From assembly GCA_030158665.1 (NCBI GenBank), contig JAOASM010000050.1:186001-250000 (forward strand): 64,000 nt of DNA. The letters are read 5' to 3'. Below the pieces are notes generated by a model. The model made no database searches, had not been told where the DNA came from, and saw nothing but the letters and a program-made list of their open reading frames with translations. The translations under genes and the position numbers were made by a program. Origin of the DNA: Sediminibacterium sp. (GTDB taxonomy: Bacteria > Bacteroidota > Bacteroidia > Chitinophagales > Chitinophagaceae). Positions 1-64,000 of this stretch are shown one piece after another. How positions within the stretch are numbered: the first letter of the stretch is position 1; every line of letters starts with the position of its first letter.

Positions 1-1105
1 TTGTTTCAACCAATACACCTAAATGCAAGATACCACGACCATACACCAAGAAGCTATCAGCACTATCTGTTTCTTCTACACGCAATGCTAAGTTCTTTTC
101 GGTTTCTTTCATCAAACGATCACGGATGTGTCGAGATGTTACAAACTTACCTTCCTTACCAAAGAAAGGAGAGTTGTTGATACTGAAAGTCATGCTCATT
201 GTAGGTTCGTCTACACTGATTACTGGTAATGCTTCTGGATTTTCTGGATCAGCAATGGTATCACCAATGTTGAACTCTTCTAAACCAACAACAGCACATA
301 AGTCACCAGAAACAACTTCTGTTACCTTACGCTTACCCATTCCTTCAAATACGTATAATTCTTTTACTTTATTCTTTTTGATGCTACCATCTGCTTGCAC
401 CAACACAATATTTTGTCCTTCTTTGATCGTGCCTCTTTCTACTTTACCAATCGCAATACGACCTAAGAATGTAGAATAGTCTAATGAAGTAATTTGCATT
501 TGTGTATGTCCTTCTTTTACATCTGGACCTGGAACAAATTTCAAGATACCATCCATTAACGGCGTAATATCTTCACACTGTGTTAAGCTATCATTGAACC
601 AACCGTTCTTACCACTACCATAGAATGTAGGGAAGTTCAATTGATCTTCTGTTGCATCTAAGTTGAAGAACAATTCAAAAACTGAATCATGTACTTCATC
701 AGGACGACAGTTTTCTTTATCTACTTTATTGATGATTACAATTGGTTTTAAATTCAATTGCAATGCCTTTTGTAATACGAAACGAGTTTGTGGCATTGGA
801 CCTTCAAAAGCATCCACCAACAAACAAACACCGTCTGCCATTTTTAATACACGCTCTACTTCACCACCGAAGTCAGAGTGACCTGGGGTATCGATAACGT
901 TAATTTTTACACCTTTGTATGTTACAGATGCGTTCTTACTTAAGATAGTGATTCCTCTTTCACGCTCTAACTCGTTGCTATCCATGATCAAGTCCCCAGT
1001 CTCCTGGTTGTCTCTGAATACTTTAGTTGCGTGTAAAATTTTGTCTACCAAGGTTGTTTTACCGTGGTCAACGTGCGCGATAATAGCGATGTTTCTTATT
1101 TCCAT
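1..1105 (-). CDS. typA: GTP-binding protein TypA/BipA (C-terminus truncated by window edge)
   Basis: Minus-strand translation starts MEIRNIAIIAHVDHGKTTLVDKILH...NVIDTPGHSDFGGEVERVLKMADGVCLLVDAFEGPMPQTRFVL...NKVDK; start CAT at 1103-1105, runs off the left edge. Absent from the ORF track, which lists only antisense ORFs here. Confidence 0.95.
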   Translation of the reverse strand, partial: MEIRNIAIIAHVDHGKTTLVDKILHATKVFRDNQETGDLIMDSNELERERGITILSKNASVTYKGVKINVIDTPGHSDFGGEVERVLKMADGVCLLVDAFEGPMPQTRFVLQKALQLNLKPIVIINKVDKENCRPDEVHDSVFELFFNLDATEDQLNFPTFYGSGKNGWFNDSLTQCEDITPLMDGILKFVPGPDVKEGHTQMQITSLDYSTFLGRIAIGKVERGTIKEGQNIVLVQADGSIKKNKVKELYVFEGMGKRKVTEVVSGDLCAVVGLEEFNIGDTIADPENPEALPVISVDEPTMSMTFSINNSPFFGKEGKFVTSRHIRDRLMKETEKNLALRVEETDSADSFLVYGRGILHLGVLVET

Positions 1106-1181
1106 GTACTGTTTTGAGGGTGCAAAGGTACGCCGTTTACAGTCCTAAAAAAAACAATTGGGAAAAAAGGATGGTTTAGCC

Positions 1182-2276
1182 TTAAATACGGATATATATT
1201 TTAAATTTATCTAATATATAACCCAATAGCCAGCAAACCAACATATAAGATATAGAGAAGAATAGTGAACCCCAATAAGGGTTAAAATTGGTAAACCCAG
1301 CTTGGTAAACCCAGTCAAAAAGGCTTCCAGAGTTTCCTGGACCCTTCAATAAATTCATAGAAATGAGCAAAATCTCAGAAAAAAGATAAATAGCAAGTGG
1401 ATTTTTGCCGAAAATTTCAAAAAATCGAGCAAATTGATGTTGTCGATGCAAATCGACCCTATAAATGATGGTTGATAAGATGATCATATCTATTCCAATT
1501 GTAAGTACCACAAATGAGCTGGTCCAAAGCTTCTTATTAATAGGAAATTGATAATGCCACATGAAGGCTAAAAACACGAATCCTGCGCCCCACATAAATA
1601 AATGGGTCAATCCCTCATATGTTTTTCCACTAGTTCTTACAAAATTGCCAATGATAAAGCCCACCAACACGTTCACTATAGCTGGTAAAGTACTAAGTAA
1701 CCCTTCTGGGTCGAATGCGATCCCTTCGCCTTGATATAAATGGTTTGGACCAATCAGGTATAGATCCAATCTTAAAACTGCATTTCCAGTTAAACTTAAT
1801 GGGTCATTAGGTTGGCCATAATGCATAGCAATGTACCAATAAGCCAATAGAATGACAGCTGTCAAAATCTTCACAACCCTTTCATGCATAAAATGCGCAA
1901 TCAAGGCTGCACATCCATACGCGAGCGCAATACGTTGCAATACACCAAATATCCTAGTATCCTCTAAGGCTCCTGTAAATGGGAACCAATACATTAGAAA
2001 ACCAAGGGTAAATAAAATCAGGGTGCGCTTAGTAATGGTATATAAAACTTTAGCTCTGCCTGCTTTTTCCAAGGTTGGTAAAACAAAACTGAGCGAGTTG
2101 CCCACAGCAAATAAAAAGGACGGAAACACCAAATCGGTAGGTGTAAATCCATGCCAACTAGCGTGCATGAAAGGTGCAAAAGTATGCAATCCATCACCTG
2201 GTGTATTGACAATAATCATCAAACAGATTGTCATACCGCGAAAAACATCCAGAGATAAAAACCTTTCTTTATTCAT
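1182..2276 (-). CDS. NagX/DUF5009-type multi-TM acyltransferase-like membrane protein
   Basis: MNKERFLSLDVFRGMTICLMIIVNTPGD... N-terminus typical of the heparan-alpha-glucosaminide N-acetyltransferase-like family; many TM segments. Confidence 0.8.
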   Translation of the reverse strand: MNKERFLSLDVFRGMTICLMIIVNTPGDGLHTFAPFMHASWHGFTPTDLVFPSFLFAVGNSLSFVLPTLEKAGRAKVLYTITKRTLILFTLGFLMYWFPFTGALEDTRIFGVLQRIALAYGCAALIAHFMHERVVKILTAVILLAYWYIAMHYGQPNDPLSLTGNAVLRLDLYLIGPNHLYQGEGIAFDPEGLLSTLPAIVNVLVGFIIGNFVRTSGKTYEGLTHLFMWGAGFVFLAFMWHYQFPINKKLWTSSFVVLTIGIDMIILSTIIYRVDLHRQHQFARFFEIFGKNPLAIYLFSEILLISMNLLKGPGNSGSLFDWVYQAGFTNFNPYWGSLFFSISYMLVCWLLGYILDKFKIYIRI

Positions 2277-2358
2277 AGCTGCAATTTAGTTATTTAAGAT
2301 AAGCAAAATATTTTTTTAAGGCCATCAAAATAACTAGCTTTAAAATAAATATACTCTT

Positions 2359-3339
2359 ATGCGTTTGCTAAAAATAGTCATTCTATCCATTTTTACTTTA
2401 TTTGTGATTTATTTTTTGGGGCCACAGCCTCCAAAGCCAGTATTGAATGACATTTTACCTACTGTTGCTAGTATCAACGAACTGGATACCTATGTGTCAG
2501 CAATGGAATCAAAGCATTCCATTAAACCCAACAATGAAGCAAAAATAATTTGGGCAGATAGTAGTAAAACGCAAACAGAATATGCCATTGTGTACTTGCA
2601 CGGATTTAGCGCAAGCCAAATGGAAGGTGATCCAGTACATCAAAATATGGCAAAACAGTTTCATTGCAATTTATACTTAGCAAGATTGGCAGAGCATGGA
2701 ATTGACACCACAGAAGATTTAATGAACCTAACTGCCGAAAATTATTGGGAATCTGCAAAAATGGCCTACGCCATTGGAAAACAAATTGGTAAAAAAGTAA
2801 TTTTAATGAGCACTTCTACTGGTGGCACATTGGCTTTGCAGCTTGCAGCCAATTATCCAGAAATCGCAGGATTAATCTTGTATTCGCCTAATATAGAAGT
2901 GTTCAATCCAGCTGCTCCATTGCTCAATAATCCATGGGGATTGCAAATTGGTAGAGCTGTTTTAAAAGGAAAATATGTAGATGTAAAATATACAGATTCG
3001 GCTTACCCTAAATATTGGAACAGCCATTATCGCATAGAAGCTGTTGTTGCTTTACAAAACTTATTAGAGGCTACTATGTCAGAGACCACTTTTAAAAAGA
3101 TTCATCAGCCAACACTAGCACTATACTATTACAAGGATGAAGCGCATCAAGACAATGTGGTTAAAGTAAGTGCCATTCAAAAAATGATGCAACAGATTGC
3201 TACGCCCGATGATTTAAAATTATCCATGGCCCTGCCTAATACAGGCAACCATGTATTGGCTTCACCTATTGTGTCAAAAGACATACTGAGTGTTGAAAAA
3301 GCAACGGCAAGATTTATTCAAGAAAAGATAATAAAGTAG
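2359..3339 (+). CDS. alpha/beta hydrolase (esterase/lipase-like)
   Basis: YLHGFSASQ oxyanion region, LMSTSTGGTLALQLA nucleophile elbow-like motif, C-terminal GNHVLASP His. Confidence 0.75.
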   Translation: MRLLKIVILSIFTLFVIYFLGPQPPKPVLNDILPTVASINELDTYVSAMESKHSIKPNNEAKIIWADSSKTQTEYAIVYLHGFSASQMEGDPVHQNMAKQFHCNLYLARLAEHGIDTTEDLMNLTAENYWESAKMAYAIGKQIGKKVILMSTSTGGTLALQLAANYPEIAGLILYSPNIEVFNPAAPLLNNPWGLQIGRAVLKGKYVDVKYTDSAYPKYWNSHYRIEAVVALQNLLEATMSETTFKKIHQPTLALYYYKDEAHQDNVVKVSAIQKMMQQIATPDDLKLSMALPNTGNHVLASPIVSKDILSVEKATARFIQEKIIK

Positions 3340-3345
3340 ATTGGT

Positions 3346-4425
3346 TTATTGTTTCGCTATTGCAACGCCTATCTTGGAATCAGCAGTGCCGTAATAAAGG
3401 AACCATTGATTTTTAAATGGCACCAAGCCTTCCACAAAGCAAACATTATTCACCTCTCCTACTAATTCGTAGTCTTTATTAGGATAGATAAAATAATCAT
3501 TTGTCCTGTCCATTAACTTATATGGCTCGTCTATATTAAATAGGGCTTGGCCTGCAGCATAAGTGAACTTAGGCAGCGTGGCGTCTCCATTATTGGCAGC
3601 ATTACTGCTATTGTAAATTAATACAATTCCTTTTGGTGTGTACAAAGCAAATGGACCTGGCTCAACTAAACGACTATCAAAATAGCCTGGCCTTGGATGT
3701 AAAACTGAAAATAATTTTTTTGATTCTGTGTTTTCAAATGCTTCCCAGTGTAGTAGATCCGTAGAATAAGCCATATACAAATCCGTATCACCAAAATACA
3801 TCCAGTAGCGTCCATTGATTTTTTTAGCGACCAATTGATCTTTTACTTTTTCTACTACCACCGATCCAGACTTAGACCAAGTATTGATGTATTTTTCGCT
3901 TTTTAAAACCGGTCCCATTTTTTGCCAGCTTTTTAAATCACTTGAAACAGCGAAACAAAGTCTCGCAGTCTTTCCATCATAGGCTGTATAGGTTAAAAAA
4001 TATTTTCCTTCTGGGGTTGTGACAATTCTTGGATCTTCTACACCTCCCTTCCATTCGTATTGTTTTAAGCTATCCTGCATTGGATAAAAGATAGGTGCGG
4101 CTTGTTTTGTAAAATGTATGCCGTCTTCACTGATCGCCAATCCCAACCTCGAAGTCATAGCACTATCTTGTGCACGGTATAACAAATACACTTTCCCGTC
4201 TTTTATAAAAGCAGTTGGATTCAGTACATTCTTTGATTGCCATTGTACTTTTTCACTTCGAACTGGACAATCAAATGTATAGGTGCTATCAGGAATTAAA
4301 ATGGGGTTGACTGAATCCAGCTTGACGAATTCCTTAAACGACCAAGCGGCCTGTGATTTTTCAGTTTGATTTGAAAAATTACAAGCCGCTAGGAAAAATA
4401 TTGCAATACTGTAAATTGGTTTCAT
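3346..4425 (-). CDS. lipoprotein glycosidase, GH43/GH130-like beta-propeller
   Basis: Lipobox-like FFLAACNF; motifs NPTAFIKDGKVYLLYRAQD, GVEDPRIVTTPEGKYFLTYTAYDG typical of GH130/GH43 propellers. Confidence 0.7.
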   Translation of the reverse strand: MKPIYSIAIFFLAACNFSNQTEKSQAAWSFKEFVKLDSVNPILIPDSTYTFDCPVRSEKVQWQSKNVLNPTAFIKDGKVYLLYRAQDSAMTSRLGLAISEDGIHFTKQAAPIFYPMQDSLKQYEWKGGVEDPRIVTTPEGKYFLTYTAYDGKTARLCFAVSSDLKSWQKMGPVLKSEKYINTWSKSGSVVVEKVKDQLVAKKINGRYWMYFGDTDLYMAYSTDLLHWEAFENTESKKLFSVLHPRPGYFDSRLVEPGPFALYTPKGIVLIYNSSNAANNGDATLPKFTYAAGQALFNIDEPYKLMDRTNDYFIYPNKDYELVGEVNNVCFVEGLVPFKNQWFLYYGTADSKIGVAIAKQ

Positions 4426-4448
4426 AGAACCAAGTTACAACTTTGTGA

Positions 4449-7400
4449 TTAATCTACCTGACGTTTATGTTTGCTAGAAACATAGGTATATACAGCAGGA
4501 ATAACAAACAACGTTAAAATTAAAGAGAACATTAAACCACCTACAATAACTGTACCAAGTGGTTTTCTACTTGTTGCCGCTGCACCCAAACTTATCGCAA
4601 TTGGAAGTGCGCCAAGCGCCGTCGCTAAGCTCGTCATCAAGATAGGTCTTAAACGCTGCGCTGCTGCTTCTAAAACCGCTTCTTTAATGGCTAAACCAGC
4701 TTCTCTTTTCTTATTAGCGAATTCCACAATTAAGATTCCATTCTTAGTCACCAAACCAATCAACATGATGATACCAATTTGGGAGAATATGTTAAGTGTT
4801 TGATCAAATACCCATAGTGAAATCAATGCGCCCGCAATCGCTAACGGCACAGTCAACATGATGATGAATGGATCTGTGAAACTTTCAAACTGAGCTGCAA
4901 GTACTAAATAGATTAATATCAAAGCTAACAAAAGTGCATAAGAAGTATTAGAAGCACTTTCTTTGAAGTCTCTAGAAGGACCACTCAATGCTGTCTGGAA
5001 ACTTTCATCTAATTTTTCTTTCGCAATACGCTCCATTGCTTTCACGCCATCGCCAATTGTTTTACCTTCTGCTAAAGAAGCAGAGATTGTAGCAGAATTA
5101 AAACGATTGTAGTGGTATAAATTAGGAGGATTGCTATTTTCCACAATGGTCAATACACTTGAAATTGGAATACTTTCACCACGACTATTTCTGATGTAAA
5201 TCTTACTTATATCAGTAGGTGTGTTTCGATCCGATTTAGGTACCTGCGTAATGACTTCATATTGACGATCGTTCATAATGAAATAAGCAGAACGTGCACC
5301 ACTGAATGCAGATTGCAAAGCTTGTGATACATCGGCAGTAGATAAGCCAAGGTCTTTAGCACGCATGCGATCGATGGTTAGATCTAATTCTGGTTTATTA
5401 AATTTTAAATTGACGTCGACGTTTTGAAATGTTTTATCTTTTCTTGCGGCTTCTAAAAATTCAGGAATAACATTTCTGATTTTTTGGAAATCCAAGTTTT
5501 GAATGATGAACTGAACTGGCAATGATCCACGAGACATCATACCCACAGATATAGTTTGTTCCTCTACAGAGAAAATGCGGACATTTTTTAATCGCTTGAA
5601 TTTTTTATTTAAATCGGCTGCAATTTCAGATTGTGTTCTAGTTCTGTCTTTAACATCAACCATACCTAATCTACCTGAAGCGCCGCCACCGCCACCGCCC
5701 CAACCTGGCACACTACCCCAAGTGAATGCATGTTCCGGTATTGAATCTTGCATGATACGAATGGCTTTCAATAAATCTGTTCTTAAATCTTCATAGCTTG
5801 TTCCTTCTGCAGCAGACATAGAAATACGAACGGAGCTCTTGTCTTCCATTGGCGCCAATTCACTTTGAATGTTTTTCCCAACAAGGAAGATTAACACAAA
5901 GCAAATTCCTACTATCACCCATGCCATCCATCTAATTTGCAAGAATTTTGCTAAGCCGTTTCTATAGCCCTGCTCCATGCCTTTAAAAAATGGCTCTGTA
6001 AGTTCGTAGAATTTCCCATGTTGTCCACCGTTTCTATTGAGGTACACATTCAATACTGGTGTGATGGTTAAAGACACAAATGCTGAAACCAATACGGCCC
6101 CTGCTACCACGACACCAAACTCTTTAAATAAAGAACCAACGAAACCTTGTAAGAATATCACAGGCATAAATACCACAGCCAATGTAATAGAGGTAGATAC
6201 CACTGCAAAGAAGATCTCTTTACTACCTTCTCTTGCAGCCTCTTTAATAGGAAGTCCTTCCTCTAGTTTTCTAAATATATTTTCGGTGACCACAATTCCA
6301 TCATCCACCACCAATCCCGTAGCCAATACAATAGCAAGTAGGGTCAATACATTGATTGAGAATCCTGCTAAATACATGATAAAGAAAGTCGCTATTAAGG
6401 AAATTGGAATATCAATTAAAGGACGAATGGCTATTAACCAGTTTCTAAAGAAAAAGAAAATAACCAATACAACCAATGCAAATGAAATGACAATGGTTTC
6501 TTTCACTTCAGAAAGTGCGCGTCTAACATTGATGGTATTATCAATTGGAATAAAAAACTCAATGTCAGATTTGTTTTGTGCTTTTACTTGCTCTAATCTT
6601 TTATAAAACTCGTCTGCAATGTTAATTTGATTTGCCCCTGGTTGAGGAGAAATAGATAACATCACAACGGGCACACCATTGAAATAAGTGCCTTGATCTT
6701 CTTGCTCAGGACCAAGCTCCACTCTTGCGATATCTCCTAGTCTTACAATCCCGGAAAGATCTTGCTTGATAATGATATTTCTAAAGTCGGCTTCTGTTGA
6801 TAGTCTTCCTAGAGTACGGATAATGAATTCTGATTTGTTGCCATAAATACGACCTGCAGGCAGCTCCACGTTTTCTTTGTTCAAAGCTGTTTGAATGTCA
6901 TTGAAGGCAATACCAAACGCATTTAACAAATCCGTATTGGGGAAAATACGCATAGCCATTCTTTTTCCACGCACATTCACGCTACTCACTTCATCAATCG
7001 TCTGAAACCTTTGTTGTAAGACGTTTTCAGCATATTCAGTCAATTCCAATAAACCCTTGGTTTTACTTCTAAGGGTAAGCATGATAATAAAATCCGCGTT
7101 GGCATCCGCTTTGGATACTACAGGAGGATTATTGATATCTTCTGGCAAGCTTCTTACAGCTTGTGCCACTTTATCTCTTACATCATTCGCGGCAGTTTCT
7201 AAATTCACGCCTAAGTTGAATTCAACTGTGATGTTTGAATTTCCAACTGAACTTGAAGAATTGATGGTACGAATTCCAGGAATACCATTAATCGCTTTCT
7301 CTAATGGCTCTGTGATCTGACTTTGAATGACTTCAGAGTTGGCGCCAGTATAAGAAGTTTGTACTGATACAATTGGCGGGTCAATCGCAGGGTATTCTCT

Positions 7401-7502
7401 TAAAGCCAAGAAAGAATAACCTACCAAACCAAAAATTATGATCGCAATATTCATCACAGTGGCTAGCACTGGACGTTTTAACGAGAGTTCAGATATATTC
7501 AT
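4449..7502 (-). CDS. efflux RND transporter permease subunit (AcrB/MexB-like)
   Basis: 1017 aa, MNISELSLKRPVLATVMNIAIIIFGLVGY..., VVDDGIVVTENIFRKLEEG, full RND architecture. Confidence 0.95.
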   Translation of the reverse strand: MNISELSLKRPVLATVMNIAIIIFGLVGYSFLALREYPAIDPPIVSVQTSYTGANSEVIQSQITEPLEKAINGIPGIRTINSSSSVGNSNITVEFNLGVNLETAANDVRDKVAQAVRSLPEDINNPPVVSKADANADFIIMLTLRSKTKGLLELTEYAENVLQQRFQTIDEVSSVNVRGKRMAMRIFPNTDLLNAFGIAFNDIQTALNKENVELPAGRIYGNKSEFIIRTLGRLSTEADFRNIIIKQDLSGIVRLGDIARVELGPEQEDQGTYFNGVPVVMLSISPQPGANQINIADEFYKRLEQVKAQNKSDIEFFIPIDNTINVRRALSEVKETIVISFALVVLVIFFFFRNWLIAIRPLIDIPISLIATFFIMYLAGFSINVLTLLAIVLATGLVVDDGIVVTENIFRKLEEGLPIKEAAREGSKEIFFAVVSTSITLAVVFMPVIFLQGFVGSLFKEFGVVVAGAVLVSAFVSLTITPVLNVYLNRNGGQHGKFYELTEPFFKGMEQGYRNGLAKFLQIRWMAWVIVGICFVLIFLVGKNIQSELAPMEDKSSVRISMSAAEGTSYEDLRTDLLKAIRIMQDSIPEHAFTWGSVPGWGGGGGGASGRLGMVDVKDRTRTQSEIAADLNKKFKRLKNVRIFSVEEQTISVGMMSRGSLPVQFIIQNLDFQKIRNVIPEFLEAARKDKTFQNVDVNLKFNKPELDLTIDRMRAKDLGLSTADVSQALQSAFSGARSAYFIMNDRQYEVITQVPKSDRNTPTDISKIYIRNSRGESIPISSVLTIVENSNPPNLYHYNRFNSATISASLAEGKTIGDGVKAMERIAKEKLDESFQTALSGPSRDFKESASNTSYALLLALILIYLVLAAQFESFTDPFIIMLTVPLAIAGALISLWVFDQTLNIFSQIGIIMLIGLVTKNGILIVEFANKKREAGLAIKEAVLEAAAQRLRPILMTSLATALGALPIAISLGAAATSRKPLGTVIVGGLMFSLILTLFVIPAVYTYVSSKHKRQVD

Positions 7503-7526
7503 CTAAATAATGTATTAATTGTGAGC

Positions 7527-8576
7527 CTACTTGATGATATCAGCAAGTGGTAATGTCTTCCCTATTTTTAAATCACTTCCATCTCTTACAAATAACATCC
7601 CTGCAACAACTAAGCTATCGCCTACTTGCACACCAGAAGTGATTTCTACTGCAGAAGCGGTACGATATCCTGTCTCCACATTGATGAATTTTGCTTTACC
7701 ATCTTTAACGACTACCAATTGCTTCACTTTTGAATCAGGAATGATGACGTTCGAAGGAACCAAAATACTTGGCTTCTGCTGATTTTCACCAAGGAATACT
7801 TTGGTATAAGCGCCAGGAATCAACTTGCCTTGTAAATTAGCACGCACTTTAATGTTTCTTGTAGTGGCAATGATCTGTGGCTCAATGGCAGCAATTGTTG
7901 CAGACATTTTAACTCCAGGATTTGCAATGCTTTCAACAGTCACTTTCTTACCTACCTTGATGTAATTTTGGTATACTTCTGGTAATGTAAAATCTACTTT
8001 TAATTGGTCTACTTTTTGCAAGGTAGCAATGGTCGTTGCAGTGCTTATGAAAGCCCCTAAACTAACTTGCTTCAATCCCATTTGACCAGCAAAAGGCGCC
8101 TTGATAACCGTTTTGTCAATTAATGATTGCGTATATGCCATATCGGCTTTTAAACTATTGACTTGTTGCAAACTGATATCATAATCACTTTGATTGATCC
8201 CTTTTGCTTGAACTAGTTTTTTATTTCTTTGTTCATTGATATTGGCTAATTCTAATTGCACTTTAATTTTTTGCAATTGCGCTTGCAAATCAGCATCATT
8301 TAATTTCGCCAGTACAGTACCTGCGGCAACCATCTTCCCTTCAGGAATTTGTAAAAAAACAATTCGACCATTGGTTTCAGGTCGAATATCTACGAACTCA
8401 CTTGCCACAACAGATCCATTCACTTCAATGACTTTGTCTACTACTTGCGCAGAAGCAATAGCAATATCTACAGAAACTGGTGCACTTGCATTGAATTTAT
8501 CTGTTGGCTTTGTCTTGTCCTTACATGCAAACAATCCTAGAACGAGGATGAAGGCAAAATTGTGTAGCTTTCTCAA
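7527..8576 (-). CDS. efflux RND transporter periplasmic adaptor subunit
   Basis: Lipobox LGLFACKD; biotinyl-lipoyl and hairpin domains; directly upstream of the RND permease. Confidence 0.93.
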   Translation of the reverse strand: MRKLHNFAFILVLGLFACKDKTKPTDKFNASAPVSVDIAIASAQVVDKVIEVNGSVVASEFVDIRPETNGRIVFLQIPEGKMVAAGTVLAKLNDADLQAQLQKIKVQLELANINEQRNKKLVQAKGINQSDYDISLQQVNSLKADMAYTQSLIDKTVIKAPFAGQMGLKQVSLGAFISTATTIATLQKVDQLKVDFTLPEVYQNYIKVGKKVTVESIANPGVKMSATIAAIEPQIIATTRNIKVRANLQGKLIPGAYTKVFLGENQQKPSILVPSNVIIPDSKVKQLVVVKDGKAKFINVETGYRTASAVEITSGVQVGDSLVVAGMLFVRDGSDLKIGKTLPLADIIK

Positions 8577-8649
8577 ATTGATCTTATTTTAGTGCTTAAA
8601 GATAGCTAAAATGCCATGTTTTAAGCAAGAAAATAGATGAATGGTTGAA

Positions 8650-9381
8650 TTATCGACCCTGGTTAAATTGGATTAGTTTCTGTTGAATATAATACCCTAA
8701 CTCAAGGTCGTTCAATAATGCTAGGGTTGGATAAGCTGGCTTGCAGTAGTCCATAAATAAATCCAGCCTTATGCCATCTAATTTTGTCAATTTTTGGACA
8801 AAGCGCTTCGTAAAACGGTAATTGATATATTTTTCTTGCTCCTGACTCAATAGCCTGTTTTGCAAAAATTGAAGATTTCTGTTTCGCTTAAACCTAAACA
8901 TATTAATGATCTCATTCACATCAAATCCAATAGTAACCCCCCCATTCCCAAAAAAGTTTTGTTGGTTGCTCAGTTTTAAGCCTGGAGGTTCGTAATTAAA
9001 GTATTTAGCATAATCCATCCTGTTCTGAATTGAATCATATCTATAATAACTATTGCGCACTGTGACTTCTGGTAGATCCACTCCAGTCACATGAATCATG
9101 ATATTGAAATTACTTGGATCTTCAATTTCGTCAATGCTAAATTTTTGGGTGTTTTTCCCAAACAAAGAAAAAGTTAAGGAGTCTTTAGCCTGAAGTGTAA
9201 TTAAATATCTGCCCAAAGAATCAGTTTGTGTGCTTCCATTCTTGCTATACACCATCACGGCTTCAATAGGTCTTCTCCCAGAGATGTCATAGACCACGCC
9301 GCTAATAGTACGCATCTGAGCCTTGACCGAGGAAAAGGAGATACAAGTCAATAAAAAAAACAAGAGTAGGCTATGCTTCAT
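8650..9381 (-). CDS. secreted protein with N-terminal carboxypeptidase-D-like regulatory domain
   Basis: Signal peptide MKHSLLLFFLLTCISFSSVKAQ followed by ISGVVYDISGRRPIEAVMVYSKNGSTQTDSLGRY; internal Met preferred over track start 9408. Confidence 0.7.
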   Translation of the reverse strand: MKHSLLLFFLLTCISFSSVKAQMRTISGVVYDISGRRPIEAVMVYSKNGSTQTDSLGRYLITLQAKDSLTFSLFGKNTQKFSIDEIEDPSNFNIMIHVTGVDLPEVTVRNSYYRYDSIQNRMDYAKYFNYEPPGLKLSNQQNFFGNGGVTIGFDVNEIINMFRFKRNRNLQFLQNRLLSQEQEKYINYRFTKRFVQKLTKLDGIRLDLFMDYCKPAYPTLALLNDLELGYYIQQKLIQFNQGR

Positions 9382-9421
9382 GAATGGCTGTAAAAATAAA
9401 CAATTCAAGCCTTTTATTGTG

Positions 9422-10696
9422 TTAAAATATGGTTGGCCAAATGCTTAACAAAGCCCCTAAAAGAATGGTACCTAAAACAACCCACTGTGGGGCAACTTTA
9501 TAACGAACTAGTAATATCGCGGTAGTACAAACTACAAATAAGTAGATGCCTATATTCATTGCACTCAGGTTGCCAAAATCAAATAAAATATCTTTCAATA
9601 AATATAGGGTTGCTCCTAGCATAATGCCCACCACTGCTGCATAGATACCTTCTAGTGATCGGTAAAACAAAGCATACTTTTTTAGTTTTTGCCAGATAGG
9701 AAAAAAGAATAAAACAATTAAAAAGCTAGGCAGGAAAACCCCAATACTAGCTACCACAGCGCCAACAATTTGCCCTCCAATTCCTTTTTCTTCCAATGCC
9801 AGCGCGCCTGTAAAGCTTGCAATAGAAAAGATAGGGCCAGGGATGGCTCTCACAATTCCCGAGCCTGTCAGAAAAGCAGCACTATTAATTTTAAGGACAT
9901 CGCGTTTGCTCTCTTTGACACGTTCTGTGTTTGGACGTGTCACATACTGCTCATACATCATTGGAATTAAGACATCCCCGCCGCCAAATACAAAACTTCC
10001 AAATCGATAATTATTTTCAAATAAATTATACACTTTACGTTGTTCCCAATTTTGACGTGTTGCTTGTTCTGATAAAAAACCAGCAGCCAAAAAAAATAAA
10101 ATAAAAAGGTGCAAATGAACCCATTTAATTTTTTTAGGAGCAGCGCCTTGATCCGGAATTCTCTTATTGCTAAAATTGGTGACAATGCCTGCTAAAACAA
10201 TCACAACTGGAATAGTCCAAGGCGTTTTAAAGCCTATGACTGTCAGGATAGATGCAAATACAAATACAAAAAGCGTGATGGTATTACGGATTGCTTTTTT
10301 ATACAAAAGGTAGGTGGCGCTAGCGATAAACCCTATGACCATGGGTTGCAATAAATGCAAGGTTTTCAAAACTGGCTGTAAATCAAATTGTGTATAAGCA
10401 ATCGCCAAGCTAGCCATGAAACTTGTGGCAGGCAAAATCCAAATGAACAAAGTAATTAATGCCAATGGGAAACCACCCCTTTTAAAAGCAATCAAAACAA
10501 TGGTTTGCGTGGAGGAAGCCCCTGGCAACAATTGACAAAAAGCATTGTATTCCATCAACTCCTCAGCAGTCAGATCCTTCCTTTGTTCTACAAAACGGTG
10601 CTGAAGCAAGCCGAGATGTACCTGAGGGCCACCAAAAGCGGTAATGCTATGATGAAAAACAGCTTTTAAAAAGGGTATATGTCTTAATAAGTGCAA
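9422..10696 (-). CDS. chrA: chromate efflux transporter, ChrA family (two CHR domains)
   Basis: FGGPQVHLGLLQHRFVEQRKDLTAEELMEYNAFCQLLPGASSTQ and second half GGGDVLIPMMYEQYV...GPIFSIASFTGAL; track start is TTG. Confidence 0.85.
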   Translation of the reverse strand: MHLLRHIPFLKAVFHHSITAFGGPQVHLGLLQHRFVEQRKDLTAEELMEYNAFCQLLPGASSTQTIVLIAFKRGGFPLALITLFIWILPATSFMASLAIAYTQFDLQPVLKTLHLLQPMVIGFIASATYLLYKKAIRNTITLFVFVFASILTVIGFKTPWTIPVVIVLAGIVTNFSNKRIPDQGAAPKKIKWVHLHLFILFFLAAGFLSEQATRQNWEQRKVYNLFENNYRFGSFVFGGGDVLIPMMYEQYVTRPNTERVKESKRDVLKINSAAFLTGSGIVRAIPGPIFSIASFTGALALEEKGIGGQIVGAVVASIGVFLPSFLIVLFFFPIWQKLKKYALFYRSLEGIYAAVVGIMLGATLYLLKDILFDFGNLSAMNIGIYLFVVCTTAILLVRYKVAPQWVVLGTILLGALLSIWPTIF

Positions 10697-10798
10697 TCAG
10701 AATGCTTTGTGTAAAATTAAAATAATTTATTTGCATCCTTAGTTAAATTATCCTGCTCAATATAATTAGCCGAATTTATAAATTGATACCTTTGTACT

Positions 10799-11851
10799 AT
10801 GAGAATCATTGGACTAATTTCAATCGTTATGTTGCTTGGCGGATGTGCCCAAAGCAATTATAAAACCTATCAACCAGCGTATTCTGCGATAGACTGGGAA
10901 GAGCAACCTGATTATAGTCAGCTTAAGAACTGGGCAGCACATCCCCTTAAAGCAGACCCATCTGATAGTGTACCGGCAAGCATCTTGAAATCTTTTAGTC
11001 CCAAATATTTAGCGGATGTGTTTTTCATACATCCAACCACTTATTTAGACCCTAGTTTGCCAAATGGCTGGTCTGCATCTTTAAAAGATATTGCATTGAA
11101 TATCAAAACCGATTATTCTACTATATTAAGCCAAGCAAGTATTTTTAATGAAGTAGGACCTATTTATGCCCCTAGGTATCGACAAGCGCATATTAGCAGC
11201 TATTACCCAAAAAACAAAGTGGATACTTTACATGCATTGGCTGCATTTGAACTAGCCTATCAGGACGTAAAAAAAGCCTTTGATTTTTATTTAACCAATT
11301 ACAATCAAGGAAAGCCAATCATCATCGCCTCTCATAGTCAAGGAAGTACCCATGCAAAGCGATTGCTGAAAGAATATTTTGACGGAAAAGAATTATCTAA
11401 GCAATTGGTGTCCGCTTATATCGTAGGGATGGCAATTGACCCAGCAGAATTTACAAATTTAAAATCTTGTACCACTCCAACTGAAACAGGATGTATCTGT
11501 GCTTGGCGCACATTTAAAGAAGGTTATGTACCTCCATTCGTACAAATAGAAAAATTCAGTTCAATAGTGACCAATCCGCTCACTTGGGATAGCAATCAAC
11601 CCGCAGTTGGAAGAGAAGCAAATCAAGGTGCTGTATTGTATAATTTTAAAAAAGTTATTCCAAAAGTAGCTGCTGCAATCAATCATCAAGGGATATTATG
11701 GACACCAAAGCCTAAATTCTTTGGTAATTTTTTATTCAATACCAATAACTACCATATTGCAGATTACAATTTATACTACTTAAGTGTTCGTAAAAATGCA
11801 TCGGAAAGAGCTTTGCACTTTTTAAATCAATCTTCGACTAAGAGTAACTAA
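10799..11851 (+). CDS. DUF3089 family lipoprotein
   Basis: Lipobox MLLGGCAQ; DVFFIHPTTYLDP and IIIASHSQGSTHAKRLL motifs of DUF3089. Confidence 0.8.
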   Translation: MRIIGLISIVMLLGGCAQSNYKTYQPAYSAIDWEEQPDYSQLKNWAAHPLKADPSDSVPASILKSFSPKYLADVFFIHPTTYLDPSLPNGWSASLKDIALNIKTDYSTILSQASIFNEVGPIYAPRYRQAHISSYYPKNKVDTLHALAAFELAYQDVKKAFDFYLTNYNQGKPIIIASHSQGSTHAKRLLKEYFDGKELSKQLVSAYIVGMAIDPAEFTNLKSCTTPTETGCICAWRTFKEGYVPPFVQIEKFSSIVTNPLTWDSNQPAVGREANQGAVLYNFKKVIPKVAAAINHQGILWTPKPKFFGNFLFNTNNYHIADYNLYYLSVRKNASERALHFLNQSSTKSN

Positions 11852-11857
11852 TTAAAA

Positions 11858-14092
11858 TTAATTTCCTACAACGCTTAAGAATTTAATGCGCATGATTTTT
11901 AGTTGCTCCCAACTGTAATCATTTTCACTAAGCTCTTGTTGGGCAATTTGCAAAGAAGATGTTTCGCAGCTTTTAAAATATTCTAAAATTTCTTCTTGAT
12001 CGTATTCGTCTAACCATTCGTCTATCGCATAATCTAAATTCAGTTTTGTACCGCTAGCTGCAATGGTTTCCATTTCCTCTAAAAGACTATCCAATCTTAA
12101 GTCTTTGTTTTTTGCAATCGTTTCCAAAGGAATTTTCTTATCTACATTTTGAATGATATAGATTTTATTACTTGATTTGTTAGCGACTGACTTCATGACA
12201 AAGTCATCGGGCTTTTCAATATTATGTTCAGTTACATATTGCTCAATGAGTTCAATAAAAGGCTTGCCGTATTTGACCGCCTTGCCCTTACTAACCCCCT
12301 GACAACGTTCCATTTCAGTGAATGAGGTTGGATACAAGGTAGCCATATCCTGTAAAGAAGTCTCTAAGAAAATCACAAAGGGTGGCAACCCGATCTTCTT
12401 AGCAACTACTTGACGCAAATCTTTCAATAATTCAAATAAACGATCGTCTGTAGTAACTGCATCTTCTGCCACTTCACTTTCTTCATCATCACCTAATTCA
12501 GCTGCAAAAACATTCTGCAAAACCACCAAAAACGAGCTTGGCTTCTTCAAAAACTTCTGCCCCTTGGTTGTCAATTTCAATAAGCCATATTCTTCGATAT
12601 CTTTTTCTATCACTTCCTCCAACATTGCCTGGCGAATTAAGCTATTCCAAAACAATTCATCATGAGATTTGCCGATACCAAAAACCGGTAATTTTTCATG
12701 ACGATACAAACCAATTTGTGGTGTAAAATGTCCGGTAATAATTTGCACTACATAATGTGCAACGAATCTTTCATCCAAAGCCTGTATGGTTTGTAAAAGC
12801 TGTACCAACTCGGATTTTGCTTCAAATTTTTCCTTAGGATGTAAACAGTTGTCACATTTGCCGCAATTTTTATCTGGCCAAGTTTCACCAAAATAATGCA
12901 ATAAACTTCTTCTTCTACAAACACCGCTTTCCGCGAAAGCCACTGTTTCGTCGATTAATTGAGCACCCACTTCTCTTTCACTCAAAGGCTTGTCTCTTAA
13001 AAAATGTTCTAATTTAGAAACGTCTTTTTGTGAATAATATAAAATACAATTCCCTTCTAAGCCATCTCTGCCGGCTCTTCCGGTTTCCTGATAATAATTT
13101 TCAATTGATTTTGGAATATTATAATGAATCACAAAGCGGATATCTGGCTTGTCGATACCCATACCAAATGCAATCGTAGCTACAATCACTTGAACATCTT
13201 CATTCAAAAATTGATCCTGTCTTTCTGCTCTTAATTTTTGATCCAAGCCTGCATGGTACGCAACCGCCTTGATATTATTCGCTTTTAAAAGATCAGCAAG
13301 CTCTTCTGTAGTTTTTCGGTTCAGCGTATAAATGATACCGCTTTTCTTTTTATGCTTTGTAATATATTTTACAATGCTTTTAACGGTCTGTTCTTTCTTG
13401 ATCTTTGGTTGCACTTCATAATACAAATTCTCTCTATTGAAAGAAGAGATTAAAATTTCTGGATTATTAAGGGACAAATTTTTAACAATATCACTTTGCA
13501 CTTTTGGCGTAGCCGTAGCCGTTAAAGCAATAATTGGCGCTGAAGAATTGATCTCTTCCATCATCTCTTTTAAACGACGGTACTCCGGTCTAAAGTCATG
13601 TCCCCACTCCGAAATACAATGCGCTTCATCTACCGCAAAAAAAGACACTTTCAAATCACTAAAGAAATCAAGGTTCTCTTGTTTCGTCAAGGTCTCAGGT
13701 GCCACATACAATAATTTTGTCTTGCCACTTAAAAGATCCTCCTTGACCGCTTTTACTTGTCCTTTGTTTAAAGAAGAATTTAAAAAATGGGCTACTTCAT
13801 CATGCTCACTATATCCTCTAACTAAATCCACCTGGTTTTTCATTAAAGCAATCAACGGGGAAACCACAATGGCGCAACCTTCTAACATCATGGCTGGCAA
13901 TTGATAGCATAAGCTCTTTCCCCCGCCCGTAGGCATAATGACAAAAGTGTCCCTGCCGCTCAATAAGGATAAGATAGCTTGTTCCTGAGTGCCCTTAAAT
14001 TGAGAGAATCCGAAATATTGCTCCAAAGCAGCCACTAAGTCCTTGTTTTGAGGCGCTGAAGTCTTTTTAGTCGTTTTTTTAGTCGTGGGCAT
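11858..14092 (-). CDS. recQ: ATP-dependent DNA helicase RecQ
   Basis: MPTGGGKSLCYQLPA (Walker A), DEAHCISEWGHDFRPEYRRL, Zn-binding C..C..C, HRDC region. Confidence 0.95.
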   Translation of the reverse strand: MPTTKKTTKKTSAPQNKDLVAALEQYFGFSQFKGTQEQAILSLLSGRDTFVIMPTGGGKSLCYQLPAMMLEGCAIVVSPLIALMKNQVDLVRGYSEHDEVAHFLNSSLNKGQVKAVKEDLLSGKTKLLYVAPETLTKQENLDFFSDLKVSFFAVDEAHCISEWGHDFRPEYRRLKEMMEEINSSAPIIALTATATPKVQSDIVKNLSLNNPEILISSFNRENLYYEVQPKIKKEQTVKSIVKYITKHKKKSGIIYTLNRKTTEELADLLKANNIKAVAYHAGLDQKLRAERQDQFLNEDVQVIVATIAFGMGIDKPDIRFVIHYNIPKSIENYYQETGRAGRDGLEGNCILYYSQKDVSKLEHFLRDKPLSEREVGAQLIDETVAFAESGVCRRRSLLHYFGETWPDKNCGKCDNCLHPKEKFEAKSELVQLLQTIQALDERFVAHYVVQIITGHFTPQIGLYRHEKLPVFGIGKSHDELFWNSLIRQAMLEEVIEKDIEEYGLLKLTTKGQKFLKKPSSFLVVLQNVFAAELGDDEESEVAEDAVTTDDRLFELLKDLRQVVAKKIGLPPFVIFLETSLQDMATLYPTSFTEMERCQGVSKGKAVKYGKPFIELIEQYVTEHNIEKPDDFVMKSVANKSSNKIYIIQNVDKKIPLETIAKNKDLRLDSLLEEMETIAASGTKLNLDYAIDEWLDEYDQEEILEYFKSCETSSLQIAQQELSENDYSWEQLKIMRIKFLSVVGN

Positions 14093-14265
14093 CGTAATAA
14101 GCTTGAAATCAACCGTTTATTGTCTGTTTATCTATTTAAGTTAACGCATTTTGTTGAACAAAAGTTCATTCAAACGCATAATTTTTTAAATAAACCATTT
14201 ATCAAAGGATGGATTAAAAATGGAGGACAAAGTTAATGAAGTATTACCTTTGCTGCACCTATATT

Positions 14266-15234
14266 ATGCCTATGTCATCCGAGATCAAATCCATTGCCAA
14301 AAACGCCTTGCAAATTGAAGCAAAAGCAGTAGCAGGATTAGAAAAGTATATTGACGATCAATTTGTTGCGGCTGTTCAAGCTGTCATTCAATCTAAAGGA
14401 CGCTTTATTGTAAGTGGAATTGGCAAAAGTGCCATCATCGCTCAAAAAATTGTAGCTACCTGTAACTCCACTGGAACACCTGCCATTTACCTTCATGCAG
14501 CAGATGCCATTCATGGAGATTCGGGGATGATTGGACCAGAAGATGTGGTGATGATTATTAGTAAGAGTGGAGAAAGTCCGGAGATTAAAATGTTAGTAGA
14601 TTTAATTGCACATTTTGGCAACCCATTAATTGCGATGGTAGGCAATTTAGACAGTTATTTAGGCAAGGCAACCCAATTGGTGGTGAATACCACTGTTGAT
14701 CAAGAAGCATGTATCAATAATTTAGCGCCTACCTCATCTACCACAGCACAAATGGTGATGGGTGATTTGATGGCGATCGCATTTATGGAATTGAGAGGAT
14801 TCAAGTCCAATGATTTTGCGAAATTCCACCCTGGTGGCAATCTTGGTAAAAGATTAACCTTGACAACAGGTTCCGTAGCAAAACACAATGCACAACCCAG
14901 CGTAAAACCTACCACGAGTATTAAAGAAGTGATTATAGCCATTTCTAAAAGTAGAATGGGCGCGACAGCTGTATTAGATGATGCAGAAGCCATAGTTGGT
15001 ATGATTACAGATGGCGATATTCGCCGTATGTTAGAACAACACAATAGTATACAAGATCTTAAGGCGGCAGATATATTTCATAAGAAGCCCATTACGATTT
15101 CCCCCAATACACTAGCGATTGAAGCATTTGATTTAATGAAAACGCATGATATCAGTCAATTAATTGTAGCAGAGCATGGACAATATATGGGCATGATACA
15201 TATGCATGATTTAATGAAAGAAGGGATTTTATAA
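14266..15234 (+). CDS. kdsD: KpsF/GutQ-type sugar-phosphate isomerase with CBS domains (arabinose-5-phosphate isomerase)
   Basis: SIS domain GRFIVSGIGKSAIIAQKIVATCNSTGTPA plus two CBS domains; start moved from 14236 to 14266 (or 14272) because a TACCTTTG box lies at 14245-14252. Confidence 0.88.
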   Translation: MPMSSEIKSIAKNALQIEAKAVAGLEKYIDDQFVAAVQAVIQSKGRFIVSGIGKSAIIAQKIVATCNSTGTPAIYLHAADAIHGDSGMIGPEDVVMIISKSGESPEIKMLVDLIAHFGNPLIAMVGNLDSYLGKATQLVVNTTVDQEACINNLAPTSSTTAQMVMGDLMAIAFMELRGFKSNDFAKFHPGGNLGKRLTLTTGSVAKHNAQPSVKPTTSIKEVIIAISKSRMGATAVLDDAEAIVGMITDGDIRRMLEQHNSIQDLKAADIFHKKPITISPNTLAIEAFDLMKTHDISQLIVAEHGQYMGMIHMHDLMKEGIL

Positions 15235-15243
15235 AATATTTTT

Positions 15244-16329
15244 ATGCAAAACAAAAATCACTATGTAGCCATCATGGCTGGAGGAATTGGAAGTCGTTTT
15301 TGGCCTATGAGTAGAACGGCTTACCCTAAACAGTTTTTGGATGTATTGAATACTGGTAAGACATTGGTGCAATGGACTTATGAACGTTACGCAAAATTTA
15401 TTCCTGCAGAAAATATATATATAGTCACATCCGACGAATACGTTGATATTGTAAAAACGCAATTGCCCCAATTGCCTATTGAAAATATTTTAGCAGAGCC
15501 GAGCAAAAAGAATACAGCTCCTTGTATTGCCTATATTTCCTTTAAATTGGCACAGATCAATCCTGATGCTAGATTCATCGTTGCACCAAGTGATCATTTA
15601 ATTTTAGAAGAAGATCGCTTTCAAGACATTGCATTACAAGCATTGGATTTCGTAGAGCACATTAAAGCATTGGTTACATTAGGCATTCAACCAACACATC
15701 CAAACACAGGATATGGCTATATACAATACGAAGGACTAGAAGTTACTAAAGGTGTTTACAAAGTAAAAACATTTACCGAGAAACCAGATTTAGAAATTGC
15801 AAAGTCGTTTTTAGAAAGTGGAGATTTTTTATGGAACGCGGGCATTTTTGCTTGGAAGGCCAGTTCAATCTTAGCTGCCTTTGAAAAGTATCAGCCAGAA
15901 ATGTATGAGTTGTTTGATCAAGAAAAAGTACATTTCAATACTCCAGAGGAAACTCAGGCTATTCAAAGAATCTATCCACAGTGCACCAATATTTCAATAG
16001 ACATAGCCATTATGGAAAAGGCTAATAACGTATACGTCATGCCCGCTTCATTTGGATGGAGTGACTTAGGTACATGGAATAGTGCTTACGAGAATATGGA
16101 AAAAGATTATTTAGGTAATGCGGTTGCTTCTGATAATGTGATTGTTATCGATGCTACTAAATGTATGATCAATTCGCCTAAAGATAAATTGGTTGTCGTG
16201 CAAGGACTAGATGACTTTATAGTCGTTGATACAAAAGATGTTTTATTGATTTGCAGCAAGGAAAAAGAGCAATCCATTAAAGAATATGTTGCAGAAGTAA
16301 AAAGAAACAAAGGCGATAAATATATCTAA
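15244..16329 (+). CDS. manC: mannose-1-phosphate guanylyltransferase
   Basis: AIMAGGIGSRFWPMSRTAYPKQFLD nucleotidyltransferase signature, FTEKPDLEIAKSFL. Confidence 0.92.
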   Translation: MQNKNHYVAIMAGGIGSRFWPMSRTAYPKQFLDVLNTGKTLVQWTYERYAKFIPAENIYIVTSDEYVDIVKTQLPQLPIENILAEPSKKNTAPCIAYISFKLAQINPDARFIVAPSDHLILEEDRFQDIALQALDFVEHIKALVTLGIQPTHPNTGYGYIQYEGLEVTKGVYKVKTFTEKPDLEIAKSFLESGDFLWNAGIFAWKASSILAAFEKYQPEMYELFDQEKVHFNTPEETQAIQRIYPQCTNISIDIAIMEKANNVYVMPASFGWSDLGTWNSAYENMEKDYLGNAVASDNVIVIDATKCMINSPKDKLVVVQGLDDFIVVDTKDVLLICSKEKEQSIKEYVAEVKRNKGDKYI

Positions 16330-16383
16330 ATTGCCTATCTTAGAGTGGTTAGGTGATTGCTTAAAAACAAAAAGACCCCCTCT

Positions 16384-17448
16384 ATGGCAACGATTATAAG
16401 TGGCACAGGTAGTATTATACCGCATATTATCAAATCCAATAAGGATTTTGTAGCGAATACCTTTTATGATGAACTAAATGAACGCATCAAGACCCCCAAC
16501 GAAGAAATTGTTGAAAAATTTAAAGGCATCACCGGCATCATGGAAAGAAGGTATGCCGACGTGCACGTCAATACTTCTGACTTAGCCACGGCAGCCGCTA
16601 AATTAGCAATTGAAGATGCAGGTATAGATCCAGAAACAATCGACCAAATCATAGTAGCCCATAATTTCGGAGACGTTCAATCTGGAACAATACAATCAGA
16701 TGCCATTCCTGCAATCGCTTCAAGGGTGAAACATAATTTAGGTATCGTCAATCCAAGCTGTGTGGCTTATGATCTATTATTTGGTTGTCCTGGATGGATA
16801 CAAGGAGTGATTCAAGCAGATTCTTTTATTAAGTCTGGCATGGCAAAAAAATGTTTAGTGATTGGTGCTGAAACATTAAGCAGAGTAGTAGATCCACATG
16901 ATAGAGACAGTATGATTTTTAGTGATGGCGCAGGAGCCTGTATTTTAGAACATAGCGAAGACCCTAATCAGGGTATTTTATCCTTTAGTGTGCAAAGCCA
17001 TTGTAATGATGAAGCTTATTTTTTATACTTAGGTAAATCATACCACCCAGAAGCAGATGATGCAACAAGGTATATTAAAATGAAAGGGAGAAAGGTATAT
17101 GAATATGCCATTAAGAATGTGCCGATTGCCATGAAAGCTTGTATCGAAAAAGCCGGAGTTGATATCAAAGAGGTGAAGAAATTCTTTCTACATCAAGCCA
17201 ATGAAAAAATGGATGAAGGATTCATTAAAGCTTTATATAAATTATATGATATAAAAGATATTCCAGCAGATATTATGCCAATGAGTATTCACGAGTTAGG
17301 AAATAGTTCTGTAGCAACTATCCCAACACTATATGACTTAGTGCATAAAGGCAAGTATCCAGAGCACGAATTAGAAAAAGGAGATGTAGTCATTTTTGCG
17401 TCAGTTGGTGCAGGCATGAACATCAATGCTATTTGCTATCGATTGTAA
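16384..17448 (+). CDS. 3-oxoacyl-ACP synthase III-like (FabH family)
   Basis: DLLFGCPGWIQG (catalytic Cys), FFLHQANEKM (His), ELGNSSVATIPT (Asn); start at ATGGCAACG rather than track 16357. Confidence 0.85.
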   Translation: MATIISGTGSIIPHIIKSNKDFVANTFYDELNERIKTPNEEIVEKFKGITGIMERRYADVHVNTSDLATAAAKLAIEDAGIDPETIDQIIVAHNFGDVQSGTIQSDAIPAIASRVKHNLGIVNPSCVAYDLLFGCPGWIQGVIQADSFIKSGMAKKCLVIGAETLSRVVDPHDRDSMIFSDGAGACILEHSEDPNQGILSFSVQSHCNDEAYFLYLGKSYHPEADDATRYIKMKGRKVYEYAIKNVPIAMKACIEKAGVDIKEVKKFFLHQANEKMDEGFIKALYKLYDIKDIPADIMPMSIHELGNSSVATIPTLYDLVHKGKYPEHELEKGDVVIFASVGAGMNINAICYRL

Positions 17449-17460
17449 ATTGAATACCCT

Positions 17461-17499
17461 ATTAATAAAAAAGGCGCTAAAAGCGCCTTTTTTATTAAT
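17461..17499. terminator. bidirectional intrinsic terminator between convergent fabH-like gene and purF
   Basis: attaataaaaaaggcgct-aaa-agcgccttttttattaat: perfect 18-bp arms with A/T tracts on both sides. Confidence 0.9.
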
Positions 17500-19342
17500 A
17501 TCCTCTTTGGTTATTTCCTTCGATATAATTGGTGTAGGCTTTGTTGCACACCTTATTACCACCTGGTGTTGGGTAATTACCCGTAAAATACCAGTCACCC
17601 GTATTGGTAGGACAACATGCATGCAATCCTTCAATGGTTTGATAAATCACTTCAACCGGAATTTGAATATTATCAGGAGTGATTAACTGTGCAATTTTAT
17701 CTGAAATTTCTTCAGTAGTAAAAGGCTTATACAATTCACGCACCACATTTTCTGTATGCAATTCATTATTCGCTTCAAGCGTTTTGATTTTTTGATAGAC
17801 GTCATCCATTACCTGCTCCATGCCTCTCTCTTTTAACAACGCAATAGCCGCCTTGAAAGCAATAAAATCACCCATTTTGCTCATGTCAATGCCATAACAA
17901 TCTGGATATCTAATTTGAGGTGCAGATGAAACAACGATAATTTTTTTAGGTGACAATCTTGATAACATTCTAATGATGCTTTCTCTCAATGTAGTACCTC
18001 TTACAATACTGTCATCAATCACAACTAAACTATCTTCATTTTTGCGGACGGTGCCATAAGTGATATCATACACATGCTGTACCATCTCATTGCGATTGGC
18101 ATCTTCTGTAATAAAGGTTCTTAGTTTGACATCCTTGATGGCAATTTTTTCTTGGCGAATTTTTCGATTCACCATTTCTCCTAATTTATCCGCATCCACC
18201 TCTTTACCCCAACTTAAAATACGCTCTACCTTAATGGCGTTCAAGTATTCTTCCATGCCTTTTACTAAACCATAAAAAGCAACCTCGGCTGTATTTGGGA
18301 TATACGAGAAGATGGTGTTTTTTAGATCTTTCTCGATTCTATCTAAAACAATTCTACTTAAATAATGTCCAAGTGCAATTCGTTCTCTATAAATTTTCTC
18401 ATCTCCGCCTCTAGAAAAATAAATGCGTTCGAAAGAACATGCTCTTCTCTCTTTGGGCTCAATGATTTGTTCAATAGTATATCCTCCTTTGTCATCTACA
18501 ATCAAGGCATTACCAGGCATCAACTCATGCACTTCGTTTTCACCCACATTAAAGGTGGTACGTATTGCAGCTCTCTCACTTGCTGCTACAATCACTTCCC
18601 CGTCGATATAATAATAAGCAGGGCGAATACCGTGTGCATCACGCATGATAAAACTATATCCATTCCCTACCAATCCTCCTATTGTAAAACCTCCGTCAAA
18701 CAATGGCACAGCTTGCTTTAACACTTCTGTAATATTGGGACTATTGGGATTCTTAGTTTCTTCTTTTACCAAAAAGTGATGGATGACTTCCATCATCGCA
18801 GCTAAGTCGCTTTGTTTTTCAAAAGGACCTGGCTCATGTTGAATTTTTTTGAATAATTCGTCTGTGTTCACCAGATTGAAATTGCCAGCTAAGGCAAGGT
18901 TTTTGCCTGGAACTAAATTCTTCTTGATGAATGGATGACAAAACTCAACATTGTTTTTGCCTTGAGTGCCATACCTTAAATGGCCCAATAACAATTCACC
19001 CATAAACGGCAAATGACCTTTCATTAAACCTGGGTGCTTGGTAATATCTGGTTGGAACTTTTCTAATTCTTGGATTTCTTGACCCACTTTATAAAACAAA
19101 TCAGCAATGGGCTGCTGTGCACTACTTCTTAATCGATATAAAAAAGGATTGCCTGCTTCTATATCTAGTTTAACAGTTGCAATCCCTGCGCCATCTTGTC
19201 CACGATTGTGTTGCTTCTCCATCAAAAGGTACAACTTATTAAGTCCGTAGGTTACTGATCCCCTATTTTGTAGATAGTAGGATAAAGGTTTTCTTAACCT
19301 AATGAATGCTAAGCCACACTCGTGTTTGATCTCGTCGCTCAT
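17495..19342 (-). CDS. purF: amidophosphoribosyltransferase (long Bacteroidota form)
   Basis: ECGLAFIRL N-terminal nucleophile context, HNRGQDGAGIATV, PRPP motif VVIDDSIVRGTT; 615 aa. Confidence 0.88.
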   Translation of the reverse strand: MSDEIKHECGLAFIRLRKPLSYYLQNRGSVTYGLNKLYLLMEKQHNRGQDGAGIATVKLDIEAGNPFLYRLRSSAQQPIADLFYKVGQEIQELEKFQPDITKHPGLMKGHLPFMGELLLGHLRYGTQGKNNVEFCHPFIKKNLVPGKNLALAGNFNLVNTDELFKKIQHEPGPFEKQSDLAAMMEVIHHFLVKEETKNPNSPNITEVLKQAVPLFDGGFTIGGLVGNGYSFIMRDAHGIRPAYYYIDGEVIVAASERAAIRTTFNVGENEVHELMPGNALIVDDKGGYTIEQIIEPKERRACSFERIYFSRGGDEKIYRERIALGHYLSRIVLDRIEKDLKNTIFSYIPNTAEVAFYGLVKGMEEYLNAIKVERILSWGKEVDADKLGEMVNRKIRQEKIAIKDVKLRTFITEDANRNEMVQHVYDITYGTVRKNEDSLVVIDDSIVRGTTLRESIIRMLSRLSPKKIIVVSSAPQIRYPDCYGIDMSKMGDFIAFKAAIALLKERGMEQVMDDVYQKIKTLEANNELHTENVVRELYKPFTTEEISDKIAQLITPDNIQIPVEVIYQTIEGLHACCPTNTGDWYFTGNYPTPGGNKVCNKAYTNYIEGNNQRGY

Positions 19343-19352
19343 GATGAAGTTT

Positions 19353-20747
19353 CTAGTATGTTTTTTCCTTTACTATTGCATTAGCCACTTTTGTCCAATC
19401 TGTTAATTCTTTACAAGCTTGAAAATCGTTATCTATAAATACATAGTAATTGGGTACTCTTTCTTTAAACCAAGACTCTAATACTTTAGCTTTTTTCTCT
19501 TCTAATGCTCTTACTGAAACGCGGTTATAATCTTCTTTTAAATTCTCCTTGTGAGGCGCAGTTCTTTCTTTATAATAAACAATTCGCACTGTCTTTCTGC
19601 CACGATCATCCACATACAATTGAGGGGCAGAAATATCACCTGGTTTCATGTTCTGAATTAACACCACCATTTCTTTATCCAATTGATCAAAATTGATATA
19701 AGTAGATCCATCACGTCCAGTGACAGCTCCGCCGCTAAACTTGCTAGACTCGTCGTCACTAAATTTATTCACTGCTTCTCCAAAACTTGTCTTACCAGCT
19801 AATATTTCCTTTCTAACACTATCTAATAACTTTTTTGTCTCATTGATTTCGTCATTTGTGATTGGCGGAATTCTTAAGATATGCTTTACTACCGCTTCAT
19901 CCCCAGATCTAGAAATCAATTGGATGATATGGTAACCAAATTTTGATTTTACTGGCGCAGAGATCTGGCCTTCTTTTAATCTAAAAGAGGCCGCCATGAA
20001 TGCTGGATCAAATTCTCTCACATTTCTATTTAAACTAAATTGACCTAGGTTTTCTTTTGCACTTGGATCTTCAGAATATAATTTCACCAATTGATCAAAT
20101 TTATTCACGCCGCCCTCTACTTGCTTACGATATTCCAACATCTGCTGAATCACATACTCTTCGATATCACGATTCGCTTTAGGATGCATGATAATTTCTG
20201 AGATCTGTACTTCACTTTCATATAAAGGCAAACTATCTACTGGGATTTTTGCATAAAATGCTTTTACCTCATTAGGCGTAATCTTGACTTTATCAACGAT
20301 CTTATTCTGCATCTCTTCCGCTAAACGTTGTTCCTTGATTAAAAGTCTAAAGTCATCTTTTAATTGAAACACAGATCGTCCTGCAACTTCTTCTAAAACT
20401 TCCTTAGATCCAAATTGTTGGATGAAATTTCGAATACGGCCATCAATGGCATTTTCAATTTCTTCTTCTGTAATTAAAATAGAATCTTTTTCGGCTTGTA
20501 GGACTAAGGCCTTACGAATCAATTGACCTTCAATGACCTGGCAGGCTGTTGGCAATTCGATATTTTCTTGACCCTGAGATTGTCTTTTGTAATCTGCAAT
20601 AGCATTGTCGACATCTGAACGCAAAATATATTTGTCGCCAACTGTAGCAACAATTTTATCTGCTAAAACTTTTTTGATTTGTGCAGTTGCAGAACTAGCA
20701 ACGGCTATTAATCCTAGGGCGAATACAATACGAACTATTTTCATCAA
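19353..20747 (-). CDS. surA: periplasmic peptidylprolyl isomerase, SurA-like
   Basis: Signal peptide; SurA N-domain IVATVGDKYILRSDVD; PpiC parvulin domains (SEIIMHPKANRD...KFGYHIIQLISR). Confidence 0.88.
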   Translation of the reverse strand: MMKIVRIVFALGLIAVASSATAQIKKVLADKIVATVGDKYILRSDVDNAIADYKRQSQGQENIELPTACQVIEGQLIRKALVLQAEKDSILITEEEIENAIDGRIRNFIQQFGSKEVLEEVAGRSVFQLKDDFRLLIKEQRLAEEMQNKIVDKVKITPNEVKAFYAKIPVDSLPLYESEVQISEIIMHPKANRDIEEYVIQQMLEYRKQVEGGVNKFDQLVKLYSEDPSAKENLGQFSLNRNVREFDPAFMAASFRLKEGQISAPVKSKFGYHIIQLISRSGDEAVVKHILRIPPITNDEINETKKLLDSVRKEILAGKTSFGEAVNKFSDDESSKFSGGAVTGRDGSTYINFDQLDKEMVVLIQNMKPGDISAPQLYVDDRGRKTVRIVYYKERTAPHKENLKEDYNRVSVRALEEKKAKVLESWFKERVPNYYVFIDNDFQACKELTDWTKVANAIVKEKTY

Positions 20748-20771
20748 ATATGAATTAAGGGGCTAAGTTCC

Positions 20772-20798
20772 GATAGCCGGGGCAATGCCCCAACTATC
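20772..20798 (-). other. stem-loop between infB and surA
   Basis: Minus-strand RNA GAUAGUUGGGGC-AUU-GCCCCGGCUAUC: 12-bp stem with two G.U pairs, no following U-tract. Confidence 0.7.
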
Positions 20799-20812
20799 AA
20801 ATCTTAATATTT

Positions 20813-23722
20813 TTATAAAGTACGTTTTACTTCTTCTTCCTCAAATGCTTCTACAATATCACCTGGCTTTAAGTCGGCAAAGTTTTTAATTGTTAAACCA
20901 CATTCCATGTTAGAAACGACTTCTTTAACGTCATCTTTGAAACGCTTCAAACTACCTAATTCAGCGGCTTGACCTTCTCCTCTTGGGAATTCAACGATGC
21001 CATCACGGATAATACGTATTTTACTATTTCTACTCAACTTTCCATCTAATACATAACATCCAGCAACAGTTGCTTTGTCAAATTTGTAGACTTCTCTTAC
21101 TTCTACGTTGGCAACAATCTTCTCTTGGATTTTTGGCTCCAACATACCTTCCATCGCGCTCTTGATTTCATCAATCGCGTTGTAAATGATAGAGTACATT
21201 TTGATTTCCACACCTTCTGTTTCTGCTAAGCGACTTGCTTGCATACTCGGACGAACGTTGAAACCAATAATGATGGCATCAGATGCAGCAGAAAGCAATA
21301 CATCAGATTCAGAAATCTGACCTACACCTTTCAAGACCACTCTAATAGCAATCTCTTCGGTAGATAATTTTTGTAATGAATCACTTAAGGCTTCTACAGA
21401 ACCATCCACGTCACCCTTGATGATGATGTTTAATTCTTTAAAGTTACCTAAAGCCAAACGACGACCAATCTCGTCTAATGTAATATGTTTTCTAGTTCTT
21501 AAACCTTGCTCTCTTAATAATTGAGCACGTTTAGTTGCTAATTCTTTTGCTTCCGCTTCGTCATCATACACTTTGAATTTCTCACCCGCTTGTGGTGCAC
21601 CATTCAAACCTAAGATAACCACTGGTGTGGATGGCGGTGCCACTTCGATACGTTGATTACGTTCGTTGAACATCGCTTTCACACGACCATAAAACTGACC
21701 AGATAAAATCAAGTCCCCTTGACGTAACGTTCCGTTCTGTACAAGAATTGTGGCAACATATCCACGACCTTTATCTAAAGATGCTTCAATAATTGTACCT
21801 GTTGCTTCTCTATTTGGATTGGCTTTTAAATCTAAAATTTCAGATTCTAATAATACCTTCTCTAATAAAGCATCTACATTCAAACCTTGCTTAGCAGATA
21901 ATTCTTGGTTTTGGAATTTACCACCCCAAGCTTCTACTAAAATATTCATTTGAGATAACTGCTCATAAATCTTTTGTGGATTCGCGCCATCTTTATCAAT
22001 CTTGTTAACAGCAAAAATCATTGGTACACTTGCCGCTTGAGAGTGACTAATTGCCTCTTTCGTTTGAGGCATCACTGCATCATCCGCAGCAACCACGATA
22101 ATCGCAATATCGGTTACTTTGGCACCACGAGCACGCATTGCAGTAAAGGCTTCGTGACCCGGCGTATCCAAGAAAGTGATTGCTTTACCATTTGGTAAAG
22201 TCACCTCGTACGCACCAATATGTTGTGTGATACCACCGGCCTCACCTGCAACCACATTCGCGTTACGGATATAATCCAATAAAGATGTTTTACCGTGATC
22301 CACGTGACCCATGATGGTTACAATTGGAGGACGCTCTACTAAATTCGCTTGATCTTCTGCTTCTTCTTCCTCATCCATTTCTTCTACATCTTCTAATCCT
22401 ACAAACTCCACTTCGAATCCAAATTCACTTGCCACCAATTCAATCACCTCGGCATCTAAACGCTGGTTGATTGAAACCATGATACCCAAGTTCATACACT
22501 TACTAATGATGTCTGCAAAACTTACATCCATCAAACTAGACAATTCACTTACAGTAACAAATTCCGTTACTTGTAATTTGTTGTCTTCTCTTTGTTCGTT
22601 ATTTTCATTTTCAGCAGCTTCTTCTCTTCTTTGACGACGATACTTGGATTTCATGCTCTTACCACGGCCACCTTGGCCTGATAATTTAGCTTGTGTTTCC
22701 TTGATCTTATCTTGAATTGCTTTCTGATCGATTTCTTTTTGCTCAGCCGTTTGTGGCATGTTTCTACCTCTCGCACCACCTTGCCCTGGACGACCGCCTT
22801 GATTATTAGGACGATTGCCTTGGTAGCCACCACCTTGTGGACGATTGCCTTGATAGCCGCCGCCTTGAGGACGATTGCCTTGATAACCACCACCTTGTGT
22901 TTGACCACCTTGTCCTGATTGACCTGGTTGATTTGGTCTACCTGGAACAGGGATACGTTTACGAACACGCTTTTCTTCCTGTGTTAGAGGTTTTGGTCTT
23001 GTATCGCTATTGATTGGTAAGTCAATCTTACCTAAAATTTTTGGACCAGTTAATTTATCCGCTTGGATATTTGTAATGGCACCGTGCACATTTTCTGGTG
23101 CGATAGAGTGATCTACTGGTGCAGCTTTTGGTGCAGGGGCTGGAGCTGGAGCTGGTTCTGCTTTTTTAGCAGCGGCTTTAGGCGCTTCTGTTGCTTTTGC
23201 AGCAGTTGCTTTAGGCGCAGCTTCCTCTGTTTTTTTAGTTGTCTTTTTTGGTCTTGTAGAAGAGTCAATTAAAGAAAGGTCGATCTTGTTGATCACCTTT
23301 GGCGCTTCCATTTCTGGAGCTTCTACTTTAACCTGAGCAGGTGCTTTTGGCGCTTCTTCAACAGGAGCTGGTGCTACTGCTGGAGCAGCTTCAACGATTG
23401 GCGCTGCTGCTTTTGGTGTTTCCACAACTGGCGTTTCAGCAACAACTGCTTTTTTAGCTGGAGCAATTTCTTCCTCTGCTTTTTTGCCTTTGTCTGCTAT
23501 TGCATTCTTTGGTAATTCCACATGGTCTGCCTTATTCTTGGCAACCTTGTCGCTTTGGAATTCTGCCTGCAAAGCATAGTACTGACTTTCAGTTAATTTG
23601 GCCGTTGGCTTAAGGTCATCCTTAGGAAAACCTTTTGTGCTAAGAAATTCAATCAAGGTATCTTGACCGATGTTGAATTCTTTAGCAGCTGCTAACAGTC
23701 TTGGTAGTTTCAATTCTGACAT
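20813..23722 (-). CDS. infB: translation initiation factor IF-2
   Basis: [43 protein letters not shown]; long low-complexity N-terminus. Confidence 0.97.
22809..22898. repeat. in-frame 30-bp tandem repeat (3 units) in infB linker
   Basis: ggacgattgccttgRtaRccRccRccttgW x3, encoding ([10 protein letters not shown])n. Confidence 0.9.
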
Positions 23723-23791
23723 TCTAATGTTTTTTGTCCCTTATTTGAACAGAGACGCGTTCCTTTTACAAATATACTTCTATTTCAAAGG

Positions 23792-25042
23792 TTATTCACC
23801 TTTATCAAACTCTTCAGTCAAGATACGGCGTACATCCGCTATCGTCTCCACTTCTAAGTCTGTTCTTTTTTCTAATTCTTCTGCACTTAATTTCAATACG
23901 CTACGAGCCGTATCACAACCAACACGCTTAAACTCATCGATGATCCATGTTTCAATCTCATCGCTAAATTCATCTAAGTCGATATCAAATTCGTCTACAA
24001 TTTCTTCGTCTTCACGATACACATCTAATTCGTATCCTGTTAATTCAGAAGCCAATTTAATGTTCACACCACGACGACCAATTGCTAAAGAAACTTGATC
24101 AGCCTGTAAGTATACTTCTGCACGTTTACGATCTGCATCAATATTCATGTAGCTAATTTTAGCAGGCGTCAATGAACGTTGGATTAACAATTGTGTATTC
24201 GTTGTAAAATTAATGACATCGATATTTTCATTTTTTAATTCTCTAACAATACCATGAATACGAGAACCTTTCATACCCACACAAGCACCTACTGGATCGA
24301 TACGGTCATCGAAAGATTCAACAGCCACTTTTGCACGCTCACCTGGCTCACGAACAATTTTCTTAATGGTAATTAAACCATCGAAAATTTCTGGCACTTC
24401 AATCTCTAATAATTTCGCCAAGAACAATGGACTCGTTCTAGATAAAATAATAACAGGTGTATTATTTTTCATATCCACTCTAGCTACAACAGCTCTAATA
24501 TTCTCTCCCTTTTTGAAAAAGTCCTGAGGTATTTGCTCTGTTTTTGGAAGGATCAATTCATTGCCTTCTTCATCCAACAACAATACTTCCTTTTTCCAAA
24601 CCTGATAGATTTCAGCATTGATAATATCACCAATTCTATCAGAATATTTTTTTACTAAAACGTTTTTCTTTAAGTCATTGATACGAGAAGCCAAGGTCTG
24701 CTTTGCAGCAAGGATAGCTCTTCTACCAAAATCATAGATATTAACTTCCTCTAATAATTCCTCACCAATTTCAAAGTCAGGCTCGATCTTGATGGCATCA
24801 GAATAAGAAACTTCAGCTAATGGATTGTCCACATCGTCATCAGGTCTGATTTCACGACGGCGGATAATTTCCAAGTCACCTTTTTCTGCATTCACGATTA
24901 CGTCGAAGTTTTCATCGCTACCATATTTTTTTCTTAATAAGGTTTTGAATACATCTTCTACCACTTTCATCATCGTAGGACGATCTATATTTTCGGCGTC
25001 TTTAAACTCCGCGAAAGCTTCAATCAAATTTATACTTGCCAT
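23792..25042 (-). CDS. nusA: transcription termination/antitermination protein NusA
   Basis: S1/KH region ...DDRIDPVGACVGMKGSRIHGIVRELKNENIDVI...; downstream of rimP, upstream of infB. Confidence 0.96.
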   Translation of the reverse strand: MASINLIEAFAEFKDAENIDRPTMMKVVEDVFKTLLRKKYGSDENFDVIVNAEKGDLEIIRRREIRPDDDVDNPLAEVSYSDAIKIEPDFEIGEELLEEVNIYDFGRRAILAAKQTLASRINDLKKNVLVKKYSDRIGDIINAEIYQVWKKEVLLLDEEGNELILPKTEQIPQDFFKKGENIRAVVARVDMKNNTPVIILSRTSPLFLAKLLEIEVPEIFDGLITIKKIVREPGERAKVAVESFDDRIDPVGACVGMKGSRIHGIVRELKNENIDVINFTTNTQLLIQRSLTPAKISYMNIDADRKRAEVYLQADQVSLAIGRRGVNIKLASELTGYELDVYREDEEIVDEFDIDLDEFSDEIETWIIDEFKRVGCDTARSVLKLSAEELEKRTDLEVETIADVRRILTEEFDKGE

Positions 25043-25081
25043 AACATCATTTTTTTATCAAGCTATCAAGCTTGAGATTTG

Positions 25082-25552
25082 TTAAAATTGAATTTGAACT
25101 ATAGTTGATTTTATATTTTCAAATGGAATAAGCATTGATTCTTGGGTTGCTTTTTTACCCTTACCCGCTGTCCACTCTATTAAAATGTCTTTGTCTGTTA
25201 CCTCTTTTAAAGTGCCCACAAAAACAGATTCGTCATTTAGTATCACTTCCACAGTACGTCCAATATTTTTTACATATTGTCTATTTAATATCAAAGGCTC
25301 ATCCACGCCAGGAGAAGAAACTTCTAAGGCAAAATCACCTTCAGGGAACCAAGCCGCTTCCTCAATTGCTTTGTACAATCTTCTGTTAAATGAAGTGCAC
25401 TGTTTAATGGGTAAACCTTGGTCGCCATCAATGTACACTCTTATTATATGACCAGGCTTTACTTTGATGTGCACCAAAAAATAGCTTGGATCCTCTTGTA
25501 AAAAAGGCTCTAATAAGGTGTGAATTCTGTCTTTTAGTTCGTTTACTTCCAT
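25082..25552 (-). CDS. rimP: ribosome maturation factor RimP
   Basis: MEVNELKDRIHTLLEPFL...FALEVSSPGVDEPL; start reassigned from 25642 because a promoter-like TACCTTTG lies at 25618-25611. Confidence 0.9.
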   Translation of the reverse strand: MEVNELKDRIHTLLEPFLQEDPSYFLVHIKVKPGHIIRVYIDGDQGLPIKQCTSFNRRLYKAIEEAAWFPEGDFALEVSSPGVDEPLILNRQYVKNIGRTVEVILNDESVFVGTLKEVTDKDILIEWTAGKGKKATQESMLIPFENIKSTIVQIQF

Positions 25553-25610
25553 AGTTGAAAAAGAAGAAGGGAACGACTTCGTTCCCTTCATTTCTCTGCA
25601 TATTCTGGAA

Positions 25611-25618
25611 CAAAGGTA
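25611..25618 (-). promoter_or_regulatory. TANNTTTG -7 box of the rimP-nusA-infB operon
   Basis: Minus strand TACCTTTG, about 60 nt upstream of the RimP start. Confidence 0.55.
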
Positions 25619-25660
25619 AGAAAAGAGGATGAAATCACCCAATTTTATTCAATCTGATCG

Positions 25661-25668
25661 TATTTTTG
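25661..25668 (+). promoter_or_regulatory. TANNTTTG -7 box, leaderless spacing to DUF4834 gene
   Basis: TATTTTTG; first base 12 nt before ATG 25673. Confidence 0.5.
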
Positions 25669-25672
25669 CAGT

Positions 25673-25933
25673 ATGACGAAGCTTCTAATCTATGGATTCC
25701 TAATCTACCTACTCTATAAGATCATATTTGATGTAGTGGTTCCAGTACGCAAAGGCGTTAAGACAGTACGCCAAAATATGGAAGAAATGCAACGCAAGAT
25801 GGCAGAAGCGCAACAACAAAACGCCCAAAATGCCGGTTTTGCAAGCCAAAATTCATCAAAATCAGCTCCTAAATCAACAATCAAGCCGGTTGAAAAAGAT
25901 GCAGACTACATTGATTTCGAGGAAGTTAAGTAA
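25673..25933 (+). CDS. small membrane-anchored DUF4834-like protein
   Basis: One TM segment then a coil and DADYIDFEEVK C-terminus; divergent from rimP. Confidence 0.6.
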   Translation: MTKLLIYGFLIYLLYKIIFDVVVPVRKGVKTVRQNMEEMQRKMAEAQQQNAQNAGFASQNSSKSAPKSTIKPVEKDADYIDFEEVK

Positions 25934-25935
25934 AA

Positions 25936-26562
25936 TTATACCCCTAAAATGGGAGGCAATTCAGTTTCAATGAACATTCCCGGCTTTAAATACAATACCT
26001 GTAGGCCTACAGAAGCAGCAGCTACCACATTCGGCTCATTGTCGTCTATGAACAGGGTTTCAGCGGCATTCAACCCTTCCTGATCTAAAATAGATTGAAA
26101 AGAAGCAGGATCTGGCTTGCGCATCCCCATTTTGTGAGAATAATACGGCGTTTTAAAGAGCTGTTCGAAATTCCCACCTATTTCCCGTGCATATTGAGGA
26201 ATAAAATAATCGTAATGAATCTGATTGGTGTTAGAGAATAAAAAAGTTGGATACAGCTCCTGATTTGCTTTCACCCATTCCATACTTTCTTTTCTAAATC
26301 CAATCAACAAGGAGTTCCATGCTGTTATAATTTGATCATGACTGAGCGATAATTGATACAACTGATTAAAACCTTCACAAAATTCCACCTCGTTAATCAA
26401 TCCCTTTTCCAAATCAAAAAATAATTGATCCGACTTGTTTAATGTAAAATGATTTTCAAAATTTGGGATACCTAGTTGGTCAAATTGAGCATACATGATG
26501 TCAAAATCTATATCGTATAATACATTGCCTAAATCAAAAATTAAATTCTTTACTGGTGTCAT
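25936..26562 (-). CDS. HAD-family hydrolase
   Basis: MTPVKNLIFDLGNVLYDIDF..., FSNTNQIHYDYF, KPDPASFQSIL, LFIDDNEPNVVAA; start at internal Met. Confidence 0.88.
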   Translation of the reverse strand: MTPVKNLIFDLGNVLYDIDFDIMYAQFDQLGIPNFENHFTLNKSDQLFFDLEKGLINEVEFCEGFNQLYQLSLSHDQIITAWNSLLIGFRKESMEWVKANQELYPTFLFSNTNQIHYDYFIPQYAREIGGNFEQLFKTPYYSHKMGMRKPDPASFQSILDQEGLNAAETLFIDDNEPNVVAAASVGLQVLYLKPGMFIETELPPILGV

Positions 26563-26620
26563 ATCAAAGTATAAAGTGTAAAGATAAGGATAGAACCTAT
26601 GTAGATCTATGTACAAATTG

Positions 26621-26628
26621 TATATTTG
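26621..26628 (+). promoter_or_regulatory. TANNTTTG -7 box, leaderless spacing to VOC gene
   Basis: TATATTTG; first base 12 nt before ATG 26633. Confidence 0.5.
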
Positions 26629-26632
26629 ATCC

Positions 26633-27031
26633 ATGCAACAAAATCTCGCCCATATCGCTGTCGTTGTTAGAGACTACGATGAAGCCATCGCTTATTATAC
26701 TCAAGTTTTAGGTTTCAAATTAATTGAGGATACCACTCTATCTGAAACTAAGCGATGGGTGATGGTGCAACCAGCCGGAGCAGACAATGGCTGTATGTTA
26801 TTATTGGCAAAAGCGGCTACACCTGAGCAAGAAAAATGTATTGGATACCAAACAGGAGGACGTGTATTTTTATTTTTATACACGGACAATTTCTATAGAG
26901 ATTTTGATAATTACACTACAAAAGGTGTTGAATTCACTATTCCTCCTCATGTAGAGGAATATGGCACGGTCGCAGTGTTTAAAGATCTTTATGGGAATCT
27001 TTGGGATTTAATTGAGCCAGCTAAAAAATAA
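26633..27031 (+). CDS. VOC/glyoxalase-fold family protein
   Basis: LAHIAVVVRDYDEAIAYYTQVLGFKL ... FKDLYGNLWDLIEP. Confidence 0.88.
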   Translation: MQQNLAHIAVVVRDYDEAIAYYTQVLGFKLIEDTTLSETKRWVMVQPAGADNGCMLLLAKAATPEQEKCIGYQTGGRVFLFLYTDNFYRDFDNYTTKGVEFTIPPHVEEYGTVAVFKDLYGNLWDLIEPAKK

Positions 27032-27033
27032 TT

Positions 27034-27693
27034 ATGAAAAAAGTATTGATATTTGGCGCGAATGGAATGACAGGCGATTTAATCCTTCAAAAATGTTTAC
27101 AATCAAACGATATTAATGAAGTCATTACGATCACTAGAAAAGATCTTCAAATAAAACACCGCAAACTTACCAGCATCATTCATGACAATTTTTTAAATTT
27201 TGATGCAATCACTTCCAATTTTGAAAATATTGATATTTGTTACTATTGTCTTGGGGTATATACAGGAGCTGTGCCTAATGATTTATTTTTTCAAATCACA
27301 GTTGATTATACAAAAGTAATTGCTGATCAATTAAAATTTAAAAGTCCAAATATCTGTTTTTGTTTTTTAAGTGGGATGGGGGCTGATTTAACAGAAAGAA
27401 GCAAAATGCCATTTGCAAAAGCAAAAGGGATGGCTGAAAATTATATACTAAAACTTGGCTTTGAAAAGCTAGTAATTTTTAGGCCAGGATATATTTATCC
27501 AGTGACTAAAAGAAGAGAGCCTAACTTTTTTTATACATTAAGCCGATGGCTTTACCCTATTTTAAAAATAATGTATCCAGGAATTGGTTTGAGTTCAGAG
27601 CAACTAGCTAGTGCTATGTTTAAAGCAGGATTCATTACAACCCCCTCAGTTATTTTAGAGAACAACGCAATCAAAAAATTTATCGCTTCATAG
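27034..27693 (+). CDS. NAD(P)-binding Rossmann-fold protein (atypical SDR, NmrA/epimerase-like)
   Basis: KKVLIFGANGMTGDLILQKCL; RPGYIYPV. Confidence 0.8.
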   Translation: MKKVLIFGANGMTGDLILQKCLQSNDINEVITITRKDLQIKHRKLTSIIHDNFLNFDAITSNFENIDICYYCLGVYTGAVPNDLFFQITVDYTKVIADQLKFKSPNICFCFLSGMGADLTERSKMPFAKAKGMAENYILKLGFEKLVIFRPGYIYPVTKRREPNFFYTLSRWLYPILKIMYPGIGLSSEQLASAMFKAGFITTPSVILENNAIKKFIAS

Positions 27694-28288
27694 CAGCAGC
27701 CATATACTTGCAAGCAGCATCGCCTTTGTTCAATTCATTTTGGATATTTTGATGAGATATTTCATCCCTATTTTGACTCAATTTAAATACATGCTTTAAT
27801 TGCGCTACTTCTATTTCAAATGAAATGATAGCTTTCATATTTTGTTGCATGTACATAGGATCCAAGTTTTTCACTTGTGATGGTGCATCAGGATCCGATT
27901 CGAATTTCTCCGTCAATGCTACTAGTAAATGATACAAATGTTGCTCGTCTTGCATTTGCATTTTACCAATGGCATGTACCGTTTGATAATTCCAAGTACT
28001 CGCTTGCCCTTTGCTTGTATACCAACTCGCACTAACAAATGCAGAAGGTGCAGAAAAAATAACCAACGCATTCGGATTCATTTCAAAAGCAATGGTATGA
28101 TCTTGCTTGCGCATGAGGTGTCCACTAATAAATAATTTATCATCAACTTGCTTGATCAATATAGGAATTTGTGCAGCAATAGGTAAGCCGTTTTTATCTA
28201 CGCCACAAATAGTGACAAAAGGATTTGATTGCATAAACTCAATGACCTCTTGATGATCATTTGCTTTGAAATAAGAGATATCGTACAT
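27680..28288 (-). CDS. FMN-binding negative transcriptional regulator (PaiB-like)
   Basis: MYDISYFKANDHQEVIEFMQSNPFVTICG..., WNYQTVHAIGKMQ. Confidence 0.85.
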   Translation of the reverse strand: MYDISYFKANDHQEVIEFMQSNPFVTICGVDKNGLPIAAQIPILIKQVDDKLFISGHLMRKQDHTIAFEMNPNALVIFSAPSAFVSASWYTSKGQASTWNYQTVHAIGKMQMQDEQHLYHLLVALTEKFESDPDAPSQVKNLDPMYMQQNMKAIISFEIEVAQLKHVFKLSQNRDEISHQNIQNELNKGDAACKYMAAAMKR

Positions 28289-28302
28289 GGAATAATTTTA
28301 AA

Positions 28303-28761
28303 TTATAATGGAAGTGCTGTAGTTGTTTTGATCTCATCCATCACAAACAAACTACTAATATGTGCCACCATCGGAAGCACGGCTAATTTTTCTTGATAAA
28401 ATTTATTATAAGTTTCTACATCCTTGGTGACCAATTTTAAATAATAGTCAAAATTACCAGAGACCAAACTACAAGCAATCACTTCTGGAAATTGCGCAAT
28501 GGTTTGTTCAAATTCAGAAAAATGACTTCTTGTTTGCTTATCTAAGGTAACCTGACAATGCACCACTAAACCAAGGTCAATTTTTTTTCGATCCAACAAA
28601 GCCACATATTGTAAAATATACCCTTCCTGTTCTAATCTCTTAACTCGATCATGGGTTGGACTGAGCGATAAATTAATGGCAGCACTAATGTCTTTTAGTT
28701 TCGCTAAAGCGTCTTTTTGTAGGATCCTTAAAATGGATTGGTCAATTGCGTCTAATGCCAT
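28303..28761 (-). CDS. Lrp/AsnC family transcriptional regulator
   Basis: LDAIDQSILRILQKDALAKLKDISAAINLSLSPTHDRVKRLEQEGYI plus RAM domain. Confidence 0.93.
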   Translation of the reverse strand: MALDAIDQSILRILQKDALAKLKDISAAINLSLSPTHDRVKRLEQEGYILQYVALLDRKKIDLGLVVHCQVTLDKQTRSHFSEFEQTIAQFPEVIACSLVSGNFDYYLKLVTKDVETYNKFYQEKLAVLPMVAHISSLFVMDEIKTTTALPL

Positions 28762-28916
28762 AGAGAAATAATTTCTGTTTAAGGAATAATTCAGGCTCTA
28801 AATTACATTATTTTATTACCATTATGACATATAACAATAATTTTTACTGATTATATGAAGTTTACTATGAATATTTCCTTATTAATGATATTTGTACAGA
28901 AATAAAAACTAATACT

Positions 28917-30002
28917 ATGATTATTGGCGTTCCTAAAGAAATTAAGATTCAAGAGTACCGTGTAGGTTTAACTCCTGAGGGTGTGGATGCTTTGTCTAGA
29001 CAAGGCCATACTGTATATATTGAAACCAATGCAGGTGCTGGATCAGGATTTTCTGACGAAGCGTATAAAGCAGTGGGTGCTCAAATTTTAAATACACCAG
29101 CAGAGGTGTATGCCATTGCAGAAATGATCGTTAAAGTGAAAGAGCCTTTGGCTGCAGAATACCCATTGATTAAATCAGGTCAGATATTATTTACTTACTT
29201 CCATTTCGCAGCTTCTAAAGAATTAACAGAAGCCATGATGAAAACGCATGCAGTTTGTATCGCATACGAAACAGTTGAATTACCTGATGGCTCATTGCCA
29301 TTGTTGGTTCCTATGTCAGAAGTGGCTGGAAGAATGGCTGTAAATGTGGGCGCTTATTATTTAGGCAAGCCTTTCGGTGGTAAAGGAAAGTTATTAGGCG
29401 GTGTTCCAGGTGTGAAGCCAGCAGAAGTGTTGGTAATTGGTGGTGGCATTGTAGGGACACAGGCTGCTAAAATGGCTGCTGGATTGGGCGCGAATGTAAC
29501 CATCATGGATACGAACTTAGCTAGATTAAGATATTTGTCTGATGTAATGCCTGCGAATGTGGTGACTCAATATTCTACCTTATTGGCGATCAAAGAAAAA
29601 TTACCTACTGTTGACTTATTAATTGGTGCAGTATTATTACATGGTGCAAAAGCGCCGCACTTGGTTAAAGAAGTAGATTTGAAATTAATGGAAGCAGGAT
29701 CTGTGATTGTAGACGTTGCAGTAGACCAAGGTGGTTGTATTGAAACTTGTAAGCCAACTACACACGAAAATCCAGTATTCACCATCGACAATATCACGCA
29801 CTATTGCGTAGCAAATATGCCAGGCGCAGTACCTCAAACAAGTACACGCGCATTAACCCAAGCTACTTTGCCTTATGCACTTGCTATTGCTAACAAAGGA
29901 TGGGAAATTGCTTGTGCAGAAAATCAAGCATTGGCTAAAGGATTGAACATTAGAGCTGGAAAGATTTTACACAAGGGTGTATCTGAAGCATTCAATGGTT
30001 AA
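28917..30002 (+). CDS. ald: alanine dehydrogenase
   Basis: MIIGVPKEIKIQEYRVGLTPEGV..., GAKAPHLVKEVDLKLMEAGSVIVDVAVDQGG. Confidence 0.96.
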   Translation: MIIGVPKEIKIQEYRVGLTPEGVDALSRQGHTVYIETNAGAGSGFSDEAYKAVGAQILNTPAEVYAIAEMIVKVKEPLAAEYPLIKSGQILFTYFHFAASKELTEAMMKTHAVCIAYETVELPDGSLPLLVPMSEVAGRMAVNVGAYYLGKPFGGKGKLLGGVPGVKPAEVLVIGGGIVGTQAAKMAAGLGANVTIMDTNLARLRYLSDVMPANVVTQYSTLLAIKEKLPTVDLLIGAVLLHGAKAPHLVKEVDLKLMEAGSVIVDVAVDQGGCIETCKPTTHENPVFTIDNITHYCVANMPGAVPQTSTRALTQATLPYALAIANKGWEIACAENQALAKGLNIRAGKILHKGVSEAFNG

Positions 30003-30026
30003 TTAATTCATCTTTGAATAATAAGC

Positions 30027-30061
30027 AAAAAAATACCCTCGCGATGCGAGGGTATTTTTTT
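30027..30061. terminator. bidirectional intrinsic terminator
   Basis: aaaaaaataccctcgc-gat-gcgagggtattttttt. Confidence 0.92.
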
Positions 30062-30079
30062 ATATAGTAGTTTCTAATA

Positions 30080-31579
30080 CTAGTAATTCCATTTTGTCCA
30101 ACCTTTCCACCAAGTAGCATCTTCACCAGATAAACCAATCGCACCTCTGAAAGAGACTTTCTTCAAAAATGCATCTTGTAATTTTGGATCTGTAAAGTTT
30201 CCGTTGCTTGCGTAGTTATAGCTACCTGCTATACCGAATGTTAACAAACCTGCTGCAGGAGATGCGGTGCCAGCATATGGTGTTGCATCAAATGAAGTAT
30301 AGTTAAACGGCTGAATTAACTTAGCGTCTACTGCATTCACTGTTGCCGTGTTTGCATAATAAGTGTCAGCAATCCATGATTCAATTGAAGCAGTTGTTTT
30401 TCCTGTTGCAGCACTTGTGCTAGCTGTGTATTTAGCATTTACATTTGTTGGAACACCATTGACCAAACCACCATTTCCTGCAAGAATATTAAATCTAAAA
30501 CGAATTGTGCTATCATCAATGTTTTTATCTACTGGAGTACCAGTACTAGCGTCAATTAACAAAGCATTAGGCCATCCCATGAACACAGAATTCATGATAG
30601 AAATTTTTGTATTTCTTCTGATATGCGCACCAGCTAAAAATAAGCTATTACCAGTACCATATAAACTTGCACGAGGTCCGATTGCAGTCATGTTAGAGAA
30701 AACAGCAGAAGTATATGGAGTTGCAGTTGAACCAGAAGAATTGTTATCAGATTCAAAAGCTTCTGACTTAGAGATATCAGCAATAGCAGAGTCTCTTAAA
30801 GCTAAACCAAACTGCACATATCCGCTATACCCATTATCTGTATCAAAATCATCATCCTGTGTTTTGTAAGCGATTAAATACTTACAGTTTACAGTACCCC
30901 CAAACCACTCATAAGCATCATCTTTAGCATAAGCAACTTCAATGTGGTCAATTTGTGTACCGTTACCAACCGCAGCTAAAGTTAAACTGTTAATCTCTTT
31001 ATCTGGTTGGAATGCATATCCAGCATATTCAATACGAACATAAGATAAGATGCCAGAATTATCAGCAGCATCAGTACCACCTGCTAAACCGTCACCACTA
31101 GCGTTATCAATACCACCTTCAACCTGTAATAAACCAGCTGTTCCATTAAACGTTGTATTGACTGGTGCTTTACCACAAATTACAATACCACCCCAATCTC
31201 CAGATTGTGGATTAGCAGAAGCAGATGTGAAAACAATTGGTTTTTCAGCAGTTCCCTTTGCTACGATTTTTCCACCTCTTGCAATTACCAATGCAGATAC
31301 ATCAGATCCAGAGTATTTTCCTTGAACTTTTGCACCAGCTTCTACAGTTAATGTAACACCGCTTGCTACATAAACGATACCTGATAAGTAGTTTACGTCT
31401 TTTGCAAACAATGTAGTGTCTTTAGTAATACGACCAGATAAAGTAATGGTATTGCTTACCACACCAACTGGCGCTACTTCCTTAGTTACGATAACTAACT
31501 CTTTTTCGCCATCCATTTCGATCTTTCTACAACCAGTAATGGCTAAAAAAGCAAGCGATAAATAAAATAATTGTTTCAT
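30080..31579 (-). CDS. surface-exposed-type lipoprotein with repeat-rich, beta-helix-like body
   Basis: Lipobox FLAITGCRK; repeated GSDVSALVIARGGKIVAKGTAEKPIVFTSA..., SGILSYVRIEYAGYAF, IDHIEVAYAKDDAYEWFGG motifs; 38 nt downstream of the TonB receptor. Confidence 0.65.
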   Translation of the reverse strand: MKQLFYLSLAFLAITGCRKIEMDGEKELVIVTKEVAPVGVVSNTITLSGRITKDTTLFAKDVNYLSGIVYVASGVTLTVEAGAKVQGKYSGSDVSALVIARGGKIVAKGTAEKPIVFTSASANPQSGDWGGIVICGKAPVNTTFNGTAGLLQVEGGIDNASGDGLAGGTDAADNSGILSYVRIEYAGYAFQPDKEINSLTLAAVGNGTQIDHIEVAYAKDDAYEWFGGTVNCKYLIAYKTQDDDFDTDNGYSGYVQFGLALRDSAIADISKSEAFESDNNSSGSTATPYTSAVFSNMTAIGPRASLYGTGNSLFLAGAHIRRNTKISIMNSVFMGWPNALLIDASTGTPVDKNIDDSTIRFRFNILAGNGGLVNGVPTNVNAKYTASTSAATGKTTASIESWIADTYYANTATVNAVDAKLIQPFNYTSFDATPYAGTASPAAGLLTFGIAGSYNYASNGNFTDPKLQDAFLKKVSFRGAIGLSGEDATWWKGWTKWNY

Positions 31580-31617
31580 TGTTTTGTATTTAAAAATGTT
31601 TGTTGTTGAATTGATTT

Positions 31618-34380
31618 TTATAAAGAATAATTTAATGAGATACCGAATGTGGTTCCAAAACGTCTTTGGAAACGAACGGCATCAATTGAAGTATTATATT
31701 TTGTATCTGATGTGTTGTTTTGGTAAAAAGTTTGCTTTTGATTTAAGATATCAGAAATCGTTACTTTAATTTCTGCTTTATTGTCAGCGAACTTTTTACT
31801 CATTTGGAAGTCAAATAATGCTCTAGGTGCTTCGTAAATATTGGGAGTAGATGCCCCGCCTTGTACATCACCCACTAAATAAATTCTTTCGCCCACTTGG
31901 TTGAATAATACCGTAGCGTTGAAACCTTTTTCAGCGATATCATACAATAAGCCCATGTTAATTAAATAAGGTGATTGGCCTTGTAAAGGGCGATCAAGAT
32001 TTAATGAAGAATCTTTCAATGAGCTCTTTATCAAAGAACCATTCGCTTGCAATGTGAAACGCTTTGTTAACTTTTTGCGCATTTCTAATTCCAAGCCATA
32101 TGTGGTAGCTTTTTTTGCATTTTGGTAAGTAAACGTACTTGATCCACCTGCCCCTTCATTAAAGATTTGTTCAATTGGATTGGAAAAGTCTTTATAAAAA
32201 AGACCCAATGTTACCAATTCACCAGAAGTTGGGTAGATCTCATATCGAATATCTGTGTTCGTAATTTTCGTTCTCTTTAACAACGGATTACCTTGAACAG
32301 ATGCATTCAATTCAAAATCATAAATATTCAACGCAGATAGTTCTCTAAGTTCTGGTCTAATGACAGTTTGAGAGGCTGTTAATCTTAAATTACTCTTTTG
32401 ATTGATCTTTATTGTTGTGTTAATACCTGGCAAATAATCAGTTACTCTTGAATAGGTATGTCGAGGATCCCATTTCTTAACACTACCAATCAATTGATCA
32501 TAATCTTCTACACGTAATCCCCAAACCACTCTAACCGCTTCAGAAACCTTATTATCAAATTGTAAAAAACCTGCATTTAAAATCGTATTGGCCATGTATC
32601 TAAAATTTCTTCCTTTAATGGCATCAAAACCGAATAAATTATCCGTACCGTTTCCGAAATTTTGAGGAGCAAATACCGTTTCAGGACCTTGTGCTCTTAA
32701 TGCTGCATTATCTTTAGGTAAGAAATTCGCAAACAATTTCGCATCATATAAACGATCTTTTATTTGTAATAAATATCCAGCTTTAATAGTTTGAGATTTA
32801 ATTTTATAAGTTAAATCTCCGCCTGCTGTATAGATATAGTCACTTAGATCTTGGAAGATTCTACTTCCAGATTGTTGAGATAAAGTATTTGAGATGTTCA
32901 ATACATAAGGATCGTTAGAACCAGTATTTTTTGTGTACATGATTCTTCTTTGATCTGGGCTATAACTATCTAAAATGTTAAAAGCGCCAAACCAGTTTAA
33001 TTTCAATTTGCTACTTAAACTATGTTCGCCATTCAACTGATTTGTAAAGAATACATTTTGTCCAAATACAAATTCATTACTCTTGATTAAGTCACCTCTT
33101 GTGAAATCTTCACCAGCTCGATTGGTATAAGCGTTATTGGACTTTACATTCACTATTGCCTTGTAACTAATTTTATTTAGCGGATTTAAAAACATGGACA
33201 ATCCAGCAATAGCACCCATATTGATATCTTGAATGTATTTGTCATCTTGATAGTCATATAAAACAGAGAAAGATCCACCTTCGTTAGCTGTATTCTGACG
33301 ATTTAAATTTTCTTGAAAGCGATATGTTTTTGCATAGTTAATGCCTAAAATGCCTCCTATTTTCTTACCCCATAATGTTCCAGAAAAACCACCATTCATT
33401 TGGATACTTACATTTGGCTTAGCAGTCATTTGAACTGGAGTCCAGTTATTAGGCATTGTTTTACCTAAAGCAGTTTTGAATGCAATATTTGCAGTATCAA
33501 AATTCGACTTAGTGGTATACCCTGTTGGCAATGATCTTGAACCATCATCTACCCCATACCAATCCGTTTTGCCACCCTTGTCTTTAAAGAAGTCTTTTCC
33601 TGTAACTAATGTATTTGCACTTGTTGCAACTTGAATATTAAAAAAGTTCTTAGTAGGGATATCTTTTGTGTTCACTTGAATCAAACCTCCCGCCCACTCA
33701 CCAGGCAATTCTGGCACAAATGCTTTATTGATAATAATATTGTCAATGATTTGTGAAGGGAATAAATCGAATGAAAAAGTTTTTCTATCCGGCTCTGTAC
33801 TTGTTAATAATATACCATTTAACATGGCTTGGTTATATCTATCCGCCAAACCTCTTACAATGATAAATTTACCCTCTTGGATAGAAGCACCTGGAGTTCT
33901 CTTTAAAATTTCTGCGGTATTTCTATCCGGACTTCTTTTGATAGATTCAGCTGAAATGACCGAAGCCACTGTATTGGTGTTTTTTTGGAATGCGATTAAT
34001 GCATTATCTGTTGATCCTTTATTAGTTGACCTACTTGCACTCACCACCACGTCTGTCAATTTTTTCCCAGACTCTTCTAATAACACATCAATCACTACTT
34101 CCTCATTGCTAGTTTTAGCTGGAGTGATTTCAACAGATTTAGTTTTATACCCAACATAAGAAAGATCTAAATTATATGCCTTATTGATATCGATATTGAA
34201 ACTGAATCTACCCTCGATATCCGTTTTTGAAACTAAATTTTTATCAGACTTTAAAGTAACTGTTACACCAACCAATAATTCATTTTTTACATTTGTAACT
34301 TTACCTGTCAATTTTGCTTTTTGAGCTTGAGCCGAGGCTATTGTAACAAAGCAAAGTATAAATAGTAGAATCCTTTTCAC
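31618..34380 (-). CDS. TonB-dependent receptor with N-terminal CarboxypepD regulatory domain
   Basis: GKVTNVKNELLVGVTVTLKSD, plug SPDRNTAEILKRTPGASIQEGKFIIVRGLADRYNQAMLNG, C-terminal barrel; GTG start. Confidence 0.92.
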   Translation of the reverse strand: MKRILLFILCFVTIASAQAQKAKLTGKVTNVKNELLVGVTVTLKSDKNLVSKTDIEGRFSFNIDINKAYNLDLSYVGYKTKSVEITPAKTSNEEVVIDVLLEESGKKLTDVVVSASRSTNKGSTDNALIAFQKNTNTVASVISAESIKRSPDRNTAEILKRTPGASIQEGKFIIVRGLADRYNQAMLNGILLTSTEPDRKTFSFDLFPSQIIDNIIINKAFVPELPGEWAGGLIQVNTKDIPTKNFFNIQVATSANTLVTGKDFFKDKGGKTDWYGVDDGSRSLPTGYTTKSNFDTANIAFKTALGKTMPNNWTPVQMTAKPNVSIQMNGGFSGTLWGKKIGGILGINYAKTYRFQENLNRQNTANEGGSFSVLYDYQDDKYIQDINMGAIAGLSMFLNPLNKISYKAIVNVKSNNAYTNRAGEDFTRGDLIKSNEFVFGQNVFFTNQLNGEHSLSSKLKLNWFGAFNILDSYSPDQRRIMYTKNTGSNDPYVLNISNTLSQQSGSRIFQDLSDYIYTAGGDLTYKIKSQTIKAGYLLQIKDRLYDAKLFANFLPKDNAALRAQGPETVFAPQNFGNGTDNLFGFDAIKGRNFRYMANTILNAGFLQFDNKVSEAVRVVWGLRVEDYDQLIGSVKKWDPRHTYSRVTDYLPGINTTIKINQKSNLRLTASQTVIRPELRELSALNIYDFELNASVQGNPLLKRTKITNTDIRYEIYPTSGELVTLGLFYKDFSNPIEQIFNEGAGGSSTFTYQNAKKATTYGLELEMRKKLTKRFTLQANGSLIKSSLKDSSLNLDRPLQGQSPYLINMGLLYDIAEKGFNATVLFNQVGERIYLVGDVQGGASTPNIYEAPRALFDFQMSKKFADNKAEIKVTISDILNQKQTFYQNNTSDTKYNTSIDAVRFQRRFGTTFGISLNYSL

Positions 34381-34413
34381 GATATAATTTTATTTGTATC
34401 GCAAATATCAAAG

Positions 34414-34458
34414 TTGAATGTTACCGAATTGTTAACTGAATATGAACTTAATATTAAC
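34414..34458 (-). promoter_or_regulatory. tandem ~11-bp direct repeats upstream of TonB receptor
   Basis: Plus strand TTGAATGTTAC/CGAATTGTTAAC/TGAATATGAAC/TTAATATTAAC. Confidence 0.5.
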
Positions 34459-34476
34459 TAATATAAAAGCTACAAT

Positions 34477-34507
34477 AAAAAAGGCACTCAGAGTGAGTGC
34501 CTTTTTT
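34477..34507. terminator. intrinsic terminator downstream of carbonic anhydrase
   Basis: aaaaaaggcactca-gag-tgagtgcctttttt. Confidence 0.92.
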
Positions 34508-34518
34508 ATAATTATCTA

Positions 34519-35151
34519 TTAATCAAGGTGATAGACATTATGTAAGTCTTTTGGGCAAGTGAAGTTAACCCCAAGGTCGTTGATTAATCCATCATGAATA
34601 TCATATACCCAGCCATGGATATGCAATGGCTGATTTCGTTTCCAAGCATTTTGAACGATGGAGGTTTTACCCAAATCAAATACTTGTTCTTGCACATTCA
34701 CTTCAACAAACCTTCTTGCCCTCAAAGTTTCATCTTCAATAGCATCTAATTCTAGATGATAATACCTGTATACATCCTTAATATGTCTTAACCAGTTGTC
34801 GATTAAACCAAACTGTTGATTTTTCATGGCAGCCATTACACCACCACATCCATAATGACCACACACTATGATATGTTTTACCTTCAATACATCTACCGCA
34901 TAAGAAAGTACACTCAACATATTCATGTCACTATGCACAATCATATTGGCGATATTGCGATGTACGAACATTTCACCCGGATCAGTTCCTGTAATGGACT
35001 CTGCTGGCACCCTGCTATCTGAACAGCCAATCCATAAATACTCTGGCGACTGACCGTTAGATAATTTTTCAAAAAAGGCAGGGTCAAGTTGTAATTGCTC
35101 TGCCACCCAATTTTTATTATTTTCTATCAGTCTTTTATATGATTTTTCCAT
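34519..35151 (-). CDS. can: beta-class carbonic anhydrase
   Basis: WIGCSDSRVPAESITG and HIIVCGHYGCGGV zinc motifs. Confidence 0.95.
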   Translation of the reverse strand: MEKSYKRLIENNKNWVAEQLQLDPAFFEKLSNGQSPEYLWIGCSDSRVPAESITGTDPGEMFVHRNIANMIVHSDMNMLSVLSYAVDVLKVKHIIVCGHYGCGGVMAAMKNQQFGLIDNWLRHIKDVYRYYHLELDAIEDETLRARRFVEVNVQEQVFDLGKTSIVQNAWKRNQPLHIHGWVYDIHDGLINDLGVNFTCPKDLHNVYHLD

Positions 35152-35201
35152 TTTGATTTTTATTAAAATTTCGAGAATAAACTTTCTAATTTGAAGTAAG
35201 C

Positions 35202-36722
35202 CTAGTGTCCAGATACAGCCATCCTTGCAGGCATATTGATCAAAGTTACATTTATGTTTTTTAATTTAGCAGCAATCTCAAAATCATAGATAATTTCTAC
35301 TACATCTAGGTCGATATAATGTGATTGGCTTGCATCAATAGTCACTTTGGAGCCCGTTTTAATGTCTGCTAATTTTTTTGCTATACTTCCTTTATTGATA
35401 AAAGTAACATGTTCAGAAAGATTGATTGTGATTGAACCACTTTCAGTTTTTTTATCATGGTGAATTTCGTAATCACGACGATAATTCGTTCTTAAGATAT
35501 AAAATATAGCCACTATCATCCCTAAGGCTATTCCTTTAAGTAGATCACTAAACTGAATCGCAACAACAGTCACTATAAAAGGTACAAACTGCTCCCATCC
35601 TAGTTGGTACATTTCTTTGAATAAGGAAACTTTGGCCAATTTATATCCCACAACTAGTAAAACAGCAGCAAGACATGCCAAAGGAATTTGATTCAAAACA
35701 GATGCAAATGCCGCCACACTAATCAATAATAACAAGCCATGAAAAATCGCAGAAAGCTTTGTTTTAGCACCGGCATTTACGTTAGCAGAAGTTCTAACAA
35801 TCACAGCAGTCATTGGTAAGCCCCCAATCATGCCGGAAATCAAATTGCCCAAGCCTTGTGCTTTAAGCTCTCTATTGGTTGGAGTAACTCTTTTGTTTGG
35901 ATCTAACTTATCACCAGCTTCGGTGCTCAACAAAGATTCAAGGCTTGCAATGATGGCAATAGTTGCAGCAATAACGTAAACTTGATAGTTACTAAACGCC
36001 GATACATTGGGCAGTGTAAACTGGCCTATAAATTCGGTGCTGTTTTTTGCGACAGGCAACTTTACCAATGCGTCTGCAGTTAAAGCCAAGGATGGATAAT
36101 AGCTTGTGAAGATGGCATTTAATGAAACACCAGTGATCACTGCAATTAAAGCGCCTGGAACAAAGTTAAAAAATGTGTATTTTTTTAAAAAAGGCAGGTC
36201 CCAGAATAAAATGATTGCAATAGATACGCTCGCAATAATAATGGAGCCAAAATGATAGGATAAAGCAGCAGCTTTATTGTAACCAATTGCAATTGGGGCT
36301 TGTTTTAAAATAAGAATAATGCCAATAGCCGCAAGCATACCCTTTATGACACTAGATGGAAAGTAATATCCAATCACACCTGCTTTTAAGTATCCTAGTA
36401 TTATTTGCAAAACTCCAGCGATCACAACTGCTACCAAAAACTGATCATAAGATCCTAAAGTAGTAATCCCATTTAATACAATTACGGTCAATCCTGCAGC
36501 AGGACCACTAACACTCAATGCAGATCCACTTGCAAATGCCACTACAATACCTCCCACTATACCAGCTATAATGCCAGAAAACAACGGCGCTCCAGATGCC
36601 AATGCAATACCTAAGCATAAAGGTAATGCAACCAGAAAGACAACTAGCCCAGCTGGAAGATCCTCTTTTAAATACTTAAAACTTAATCCTTGTGTTAGTT
36701 GATCTAAATTTAATTTATTCAT
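35202..36722 (-). CDS. SulP family inorganic anion transporter
   Basis: LPAGLVVFLVALPLCLGIALASGAPLFSGIIAGIVGG; C-terminal STAS-like region. Confidence 0.93.
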   Translation of the reverse strand: MNKLNLDQLTQGLSFKYLKEDLPAGLVVFLVALPLCLGIALASGAPLFSGIIAGIVGGIVVAFASGSALSVSGPAAGLTVIVLNGITTLGSYDQFLVAVVIAGVLQIILGYLKAGVIGYYFPSSVIKGMLAAIGIILILKQAPIAIGYNKAAALSYHFGSIIIASVSIAIILFWDLPFLKKYTFFNFVPGALIAVITGVSLNAIFTSYYPSLALTADALVKLPVAKNSTEFIGQFTLPNVSAFSNYQVYVIAATIAIIASLESLLSTEAGDKLDPNKRVTPTNRELKAQGLGNLISGMIGGLPMTAVIVRTSANVNAGAKTKLSAIFHGLLLLISVAAFASVLNQIPLACLAAVLLVVGYKLAKVSLFKEMYQLGWEQFVPFIVTVVAIQFSDLLKGIALGMIVAIFYILRTNYRRDYEIHHDKKTESGSITINLSEHVTFINKGSIAKKLADIKTGSKVTIDASQSHYIDLDVVEIIYDFEIAAKLKNINVTLINMPARMAVSGH

Positions 36723-36740
36723 ATATTGATGTAATCCTAT

Positions 36741-36766
36741 TTATTCATTTATTGCTAAATGAATAA
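36741..36766. promoter_or_regulatory. perfect inverted repeat upstream of SulP
   Basis: ttattcattta-ttgc-taaatgaataa. Confidence 0.6.
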
Positions 36767-36849
36767 TTTAAATGAGTAGTTGACAAAGTCACACAATCGT
36801 CATCAATGTTTTTACATTGAAACAAAGTATGCTATATTAATTTAACTAT

Positions 36850-37170
36850 TTAAATTGTAGGATTGGGAGGCGGTATTAAGATTGGATCATTGCGATCAAT
36901 CACTTTCCCAATATGAGAAATGGTTTTGTAGACAGCTTGAACGTTTGACACATTTGTAATGCGCTCATAAAAATGCGCCTTACTTGAATCAATGTTTTTT
37001 AATTTGAACTGGACTTGTTCCACTTCCTCTTCCTCTATTGTCAATAAAACACTCGTTGAGATTTCATCTGTTGATTGCATGATTTGTGACCAAAAGCGCA
37101 GCCCATCCACAGGAAAAATCTGTGTAGCCAACACCAATATCAATAATATACCAATCAGCCTTTTCTTCAT
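36850..37170 (-). CDS. small secreted hypothetical protein
   Basis: N-terminal hydrophobic signal MKKRLIGILLILVLATQIFPVDG; C-terminus IPPPNPTI. Confidence 0.5.
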   Translation of the reverse strand: MKKRLIGILLILVLATQIFPVDGLRFWSQIMQSTDEISTSVLLTIEEEEVEQVQFKLKNIDSSKAHFYERITNVSNVQAVYKTISHIGKVIDRNDPILIPPPNPTI

Positions 37171-37321
37171 ACAATGCGAATATAAACTTTAACAAATACA
37201 AAATTACATTTGTTTACGAATTGGCAAAAAATACAATTCTTTGGCTACAAGGCATCGTAAATAAACGACTGAGTCTTGAAAATCGTATTTTCGAGTTAAA
37301 ATAGGTTAATAAATACAGTAG

Positions 37322-38539
37322 ATGATACAAAAAATGTCAAAATGGGCCCTTTTAATTTGCGCTACTGCAGTCATAGTAGGTACCGCATCTTCTGGATTTC
37401 TTAGCCTACTTGAATTCACCACACAGATAAGGGTCAGCAATTTATGGCTCATTTATAGCCTTCCATTAATTGGATTGATCGTAAGTTTTATTTACTTAAA
37501 AATAAACCCATCACTCAATAATGGAAATGAATATATCATACGCAACTTTTTAGATGAAACTGAAAATGAAAAATTAATTCCTATTGCTTTAGCTCCTCTA
37601 GTTTTTGCAGGTACCATTTTAACGCATCTAGGTGGCGGGTCTGCGGGAAGAGAGGGTACCGCAGTGCAAATGGGTGCAAGTATAGCTAGTCAATTCAATA
37701 GGTGGACAAATTTAGACAAGCCAGCTCAAAGATTACTAACCTGTATTGGTGTTAGTGCTGGCTTTGCGGCGGTGTTCGGCACTCCATTAGCGGCGAGTAT
37801 TTTTGCACTTGAATTTTTTAGCTTTAAAAAAACAAAGTGGTATTTTATTTTTCCAACCATATTAACTGCATACCTTGCCCATTGGACCTGTTTAAGCTGG
37901 GGCATAGAACACGCTAATTACAATATTATTGCATTCAATGATTATTCATTTCAAACAATTGGATGGATTGGAATAGCTGGTTTAATTTTTGGCTTAACCG
38001 CATTGCTCTATCTTATTTCAACCCAACTATTTACTTCTATTTTTTCTTCTATTCAATATCCGCCATTGCGTACTTTTATTGGCGGTATGTTCATTGCAGC
38101 ATTGATACTATTAACGCATCAAGAAAAGCTTTCAGGTTTGGGACTTACAAATATTCAAGATGCATTTATACATCCACAAGGGAACTGGGATTTTTTATTG
38201 AAGCTGCTTTTAACTAGCCTGACACTAAGTGTTGGTTTTAAAGGAGGCGAAGTAACCCCATTGTTCTTTGTTGGTGCTGTGCTAGGGAGTATTTTAATTG
38301 CCTTTATCCCTTTACCTATCAGTCTTCTCGCAGGACTAGGTCTTGTAGCAGTTTTTGCAGGGGCAACACATTGCTTGGTGAGTGCGATGGTATTGGGTAT
38401 CGAACTTTTCGGATCCAAATACGCAGTCTATATTTTTATAGCTTGTATCGTAGCCTACTTATTCAGTGGTGCAAAAAATATCTATGCTGGCAGGCCAAAT
38501 GGTTGGATAAAAGAAAAAATTCAATCTTATTTTTTATAG
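37322..38539 (+). CDS. CLC-family anion transporter, resembling the fluoride-exporting clade
   Basis: LTHLGGGSAGREGTAVQMGASIASQF, AGFAAVFGTPLAASIFALEF; GNEYII at the canonical GSGIP position. Confidence 0.85.
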   Translation: MIQKMSKWALLICATAVIVGTASSGFLSLLEFTTQIRVSNLWLIYSLPLIGLIVSFIYLKINPSLNNGNEYIIRNFLDETENEKLIPIALAPLVFAGTILTHLGGGSAGREGTAVQMGASIASQFNRWTNLDKPAQRLLTCIGVSAGFAAVFGTPLAASIFALEFFSFKKTKWYFIFPTILTAYLAHWTCLSWGIEHANYNIIAFNDYSFQTIGWIGIAGLIFGLTALLYLISTQLFTSIFSSIQYPPLRTFIGGMFIAALILLTHQEKLSGLGLTNIQDAFIHPQGNWDFLLKLLLTSLTLSVGFKGGEVTPLFFVGAVLGSILIAFIPLPISLLAGLGLVAVFAGATHCLVSAMVLGIELFGSKYAVYIFIACIVAYLFSGAKNIYAGRPNGWIKEKIQSYFL

Positions 38540-39834
38540 ACCATGTAGACATAAAAAGGTACACCCATCATTAACATGATGAATCCCCAATATACAATTT
38601 CTTGTCCCGAGCCAATAATCATCCACATAGAAAATGAGAATGCCAATAAACTTACTGCAATTGCTGAAACAGTTTTGGCGCTACTATATTTAGTTGCTTG
38701 TTTCGCACGAACAATTAAATAAGACACAGTCGTAAATAAATAAGGAAGCAAAGTGAAAAACGTAGATAAAAGAATCAATAGTTTAAATTGATTGGCTAAG
38801 TTTTTAGCATTGTTCATGAACATTAAAATCGTGATGATGATACTAGATACAATCACCCCATTAACTGGAACACCTTTTCGATTTTGTTTAGCAAAAAACG
38901 CAGGAAACAATTTGTCTTTTGCCATGGCGAAAGGCATTTGTCCTTGTACTAGTATAAAACCATTTAAAGCACCAAAAGCAGCAATAGCAGCTCCAGCACT
39001 CACCCAGTATTTTGCACCATGTCCATAAATTTTTTCTGCAGCATCAGCAAAAGGCGTAATTGAAATTTTTAATTGGCTTGCAGGAATCATCCCCATAATA
39101 GCTGCAGTACTGAATACATAAATAGCAGCTGCAATCCAAACACCACGCATGGTTGCTTTTGAAATATTTTGTCCTGGATCTTCGACACTACTGGATGGGA
39201 TGGTAGCACATTCTATACCCAAAAATGCGAAAAAGGTTAATGTTGTCGTAGCTGTAATCGCCTGCCAGCTGCTTGTTCCGCTCATATTAAATGGCAATAA
39301 ATTTTGCAGATCTAAAAATAATAGTCCTCCGATAGCGACCAAGGCAAGTGGTACTACTTTAAGTATCGTTGTGATTAACTGAACTCGTCCAGACGCAAAA
39401 ACGCCCAATGTGTTTACCCAAGTGAGTAACCAAAGGCATGCTAATCCGGTTGCTAAAGCAATACTGCCATCTTGAGCAAGAATAGGAAAAAAGGTACTCA
39501 ATGCACTCACCAATGAAACGGCAATGGCCGCATTGGTTGTCCAAACTGAAATTAGATACCCCCAGCCAACAAGAAAGCCAGCAAAGTCTCCCAAGCCGGC
39601 TTTTGAAAAAGCATACGGACCGCCATCTGCAGAAGGAATCAATTGACTTAAATTGGCAAATATTTTCGCAATCACAATGGCCCCAATAGCAGAAAATATC
39701 CAGCCAATTAAACTGATGCTACCGAAGCTTGCCAATGCGGAAGGCATTAAAAATACGCCAGCTCCAATCATGTTACCCACTACAAGTGAAGTACTTGTCC
39801 ATACACCAATTTTCTTGTGCTCAATTTGCATCAT
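38527..39834 (-). CDS. APC superfamily amino acid permease (arginine/agmatine antiporter-like)
   Basis: KKIGVWTSTSLVVGNMIGAGVFLMPSALASFGSISLIGW. Confidence 0.9.
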   Translation of the reverse strand: MMQIEHKKIGVWTSTSLVVGNMIGAGVFLMPSALASFGSISLIGWIFSAIGAIVIAKIFANLSQLIPSADGGPYAFSKAGLGDFAGFLVGWGYLISVWTTNAAIAVSLVSALSTFFPILAQDGSIALATGLACLWLLTWVNTLGVFASGRVQLITTILKVVPLALVAIGGLLFLDLQNLLPFNMSGTSSWQAITATTTLTFFAFLGIECATIPSSSVEDPGQNISKATMRGVWIAAAIYVFSTAAIMGMIPASQLKISITPFADAAEKIYGHGAKYWVSAGAAIAAFGALNGFILVQGQMPFAMAKDKLFPAFFAKQNRKGVPVNGVIVSSIIITILMFMNNAKNLANQFKLLILLSTFFTLLPYLFTTVSYLIVRAKQATKYSSAKTVSAIAVSLLAFSFSMWMIIGSGQEIVYWGFIMLMMGVPFYVYMVYKK

Positions 39835-39867
39835 TCAAGATAAGGAAATATTGTTTAAATTTATGCT

Positions 39868-40815
39868 ATGAAAATTTCAAAAGCATCAATTGAATCAGCT
39901 GCAGCAAGGATTGCACCTTATATTCATACAACTCCAATCATGAGCAACAAAAGCATCAATGAACTTTCTGGGCTGGACTTGTATTTTAAATGTGAGAATT
40001 TTCAAAAAATTGGCGCTTTCAAAATTAGAGGTGGAATGAATGCAAGTTTGCAATTAACACCCGAACAAATGGAGAAAGGAGTTGCAACACATTCATCAGG
40101 CAATCATGCACAAGCCTTAGCATTTGCCGCAAAAATGTTAGGCATAAAAGCCTATATCGTCATGCCAGAATCCTCTCCACAAGTTAAAGTAAATGCAGTA
40201 AGAGGATATGGTGCAGAAGTGACTATTTGCGCATCCAACCAAGCAGCTAGGGAATCAACTTTACAAGAGATTGTGGACCGAACAGGTGCCACATTTATAC
40301 ATCCCTACGATAACGACGAAGTGATTACAGGGCAAGCAACCTGTGTGAAGGAAATGATTGAGGCGATACCAGATATAGACATTGTTGTTACGCCTGTTGG
40401 CGGAGGCGGATTGTTATCAGGAACTTGTTTAGGGGCACATTATTTTAAACCAGGATTAAAAGTATACGCAGGAGAACCTGAAGGAGCTGCAGACGCAGTA
40501 TTAAGTATACAATCTGGTAAAGTAGAAAAAGCGCCATTCATCAATACCATAGCGGATGGATTGATGACCACACTAAGCGATCGAACACTTGCGATCATTA
40601 AAGCACATGTGAGTGATATCCTTTTAGTGTCAGACGATGAAATTAAAGCTGCGTTAAGATTGGTTTACGAAAGAATGAAAATTATTATTGAGCCTAGTTG
40701 CGCTGTCCCATTAGCAGCTGTCTTAAAAAATCCAGCATTGTTTAAAGGAAAAAAAGTGGGCATCATTTTAAGCGGAGGCAATGTAGACTTGAGCAAGTTT
40801 AAAGATTGGTTTTAA
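39868..40815 (+). CDS. PLP-dependent threonine/serine dehydratase (no ACT domain)
   Basis: NFQKIGAFKIRGGMNA (PLP Lys), PVGGGGLLSG, ILSGGNVD. Confidence 0.93.
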   Translation: MKISKASIESAAARIAPYIHTTPIMSNKSINELSGLDLYFKCENFQKIGAFKIRGGMNASLQLTPEQMEKGVATHSSGNHAQALAFAAKMLGIKAYIVMPESSPQVKVNAVRGYGAEVTICASNQAARESTLQEIVDRTGATFIHPYDNDEVITGQATCVKEMIEAIPDIDIVVTPVGGGGLLSGTCLGAHYFKPGLKVYAGEPEGAADAVLSIQSGKVEKAPFINTIADGLMTTLSDRTLAIIKAHVSDILLVSDDEIKAALRLVYERMKIIIEPSCAVPLAAVLKNPALFKGKKVGIILSGGNVDLSKFKDWF

Positions 40816-40848
40816 TATCAAAAGGCTAAGAACAATAAAGACGTAAAA

Positions 40849-41439
40849 TTATAGTTTCAGTGAACTAAAAAAATATTCCTCGGTAACTTCTTTTACTTTA
40901 CCAGGCGCAATAGACTCGACTGTAATATCTTCAATAGACCATCTTACTAAACGAATGCAACGATGATGCATTGCTGCTACCATCTTACGTACTTGATGAA
41001 ATTTGCCTTCAGTTAATGCAATGCTTAGCCAGTCGGTTTGTTGATTTTCATGCAATACAATTCCATTATCCCATAAATTAGTCGGGGGTGCGATCAAATC
41101 AACTTTACAAGGTGTAGTTGTATAGGTTGTTCCGTTAGGAGCAGAAATAGCTACCCCATTTTGTAATGTATCTAAAGTTGCTTGGCTGACTTTATTTTTT
41201 ACTTGAACCAAGTAAGTCCTCAAGTGTGGACGTTTGCCCTGAAATAATAACTTGGTTACTTTTTTATTGGTCGTTAATAACAACAAGCCCTCTGACATTT
41301 GATCGAGCCTGCCAATGGCATGTGTGCCTTCTGGAAAATCAAAATTGATATTTGTCAACAATTGAACTTGATGCGTACTTACAAATTGCGACACCATATT
41401 CATTGGCTTATTCAATAAAAAGTATCGGTGTTCATTCAT
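40849..41439 (-). CDS. 23S rRNA pseudouridine synthase, RsuA/RluE-like
   Basis: [13 protein letters not shown]..., [38 protein letters not shown]. Confidence 0.9.
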
Positions 41440-41464
41440 AGCGGCAAATTACTTAATATTGCGT

Positions 41465-41680
41465 ATGGAACAAACGCATAAAGACCCATTGCACGGAAAA
41501 ACACTCGCATTTATTGTAGAGGAGTTGGTTCGCCATTTTGGATGGGAGGATTTAGGGCAACATATCCCAATTAACTGCTTCAACATTGACCCTAGCATTC
41601 AATCAAGCTTAAAATTTTTACGCAAAACCCCTTGGGCTAGAAAAAAAGTAGAGGAGCTCTACATTCGGATGATTAGCTAA
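41465..41680 (+). CDS. VF530 family DNA-binding protein (DUF2132)
   Basis: [58 protein letters not shown]. Confidence 0.88.
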
Positions 41681-41701
41681 AATATCAAACGAAACATGCA
41701 A

Positions 41702-42007
41702 TTACATAAAGGACTTTAGCTTTTCTGAAAGCACATTTGCGGGTTGCACTCCAGGCTGTCTCCAAACAATTTCTCCATTTTTAAAGATGGCTAATGTAGG
41801 CACACTGCTTACATTCAATTGTGAAGCCAATTGTTGATTTTTATCTACATCTATTTTTACAATACGAACTTGATCACCTAACTGTTGACTTACTTGTTCT
41901 AAAATCGGCTGCATCATTTTACATGGACCACACCAAGTGGCAAAAAAATCAACTAAAACCGGTTTATCACCTTTGATAATGGTTCCAAATGTTTCTGTAT
42001 TTGACAT
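41702..42007 (-). CDS. trxA: thioredoxin
   Basis: VLVDFFATWCGPCKMMQPIL. Confidence 0.96.
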   Translation of the reverse strand: MSNTETFGTIIKGDKPVLVDFFATWCGPCKMMQPILEQVSQQLGDQVRIVKIDVDKNQQLASQLNVSSVPTLAIFKNGEIVWRQPGVQPANVLSEKLKSFM

Positions 42008-42031
42008 GTCTTTAGTTTTAATTCCTAATCA

Positions 42032-42280
42032 TTATTTAATTTCAGTGAATTCAACCTCCTCCGTTTTCTGTATTGAGCGATACCTCGGAGTTACTCCACA
42101 GCCTGATTGATAACCACAGCCCACTTTATATTTAGCACTTACCAATGAGAATAAGGCAAATAGGGCGCCAAAGCCTCCAGCAACCATGTCCTTTGTTTGG
42201 ATTCCCACAATAACCATTGCTCCACTCATCATTAATCTAAACATCAAAACCCAATCAATTTTACTAAGTAGTTTTCTCAT
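42032..42280 (-). CDS. small integral membrane protein (YgaP-like/DUF2892-like)
   Basis: Two hydrophobic segments, CGYQSGCG tail; adjacent to trxA and rhodanese; start at MRKLL rather than MYIMRKLL. Confidence 0.5.
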   Translation of the reverse strand: MRKLLSKIDWVLMFRLMMSGAMVIVGIQTKDMVAGGFGALFALFSLVSAKYKVGCGYQSGCGVTPRYRSIQKTEEVEFTEIK

Positions 42281-42327
42281 AATATACATATATAATACAA
42301 AGTTACAGTACAGAATAAAATCATTGC

Positions 42328-42341
42328 GTGATAAATATCAC
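42328..42341. promoter_or_regulatory. CRP/FNR-type palindrome
   Basis: GTGATAAATATCAC, perfect dyad. Confidence 0.5.
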
Positions 42342-42403
42342 CCAAGATATCATCGAATTCATGGACATTTGAACATTAAATTAATCAACATAAATTATTT
42401 ACC

Positions 42404-42709
42404 ATGTTTGAATTTTTGAAAAAATTATTTGGACCAAAAGCAGATTTTAAAGCACTAGTTGAGGCAGGTGCAGTTATAATAGACGTTCGTACCCCTCAAG
42501 AATATGACGCGGGACATATCAAGACCTCAAAAAATATACCTTTACAAACGATACAAAAAGCTATACCCGAATTAAAAAAATCAGGAAAAGTAATTATTAC
42601 CGTTTGTCGAAGTGGCTCAAGAAGTGGAATGGCAAAATCGATATTGAAATCTGCAGGCATCGAAGTGTACAATGGTGGACCTTGGAATGTATTGAAGGCG
42701 AAAATTTAA
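42404..42709 (+). CDS. rhodanese-like domain protein
   Basis: VIIDVRTPQEYDAGHIKTSKNIPL; active-site loop CRSGSRS. Confidence 0.95.
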   Translation: MFEFLKKLFGPKADFKALVEAGAVIIDVRTPQEYDAGHIKTSKNIPLQTIQKAIPELKKSGKVIITVCRSGSRSGMAKSILKSAGIEVYNGGPWNVLKAKI

Positions 42710-42719
42710 AATTGAAACC

Positions 42720-42920
42720 ATGCTACTTTCTTTTGTTAAAAAACAACAACGTAATTTAATTGGCATCGTCATTGGCGCAATAGCTGGTTGGCTATATTGG
42801 CATTTTGTTGGATGTAGTTCTGGCACTTGTGCTATTACATCTAAGCCAATCAATAGTACCCTATATGGCGCTTTGATGGGGTATATAGTAGCGGGGATGT
42901 TTCAGAAAGATGTTAAATAA
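42720..42920 (+). CDS. DUF6132-like small membrane protein
   Basis: IGIVIGAIAGWLYWHFVGCSSGTCAITSKPINSTLYGALMGYI. Confidence 0.75.
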   Translation: MLLSFVKKQQRNLIGIVIGAIAGWLYWHFVGCSSGTCAITSKPINSTLYGALMGYIVAGMFQKDVK

Positions 42921-42998
42921 ATGCCAATGCTTAAACCATTGGGTAAATAGCTTGTCTTAGTTTGGAAACCATCCATCTAAACAAGCTAAATTTATCCT

Positions 42999-44243
42999 AT
43001 GCGTTTACAAACTCTAATTACAGCAACCCTTTTTGTGGGCATTTTTGGTATGATAGGATGTGCAAAAAATGATGCTATTACTATCCTTCCTGCTGTTACA
43101 GCATCTACTACAACACAAACAACGACAACAACCGACCCTTATGCTGCAATCAAATTAGCATTTGGCACCGCAATTGATCCCAATAATTTAGAAAATTATG
43201 CCAATCAAGGCAAACCAGCCTATATCTTAAAAAATAATTTAGGCAACAATATCATCACTGATAAAACCGCCACATTAGGCAGGGTTTTATTTTATGATAA
43301 AAATTTAAGTATCAATAATACCATTTCCTGTGCTAGCTGTCATCAACAAAAATTTGCATTTAGTGATACAGCCATTGTGAGTGCGGGCGTGGAAGGAGGA
43401 TTAACCATTCGTCATTCAATGCGCTTAATCAATACAAGATTCGCGAATGAGGCGAAGTTTTTTTGGAATGAAAGAGCTGTGGACTTAACTACGCAAACAA
43501 CCATGCCCATAGTAGACCATCTTGAAATGGGCTTCAGTGGTATAAATGGAAGAGGTAATTTTGCGACACTTACTAGTAAGCTTAGCACTATCAACTATTA
43601 CAAGGAATTATTTAAATACACATTTGGAGATACCATTGTCACAGAAAATAGAATACAAACTTCACTAAGTGCATTCGTTAGTAGTATACAATCATTTGAC
43701 TCCAAATATGATATAGGCAGAGCACAAGTGAACAATGACAATCAGCCATTTCCCAATTTTACAGCAACTGAAAATCAAGGTAAAACGCTGTTCATTACAG
43801 CACCCGTGTTTAATGCTGCTGGAATTAGAACAACAGGGGGCCTAGGTTGTAATGCATGTCACAACGCACCTGAATTTGATATTGATCCAAATACTTTAAA
43901 CAATGGTATCATTGGTATTGCCAATAGCGCCAACGGAATTGATATCACCAATACAAGAGCTGGAAGTTTAAGAGATCTAACCAATGCAGCTGGGGCAGTC
44001 AATACACCAATGATGCATACTGGCGTATTAAGAAGTTTACGTGCTGTAATTAACCATTACAATACCATTAACTTGAATCCAAGAAATACCAACCTAGATC
44101 CAAGATTAAGACCTGGAGGAAATGGACAAAACTTAAATGTAACCGAAGCTGAAATTGCAGCAGTAGTTGCCTTCATGCAAACACTAGGAGGCACGAATGT
44201 ATATGTCAACAAAAAATGGAGTAATCCTTTTTTAAATAACTAA
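42999..44243 (+). CDS. di-heme cytochrome c peroxidase-like lipoprotein
   Basis: Lipobox GMIGCAK; heme motifs CASCH and CNACH; MHTGVLRSL. Confidence 0.92.
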   Translation: MRLQTLITATLFVGIFGMIGCAKNDAITILPAVTASTTTQTTTTTDPYAAIKLAFGTAIDPNNLENYANQGKPAYILKNNLGNNIITDKTATLGRVLFYDKNLSINNTISCASCHQQKFAFSDTAIVSAGVEGGLTIRHSMRLINTRFANEAKFFWNERAVDLTTQTTMPIVDHLEMGFSGINGRGNFATLTSKLSTINYYKELFKYTFGDTIVTENRIQTSLSAFVSSIQSFDSKYDIGRAQVNNDNQPFPNFTATENQGKTLFITAPVFNAAGIRTTGGLGCNACHNAPEFDIDPNTLNNGIIGIANSANGIDITNTRAGSLRDLTNAAGAVNTPMMHTGVLRSLRAVINHYNTINLNPRNTNLDPRLRPGGNGQNLNVTEAEIAAVVAFMQTLGGTNVYVNKKWSNPFLNN

Positions 44244-44264
44244 ATTAATATAAAAGATTAAAAT

Positions 44265-44678
44265 TTATATCTTTTTAAACGAGTGAACCATCTCGATTGC
44301 TGTTGTGGCGAATTCTTGACCTTTATTCATTTTATCCACTGCAGCTCTTTCGTAAGCCAAAGATTCATTTTGTGTGGTTAAGATACCAAAAATAACAGGT
44401 GTTAAACGTGTTGCAGCAATCGTAGCAAACCCATGAGTTACATACTGACAAACATATTCGTAATGATCCGTGTCACCTTTTATGATTGCACCAATCACAA
44501 TGACTGCATCATATTGGTTTGTTTCAATTACACGATTTGCGAATACAACTGTTTCAACTGCCCCTGCACATTCAAAAATGGCATATTTTTCCTGTCGAGC
44601 GTCTAACTCATCAACACAACCTGCTAAAAGTAAATCCGTGATAGTTGCATTGAAATTTGCTTTAATAATTGCGATCAT
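44265..44678 (-). CDS. ribH: 6,7-dimethyl-8-ribityllumazine synthase
   Basis: VIVIGAIIKGDTDHYEYVC, FGILTT; start at MIAIIKANFN, not track start 44834. Confidence 0.93.
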   Translation of the reverse strand: MIAIIKANFNATITDLLLAGCVDELDARQEKYAIFECAGAVETVVFANRVIETNQYDAVIVIGAIIKGDTDHYEYVCQYVTHGFATIAATRLTPVIFGILTTQNESLAYERAAVDKMNKGQEFATTAIEMVHSFKKI

Positions 44679-44679
44679 G

Positions 44680-45912
44680 TTAAAATATAATTTTGTGATT
44701 GGCAATACTTGCCTTATCCTGTAAATATTTTTTATTTTGCTCAGTAACAAATGGGGGAACAATGATTTGCTCAAATTCAAACCCTGCTTGATTAACTGCT
44801 GCAATTTTATCTGGATTGTTTGTAATAAAATCAAAATAATTGATTTTCAAAAACTTGAGGATGGCAATTGCATCTTGATAATTTCTATCATCCTCTGGAA
44901 GTCCTAAACTTCGATTTGCATCGTAGGTATTTTCTCCCTTATCCTGTAATGCATAGGCTGCAATTTTTTGACCAATACCAATGCCTCTTCCCTCATGTCC
45001 TCTTAAATATACAAGGTAACCGTGTTTGTTTTTTGCAATTTGCTCTAATGCATTTTTCAACTGTGCTTTACAGTCGCATCTTACACTACCAAAAATATCA
45101 CCAGTCAAGCATTCACTATGAAAACGAACTATTGGCCTATTTGATATTTCACTATCCATAGACAAAACCACATGAGACTCTTTTGTGAATCTATTTTGGA
45201 AAACTGACGACTTAAAAAGACCAAATTCAGTTGGAAGTTGTGCTTGTGAAATTAGTTCAATAGTTTTTTCATCAATTTTTGATGTTAATGTCAAATCCAT
45301 TGCTAGGGATTTTCGAAAATCAATCAACTGCTCAATGCTTATCATTTTAAGTTGATGTTTTTTAGCAAAGTCCAACAACCCATTTCTTCTTAACATATCA
45401 CCGGCTGCATCCATGATTTCACAGATAATAGCAGCAGGTGCCAATTCAGTTAATAAACACAAGTCTACTGCTGCTTCGGTATGTCCTTTTCTAACCAACA
45501 ATCCGCCTTCCTTTGCAACTACAGGAAATAAATGACCTGGTTTGATAAAATCGGATGCTGCGGCATTGGGATTGACAACTTGACGAGCCGTAATAGCGCG
45601 TTCTTTGGCAGAAATACCTGTTGTTATACCTAGGGCAGGAATGGCGTCGATAGAATCGTAAAATGCGGTATGAAAAGGATCTGCATGATTGGTGCTCACT
45701 GGCAAAATACCTATTTGGTTTGCGATGGTTTGATGCATTGCAATACATACAAGCCCTCTCGCAAATGTTGCACAAAAATTAATTTTTTCTTGAGTTGCAA
45801 AAGCAGCAGGGAAAACAATATCCCCTTCATTTTCTCTATCTTCATCATCCACCAATATGATGGGTTGTCCATTTTTAAAAGCATCTAATGCCTCTTGCAC
45901 ATGATCAAACAT
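44680..45912 (-). CDS. ribBA: bifunctional 3,4-dihydroxy-2-butanone-4-phosphate synthase/GTP cyclohydrolase II
   Basis: DDEDRENEGDIVFPA; HSECLTGDIFGSVRCDCKAQL...GHEGRGIGIGQKIAAYALQ. Confidence 0.96.
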   Translation of the reverse strand: MFDHVQEALDAFKNGQPIILVDDEDRENEGDIVFPAAFATQEKINFCATFARGLVCIAMHQTIANQIGILPVSTNHADPFHTAFYDSIDAIPALGITTGISAKERAITARQVVNPNAAASDFIKPGHLFPVVAKEGGLLVRKGHTEAAVDLCLLTELAPAAIICEIMDAAGDMLRRNGLLDFAKKHQLKMISIEQLIDFRKSLAMDLTLTSKIDEKTIELISQAQLPTEFGLFKSSVFQNRFTKESHVVLSMDSEISNRPIVRFHSECLTGDIFGSVRCDCKAQLKNALEQIAKNKHGYLVYLRGHEGRGIGIGQKIAAYALQDKGENTYDANRSLGLPEDDRNYQDAIAILKFLKINYFDFITNNPDKIAAVNQAGFEFEQIIVPPFVTEQNKKYLQDKASIANHKIIF

Positions 45913-46505
45913 TACACATTTCTTTTTAGTAGTAACTGTTCCGTATATTTTGCTAAAATATCAAATTCAATATTCACACTATTTCCTACTGAAAGTTGAT
46001 TGATATTTGTTTTATCTAATGTAGTTGGAATAATACATAAGTTAATTTGGTTTTGGTTCACCTCATTAATGGTAAGACTTACTCCATTGATAGCTATAGA
46101 CCCTTTATAAACAATATATTTTACAAATTGTTCAGGCGCTTCTATGGTTAAAAACCATGCAGTAGGCGTGATTTTGATTTCGCTGACTTTAGCTGTAGCA
46201 TCTACATGTCCAAGTACATAATGTCCTCCTAAGTATCCATTGGGCTGCATGGGTAGTTCTGTATTGACAATATCCCCTATTTTATATTGATGGATGATTG
46301 TTTTTGCAATAGACTCTGTAGATACAAAAAAATACATTACTTCGTCTACCACTTTCGTTACAGTTAGACAAGCGCCGTCAATAGCTACACTATCTCCAAG
46401 TTGTACAATTGTAGCAAATACGGGCATTGAAATCGCTACTTCCCAACCATCTTCGGAAGGTTGAATATGGTGTATTGTTCCTTTCTGTACAATGCCAGTA
46501 AACAT
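45912..46505 (-). CDS. ribE: riboflavin synthase alpha subunit
   Basis: MFTGIVQKGTIHHI, VAIDGACLTV, GGHYVLGHVD; TAATG overlap with ribBA. Confidence 0.96.
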   Translation of the reverse strand: MFTGIVQKGTIHHIQPSEDGWEVAISMPVFATIVQLGDSVAIDGACLTVTKVVDEVMYFFVSTESIAKTIIHQYKIGDIVNTELPMQPNGYLGGHYVLGHVDATAKVSEIKITPTAWFLTIEAPEQFVKYIVYKGSIAINGVSLTINEVNQNQINLCIIPTTLDKTNINQLSVGNSVNIEFDILAKYTEQLLLKRNV

Positions 46506-46547
46506 ATGCAATAGTTTGAGTAATTTTGAAATGCAAAGATATACCGA

Positions 46548-47663
46548 ATGACTCAGAAGGAAGCAATTGAATACACTATAAAATTGGCAAAAAAAGCCAC
46601 TGACAAAGAAATTCGCCCTAATCCATTTGTTGGTGCAGTTGTTTTAGATCAAGATGGCAAGCTATTGGGAGAAGGGTATCATCAAAAAATTGGGGGACCT
46701 CATGCAGAAGTAAATGCAATTGAAGACGCGTTAAAAAAAATTAAAGATTTGCGTGAGACTACACTATTTGTAAGTCTTGAGCCATGTTCTCATTTTGGCA
46801 AAACTCCACCTTGCTGTGATTTAATTATTCAACATGGCATAAAGAAAGTAGTTATTGCAAGCTTAGATCCTAATCCAAAAGTAAACAGTGTCGAAAAATT
46901 AAAGCAAAATGGAATTGAAGTTGAAGTAATGAATGATCCTGAAGCAATTTTATTAAACAGAAGATTTTTTACGCAACATCTTCAAAAAAGGCCTTATTTT
47001 ATTTTAAAAACAGCAAGCACAATTGACGGTAAAATTGCCGACAGAAGTAATGAAAGTAAATGGATCAGCAATGAAAAATCAAGGCGGTTTGTTCATGTTC
47101 AATTGCGTACAAATGCAGATGCAATTTTAACTAGTTATAAAACGATTATTCAAGATAAAGCAAGTCTGACAATTCGCATTGACAAGAATCCAATCATTGA
47201 AACCAATGTGATTATCATTGATAAAGAACTTAGTTTGTTAAAAGAGGAATATGCCTCTCTTCCAATTTTTTACAAAAGAACAAATACAAAAATTTATTTT
47301 ATTTCAAATAAAAATAGGACATCTAGTCAATCAAGTGGAATTGAATTTATAAAAGGGAGTTTTAATGAGGACGGATTAATATTTTCATCAATAGCTGCTA
47401 GTTTACTTGAGAAAGGGATTTTTTCAATTTTAACTGAGGGAGGAAACAAAATCAATACAAGCTTAATCGAGCAAAAATTTGCAGATGAATTATATTGGTT
47501 TATTGCACCAAAAATTTTGAATGATCAATTTGGAGTCTCGATGCTAGGCATAGACAAATCAAGAGATATTCAAGATACTTTTCATTTTGATTTAATCAAT
47601 GTGAATAAAATTGACGACGATGTACTGTTACATTATCATTTTAAAAGCAAGCATAGTCTATAA
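46548..47663 (+). CDS. ribD: bifunctional riboflavin deaminase/reductase
   Basis: RPNPFVGAVVL, GGPHAEVNAIEDA, LEPCSHFGKTPPCCDLI. Confidence 0.95.
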   Translation: MTQKEAIEYTIKLAKKATDKEIRPNPFVGAVVLDQDGKLLGEGYHQKIGGPHAEVNAIEDALKKIKDLRETTLFVSLEPCSHFGKTPPCCDLIIQHGIKKVVIASLDPNPKVNSVEKLKQNGIEVEVMNDPEAILLNRRFFTQHLQKRPYFILKTASTIDGKIADRSNESKWISNEKSRRFVHVQLRTNADAILTSYKTIIQDKASLTIRIDKNPIIETNVIIIDKELSLLKEEYASLPIFYKRTNTKIYFISNKNRTSSQSSGIEFIKGSFNEDGLIFSSIAASLLEKGIFSILTEGGNKINTSLIEQKFADELYWFIAPKILNDQFGVSMLGIDKSRDIQDTFHFDLINVNKIDDDVLLHYHFKSKHSL

Positions 47664-47669
47664 AATAGA

Positions 47670-48386
47670 TTACAAATTCATCGGAATTTCCATCAATAAA
47701 ATTTCCGCATCGGGTGTCAACGCTTTTAATTCAAACTGATCAAATTCTGTAATTCCCAATGCATCTCTTTTAGCTAGTGTTTGCCCCGCGATTTCAAAAG
47801 AACCATACAATACAAAAGCATATAACCCATTACCCGGCTTCTTTATGGTGTAGTTAGTTGTTACATCCTGATCAAATTTCCCTAAGTGAAACCATGCATC
47901 TTGATGTATCCACACACCTGCATCCTCTGGATTAGGGGACAACACTTGTTGCAATTGATTCAATCGATCTTTTGGATATAATGTTATTTGATCATAACGA
48001 GGCGTTACATTCTTTTTATTTGGGATGACCCAGATTTGTAAAAACTTAACTGGTCGATCTTTATTTTTATTGTATTCGCTATGCTTAATACCAGTGCCAG
48101 CACTCATCACTTGGATGTCTCCGTGTTTGATCACTGTATGATTTCCCATGCTATCTTGGTGCTCTAAATCACCCTCTAAAGGAATGGAAATGATTTCCAT
48201 ATTATCGTGTGGATGTAAACCAAATCCCATACCAGCTTCTACAAAATCATCATTCAACACACGCAATACCCCGAAATGTACTTTTTCAGGATTGTAGTAA
48301 TTGGCAAAACTAAAACTGTGTTTACTATGTAACCAACCATGGTTGGCATCGCCTCTTGAATCTGCTTTGTGTAATATAGTTTGCAT
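47670..48386 (-). CDS. pirin family protein (YhaK/quercetinase-like)
   Basis: GFGLHPHDNMEIISIPLEGDLEHQDSMGNHTVIKHGDIQVMSAGTGIKHSE. Confidence 0.92.
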   Translation of the reverse strand: MQTILHKADSRGDANHGWLHSKHSFSFANYYNPEKVHFGVLRVLNDDFVEAGMGFGLHPHDNMEIISIPLEGDLEHQDSMGNHTVIKHGDIQVMSAGTGIKHSEYNKNKDRPVKFLQIWVIPNKKNVTPRYDQITLYPKDRLNQLQQVLSPNPEDAGVWIHQDAWFHLGKFDQDVTTNYTIKKPGNGLYAFVLYGSFEIAGQTLAKRDALGITEFDQFELKALTPDAEILLMEIPMNL

Positions 48387-48413
48387 AAAAATAGGTTTAA
48401 ATTAATTAAATTG

Positions 48414-49286
48414 TTAATCTTCTAGATGGCCGAATTTCCCGTCATTGAAATCATTAAATGCTTGCACTAATTCGTCTCTAGTATTCATCACAAAAGGACC
48501 ATGTGCCGCAATCGGCTCTCCAATTGGCGCTCCGCTCGCAACCAATACTTTTGCCTTTTCATTTGCTTCAATGGTGAAGGAAGTTCCTTTCTTATCCATT
48601 TCTACAAAATGATCCACAGGAATTGGATCACTTCCATTGACAATTATACTACCTTCAATCACAATTAAAAAAGTATTGTTTGTAGAAGGGAAATCAAATT
48701 CTACCTTTACGCCTTTTTCTAAAATTGCATTTTGTAAATGCACTTCTGTAAACGTATTTGCTGGACCTTGTTGGTTTTTATATTTTCCGGCAATCACTTC
48801 TACATAACTCTTGCCATCTTCTAATAGCACTTTGGCCATTTGCTGATTCGTTATGGCTTGGTATTTAGGTGCAGACATTTTATCCTTAGCAGGAAGGTTC
48901 ACCCAAAGTTGCACCATCTGAAACTCACCACCTGTTTTAGCAAATGATTCGGCATGGTATTCTTTATGTAATAATCCAGAAGCTGCGGTCATCCATTGCA
49001 CATCGCCTTCGTTGATGATCCCTGAATTACCAAAACTATCATGGTGCGCAACCTGTCCTTTATACGCAATGGTAACTGTTTCAAAACCTCTATGCGGATG
49101 TACACCAACTCCTTTAGGACTTGGAGCTGGAGGAAAAACAAATTTTGAACCATAATCTAACATGATAAAAGGATCCATCCTCTGCATAGACAATGCAGGA
49201 AAAGAAGGGATGAAATTGTGAACTCTAAATCCATCCCCCACCATATGAGGTGCAGGAGGTGCATATACTTTAGCTATATTTTTCAT
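48414..49286 (-). CDS. pirin family protein
   Basis: GVGVHPHRGFETVTIAYKGQVAHHDSFGNSGIINEGDVQWMTAASGLLHKE. Confidence 0.93.
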   Translation of the reverse strand: MKNIAKVYAPPAPHMVGDGFRVHNFIPSFPALSMQRMDPFIMLDYGSKFVFPPAPSPKGVGVHPHRGFETVTIAYKGQVAHHDSFGNSGIINEGDVQWMTAASGLLHKEYHAESFAKTGGEFQMVQLWVNLPAKDKMSAPKYQAITNQQMAKVLLEDGKSYVEVIAGKYKNQQGPANTFTEVHLQNAILEKGVKVEFDFPSTNNTFLIVIEGSIIVNGSDPIPVDHFVEMDKKGTSFTIEANEKAKVLVASGAPIGEPIAAHGPFVMNTRDELVQAFNDFNDGKFGHLED

Positions 49287-49309
49287 AAATCAATGTTTAA
49301 ACATCAAAG

Positions 49310-50581
49310 TTAGGCATTTTCCAAGATAAAAACAAGTGCACCTACAATAAAACCAATTAGTGCAATCCAACTGATGTTTTTGAGATACCAGAAGAAATCT
49401 ATCTTCTCCAATCCCATCACTGCTACGCCTGCAGCAGAACCAATAATCAAAACTGAGCCTCCAGTTCCTGCTGTATAGGCCAGAAGTTCCCAAAAATAGT
49501 GGTCCGTAGGATAAACTTGGAGACTATACATGCTCTGAAGGGCTGCAACTAGGGGAACGTTATCTAAAACTGAGGATAATAAACCTATGATTACTGCAAT
49601 CAGCTTTATATCTCCGATAGTATGATCTAAATAATCTGCTGCTTCTTTTAGCAATCCTATTTGTTCTAATGCAGCAATGCTCATTAAAATGCCGAAAAAG
49701 AAAAGAATACTTGGGGTATCTATTTTTCTGAGTGCATGGTTTACTGATAAAATTCCCTTTTCGTCAACATCTTTTTTATGATGTAATAATTCAGTTAATA
49801 CCCACATGATGCCCAAACTAAAAAGCATCCCCATGTATGGGGGTAAATGGGTTATAGTTTTAAAGATGGGTACAAACAAAAGACACGCTATGCCAATAAA
49901 AAATACCAAGTTTCGATCTCTTGCGTTTGAGAGTGCATTTTGATTGATAAGGGTTGTTTCATGCAAATCAATTGAACCTTTAATTCTATAACTAATGATT
50001 AAAGTTGGCACAATCATACAAGTGAGACTTGCTAAAAATGTTTCTTTTATAATATTCAAAGGTGTGACTTGATGGCCAATCCATAGCATAGTCGTAGTTA
50101 CATCTCCTATTGGACTCCAAGCCCCGCCTGCATTTGAGGAAATGATCACCAATCCCAATAATTGCCATTTAACCATTTTTTCTTTTACTAATTTATTAAT
50201 GATAGAAATCATTACAATTGTACTAGTTAAATTATCTAAAATTGCAGAAAGAAAAAATGTAACAATTGAAATAGTCCATATTAGTTTGTTCTTATTGGTT
50301 GTTTTAATCTTTTCAGTGATATTTTGAAATCCATCATGTGCATCTATTAATTCAACAATCGTCATTGCTCCTAGTAGGAAAAAAACAATTTCAGCAATGC
50401 TTGATAAATGATGCCCTAAAGCGCTTAAGGCTTCCTCTTTAATAGAAGGGCTAAGGACTAAAATTGTCCAACAAATTACAGCTGTAATGAGAGCTGTAGC
50501 AGCTTTATTGATATGTATTGAATGCTCCAAAGTGATGAGCAAGTATCCAGAAATAAAAACAAAAATCAAAAAAGGAATCAT
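49310..50581 (-). CDS. nhaD: NhaD-type Na+/H+ antiporter
   Basis: SSIAEIVFFLLGAMTIVELIDAHDGF, LDNLTSTIVMISIINKLV, SSNAGGAWSPIGDVTTTMLWIG; start at internal ATG. Confidence 0.9.
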   Translation of the reverse strand: MIPFLIFVFISGYLLITLEHSIHINKAATALITAVICWTILVLSPSIKEEALSALGHHLSSIAEIVFFLLGAMTIVELIDAHDGFQNITEKIKTTNKNKLIWTISIVTFFLSAILDNLTSTIVMISIINKLVKEKMVKWQLLGLVIISSNAGGAWSPIGDVTTTMLWIGHQVTPLNIIKETFLASLTCMIVPTLIISYRIKGSIDLHETTLINQNALSNARDRNLVFFIGIACLLFVPIFKTITHLPPYMGMLFSLGIMWVLTELLHHKKDVDEKGILSVNHALRKIDTPSILFFFGILMSIAALEQIGLLKEAADYLDHTIGDIKLIAVIIGLLSSVLDNVPLVAALQSMYSLQVYPTDHYFWELLAYTAGTGGSVLIIGSAAGVAVMGLEKIDFFWYLKNISWIALIGFIVGALVFILENA

Positions 50582-50735
50582 GGCATTTGAATTAAGCAAA
50601 AAATAGGTCTAAAATACGTCGAAAAGGGAGAAAAATACACAATCAAGCGTAAATTGAAGATTTATAGCAGGATTTACTTTAATCGTAAACAAAGTTGCAA
50701 AAAATGACCTTGATTTGAGGGTTTAATCGACGCAA

Positions 50736-52424
50736 ATGGAAAAAATAAATATATCAAAATCGCTGCTTAAGTTATTTGGCTTAATCAGACTCGAAAAGAA
50801 AGAAATAACCGCCCTCTATTTGCTTTCTATTCTTTCAGGTTTAATTCAACTATCGTTACCATTAGGAATACAAGCAATCATCAACTTTGCAATTGTTGCT
50901 TCCGGCAAAACTAAGCTCCCTGCTTCCATGTGGGTATTGATTTTCCTTGTTGTTGCAGGCGTATTATTTACAGGTATGCTCAAGATTAGTCAAATGAAAA
51001 TAGTTGAGAAAATTCAACAAAAACTTTTTACAAGATACGCTTTTGAATTTTCACATAGAATTCCCAAATTAAACATTAAAAAAATTGATACATACCACTT
51101 ACCAGAATTAGTCAATCGTTTTTTTGATATCCCAACTTTACAAAAAAGTATTGCAAAACTATTGTTAGATATTCCAACTGCAGTCATACAATTGTTTTTT
51201 GGACTCATTCTTTTATCTTTCTATAATTCAGTCTTCATTGTTTTTGGATTACTTCTACTTGTGATTCTTTATTTAATTCTTTATATCTCATCTCCAAAAG
51301 GATTTGAAGCCTCTTTGGAAGAAAGTAATTACAAGTATGATATTGCAGGATGGATTCAAGAGATCGCAAGAGGTATTAAGACATTTAAGTTTTCAAATAA
51401 ATACAATTTACACCTAGATAAAACAAACGAATTATTAAAAGGATACCTAACTTACAGAACCAAGCATTTTGAAATTTTAAAAATTCAATATTGGTCATTA
51501 ATTGTTTTTAAGATTTTGATCACAGCCTCTATGTTGATTGTTGGAGGCGTTTTATTAATTCAACAACAAATTAATATAGGTCAATTCATTGCTGCAGAAA
51601 TTATTATTTTAACTGTTTTAAATGCAGTTGAAAAATTGATTGTCAGTCTAGAGACTGTATATGATGTCTTAACAAGTGTTGAAAAAATTAATAAAATAAC
51701 AGAGAAGCCAATTGAAACAGAAGGTAGTTATGAGTTTGTAGCAAAAAAGGGGATTTCAATTGAAGCCAAATCTTTGTGTTTTGGATTTGATGATATTAAA
51801 GTGCTACATGATCTTAACTTTTCAATTCTATCGGGACAAAGAGTAGCCATTATGGGTGATGGGGATTCTGGAAAGACTGTCTTATTAAGAATTCTAACAG
51901 GGGCATTTCAGGATTTCGATGGTAGTTTGACATTCAATCAAGTGCCAATCAATAACTACAAACTCGATAGCTTAAGAAGTCACATTGGAATCTATCTCCA
52001 AAAACAAGATATTTTTTCAGCGACACTTTGGGAGAATCTTACACTGGGGAACCCTGATATTAAAGAACATGAGGTCTTGAATATATTTAAAATCGTAGGG
52101 TTACAAGACTTCTTTGGTGCTCTGAAATATGGTTTCGATACAGAAATGGAGCCAACTGGAAAAAAATTAAGCTCTTCGGTTGTCCAAAAAATACTCATTA
52201 CTAGAGCTCTGTTAAACAATCCTGAGATGTTACTATTAGATGAGCCTTTAAAATTAATAGCAGAAGATCATAAGCAAACATTACAAAATTACCTATTTGG
52301 ATTAAAGGACGTAACGATTGTTATTACAACCAAAGATCATGAGATTGCAAGTAAATGTGATCTTGTGATCCATTTGGAAAAAGGCGGAATTAAGGTAATT
52401 GAAAAGCCAAGTCAATCAAAATAG
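50736..52424 (+). CDS. ABC transporter permease/ATP-binding protein with degenerate signature motif (T1SS-like)
   Basis: TM domain, Walker A GDGDSGKT, C-loop KLSSSVVQKILITRALL in place of LSGGQ, Walker B MLLLDEP. Confidence 0.88.
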   Translation: MEKINISKSLLKLFGLIRLEKKEITALYLLSILSGLIQLSLPLGIQAIINFAIVASGKTKLPASMWVLIFLVVAGVLFTGMLKISQMKIVEKIQQKLFTRYAFEFSHRIPKLNIKKIDTYHLPELVNRFFDIPTLQKSIAKLLLDIPTAVIQLFFGLILLSFYNSVFIVFGLLLLVILYLILYISSPKGFEASLEESNYKYDIAGWIQEIARGIKTFKFSNKYNLHLDKTNELLKGYLTYRTKHFEILKIQYWSLIVFKILITASMLIVGGVLLIQQQINIGQFIAAEIIILTVLNAVEKLIVSLETVYDVLTSVEKINKITEKPIETEGSYEFVAKKGISIEAKSLCFGFDDIKVLHDLNFSILSGQRVAIMGDGDSGKTVLLRILTGAFQDFDGSLTFNQVPINNYKLDSLRSHIGIYLQKQDIFSATLWENLTLGNPDIKEHEVLNIFKIVGLQDFFGALKYGFDTEMEPTGKKLSSSVVQKILITRALLNNPEMLLLDEPLKLIAEDHKQTLQNYLFGLKDVTIVITTKDHEIASKCDLVIHLEKGGIKVIEKPSQSK

Positions 52425-52431
52425 AAACTAC

Positions 52432-53784
52432 ATGAAAACATTACTTGAGAAAATTGAGAAAGAAACAGGAAAAAATTATTCCGCGTTTGAAAGTATCTAT
52501 TCTGTAAATATTGAGCGACGTATAAAAAATATTTTTATTGGATTACTTTCTGGTGGTTTAATTATTCTATTTATTCCTTGGACACAAAATATTAATACTA
52601 CAGGTATTGTTACAACACAATTTCAGGATCAGAGGCCACAACAAATAAACAGTATCATCCCTGGTAAAATTGTGAAATGGTGGGTGAAAGAAGGGGACTA
52701 TGTTAAGAAGGGCGATACGATAGTTGAGTTAGCGGACATTAAAGATGACTATTTAGACCCGCAATTAATTGAACGTACACAAGACCAATTAGACGCTAAA
52801 AAACAAAAAGTTGACTTTTACGCTTCAAAGATTGTGAACTCGAGGAGTCAAATTACTGCCCTTGAGGAAGGTTATAGATTAAAAGAGCTATCAATTAAAA
52901 ATAAAATACAACAACTTGAAAGAAAGATTTTAATCGATAGTGCTGACCTTACTGCTGCAAAAATTGATTTAGAGATTGGAACAAGTCAGATAAACAGAGC
53001 AGGTAAAATGTTGAACGATGGGATTATTTCATTGGTAGATTATGAAAAAAGAACACAAACCTTTAACAAGGCAAAAGCTAGCTTTCAGGAAAAACAACAA
53101 AAATTCTTAAACTCAAAGCAAGATATTTTTATTACTAAAGTAGAATTGAACGGAATTAAGCAAGAATATGCAGATAAAATTTTTAAATTAAAGGGAGAGA
53201 TAGACAATGCAAATAGTGAACGAAGCACTGTGATCGCAGATGTGGCAAAGAACGAAAATCAACTTAGTAATTATAAAATACGCGGAAGTCAAAAATGGTT
53301 AATTGCGCCACAAACAGGTCAAATTATAAAAGCAAAAAAAGCAGGTATCAACGAGATAGTAAAAGATGGGGAAATGATTGTAGAAATTGTACCTAGCTCG
53401 TTTTTATATGCCGTTGAATTATTTGTAAAACCAATGGACCTTGCCTTATTGAACAAAGGACAAGATGTACGACTTCAATTTGATGGATACCCTGCAATTG
53501 TCTTTTCTGGATGGCCTAATACAAGCTATGGCACTTTCGCAGGTAAGATTAGCGCAATTGAATCCAATAGAAACGATAATGGTAAATTCAGAGTATTGAT
53601 TATACCAGACACCGCAACCAAGCATTGGCCAACAAATTTAAAAATAGGTACGGGTGTTCAAGGATTTGCGCTTTTAAACGATGTGCCTATTTGGTATGAA
53701 TTATGGCGTCAGTTAAATGGATTCCCTCCAGATTTTTATACGATTGAAAAGAAAGGCAAAGACAATAAAACATATGAAAAGTAA
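52432..53784 (+). CDS. HlyD-type membrane fusion protein
   Basis: Single TM, IPGKIVKWWVKEGDYVKKGDTIVELADI lipoyl motif, long coiled coil; start MKTLLEKIE. Confidence 0.9.
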   Translation: MKTLLEKIEKETGKNYSAFESIYSVNIERRIKNIFIGLLSGGLIILFIPWTQNINTTGIVTTQFQDQRPQQINSIIPGKIVKWWVKEGDYVKKGDTIVELADIKDDYLDPQLIERTQDQLDAKKQKVDFYASKIVNSRSQITALEEGYRLKELSIKNKIQQLERKILIDSADLTAAKIDLEIGTSQINRAGKMLNDGIISLVDYEKRTQTFNKAKASFQEKQQKFLNSKQDIFITKVELNGIKQEYADKIFKLKGEIDNANSERSTVIADVAKNENQLSNYKIRGSQKWLIAPQTGQIIKAKKAGINEIVKDGEMIVEIVPSSFLYAVELFVKPMDLALLNKGQDVRLQFDGYPAIVFSGWPNTSYGTFAGKISAIESNRNDNGKFRVLIIPDTATKHWPTNLKIGTGVQGFALLNDVPIWYELWRQLNGFPPDFYTIEKKGKDNKTYEK

Positions 53785-55174
53785 GACGATGTATAAGTTC
53801 ATTTTATTGCTTATGATGCCAATCTCTGTATTTGCACAAAATACACTGAGTATTAGTAACGCCCTGGAATTAATCAATCAATACCACCCGATTGCTAAAC
53901 AAGCCAACTTAAAAGTGGACATGTCTAATGCTGCGCTCTTGAGTTCTAGAGGTGCATTTGATCCTGCATTTTATGTAAACAATGAACGTAAAACTTTTGA
54001 CGGCAAAAATTACTTTTACTATAGCAACCCTGAGTTAAAAATACCAACCTGGTTTGGAGTAGAGGTTAAGGCGGGATTGGAGAATAATTATGGAGATAGG
54101 ATAAGTGGCGAAACCACTTTAGGGAAAAGTAGTTATGTAGGTGTTTCAGTACCCTTATTAAAGGATTTATTAATTGACAAAAGAAGGTCTGACCTTGCTC
54201 AAAGTAAAATATTCGTTCAGTTAACAAAAGAAGAAAGGCAATTAATTTTGAATGACTTGTATTTGGATGGAGCAAGTTCTTATTGGCAATGGGCTTATGC
54301 ATTTCAGAAACAAATGGCATTTTCAAACATCCTAAAAAATACAAAAGACAGGTTGAATTTTATTAGGCAATCATTCCAGTCTGGGGACAGGGCTGCAATT
54401 GATACTGTGGAGGGGTTACTTCAACTTCAAAATATCATGAACTTGCAAAGTCAAGCATGGGCGGACCAAATTGAAGAGCAAAGTAAACTAAGTAATTTTT
54501 TATGGAATGACAAACTCTTGCCTTACGAATTAAATGAAACTATTGCTCCAGACAGTAGTTGGTTAATAACGGATTTGAAACAGGTTCAAGTGCCATCTTT
54601 AATTCAAATTATTGAGGAAGCAAACCAAATTCACCCAAAAATAAAAATGTTGGATTTTAAAACTGATATTTTACTGGTTGAGAAACAATATAAGGCACAG
54701 AATTTACTTCCTACTTTTAGAGTAAACTACAATTTTTTGAATAAGGGGTATGAGTTTTCGAGTATAACTGGGCAACCTCTATATAATAATAATTATAAAG
54801 CTGGGGTACAATTTGGAATGCCGCTTTTTCTTCGTCAAGCAAGAGGTGACTTGAAGCAAGCAAAGATTAAAATTGCACAGCAAGCAGAAGAAACAAAACA
54901 AACTAGATTAGAAATTGAAAATAAAATTAAAAAGTACTACGCAGAACTAATTGCATTAAAGAATCAAGAAGGGGTTACAAATAATAGTGTTGAAAATGCT
55001 AAAAAGCTTTTAGATGCAGAGCTGCAACGTTTTGAAATTGGAGAAAGCAGTTTGTTCTTAGTGAATAACAGAGAGATTAAATATATTGAGCTATTGCTAA
55101 AAAGCTATGAACTAAAATCAAAGTTTTTCAAAACACTTGTCGCGTTGAATTGGGCTAAAGGAAGTGTTTATTAA
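53774..55174 (+). CDS. TolC-family outer membrane factor
   Basis: Signal MKSKTMYKFILLLMMPISVFAQ, TolC helical repeats; overlaps the HlyD gene end. Confidence 0.88.
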   Translation: MKSKTMYKFILLLMMPISVFAQNTLSISNALELINQYHPIAKQANLKVDMSNAALLSSRGAFDPAFYVNNERKTFDGKNYFYYSNPELKIPTWFGVEVKAGLENNYGDRISGETTLGKSSYVGVSVPLLKDLLIDKRRSDLAQSKIFVQLTKEERQLILNDLYLDGASSYWQWAYAFQKQMAFSNILKNTKDRLNFIRQSFQSGDRAAIDTVEGLLQLQNIMNLQSQAWADQIEEQSKLSNFLWNDKLLPYELNETIAPDSSWLITDLKQVQVPSLIQIIEEANQIHPKIKMLDFKTDILLVEKQYKAQNLLPTFRVNYNFLNKGYEFSSITGQPLYNNNYKAGVQFGMPLFLRQARGDLKQAKIKIAQQAEETKQTRLEIENKIKKYYAELIALKNQEGVTNNSVENAKKLLDAELQRFEIGESSLFLVNNREIKYIELLLKSYELKSKFFKTLVALNWAKGSVY

Positions 55175-55218
55175 AATGATCCTCGACCTGTTTTAACTAA
55201 AAAAGATAATCCAAAAAA

Positions 55219-55821
55219 TTAAGGTATCGAGATTAAAGAAATGCTATACTCAGTTGAATTCTCCCACAGCATCATTGCATTGATTAATCTAAAAGAATGA
55301 AAGCTATCTAATTCATTAATGTGAATTGCTTTAGCTTGTATAATACCATCCTTTAATAATTTAGCCCTTTGTGTGCCTTCTAAAAGTGGCTTTGCTGGTG
55401 TATACCATTTGCTTCCATCAAAAAAAACAAGATTCGCGTAACTGCTATCTTTAATAAATCCCGCGTCATGCATCATGATTTCGTCCTTGCCAGATTGTAA
55501 GAGTGCGTCATTAATCCATGCTCTATTTTCGAATTTAAAATCATATTGTTGCCCCTTTATATCTACTAAAGAGAATTTTGAAATTTTTTTATATTGATAA
55601 GGAATCATTTCATGTTGAAAACTTCCTTCAAGTCCATAGCTTATACGCAATTTATACAAGCTTTTTTTAGGTATTGGAACCGTTTTGACTATTTCAGTTA
55701 ATGCAATTTTATTTTCAGATATGCCGAAATTCTTTAGGGTTCTGTTAACCCTATCTTGATGATTGGATAAATTATATATCACTCCATCTTTAACTTTGAT
55801 ACTCTCAAAAAACTGGTACAT
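55219..55821 (-). CDS. pabC: class IV aminotransferase / 4-amino-4-deoxychorismate lyase-like
   Basis: FFESIKVKDGVIYNLSNHQDRVNRTL, EIMMHDAGFIKDSSYANLVFFDG; overlaps pabB. Confidence 0.82.
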   Translation of the reverse strand: MYQFFESIKVKDGVIYNLSNHQDRVNRTLKNFGISENKIALTEIVKTVPIPKKSLYKLRISYGLEGSFQHEMIPYQYKKISKFSLVDIKGQQYDFKFENRAWINDALLQSGKDEIMMHDAGFIKDSSYANLVFFDGSKWYTPAKPLLEGTQRAKLLKDGIIQAKAIHINELDSFHSFRLINAMMLWENSTEYSISLISIP

Positions 55822-56767
55822 AAACTTTATTAATCATTTCTTGATATTCAGATGCTAAGTCGCTTTGAAAAGTTATACCACCGCCACTTTGGTATATATG
55901 GTCTGCACCCAAATAACGAATCAGCACACAACTATCTAAATTTTTTCCATCAAAATAGCCTGCAATACCAGTGTAATATCCTCTATCCTTTCCTTCGATG
56001 GTGGCAATCAATTCGGCTGTTTTCTTTTTAGGTGCGCCAGAAACGGAACCGGCAGGTAGAAGTTCGTAAAGTAAACTACCAATACTAGATGCATAATTTG
56101 CAGGGAGTTCACCCTCTATGGCAGAACTCACCTGACCTATCATTCCATCTTGTGTAGGAACCTCTTCATAGTATCTGAAATTAGTTACTTTAACTTTGGA
56201 TGCCACCCTACTTAAATCATTTCTTAACAAATCTACAATGGTAGCGTGTTCTGCAAACTCTTTAGGATCCTTAAGTATCAAGTCTTTTGCATTTGGCAAA
56301 CTTGCATCAATCGTTCCTTTCATCGGGAAAGTAGCAATTTTTCCTGCATCAATTTGTACAAAAGTTTCTGGAGAGAACGAAATAAACTCGTCTTTTAACC
56401 AAATCACATATTTAGATTGTGCATGGTTAAAATAGGTTTGAAAATCAACTTTGTTGTCAACAGGTGTTGGGATCGTAAGGTTCATTAAAAAACTATCTCC
56501 TTGATGTAATGCACTCATTACTTGGTTAAACTTGTGCATGTATTCTGAGATTGAAATAGGATATTTGTTTAGCAATATTCCCTTTTCAATTTCAGAAAGC
56601 TTTGCGTTCGATTGCTTTATTGAATTGACTTTTGTGAATTTATATTGGAACCAATCTGGACAGGTATCGATAGTCCAAGCCAAAGGTTTTTTTTGTTCAA
56701 AATCAATCAGAAAAACAAAGGACTTTTTTTCTGCACCCCATTGATTTAATTGCCCAACAAAGTCCAT
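55805..56767 (-). CDS. pabB: aminodeoxychorismate synthase component I (chorismate-binding)
   Basis: SPETFVQIDAGKIATFPMKGTIDASLPNA, LPAGSVSGAPKKKTAELI. Confidence 0.92.
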   Translation of the reverse strand: MDFVGQLNQWGAEKKSFVFLIDFEQKKPLAWTIDTCPDWFQYKFTKVNSIKQSNAKLSEIEKGILLNKYPISISEYMHKFNQVMSALHQGDSFLMNLTIPTPVDNKVDFQTYFNHAQSKYVIWLKDEFISFSPETFVQIDAGKIATFPMKGTIDASLPNAKDLILKDPKEFAEHATIVDLLRNDLSRVASKVKVTNFRYYEEVPTQDGMIGQVSSAIEGELPANYASSIGSLLYELLPAGSVSGAPKKKTAELIATIEGKDRGYYTGIAGYFDGKNLDSCVLIRYLGADHIYQSGGGITFQSDLASEYQEMINKVYVPVF

Positions 56768-57469
56768 TTATAAAGTATTGTAGTATTTTACCAAAGCTAT
56801 CAAATCTGCTTCGTTCTTTATGTTTAATTTTTGATCGTTAATGTATTGTTGTAATACCTGACCTTTATCTTGTAACAAATTCAACAAACTAGATTTATCT
56901 TTTTTGATACGGACCATCGCGCCGTCCTTCAAAAGGTATGTATTTTCATAGGTTGCGAATTCTTTGTAGCGCTCTCCAGATAAATCATTATTACGTTCTT
57001 GAATAGTTTTGTATACTGATTTAAGCAAACTTGTTTTGCCATTTAGTAAAATTTGATAAAAAGAGATCCTATTCTGATTGTCAATTGGAGGGAAGCCGCA
57101 TTGAAATACTTGTAAGTCTTGACCAGATTCTTTTGGTAGTGTGTATACCAATTCTGTTGCCATCCCCTTGCCTAAGTAGCCCTCTTGACCATTGGAGGCA
57201 ATAAAATTAACTTCATGTTCTAATAAATTGATTCTTGCTTTTACATCATTAAAGACTCTGCCGTCTTTCAAAGTAATCTTTGCTAATTGATATTCAGCTT
57301 GATCGTAGACTGATCCCGTAATACCATCGTATTTATTGGTAAAAGCTTGACCATTGACATCACTAAGAAAAATCTGCTGGCCCCACTTGCCAGTAGTTGA
57401 AATTGTATTTCTTTGCGCATAGCTTAGGTTTACAATTAAAAACAAACAACACAATAATAGATTTTTCAT
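56768..57469 (-). CDS. secreted protein of unknown function (paralogue of 62749..63453)
   Basis: Signal MKNLLLCCLFLIVNLSYAQ; shares KARINLLEHEVNFIASNGQE, FPPIDNQN, KLNIKNEADLIALVKYYN pattern with 62749..63453. Confidence 0.65.
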   Translation of the reverse strand: MKNLLLCCLFLIVNLSYAQRNTISTTGKWGQQIFLSDVNGQAFTNKYDGITGSVYDQAEYQLAKITLKDGRVFNDVKARINLLEHEVNFIASNGQEGYLGKGMATELVYTLPKESGQDLQVFQCGFPPIDNQNRISFYQILLNGKTSLLKSVYKTIQERNNDLSGERYKEFATYENTYLLKDGAMVRIKKDKSSLLNLLQDKGQVLQQYINDQKLNIKNEADLIALVKYYNTL

Positions 57470-57506
57470 TTGATTGAGTTTATTACCTTAAAGTTACTAT
57501 AGGGGC

Positions 57507-57539
57507 ATAAAAAAACAAGACCCCGAGGGGTCTTGTTTC
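57507..57539. terminator. intrinsic terminator downstream of susD
   Basis: aaaaaaacaagacccc-ga-ggggtcttgttt. Confidence 0.88.
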
Positions 57540-57560
57540 AAAATATTACCTAAATAGTAA

Positions 57561-59204
57561 TTATTGCTTAGGATTCTTAGTTGGAGCAGAACCTGCTTCA
57601 GCTGGATTGTAAGCTAATTCATTATCTGGAACATCCCAATAGTCTAAGAAACCATAGACGATTGTTGCGTTAGTGTTAACTACACCTGTAGAAGAGATCA
57701 CCACAGCGCCAGTACGAGATTTGTCTGGAGCAATGATATCCCAACGACGAGCATCATAGAAAGACAAGCCTTTGAATGCTAATGCAATTCTACGCTCTCT
57801 TCTTAATTGCTCATAAGCAGCAGCCTGAGTCAAACCAGTACCTAATGCAGCTAAACCTGCACCTTGGTAAGTTCTTACTGCATCAATTGACGCAGCACCC
57901 AAGTCTACTTGACCTGTCATAATCAAAGCTTCCGCTTTCATTAATTCATTCTCTTCGTATGAACCTGCAATTGTAATTTCATTTGCACCAATTACGTTGT
58001 TTGCATAAGTATAAACACCAGTTAAACCAGTTCCTGCATACTTTAAGCTATAACGTGTATTGAATGAATTACCACGGTCAGTGTTGAACAAGCCAACAGA
58101 AGCCAAAGTAATCACGTTTTGATCTTTACGTTTGTCACCTGCAACGAAATCTTGAACCCAACGCTCACTTAATTTATACGTATTTGTTGAACCAGTTGTT
58201 GCAGCTTGACCTACTTTATCAGCTACAGTAGACTCAATGAAACTTCCGTTTGCATCAGTACGTGCAGTAAACACTAAGTCAGTTGCTCTAACCCCATCAT
58301 TCGCTAATGTCAATATATTTGACCATTGAGAAGAAGTCATGCTAGACTTTAATGTATTTACTAAGATGTTACGCGCCTTCATTGTATTGATATTGCGCTT
58401 CCACATATCAATAGTTAAAACACCACCTTTCCCTTTTTGCAAATAAGCTGGAATTAATTTCCCTAGCATAGCTGTGTAATCAGTAGTAGATGTAGCAGCA
58501 CCTAAAGCAGTTACCGCTTTATCAAAATTTGAGCTAGCTTCTGCAATGATTGCTTCTTTAGAAACATACTTACCATTGGTAGAAACTGCATCTGTAGGTT
58601 GGTTTTGGATGATACCTGCATAGTAAGTTGAACCTATTCTGCTGTATGCATACCCTTTCCACCAATATGCCCAAGCTTGGATGGTTGCTTTTTTAGTAGC
58701 AGCCCCAGCACCAGTGAATGTAGTTTTATCTGCCAACTCCAAGATTTTATTTGAAGCAGCAATCATATTGTACATATAAGCCCACTCGTAGAAAGTGGTA
58801 TTACTTCCACCTTGTGCGTTTTGGTTTGCATAACGTACTAATTCATACTGTGTTTTTGGGTTACTTGGATTCAATACAACTGTACCGTTATCCAATGTTA
58901 CCTTATTAGGACAACCAATTTGGTTCATAAAAGCATTCGCAGCTTCTGCACCAATTACATCACCCATCATTTCAGAGAATCCCATAGCGCCAGCCCAGAA
59001 ACGGCCGTAAACACCATCAGAATACTTCAAGTTGTAAAAACCATTCAAGTAAATGGTACCCTGTGCCAAAGCAACTGCACCGTTTTCATTTTGTGCACTA
59101 CTTGGAGTAGGTGAGTTTACGTTGGTAATATCAAGATCTTTCTTACAAGCTGTTAAGCTTAAAGTAACCCCTAATATTCCAACCAAAATTTTATTATTCT
59201 TCAT
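57561..59204 (-). CDS. RagB/SusD-family nutrient-binding lipoprotein
   Basis: Lipobox LSLTACKK; YEWAYMYNMIAASNKILELAD, LRRERRIALAFKGLSFYDARRWDI. Confidence 0.92.
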   Translation of the reverse strand: MKNNKILVGILGVTLSLTACKKDLDITNVNSPTPSSAQNENGAVALAQGTIYLNGFYNLKYSDGVYGRFWAGAMGFSEMMGDVIGAEAANAFMNQIGCPNKVTLDNGTVVLNPSNPKTQYELVRYANQNAQGGSNTTFYEWAYMYNMIAASNKILELADKTTFTGAGAATKKATIQAWAYWWKGYAYSRIGSTYYAGIIQNQPTDAVSTNGKYVSKEAIIAEASSNFDKAVTALGAATSTTDYTAMLGKLIPAYLQKGKGGVLTIDMWKRNINTMKARNILVNTLKSSMTSSQWSNILTLANDGVRATDLVFTARTDANGSFIESTVADKVGQAATTGSTNTYKLSERWVQDFVAGDKRKDQNVITLASVGLFNTDRGNSFNTRYSLKYAGTGLTGVYTYANNVIGANEITIAGSYEENELMKAEALIMTGQVDLGAASIDAVRTYQGAGLAALGTGLTQAAAYEQLRRERRIALAFKGLSFYDARRWDIIAPDKSRTGAVVISSTGVVNTNATIVYGFLDYWDVPDNELAYNPAEAGSAPTKNPKQ

Positions 59205-59228
59205 TTCTAATAATTTAAAAGTTAAGGT

Positions 59229-62200
59229 TTAAAATCCTACGTTCAAGCCTAAAGTGTAAGATTTTGTGTTAGGAATAGTATTGTGGTCAAGACCGCGATC
59301 AAATGCTGAGTTCGTAGAATAGTTTACCTCAGGATCCATACCAGTGTAAGGAGTGAAAGTTAACAAGTTACGACCAGATAATACTAATTGTAAACGATTT
59401 GCAAATTTGATTTTAGTCAATTTAGCAATATCAACGCCTACAGAAAGATTTCTTAAACGCCAGAAAGAAGCGTCTTCGTAGAAATAGTTCTTAGTACCAT
59501 TTGCAGCTCCACCAGCATAAACACTTCTATAGAAAGCAGTATAAGCTTGAGTTTCGCCATTGATTGTAACAGGAATGTCATAATCAGAGTGAATACCATC
59601 ACGATACATCCATTGTTTAGTTTGGTTGTACAAGTGTGCTCCTGCAACCCAATCCCATTGCATGTTAAATGTGAAAATGCCTTTGTACTGTAAATTATTG
59701 ATAAAGCTCATGTTGAACTTAGGGTTTGGATCACCTAAACTAGATTGTCCAGGAATCGCTACAGTTTGCTTAGTTGCTTTGTTTACTACCCAACCGTTGC
59801 TAGCCACTTCATATTGAGATCTTGACGCTTCTGGGATAACTGGTAAACCAGTAGCAGGGTTAATATCTGTCAAAGACTTCATTAACTTAAATCCAAAGAA
59901 CTGTCCAATTTTATATCCTTGTTGTAATGTAATACCTACACTACCTGCAGAAGATAATAAAATAACTGGAGGTCCTTTTACATAAGAAATCTCAGAACTT
60001 TGTTGAGAATAATTGGTGATGAAATCCCAGTTGAAATCTTTACCAGAATACACGTTCAAGTTTAATGAAGCTTGTAAACCGCTTGATTTCAAACCAAACG
60101 CATTATCTAATTTACCACCCACACCTGTTGAAGGTGCAGCGTCTACTCTATAAATTGCATTTGCTGTTTCTCTATTCCAGAAAGTAGCAGAAACATTCGC
60201 TGTTTTAAGCCATTGTCCTTTTCCTAAAGTCAAAGTCATATCTGTACCATACTCAGTCTCTTTAGATAACTCAACAGATAAGTTTGGATTTGGATTGGTT
60301 GTAGGGAAAGTGAATACGCTAGATCCACCTAAGTTAGCAGCACCCAACACAGTAAAACGTTGGAACGCACCAGGTTGAATACCCGCTTCACCATAACCAG
60401 CTCTTAATTTAAATTCAGAGATTACATTTGAAATTTTTGAATTCTGCCAGAACTTTAAGTTAGATAAAGTCAAGAAGAAGTCACCTCTAGGGAATGTTTG
60501 TGCAGTTGCACCAGAACCGAACGCAGAAGAGAAGTCACTTCTAACACCCACAGAGAAACCTGTGAAGTTGGAGTACTCAAATCTTTGATTTGCTAAAATA
60601 CCATAAGTTACAAATGGCTCAATATAATCAGTCAATACTTTGTAAGTAGCTGCCTGAGACATGTTCCATGGGGCATAACCTGGACCATCAAAACCAGCTG
60701 CAGCAAAAGACTTTAATTGATTACGACGGTAATCAAATGCAGCAGTTGTGAAAGTTTTTAAAGGAATATTGATATTGAAATCTTTTTCAAAATCCGTACG
60801 GAAATTCACTGTTCCAATAAAGTTTTGGAAAGTTGTTCTGTCTACGAAATTGTTGATCTCACCAGTTGTAAAAGCTGTAGGTGCAGAAGAATAGTTATAC
60901 ATATAACGATTCTGTAACACTCTATTTTTGTTATCCCATTGCTCCGCATACTTATAAGTTGTATTGCTGTTACTATAGTTCAATGCATATTTTGCATCAA
61001 ATTCTAAAAACTTAGGTAACTTATAGTTTAAGTTGAAGCTTTGGATAACGTCCACTGTCGCAATCAAAGTGCTAGACTCTTGATTGGTAGAGAATGGATT
61101 TGAGTGGTTTACACCACCCGCTGCACCAAAATAAGTTGCATACTTTCCATCTTCGTTCTTTTGATCAAACGGCAAGAAAGGACGAGCATTATTGATGGCA
61201 AAAACTACGTTACGGCCAGTTTGGTCATTCAACGTATTTTTTGTGTACACTAACTGAGTGGTGCTAGTAAATTTCAAACCCTTCGCTAATTCAAAACCTA
61301 ATTTAGAAGTTAAGTTAGAACGTGAGAAGTCACCATTGTTGATGAAGTTTGAATTTTGTTGGTTGTTTGAAGCAGAAAATAAGAAGTCAAACTTATCTTT
61401 TGCACCAGACATAGTTACTGAGTTATTCAATGCATAGCTTTGTTGTAAGAACATCTTGTAATGGTCGATGTACTTTAAGTTTGCATTGTAAGGTTTGTTT
61501 TGGTAGCTCGTTACACCTAAAGAGTTGTACTGAACGTCACCATTGTAAACCAAAGTAGAAGGATCTAAAGTCATAATTGCTCCAGAACCAGTCAATACGT
61601 TGTTTTGAGCATCTGTAACAAAGGCATGGTTTTTAGCTTTAGATAAACCACCAATGTTTAATAATTCATTGGTTGTTGCACTTGAGCTAAATTCAATGTT
61701 TACTTTGCCAGCTTTACCTTTTTTAGTAAACAATTGAATTACACCATTCGCACCTTGCGCACCATATAAAGATGCAGCAGCAGCACCTTGTACTACCTCT
61801 ACTCTTTCAATAATGTTTACGTCAATAGAGTTTAAACTTGTTCCACGCGCTTCAATACCATCGATCAAAATCATTGGTGAAGTTCCACCTTGAACAGAGT
61901 TAATACCTCTTAATAAGATTTGTAAAGGACGGCCAGGGTTACCATTGGTACTAGAAATTTGAGCACCAGCGATTTGACCAACCAATTGTTGTCCTACATC
62001 ACCTGTGGGTACTTTAACTTGGCTAGAAAGGTTTACAGATTCAACTGCCACCGCTAACTTCTTTTTACTTGTAGCTGAACCAACACCAGTAACTACAACC
62101 TCGCTCAACGCTTTTACGTCAGAAGTCAATACGATTGTTAAGTTAGCGTTGTTAGCAGATACTTGCTTGCTTTCAAAGCCTAAAGCTGAAATCAATAAAG

Positions 62201-62405
62201 TAGCGCCTTTTTTTACCGAAATTGTAAATGTACCATCATTGCCGGCACTTACACCTTTAGTAGTGCTTTTCTCAAGTACACTTGCTCCGGCAACAGGATC
62301 ATTCTTTTCATCAATAACCTTACCGGTTATAGTAACTGTTTGTGCGAAACCAACCATAATGGTCATTAAGAATGCACAAACACTTACAATGATTTTTTTA
62401 CTCAT
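59229..62405 (-). CDS. SusC/RagA-family TonB-linked outer membrane protein
   Basis: VTITGKVIDEKNDPVAGASVLEKSTTKGVSAGNDGTFTISV, plug NSVQGGTSPMILIDG...GAAAASLYGAQGANGVIQLFTKKGK. Confidence 0.95.
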   Translation of the reverse strand: MSKKIIVSVCAFLMTIMVGFAQTVTITGKVIDEKNDPVAGASVLEKSTTKGVSAGNDGTFTISVKKGATLLISALGFESKQVSANNANLTIVLTSDVKALSEVVVTGVGSATSKKKLAVAVESVNLSSQVKVPTGDVGQQLVGQIAGAQISSTNGNPGRPLQILLRGINSVQGGTSPMILIDGIEARGTSLNSIDVNIIERVEVVQGAAAASLYGAQGANGVIQLFTKKGKAGKVNIEFSSSATTNELLNIGGLSKAKNHAFVTDAQNNVLTGSGAIMTLDPSTLVYNGDVQYNSLGVTSYQNKPYNANLKYIDHYKMFLQQSYALNNSVTMSGAKDKFDFLFSASNNQQNSNFINNGDFSRSNLTSKLGFELAKGLKFTSTTQLVYTKNTLNDQTGRNVVFAINNARPFLPFDQKNEDGKYATYFGAAGGVNHSNPFSTNQESSTLIATVDVIQSFNLNYKLPKFLEFDAKYALNYSNSNTTYKYAEQWDNKNRVLQNRYMYNYSSAPTAFTTGEINNFVDRTTFQNFIGTVNFRTDFEKDFNINIPLKTFTTAAFDYRRNQLKSFAAAGFDGPGYAPWNMSQAATYKVLTDYIEPFVTYGILANQRFEYSNFTGFSVGVRSDFSSAFGSGATAQTFPRGDFFLTLSNLKFWQNSKISNVISEFKLRAGYGEAGIQPGAFQRFTVLGAANLGGSSVFTFPTTNPNPNLSVELSKETEYGTDMTLTLGKGQWLKTANVSATFWNRETANAIYRVDAAPSTGVGGKLDNAFGLKSSGLQASLNLNVYSGKDFNWDFITNYSQQSSEISYVKGPPVILLSSAGSVGITLQQGYKIGQFFGFKLMKSLTDINPATGLPVIPEASRSQYEVASNGWVVNKATKQTVAIPGQSSLGDPNPKFNMSFINNLQYKGIFTFNMQWDWVAGAHLYNQTKQWMYRDGIHSDYDIPVTINGETQAYTAFYRSVYAGGAANGTKNYFYEDASFWRLRNLSVGVDIAKLTKIKFANRLQLVLSGRNLLTFTPYTGMDPEVNYSTNSAFDRGLDHNTIPNTKSYTLGLNVGF

Positions 62406-62441
62406 GTTGTTTTGTTTTGTAATTAAAATTTTCTAAAAATT

Positions 62442-62493
62442 AGAAGGGATGTTTGATAGCAAATTGTGATAAGCGGTAAAAAACATCCCTTCT
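62442..62493 (-). promoter_or_regulatory. perfect 13-bp inverted repeat (26-nt spacer) in susC leader
   Basis: agaagggatgttt ... aaacatcccttct, 36 nt upstream of the susC start. Confidence 0.65.
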
Positions 62494-62748
62494 CTAGACG
62501 AATATAATGAAGATTTAACAATACGATAACTAAAAAACAAACAAAAAAATGACTAAAATCATAACAAACGTTCGCTTCATTTTAACGTTCAGTCATCGAT
62601 GTTGCAACTTTATAAAAAATTGAAAAGTTATATTATTAAACTTAAATAAGGGTAAATGAATTGATTATGAATAGATTAAGTCAAATAACTAGTGTTTACG
62701 ACTTTGACTAAGAATAAAATGTAAATTCATTTTTCAAATAATTGAACC

Positions 62749-63453
62749 ATGAAATTTTTTTACCTATTCATTCTAATTTTTTCAGTAAGCGCTGCACAAG
62801 GTCAAACCTTAAACAATTTCAGTTTAAAAGATATTGGTCAATCGATGTTGGTGGTAACCGATGGTAATGGCAAAACAATTAATATGGGACTTGACATGGA
62901 GAACTATGGCTCTCCGTTTTTTGATACTGAATTTTATCCTGCAGATATTACCTTAATCAGTGGTCAACGATATGAAAATGTCCCGATAAAAATTAATCTA
63001 TTGAGTAACGAAATTATTTTTAAATCAGACAATGGAAAAGAGTTAGCGATACTTCCTGCAATTCAATCCTTATTGCTCAAAAAAAATGGCACTCCATTTT
63101 TATTTGAATATGGCTACCCTGTTTTTGATAAACAAAATGGAAAAACAATTTATCAAGTGTTAGAAAAGGGAGAGATTAGTTTATTAAAATATTATTTTGT
63201 TCAAGTCACAGAAGCAAAGCCATACAGCAGTGCAACCATGCTGAGAACCATTGAAAAATTTCCCAAATTATTTGTGTACAACAAAAACATTGGATTAAAA
63301 AAAGCCCCCAAATCAAACGAAGACATAGCAGAAATTTTTAATGTAGAAAACGAAAGACTGACTAAAATTATTGAATCAAATAAATTAAAAATAAAAAAAG
63401 AAGAGGACCTGATAAAGTGCATCCAACACTTCAATCAACAAATTAAAAAATAG
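62749..63453 (+). CDS. secreted protein of unknown function (paralogue of 56768..57469)
   Basis: Signal MKFFYLFILIFSVSAAQGQ; VPIKINLLSNEIIFKSDNGKE, YPVFDKQN, KLKIKKEEDLIKCIQHFN. Confidence 0.65.
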   Translation: MKFFYLFILIFSVSAAQGQTLNNFSLKDIGQSMLVVTDGNGKTINMGLDMENYGSPFFDTEFYPADITLISGQRYENVPIKINLLSNEIIFKSDNGKELAILPAIQSLLLKKNGTPFLFEYGYPVFDKQNGKTIYQVLEKGEISLLKYYFVQVTEAKPYSSATMLRTIEKFPKLFVYNKNIGLKKAPKSNEDIAEIFNVENERLTKIIESNKLKIKKEEDLIKCIQHFNQQIKK

Positions 63454-63463
63454 TTCTTCTAAG

Positions 63464-63925
63464 TTATTTTCTTTTAATAATGTCAGCGATAATTTTTAAG
63501 TGATGATGGGTGTGGATACTTAAGAAACGGATGGTTTGCTTTTTATTCAATGCGCCAAAATAAGGATGCATGAAATATTGATTTTCTTGACAATCTTTTA
63601 AATAATTTAAAGCTTGAAAAGTATGTTTTATGCTATCTTCTAAAGATTGTTTATTCAAATCAGCACCAGGCAGGACTACTTTTGGCGCTTTCGCTTTCCC
63701 ACGTGGTATAAAGTTCAATAAAAACACCCAACTACGACTAAAATTAAATTTTTTCTGATACAAGCTAGGATCCGACTGCGCCACAGTTGAAGTAATTTGC
63801 TTGATCACCAATAAGCTGTGTTCAATGTGCCATCCAACACTGCCAGACGAAATAGATTGATCTATCTTATCAAATGCAGACAAGTACTGTGTTAACTCCT
63901 GAACTTTAGTTTCTAGTTTTTTCAT
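63464..63925 (-). CDS. DUF1569/DinB-like four-helix protein
   Basis: VGWHIEHSLLVI, HPYFGALNKKQTIRFLSIHTHHHLKII. Confidence 0.75.
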   Translation of the reverse strand: MKKLETKVQELTQYLSAFDKIDQSISSGSVGWHIEHSLLVIKQITSTVAQSDPSLYQKKFNFSRSWVFLLNFIPRGKAKAPKVVLPGADLNKQSLEDSIKHTFQALNYLKDCQENQYFMHPYFGALNKKQTIRFLSIHTHHHLKIIADIIKRK

Positions 63926-64000
63926 GTAGGCCATCAAATTAATTCAAATACTTTAAAATTCAATAATAAAACCCACAGTTGGAATAAACGTGCCTTCGGC

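Follow-up and report, generated by a model that had tools for sequence, protein, structure and literature searches.

The window analyzed here is a 64,000-nucleotide stretch of DNA from Sediminibacterium sp. that carries, on its minus strand, a susC-susD-p233 operon. The leader of this operon contains a hairpin whose shape has been kept in orthologous leaders while its sequence has changed. Comparison of those leaders gives good support to the view that structure has been conserved over sequence, by way of compensatory changes. The hairpin probably serves the RNA as a cap or as a control element, rather than being a chance palindrome. The explanation that we favor most, and to which we give about an even chance of being right, is that it stands at the 5' end of the susC-susD-p233 mRNA and would protect it, much as a hairpin protects the ompA mRNA of E. 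coli.

The inverted repeat and its fold

The original prediction drew attention to a 13-bp repeat with a 26-nt loop, its stem ending 36 nt before the susC ATG, and its coordinates prove to be exact. The arms, AGAAGGGATGTTT (62442-62454) and AAACATCCCTTCT (62481-62493), are 100% complementary across the 26 nt between them. Read 5' to 3' as RNA from the minus strand, the order is AGAAGGGAUGUUU ... AAACAUCCCUUCU-AAUUUUUAGAAAAUUUUAAUUACAAAACAAAACAAC-AUG. The features of the locus are these (lineages I and II are described below):

62499-62506, minus strand: predicted Bacteroidota sigma-A -7 box TATATTCG, matching TAnnTTTG in all but one base
62442-62493, minus strand: predicted 5'-terminal hairpin, with a 13-bp perfect lower stem topped by a 26-nt apical region that is weakly paired within (from folding, and from the shape and compensatory changes in orthologues)
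62481-62493, minus strand: 5' arm of the stem, RNA AGAAGGGAUGUUU (repeat search)
62455-62480, minus strand: apical region UUUACCGCUUAUCACAAUUUGCUAUC, with UUUACCGCUUAUCA common to lineage I leaders with small changes (leader comparison)
62442-62454, minus strand: 3' arm of the stem, RNA AAACAUCCCUUCU (repeat search)
62433-62486, minus strand: 17-codon open reading frame MFFTAYHNLLSNIPSNF within the hairpin, unlikely to encode a functional leader peptide (a start of the type M[IF]FTAY[HQ]N in 5/7 lineage I leaders, nothing comparable in lineage II)
62406-62441, minus strand: A/U-rich linker between stem and susC ATG, for the most part unpaired in predicted folds; probable ribosome-entry region without a Shine-Dalgarno sequence (folding; orthologue spacing)
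59229-62405, minus strand: susC-like TonB-dependent receptor gene, 3' of the hairpin (Pfam CarbopepD_reg_2 and Plug)
57561-59204, minus strand: susD-like lipoprotein gene, next in the operon (Pfam SusD_RagB; synteny kept in orthologues)
56768-57469, minus strand: p233 (233 aa), conserved third gene of the operon (no Pfam match; found after susD in orthologous loci with enough downstream sequence)

The sense RNA of the leader folds with a predicted energy of -19.4 kcal/mol (z = -4.9), and none of 200 shuffled sequences was equally stable. The claim that chance would not give so long a repeat is good for this one spot. It fails genome-wide. In 1.03 Mb of the organism's own sequence (54% of the genome), no perfect inverted repeat other than that of susC reaches 13 bp with five or more GC pairs and a loop of 13-60 nt; first-order Markov random sequence of the same length delivers 0-2 such repeats, or about one per Mb. 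The length of the repeat is notable for one leader but within chance for the genome, and is not decisive alone. The argument must therefore rest on comparison and conservation.

Side by side with susC, a divergent gene of 234 aa (62749-63453, plus strand) lies upstream. Its product and that of p233 look like distant paralogues; reciprocal tblastn searches match each to the other's locus with about 25-30% identity, and the 234-aa gene, like p233, has no Pfam match.

The promoter and the predicted transcript start

In Bacteroidota, the -7 consensus is TAnnTTTG, and the box lies at -12 to -5 (PMC9723704). Combining this known position with the box at 62506-62499 gives 62494 as the predicted +1. 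A single base would then precede the stem, making the hairpin 5'-terminal, with its stem beginning at about +2. All 17 orthologous leaders that we compared have the TATATT of the box unchanged, between -94 and -105 relative to the ATG (L011 has two boxes, of which the second, at -92, was taken). In these orthologues, the first paired base falls at about -1 to +5 relative to the predicted start. No -33 box was recognised upstream of susC.

A hairpin kept while its sequence changes

The 17 orthologous leaders came from relatives and from named genome contigs, and the SusC proteins that they precede are 76-97% identical. Where the relatives are named, they are metagenome-assembled genomes of Sediminibacterium and of other Chitinophagaceae, some with freshwater names (Lake Baikal, for example). 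One susC orthologue, L018 (G031:C452), is read in two frames, split near residue 592, either by a frameshift or by an assembly error.

About 15 of the 17 leaders hold a hairpin of 40-58 nt in the same slot, with a different stem sequence and with 30-42 nt between stem and ATG. Folded one by one, 15 of them give z values of -2.2 to -6.4. The hairpin is weak in L011 (z -1.8) and poor or absent in L073.

The stem sequences fall into two main lineages. Lineage I contains the window and six close relatives; these have stems of the GGGAUG or GGAAUGAU type and a common ACCGCUUAUCA loop. Lineage II contains nine leaders, most with stems of the form AAGCUUGUAA...UUACAAGCUU. Here, the lower stem contains GCUUGU in all nine and GCUUGUA in all but one, while the upper stem varies freely. 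On the SusC tree, the early branches carry lineage II hairpins, and a single lineage II hairpin (L083) appears within the lineage I clade. When the window and L071 are compared with L083, the lineage II hairpin of the latter sits between promoter and ribosome-entry flanks nearly identical to the window's. This may reflect either an exchange of the module in place or its retention.

Conventional alignments did not deliver evidence of covariation. RNAalifold found no pairs in a plain MAFFT alignment of the 17 leaders, and a covariation count on a second MAFFT alignment (A2, nine leaders) did not rise above shuffles. These tests were null because the alignments place the arms out of register. For this reason, per-sequence folds and an alignment-free arm swap were used instead.

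Across eight lineage II leaders, both sides have changed and the pair has been kept at 13 of 27 paired positions, including all seven core positions of the upper stem; in six lineage I leaders, the figure is 8 of 27. Because each leader was counted on the fold predicted for it, these figures are biased in favor of pairing. In the arm swap, each 5' half was joined to a foreign 3' half, and the mean energy went from -18.6 to -9.9 kcal/mol. Permutations as stable as the true pairing numbered 0 of 20,000 overall, none in lineage II and 109 of 20,000 in lineage I; these figures are not strict probabilities, because the sequences are related, and leaving out L073, which lacks the hairpin, slightly favors the result.

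Two findings that the original prediction had set down as telling against it, a transcript start between hairpin and ATG and a lack of covariation in homologues, have not turned up: judged by the conserved -7 box, the hairpin should be part of the transcript, and both the compensatory changes and the arm swap speak for pairing. Its suggestion of a structured leader is upheld: most orthologues have a hairpin in this position, with stems that differ in sequence. In a covariance search, model R1 recovers the lineage II leaders and does not recover those of lineage I; outside lineage II, its one match with a good E-value among the relatives is a terminator (L183).

Could such a palindrome persist with no selected function, as a chance repeat or as one held near perfect by template-switch (quasi-palindrome) mutagenesis? 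A repeat this long does arise by chance about once per Mb, and template switching can yield paired changes without selection. Further, G-U pairs outnumber A-C mismatches on the sense strand in lineage II only (10 vs 3), and overall the comparison is unclear (11 vs 7), so that the wobble counts give only mild support to a structure at the RNA level. Against it stands a position that stays fixed between promoter and start codon in orthologues whose SusC proteins are 76-97% identical, as does a two-part architecture whose upper stem turns over freely. We regard this reading as very improbable.

A reading at the level of DNA is, in our estimate, more improbable still. Here, the repeat would be a site for a dimeric regulator or a recombinase. 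A perfect inverted repeat close to a promoter is just what such a site would look like, and Bacteroides is known to have invertible promoters (PMC7366714 mentions them). Yet both arms have been replaced between orthologues 95-97% identical, the spacing of the arms varies, and an operator would not explain the covariation in the upper stem. As for an invertible switch, the common loop of lineage I is found in one orientation, and the repeat does not enclose the promoter. A dispersed repeat was also considered and rejected; the AAGCTTGTAA pattern is not dispersed in the genus.

Termination and attenuation

The original prediction offered the hairpin as a conditional terminator. Under that reading, the transcript would meet an intrinsic terminator within its first few tens of bases, to be overridden under inducing conditions. 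Several leaders have the necessary look. In four of the 17 (L083, L078, L080 and L081), U6 directly follows the 3' arm, and these would pass as terminators; the window's own stem is followed by AAUUUUU. Moreover, the intrinsic terminator at L183 (G013:C64) in a relative, AAGCCTGTAAC...GTTACAGGCTTTTTT, resembles the stem of a lineage II leader. The leader hairpin may have originated from a terminator-like palindrome of this kind.

Against attenuation, the U-tract is not conserved; the other 13 leaders have U-runs of 3-5. The median tail score of the leaders is about 3.3, compared with 4.56 for the genome's own hairpin terminators, a reference built from its short-loop hairpins, the majority of which resemble terminators. 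A hairpin that starts at about +2 leaves no room upstream for an antiterminator partner, and no antiterminator was visible among the downstream alternative pairings, which were looked at in part. The short reading frame in the hairpin is not conserved across orthologues, and its lack of a lineage II counterpart makes a leader-peptide attenuator unlikely. With its tail and its position both unfavorable, the conditional terminator becomes quite unlikely.

Nor is the hairpin the terminator of the upstream gene, a candidate rejected because the orientation of the upstream neighbor changes while the hairpin stays. Some of those neighbors are divergent (about 235 or 190 aa) and others codirectional (538 or 718 aa), at 228-341 nt from the ATG.

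Structured leaders are, of course, familiar in this phylum. Flavobacterium psychrophilum has 64 structured 5' regions (PMC9723704), and the susC leader resembles them in being a structured Bacteroidota mRNA 5' region behind a TAnnTTTG-type promoter, here a predicted one. Unlike those leaders and attenuators, the susC hairpin has no Rfam match, no conserved leader peptide and no conserved U-tract, and is found only in this susC clade.

A proposed protective hairpin at the 5' end

What we favor, then, is a hairpin that stabilizes its mRNA. Transcription would start at 62494, and the stem, from about +2, would close the 5' end of the mRNA in a helix. The roughly 36 nt of mostly unstructured, A-rich leader that follow would stay free for ribosome entry. 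A 5' end buried in a stem should be a poor substrate for decay enzymes that sense 5' ends (RppH-type pyrophosphohydrolase, RNase E/G and perhaps RNase Y). The transcript of a presumably abundant outer-membrane transporter would, in turn, live longer, as does that of ompA in E. coli.

The enzymology behind this proposal comes from elsewhere. RppH and RNase E require a single-stranded 5' end, which accounts for the stabilization of E. coli mRNAs by 5' structures (PMC3997798). Genes for RNase E/G and RNase Y are present in the genome studied here; RNase J was not detected in the assembly, which is about 90% complete. In predicted folds, the mean unpaired probability is 0.49-0.70 over the last 30 nt of the leader and 0.14-0.43 in the hairpin zone. 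A mostly unpaired A-rich region ahead of the ATG, as predicted here, is to be expected where initiation does without a Shine-Dalgarno sequence. It also speaks against the earlier suggestion that the hairpin masks the leader.

The parallel with ompA, and also with papA (Emory, Bouvet and Belasco, 1992, as cited in PMC3997798), lies in the architecture as that source cites it: the leader of an outer-membrane protein mRNA has a stem-loop at or within a few nucleotides of the 5' end, and then a single-stranded ribosome-binding region. In susC, the 5' end is predicted. The susC hairpin differs in that it is not homologous to that of ompA; it follows a Bacteroidota promoter, has no Shine-Dalgarno sequence, and is one long stem with an inner helix.

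Two observations sit less comfortably with a stabilizer. L073 has a poor hairpin and L011 a weak one. Further, a plain stabilizer has no need of the GCUUGUA kept in the lower stem of lineage II or of the loop kept in lineage I, which suggest possible sequence-specific recognition.

These conserved sequences are the chief argument for a different reading, in which a protein (an RbpB-like RNA-binding protein, for example) or an sRNA would act on the stem or loop to raise or lower the translation or decay of susC. In lineage II, it is the lower stem that is held while the upper stem is free to vary; in lineage I, it is the ACCGCUUAUCA loop. In B. thetaiotaomicron, the FopS sRNAs and RbpB do act on susC mRNA 5' regions (PMC11697453), and the susC leader here would share with these a post-transcriptional control, putative in this case, at the 5' region. 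There, however, the sRNA binds near the start codon (PMC11697453), whereas what is conserved in the present leaders is a hairpin placed at the 5' end. No single binding motif covers all of the leaders, since the conserved sequences differ between lineages, and the members of lineage I are close relatives. We hold a bound regulatory hairpin to be unlikely, if worth weighing.

A bolder proposal would make the hairpin a member of an undescribed cis-acting RNA family in the susC operons of freshwater Chitinophagaceae, a replaceable 5'-terminal module exchanged in situ between promoter and ribosome-entry region and bound by a partner in Bacteroidota mRNA control. Searches of Rfam gave no family match at gathering score. 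This proposal we offer as a tentative possibility.

How widely the element occurs

Most leaders of susC paralogues in the organism's own genome, when folded, lack a comparable hairpin. It is likewise absent from the distant homologues L012, L013, L016, L020 and L022 and, by eye, from L084 and L098. Thus, the element is mainly a feature of this operon's clade, and not a general susC device. One paralogue leader, L052 (C7:138k), folds well (z -3.8) with another fold, a GTTAACTTAACGTTAAC palindrome and a AGGGGCAACCCC hairpin before the ATG.

Three more distant susC homologues (L009, L010 and L015, 46-66% identity) have a different predicted hairpin near the likely 5' end, of the form AGCCU-loop-AGGCU with an outer helix of the UUUAGG/CCUAAA type. 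Their predicted folds suggest that 5' hairpins arose independently on related susC genes.

A scan of the same 1.03 Mb for -7 boxes found 76 strict boxes, and the susC hairpin is among the strongest that follow them. At least two other strong hairpins after these boxes look like terminators of upstream genes. A strong predicted hairpin, GTAATAAGGTGC...AACCTTATTAC, lies 3' of a TAATTTTG box upstream of the gene at C50:45386-46021 (minus strand); it is perhaps another 5' hairpin, perhaps a terminator.

A narrow look at the open-access literature found no description of a cis-acting 5' stabilizer in Bacteroidota, and little is known of how these bacteria keep the mRNAs of SusC-type transporters abundant. 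The susC hairpin is a defined and compact element, and its natural variants, with their different stem sequences, provide a ready test of structure against sequence.
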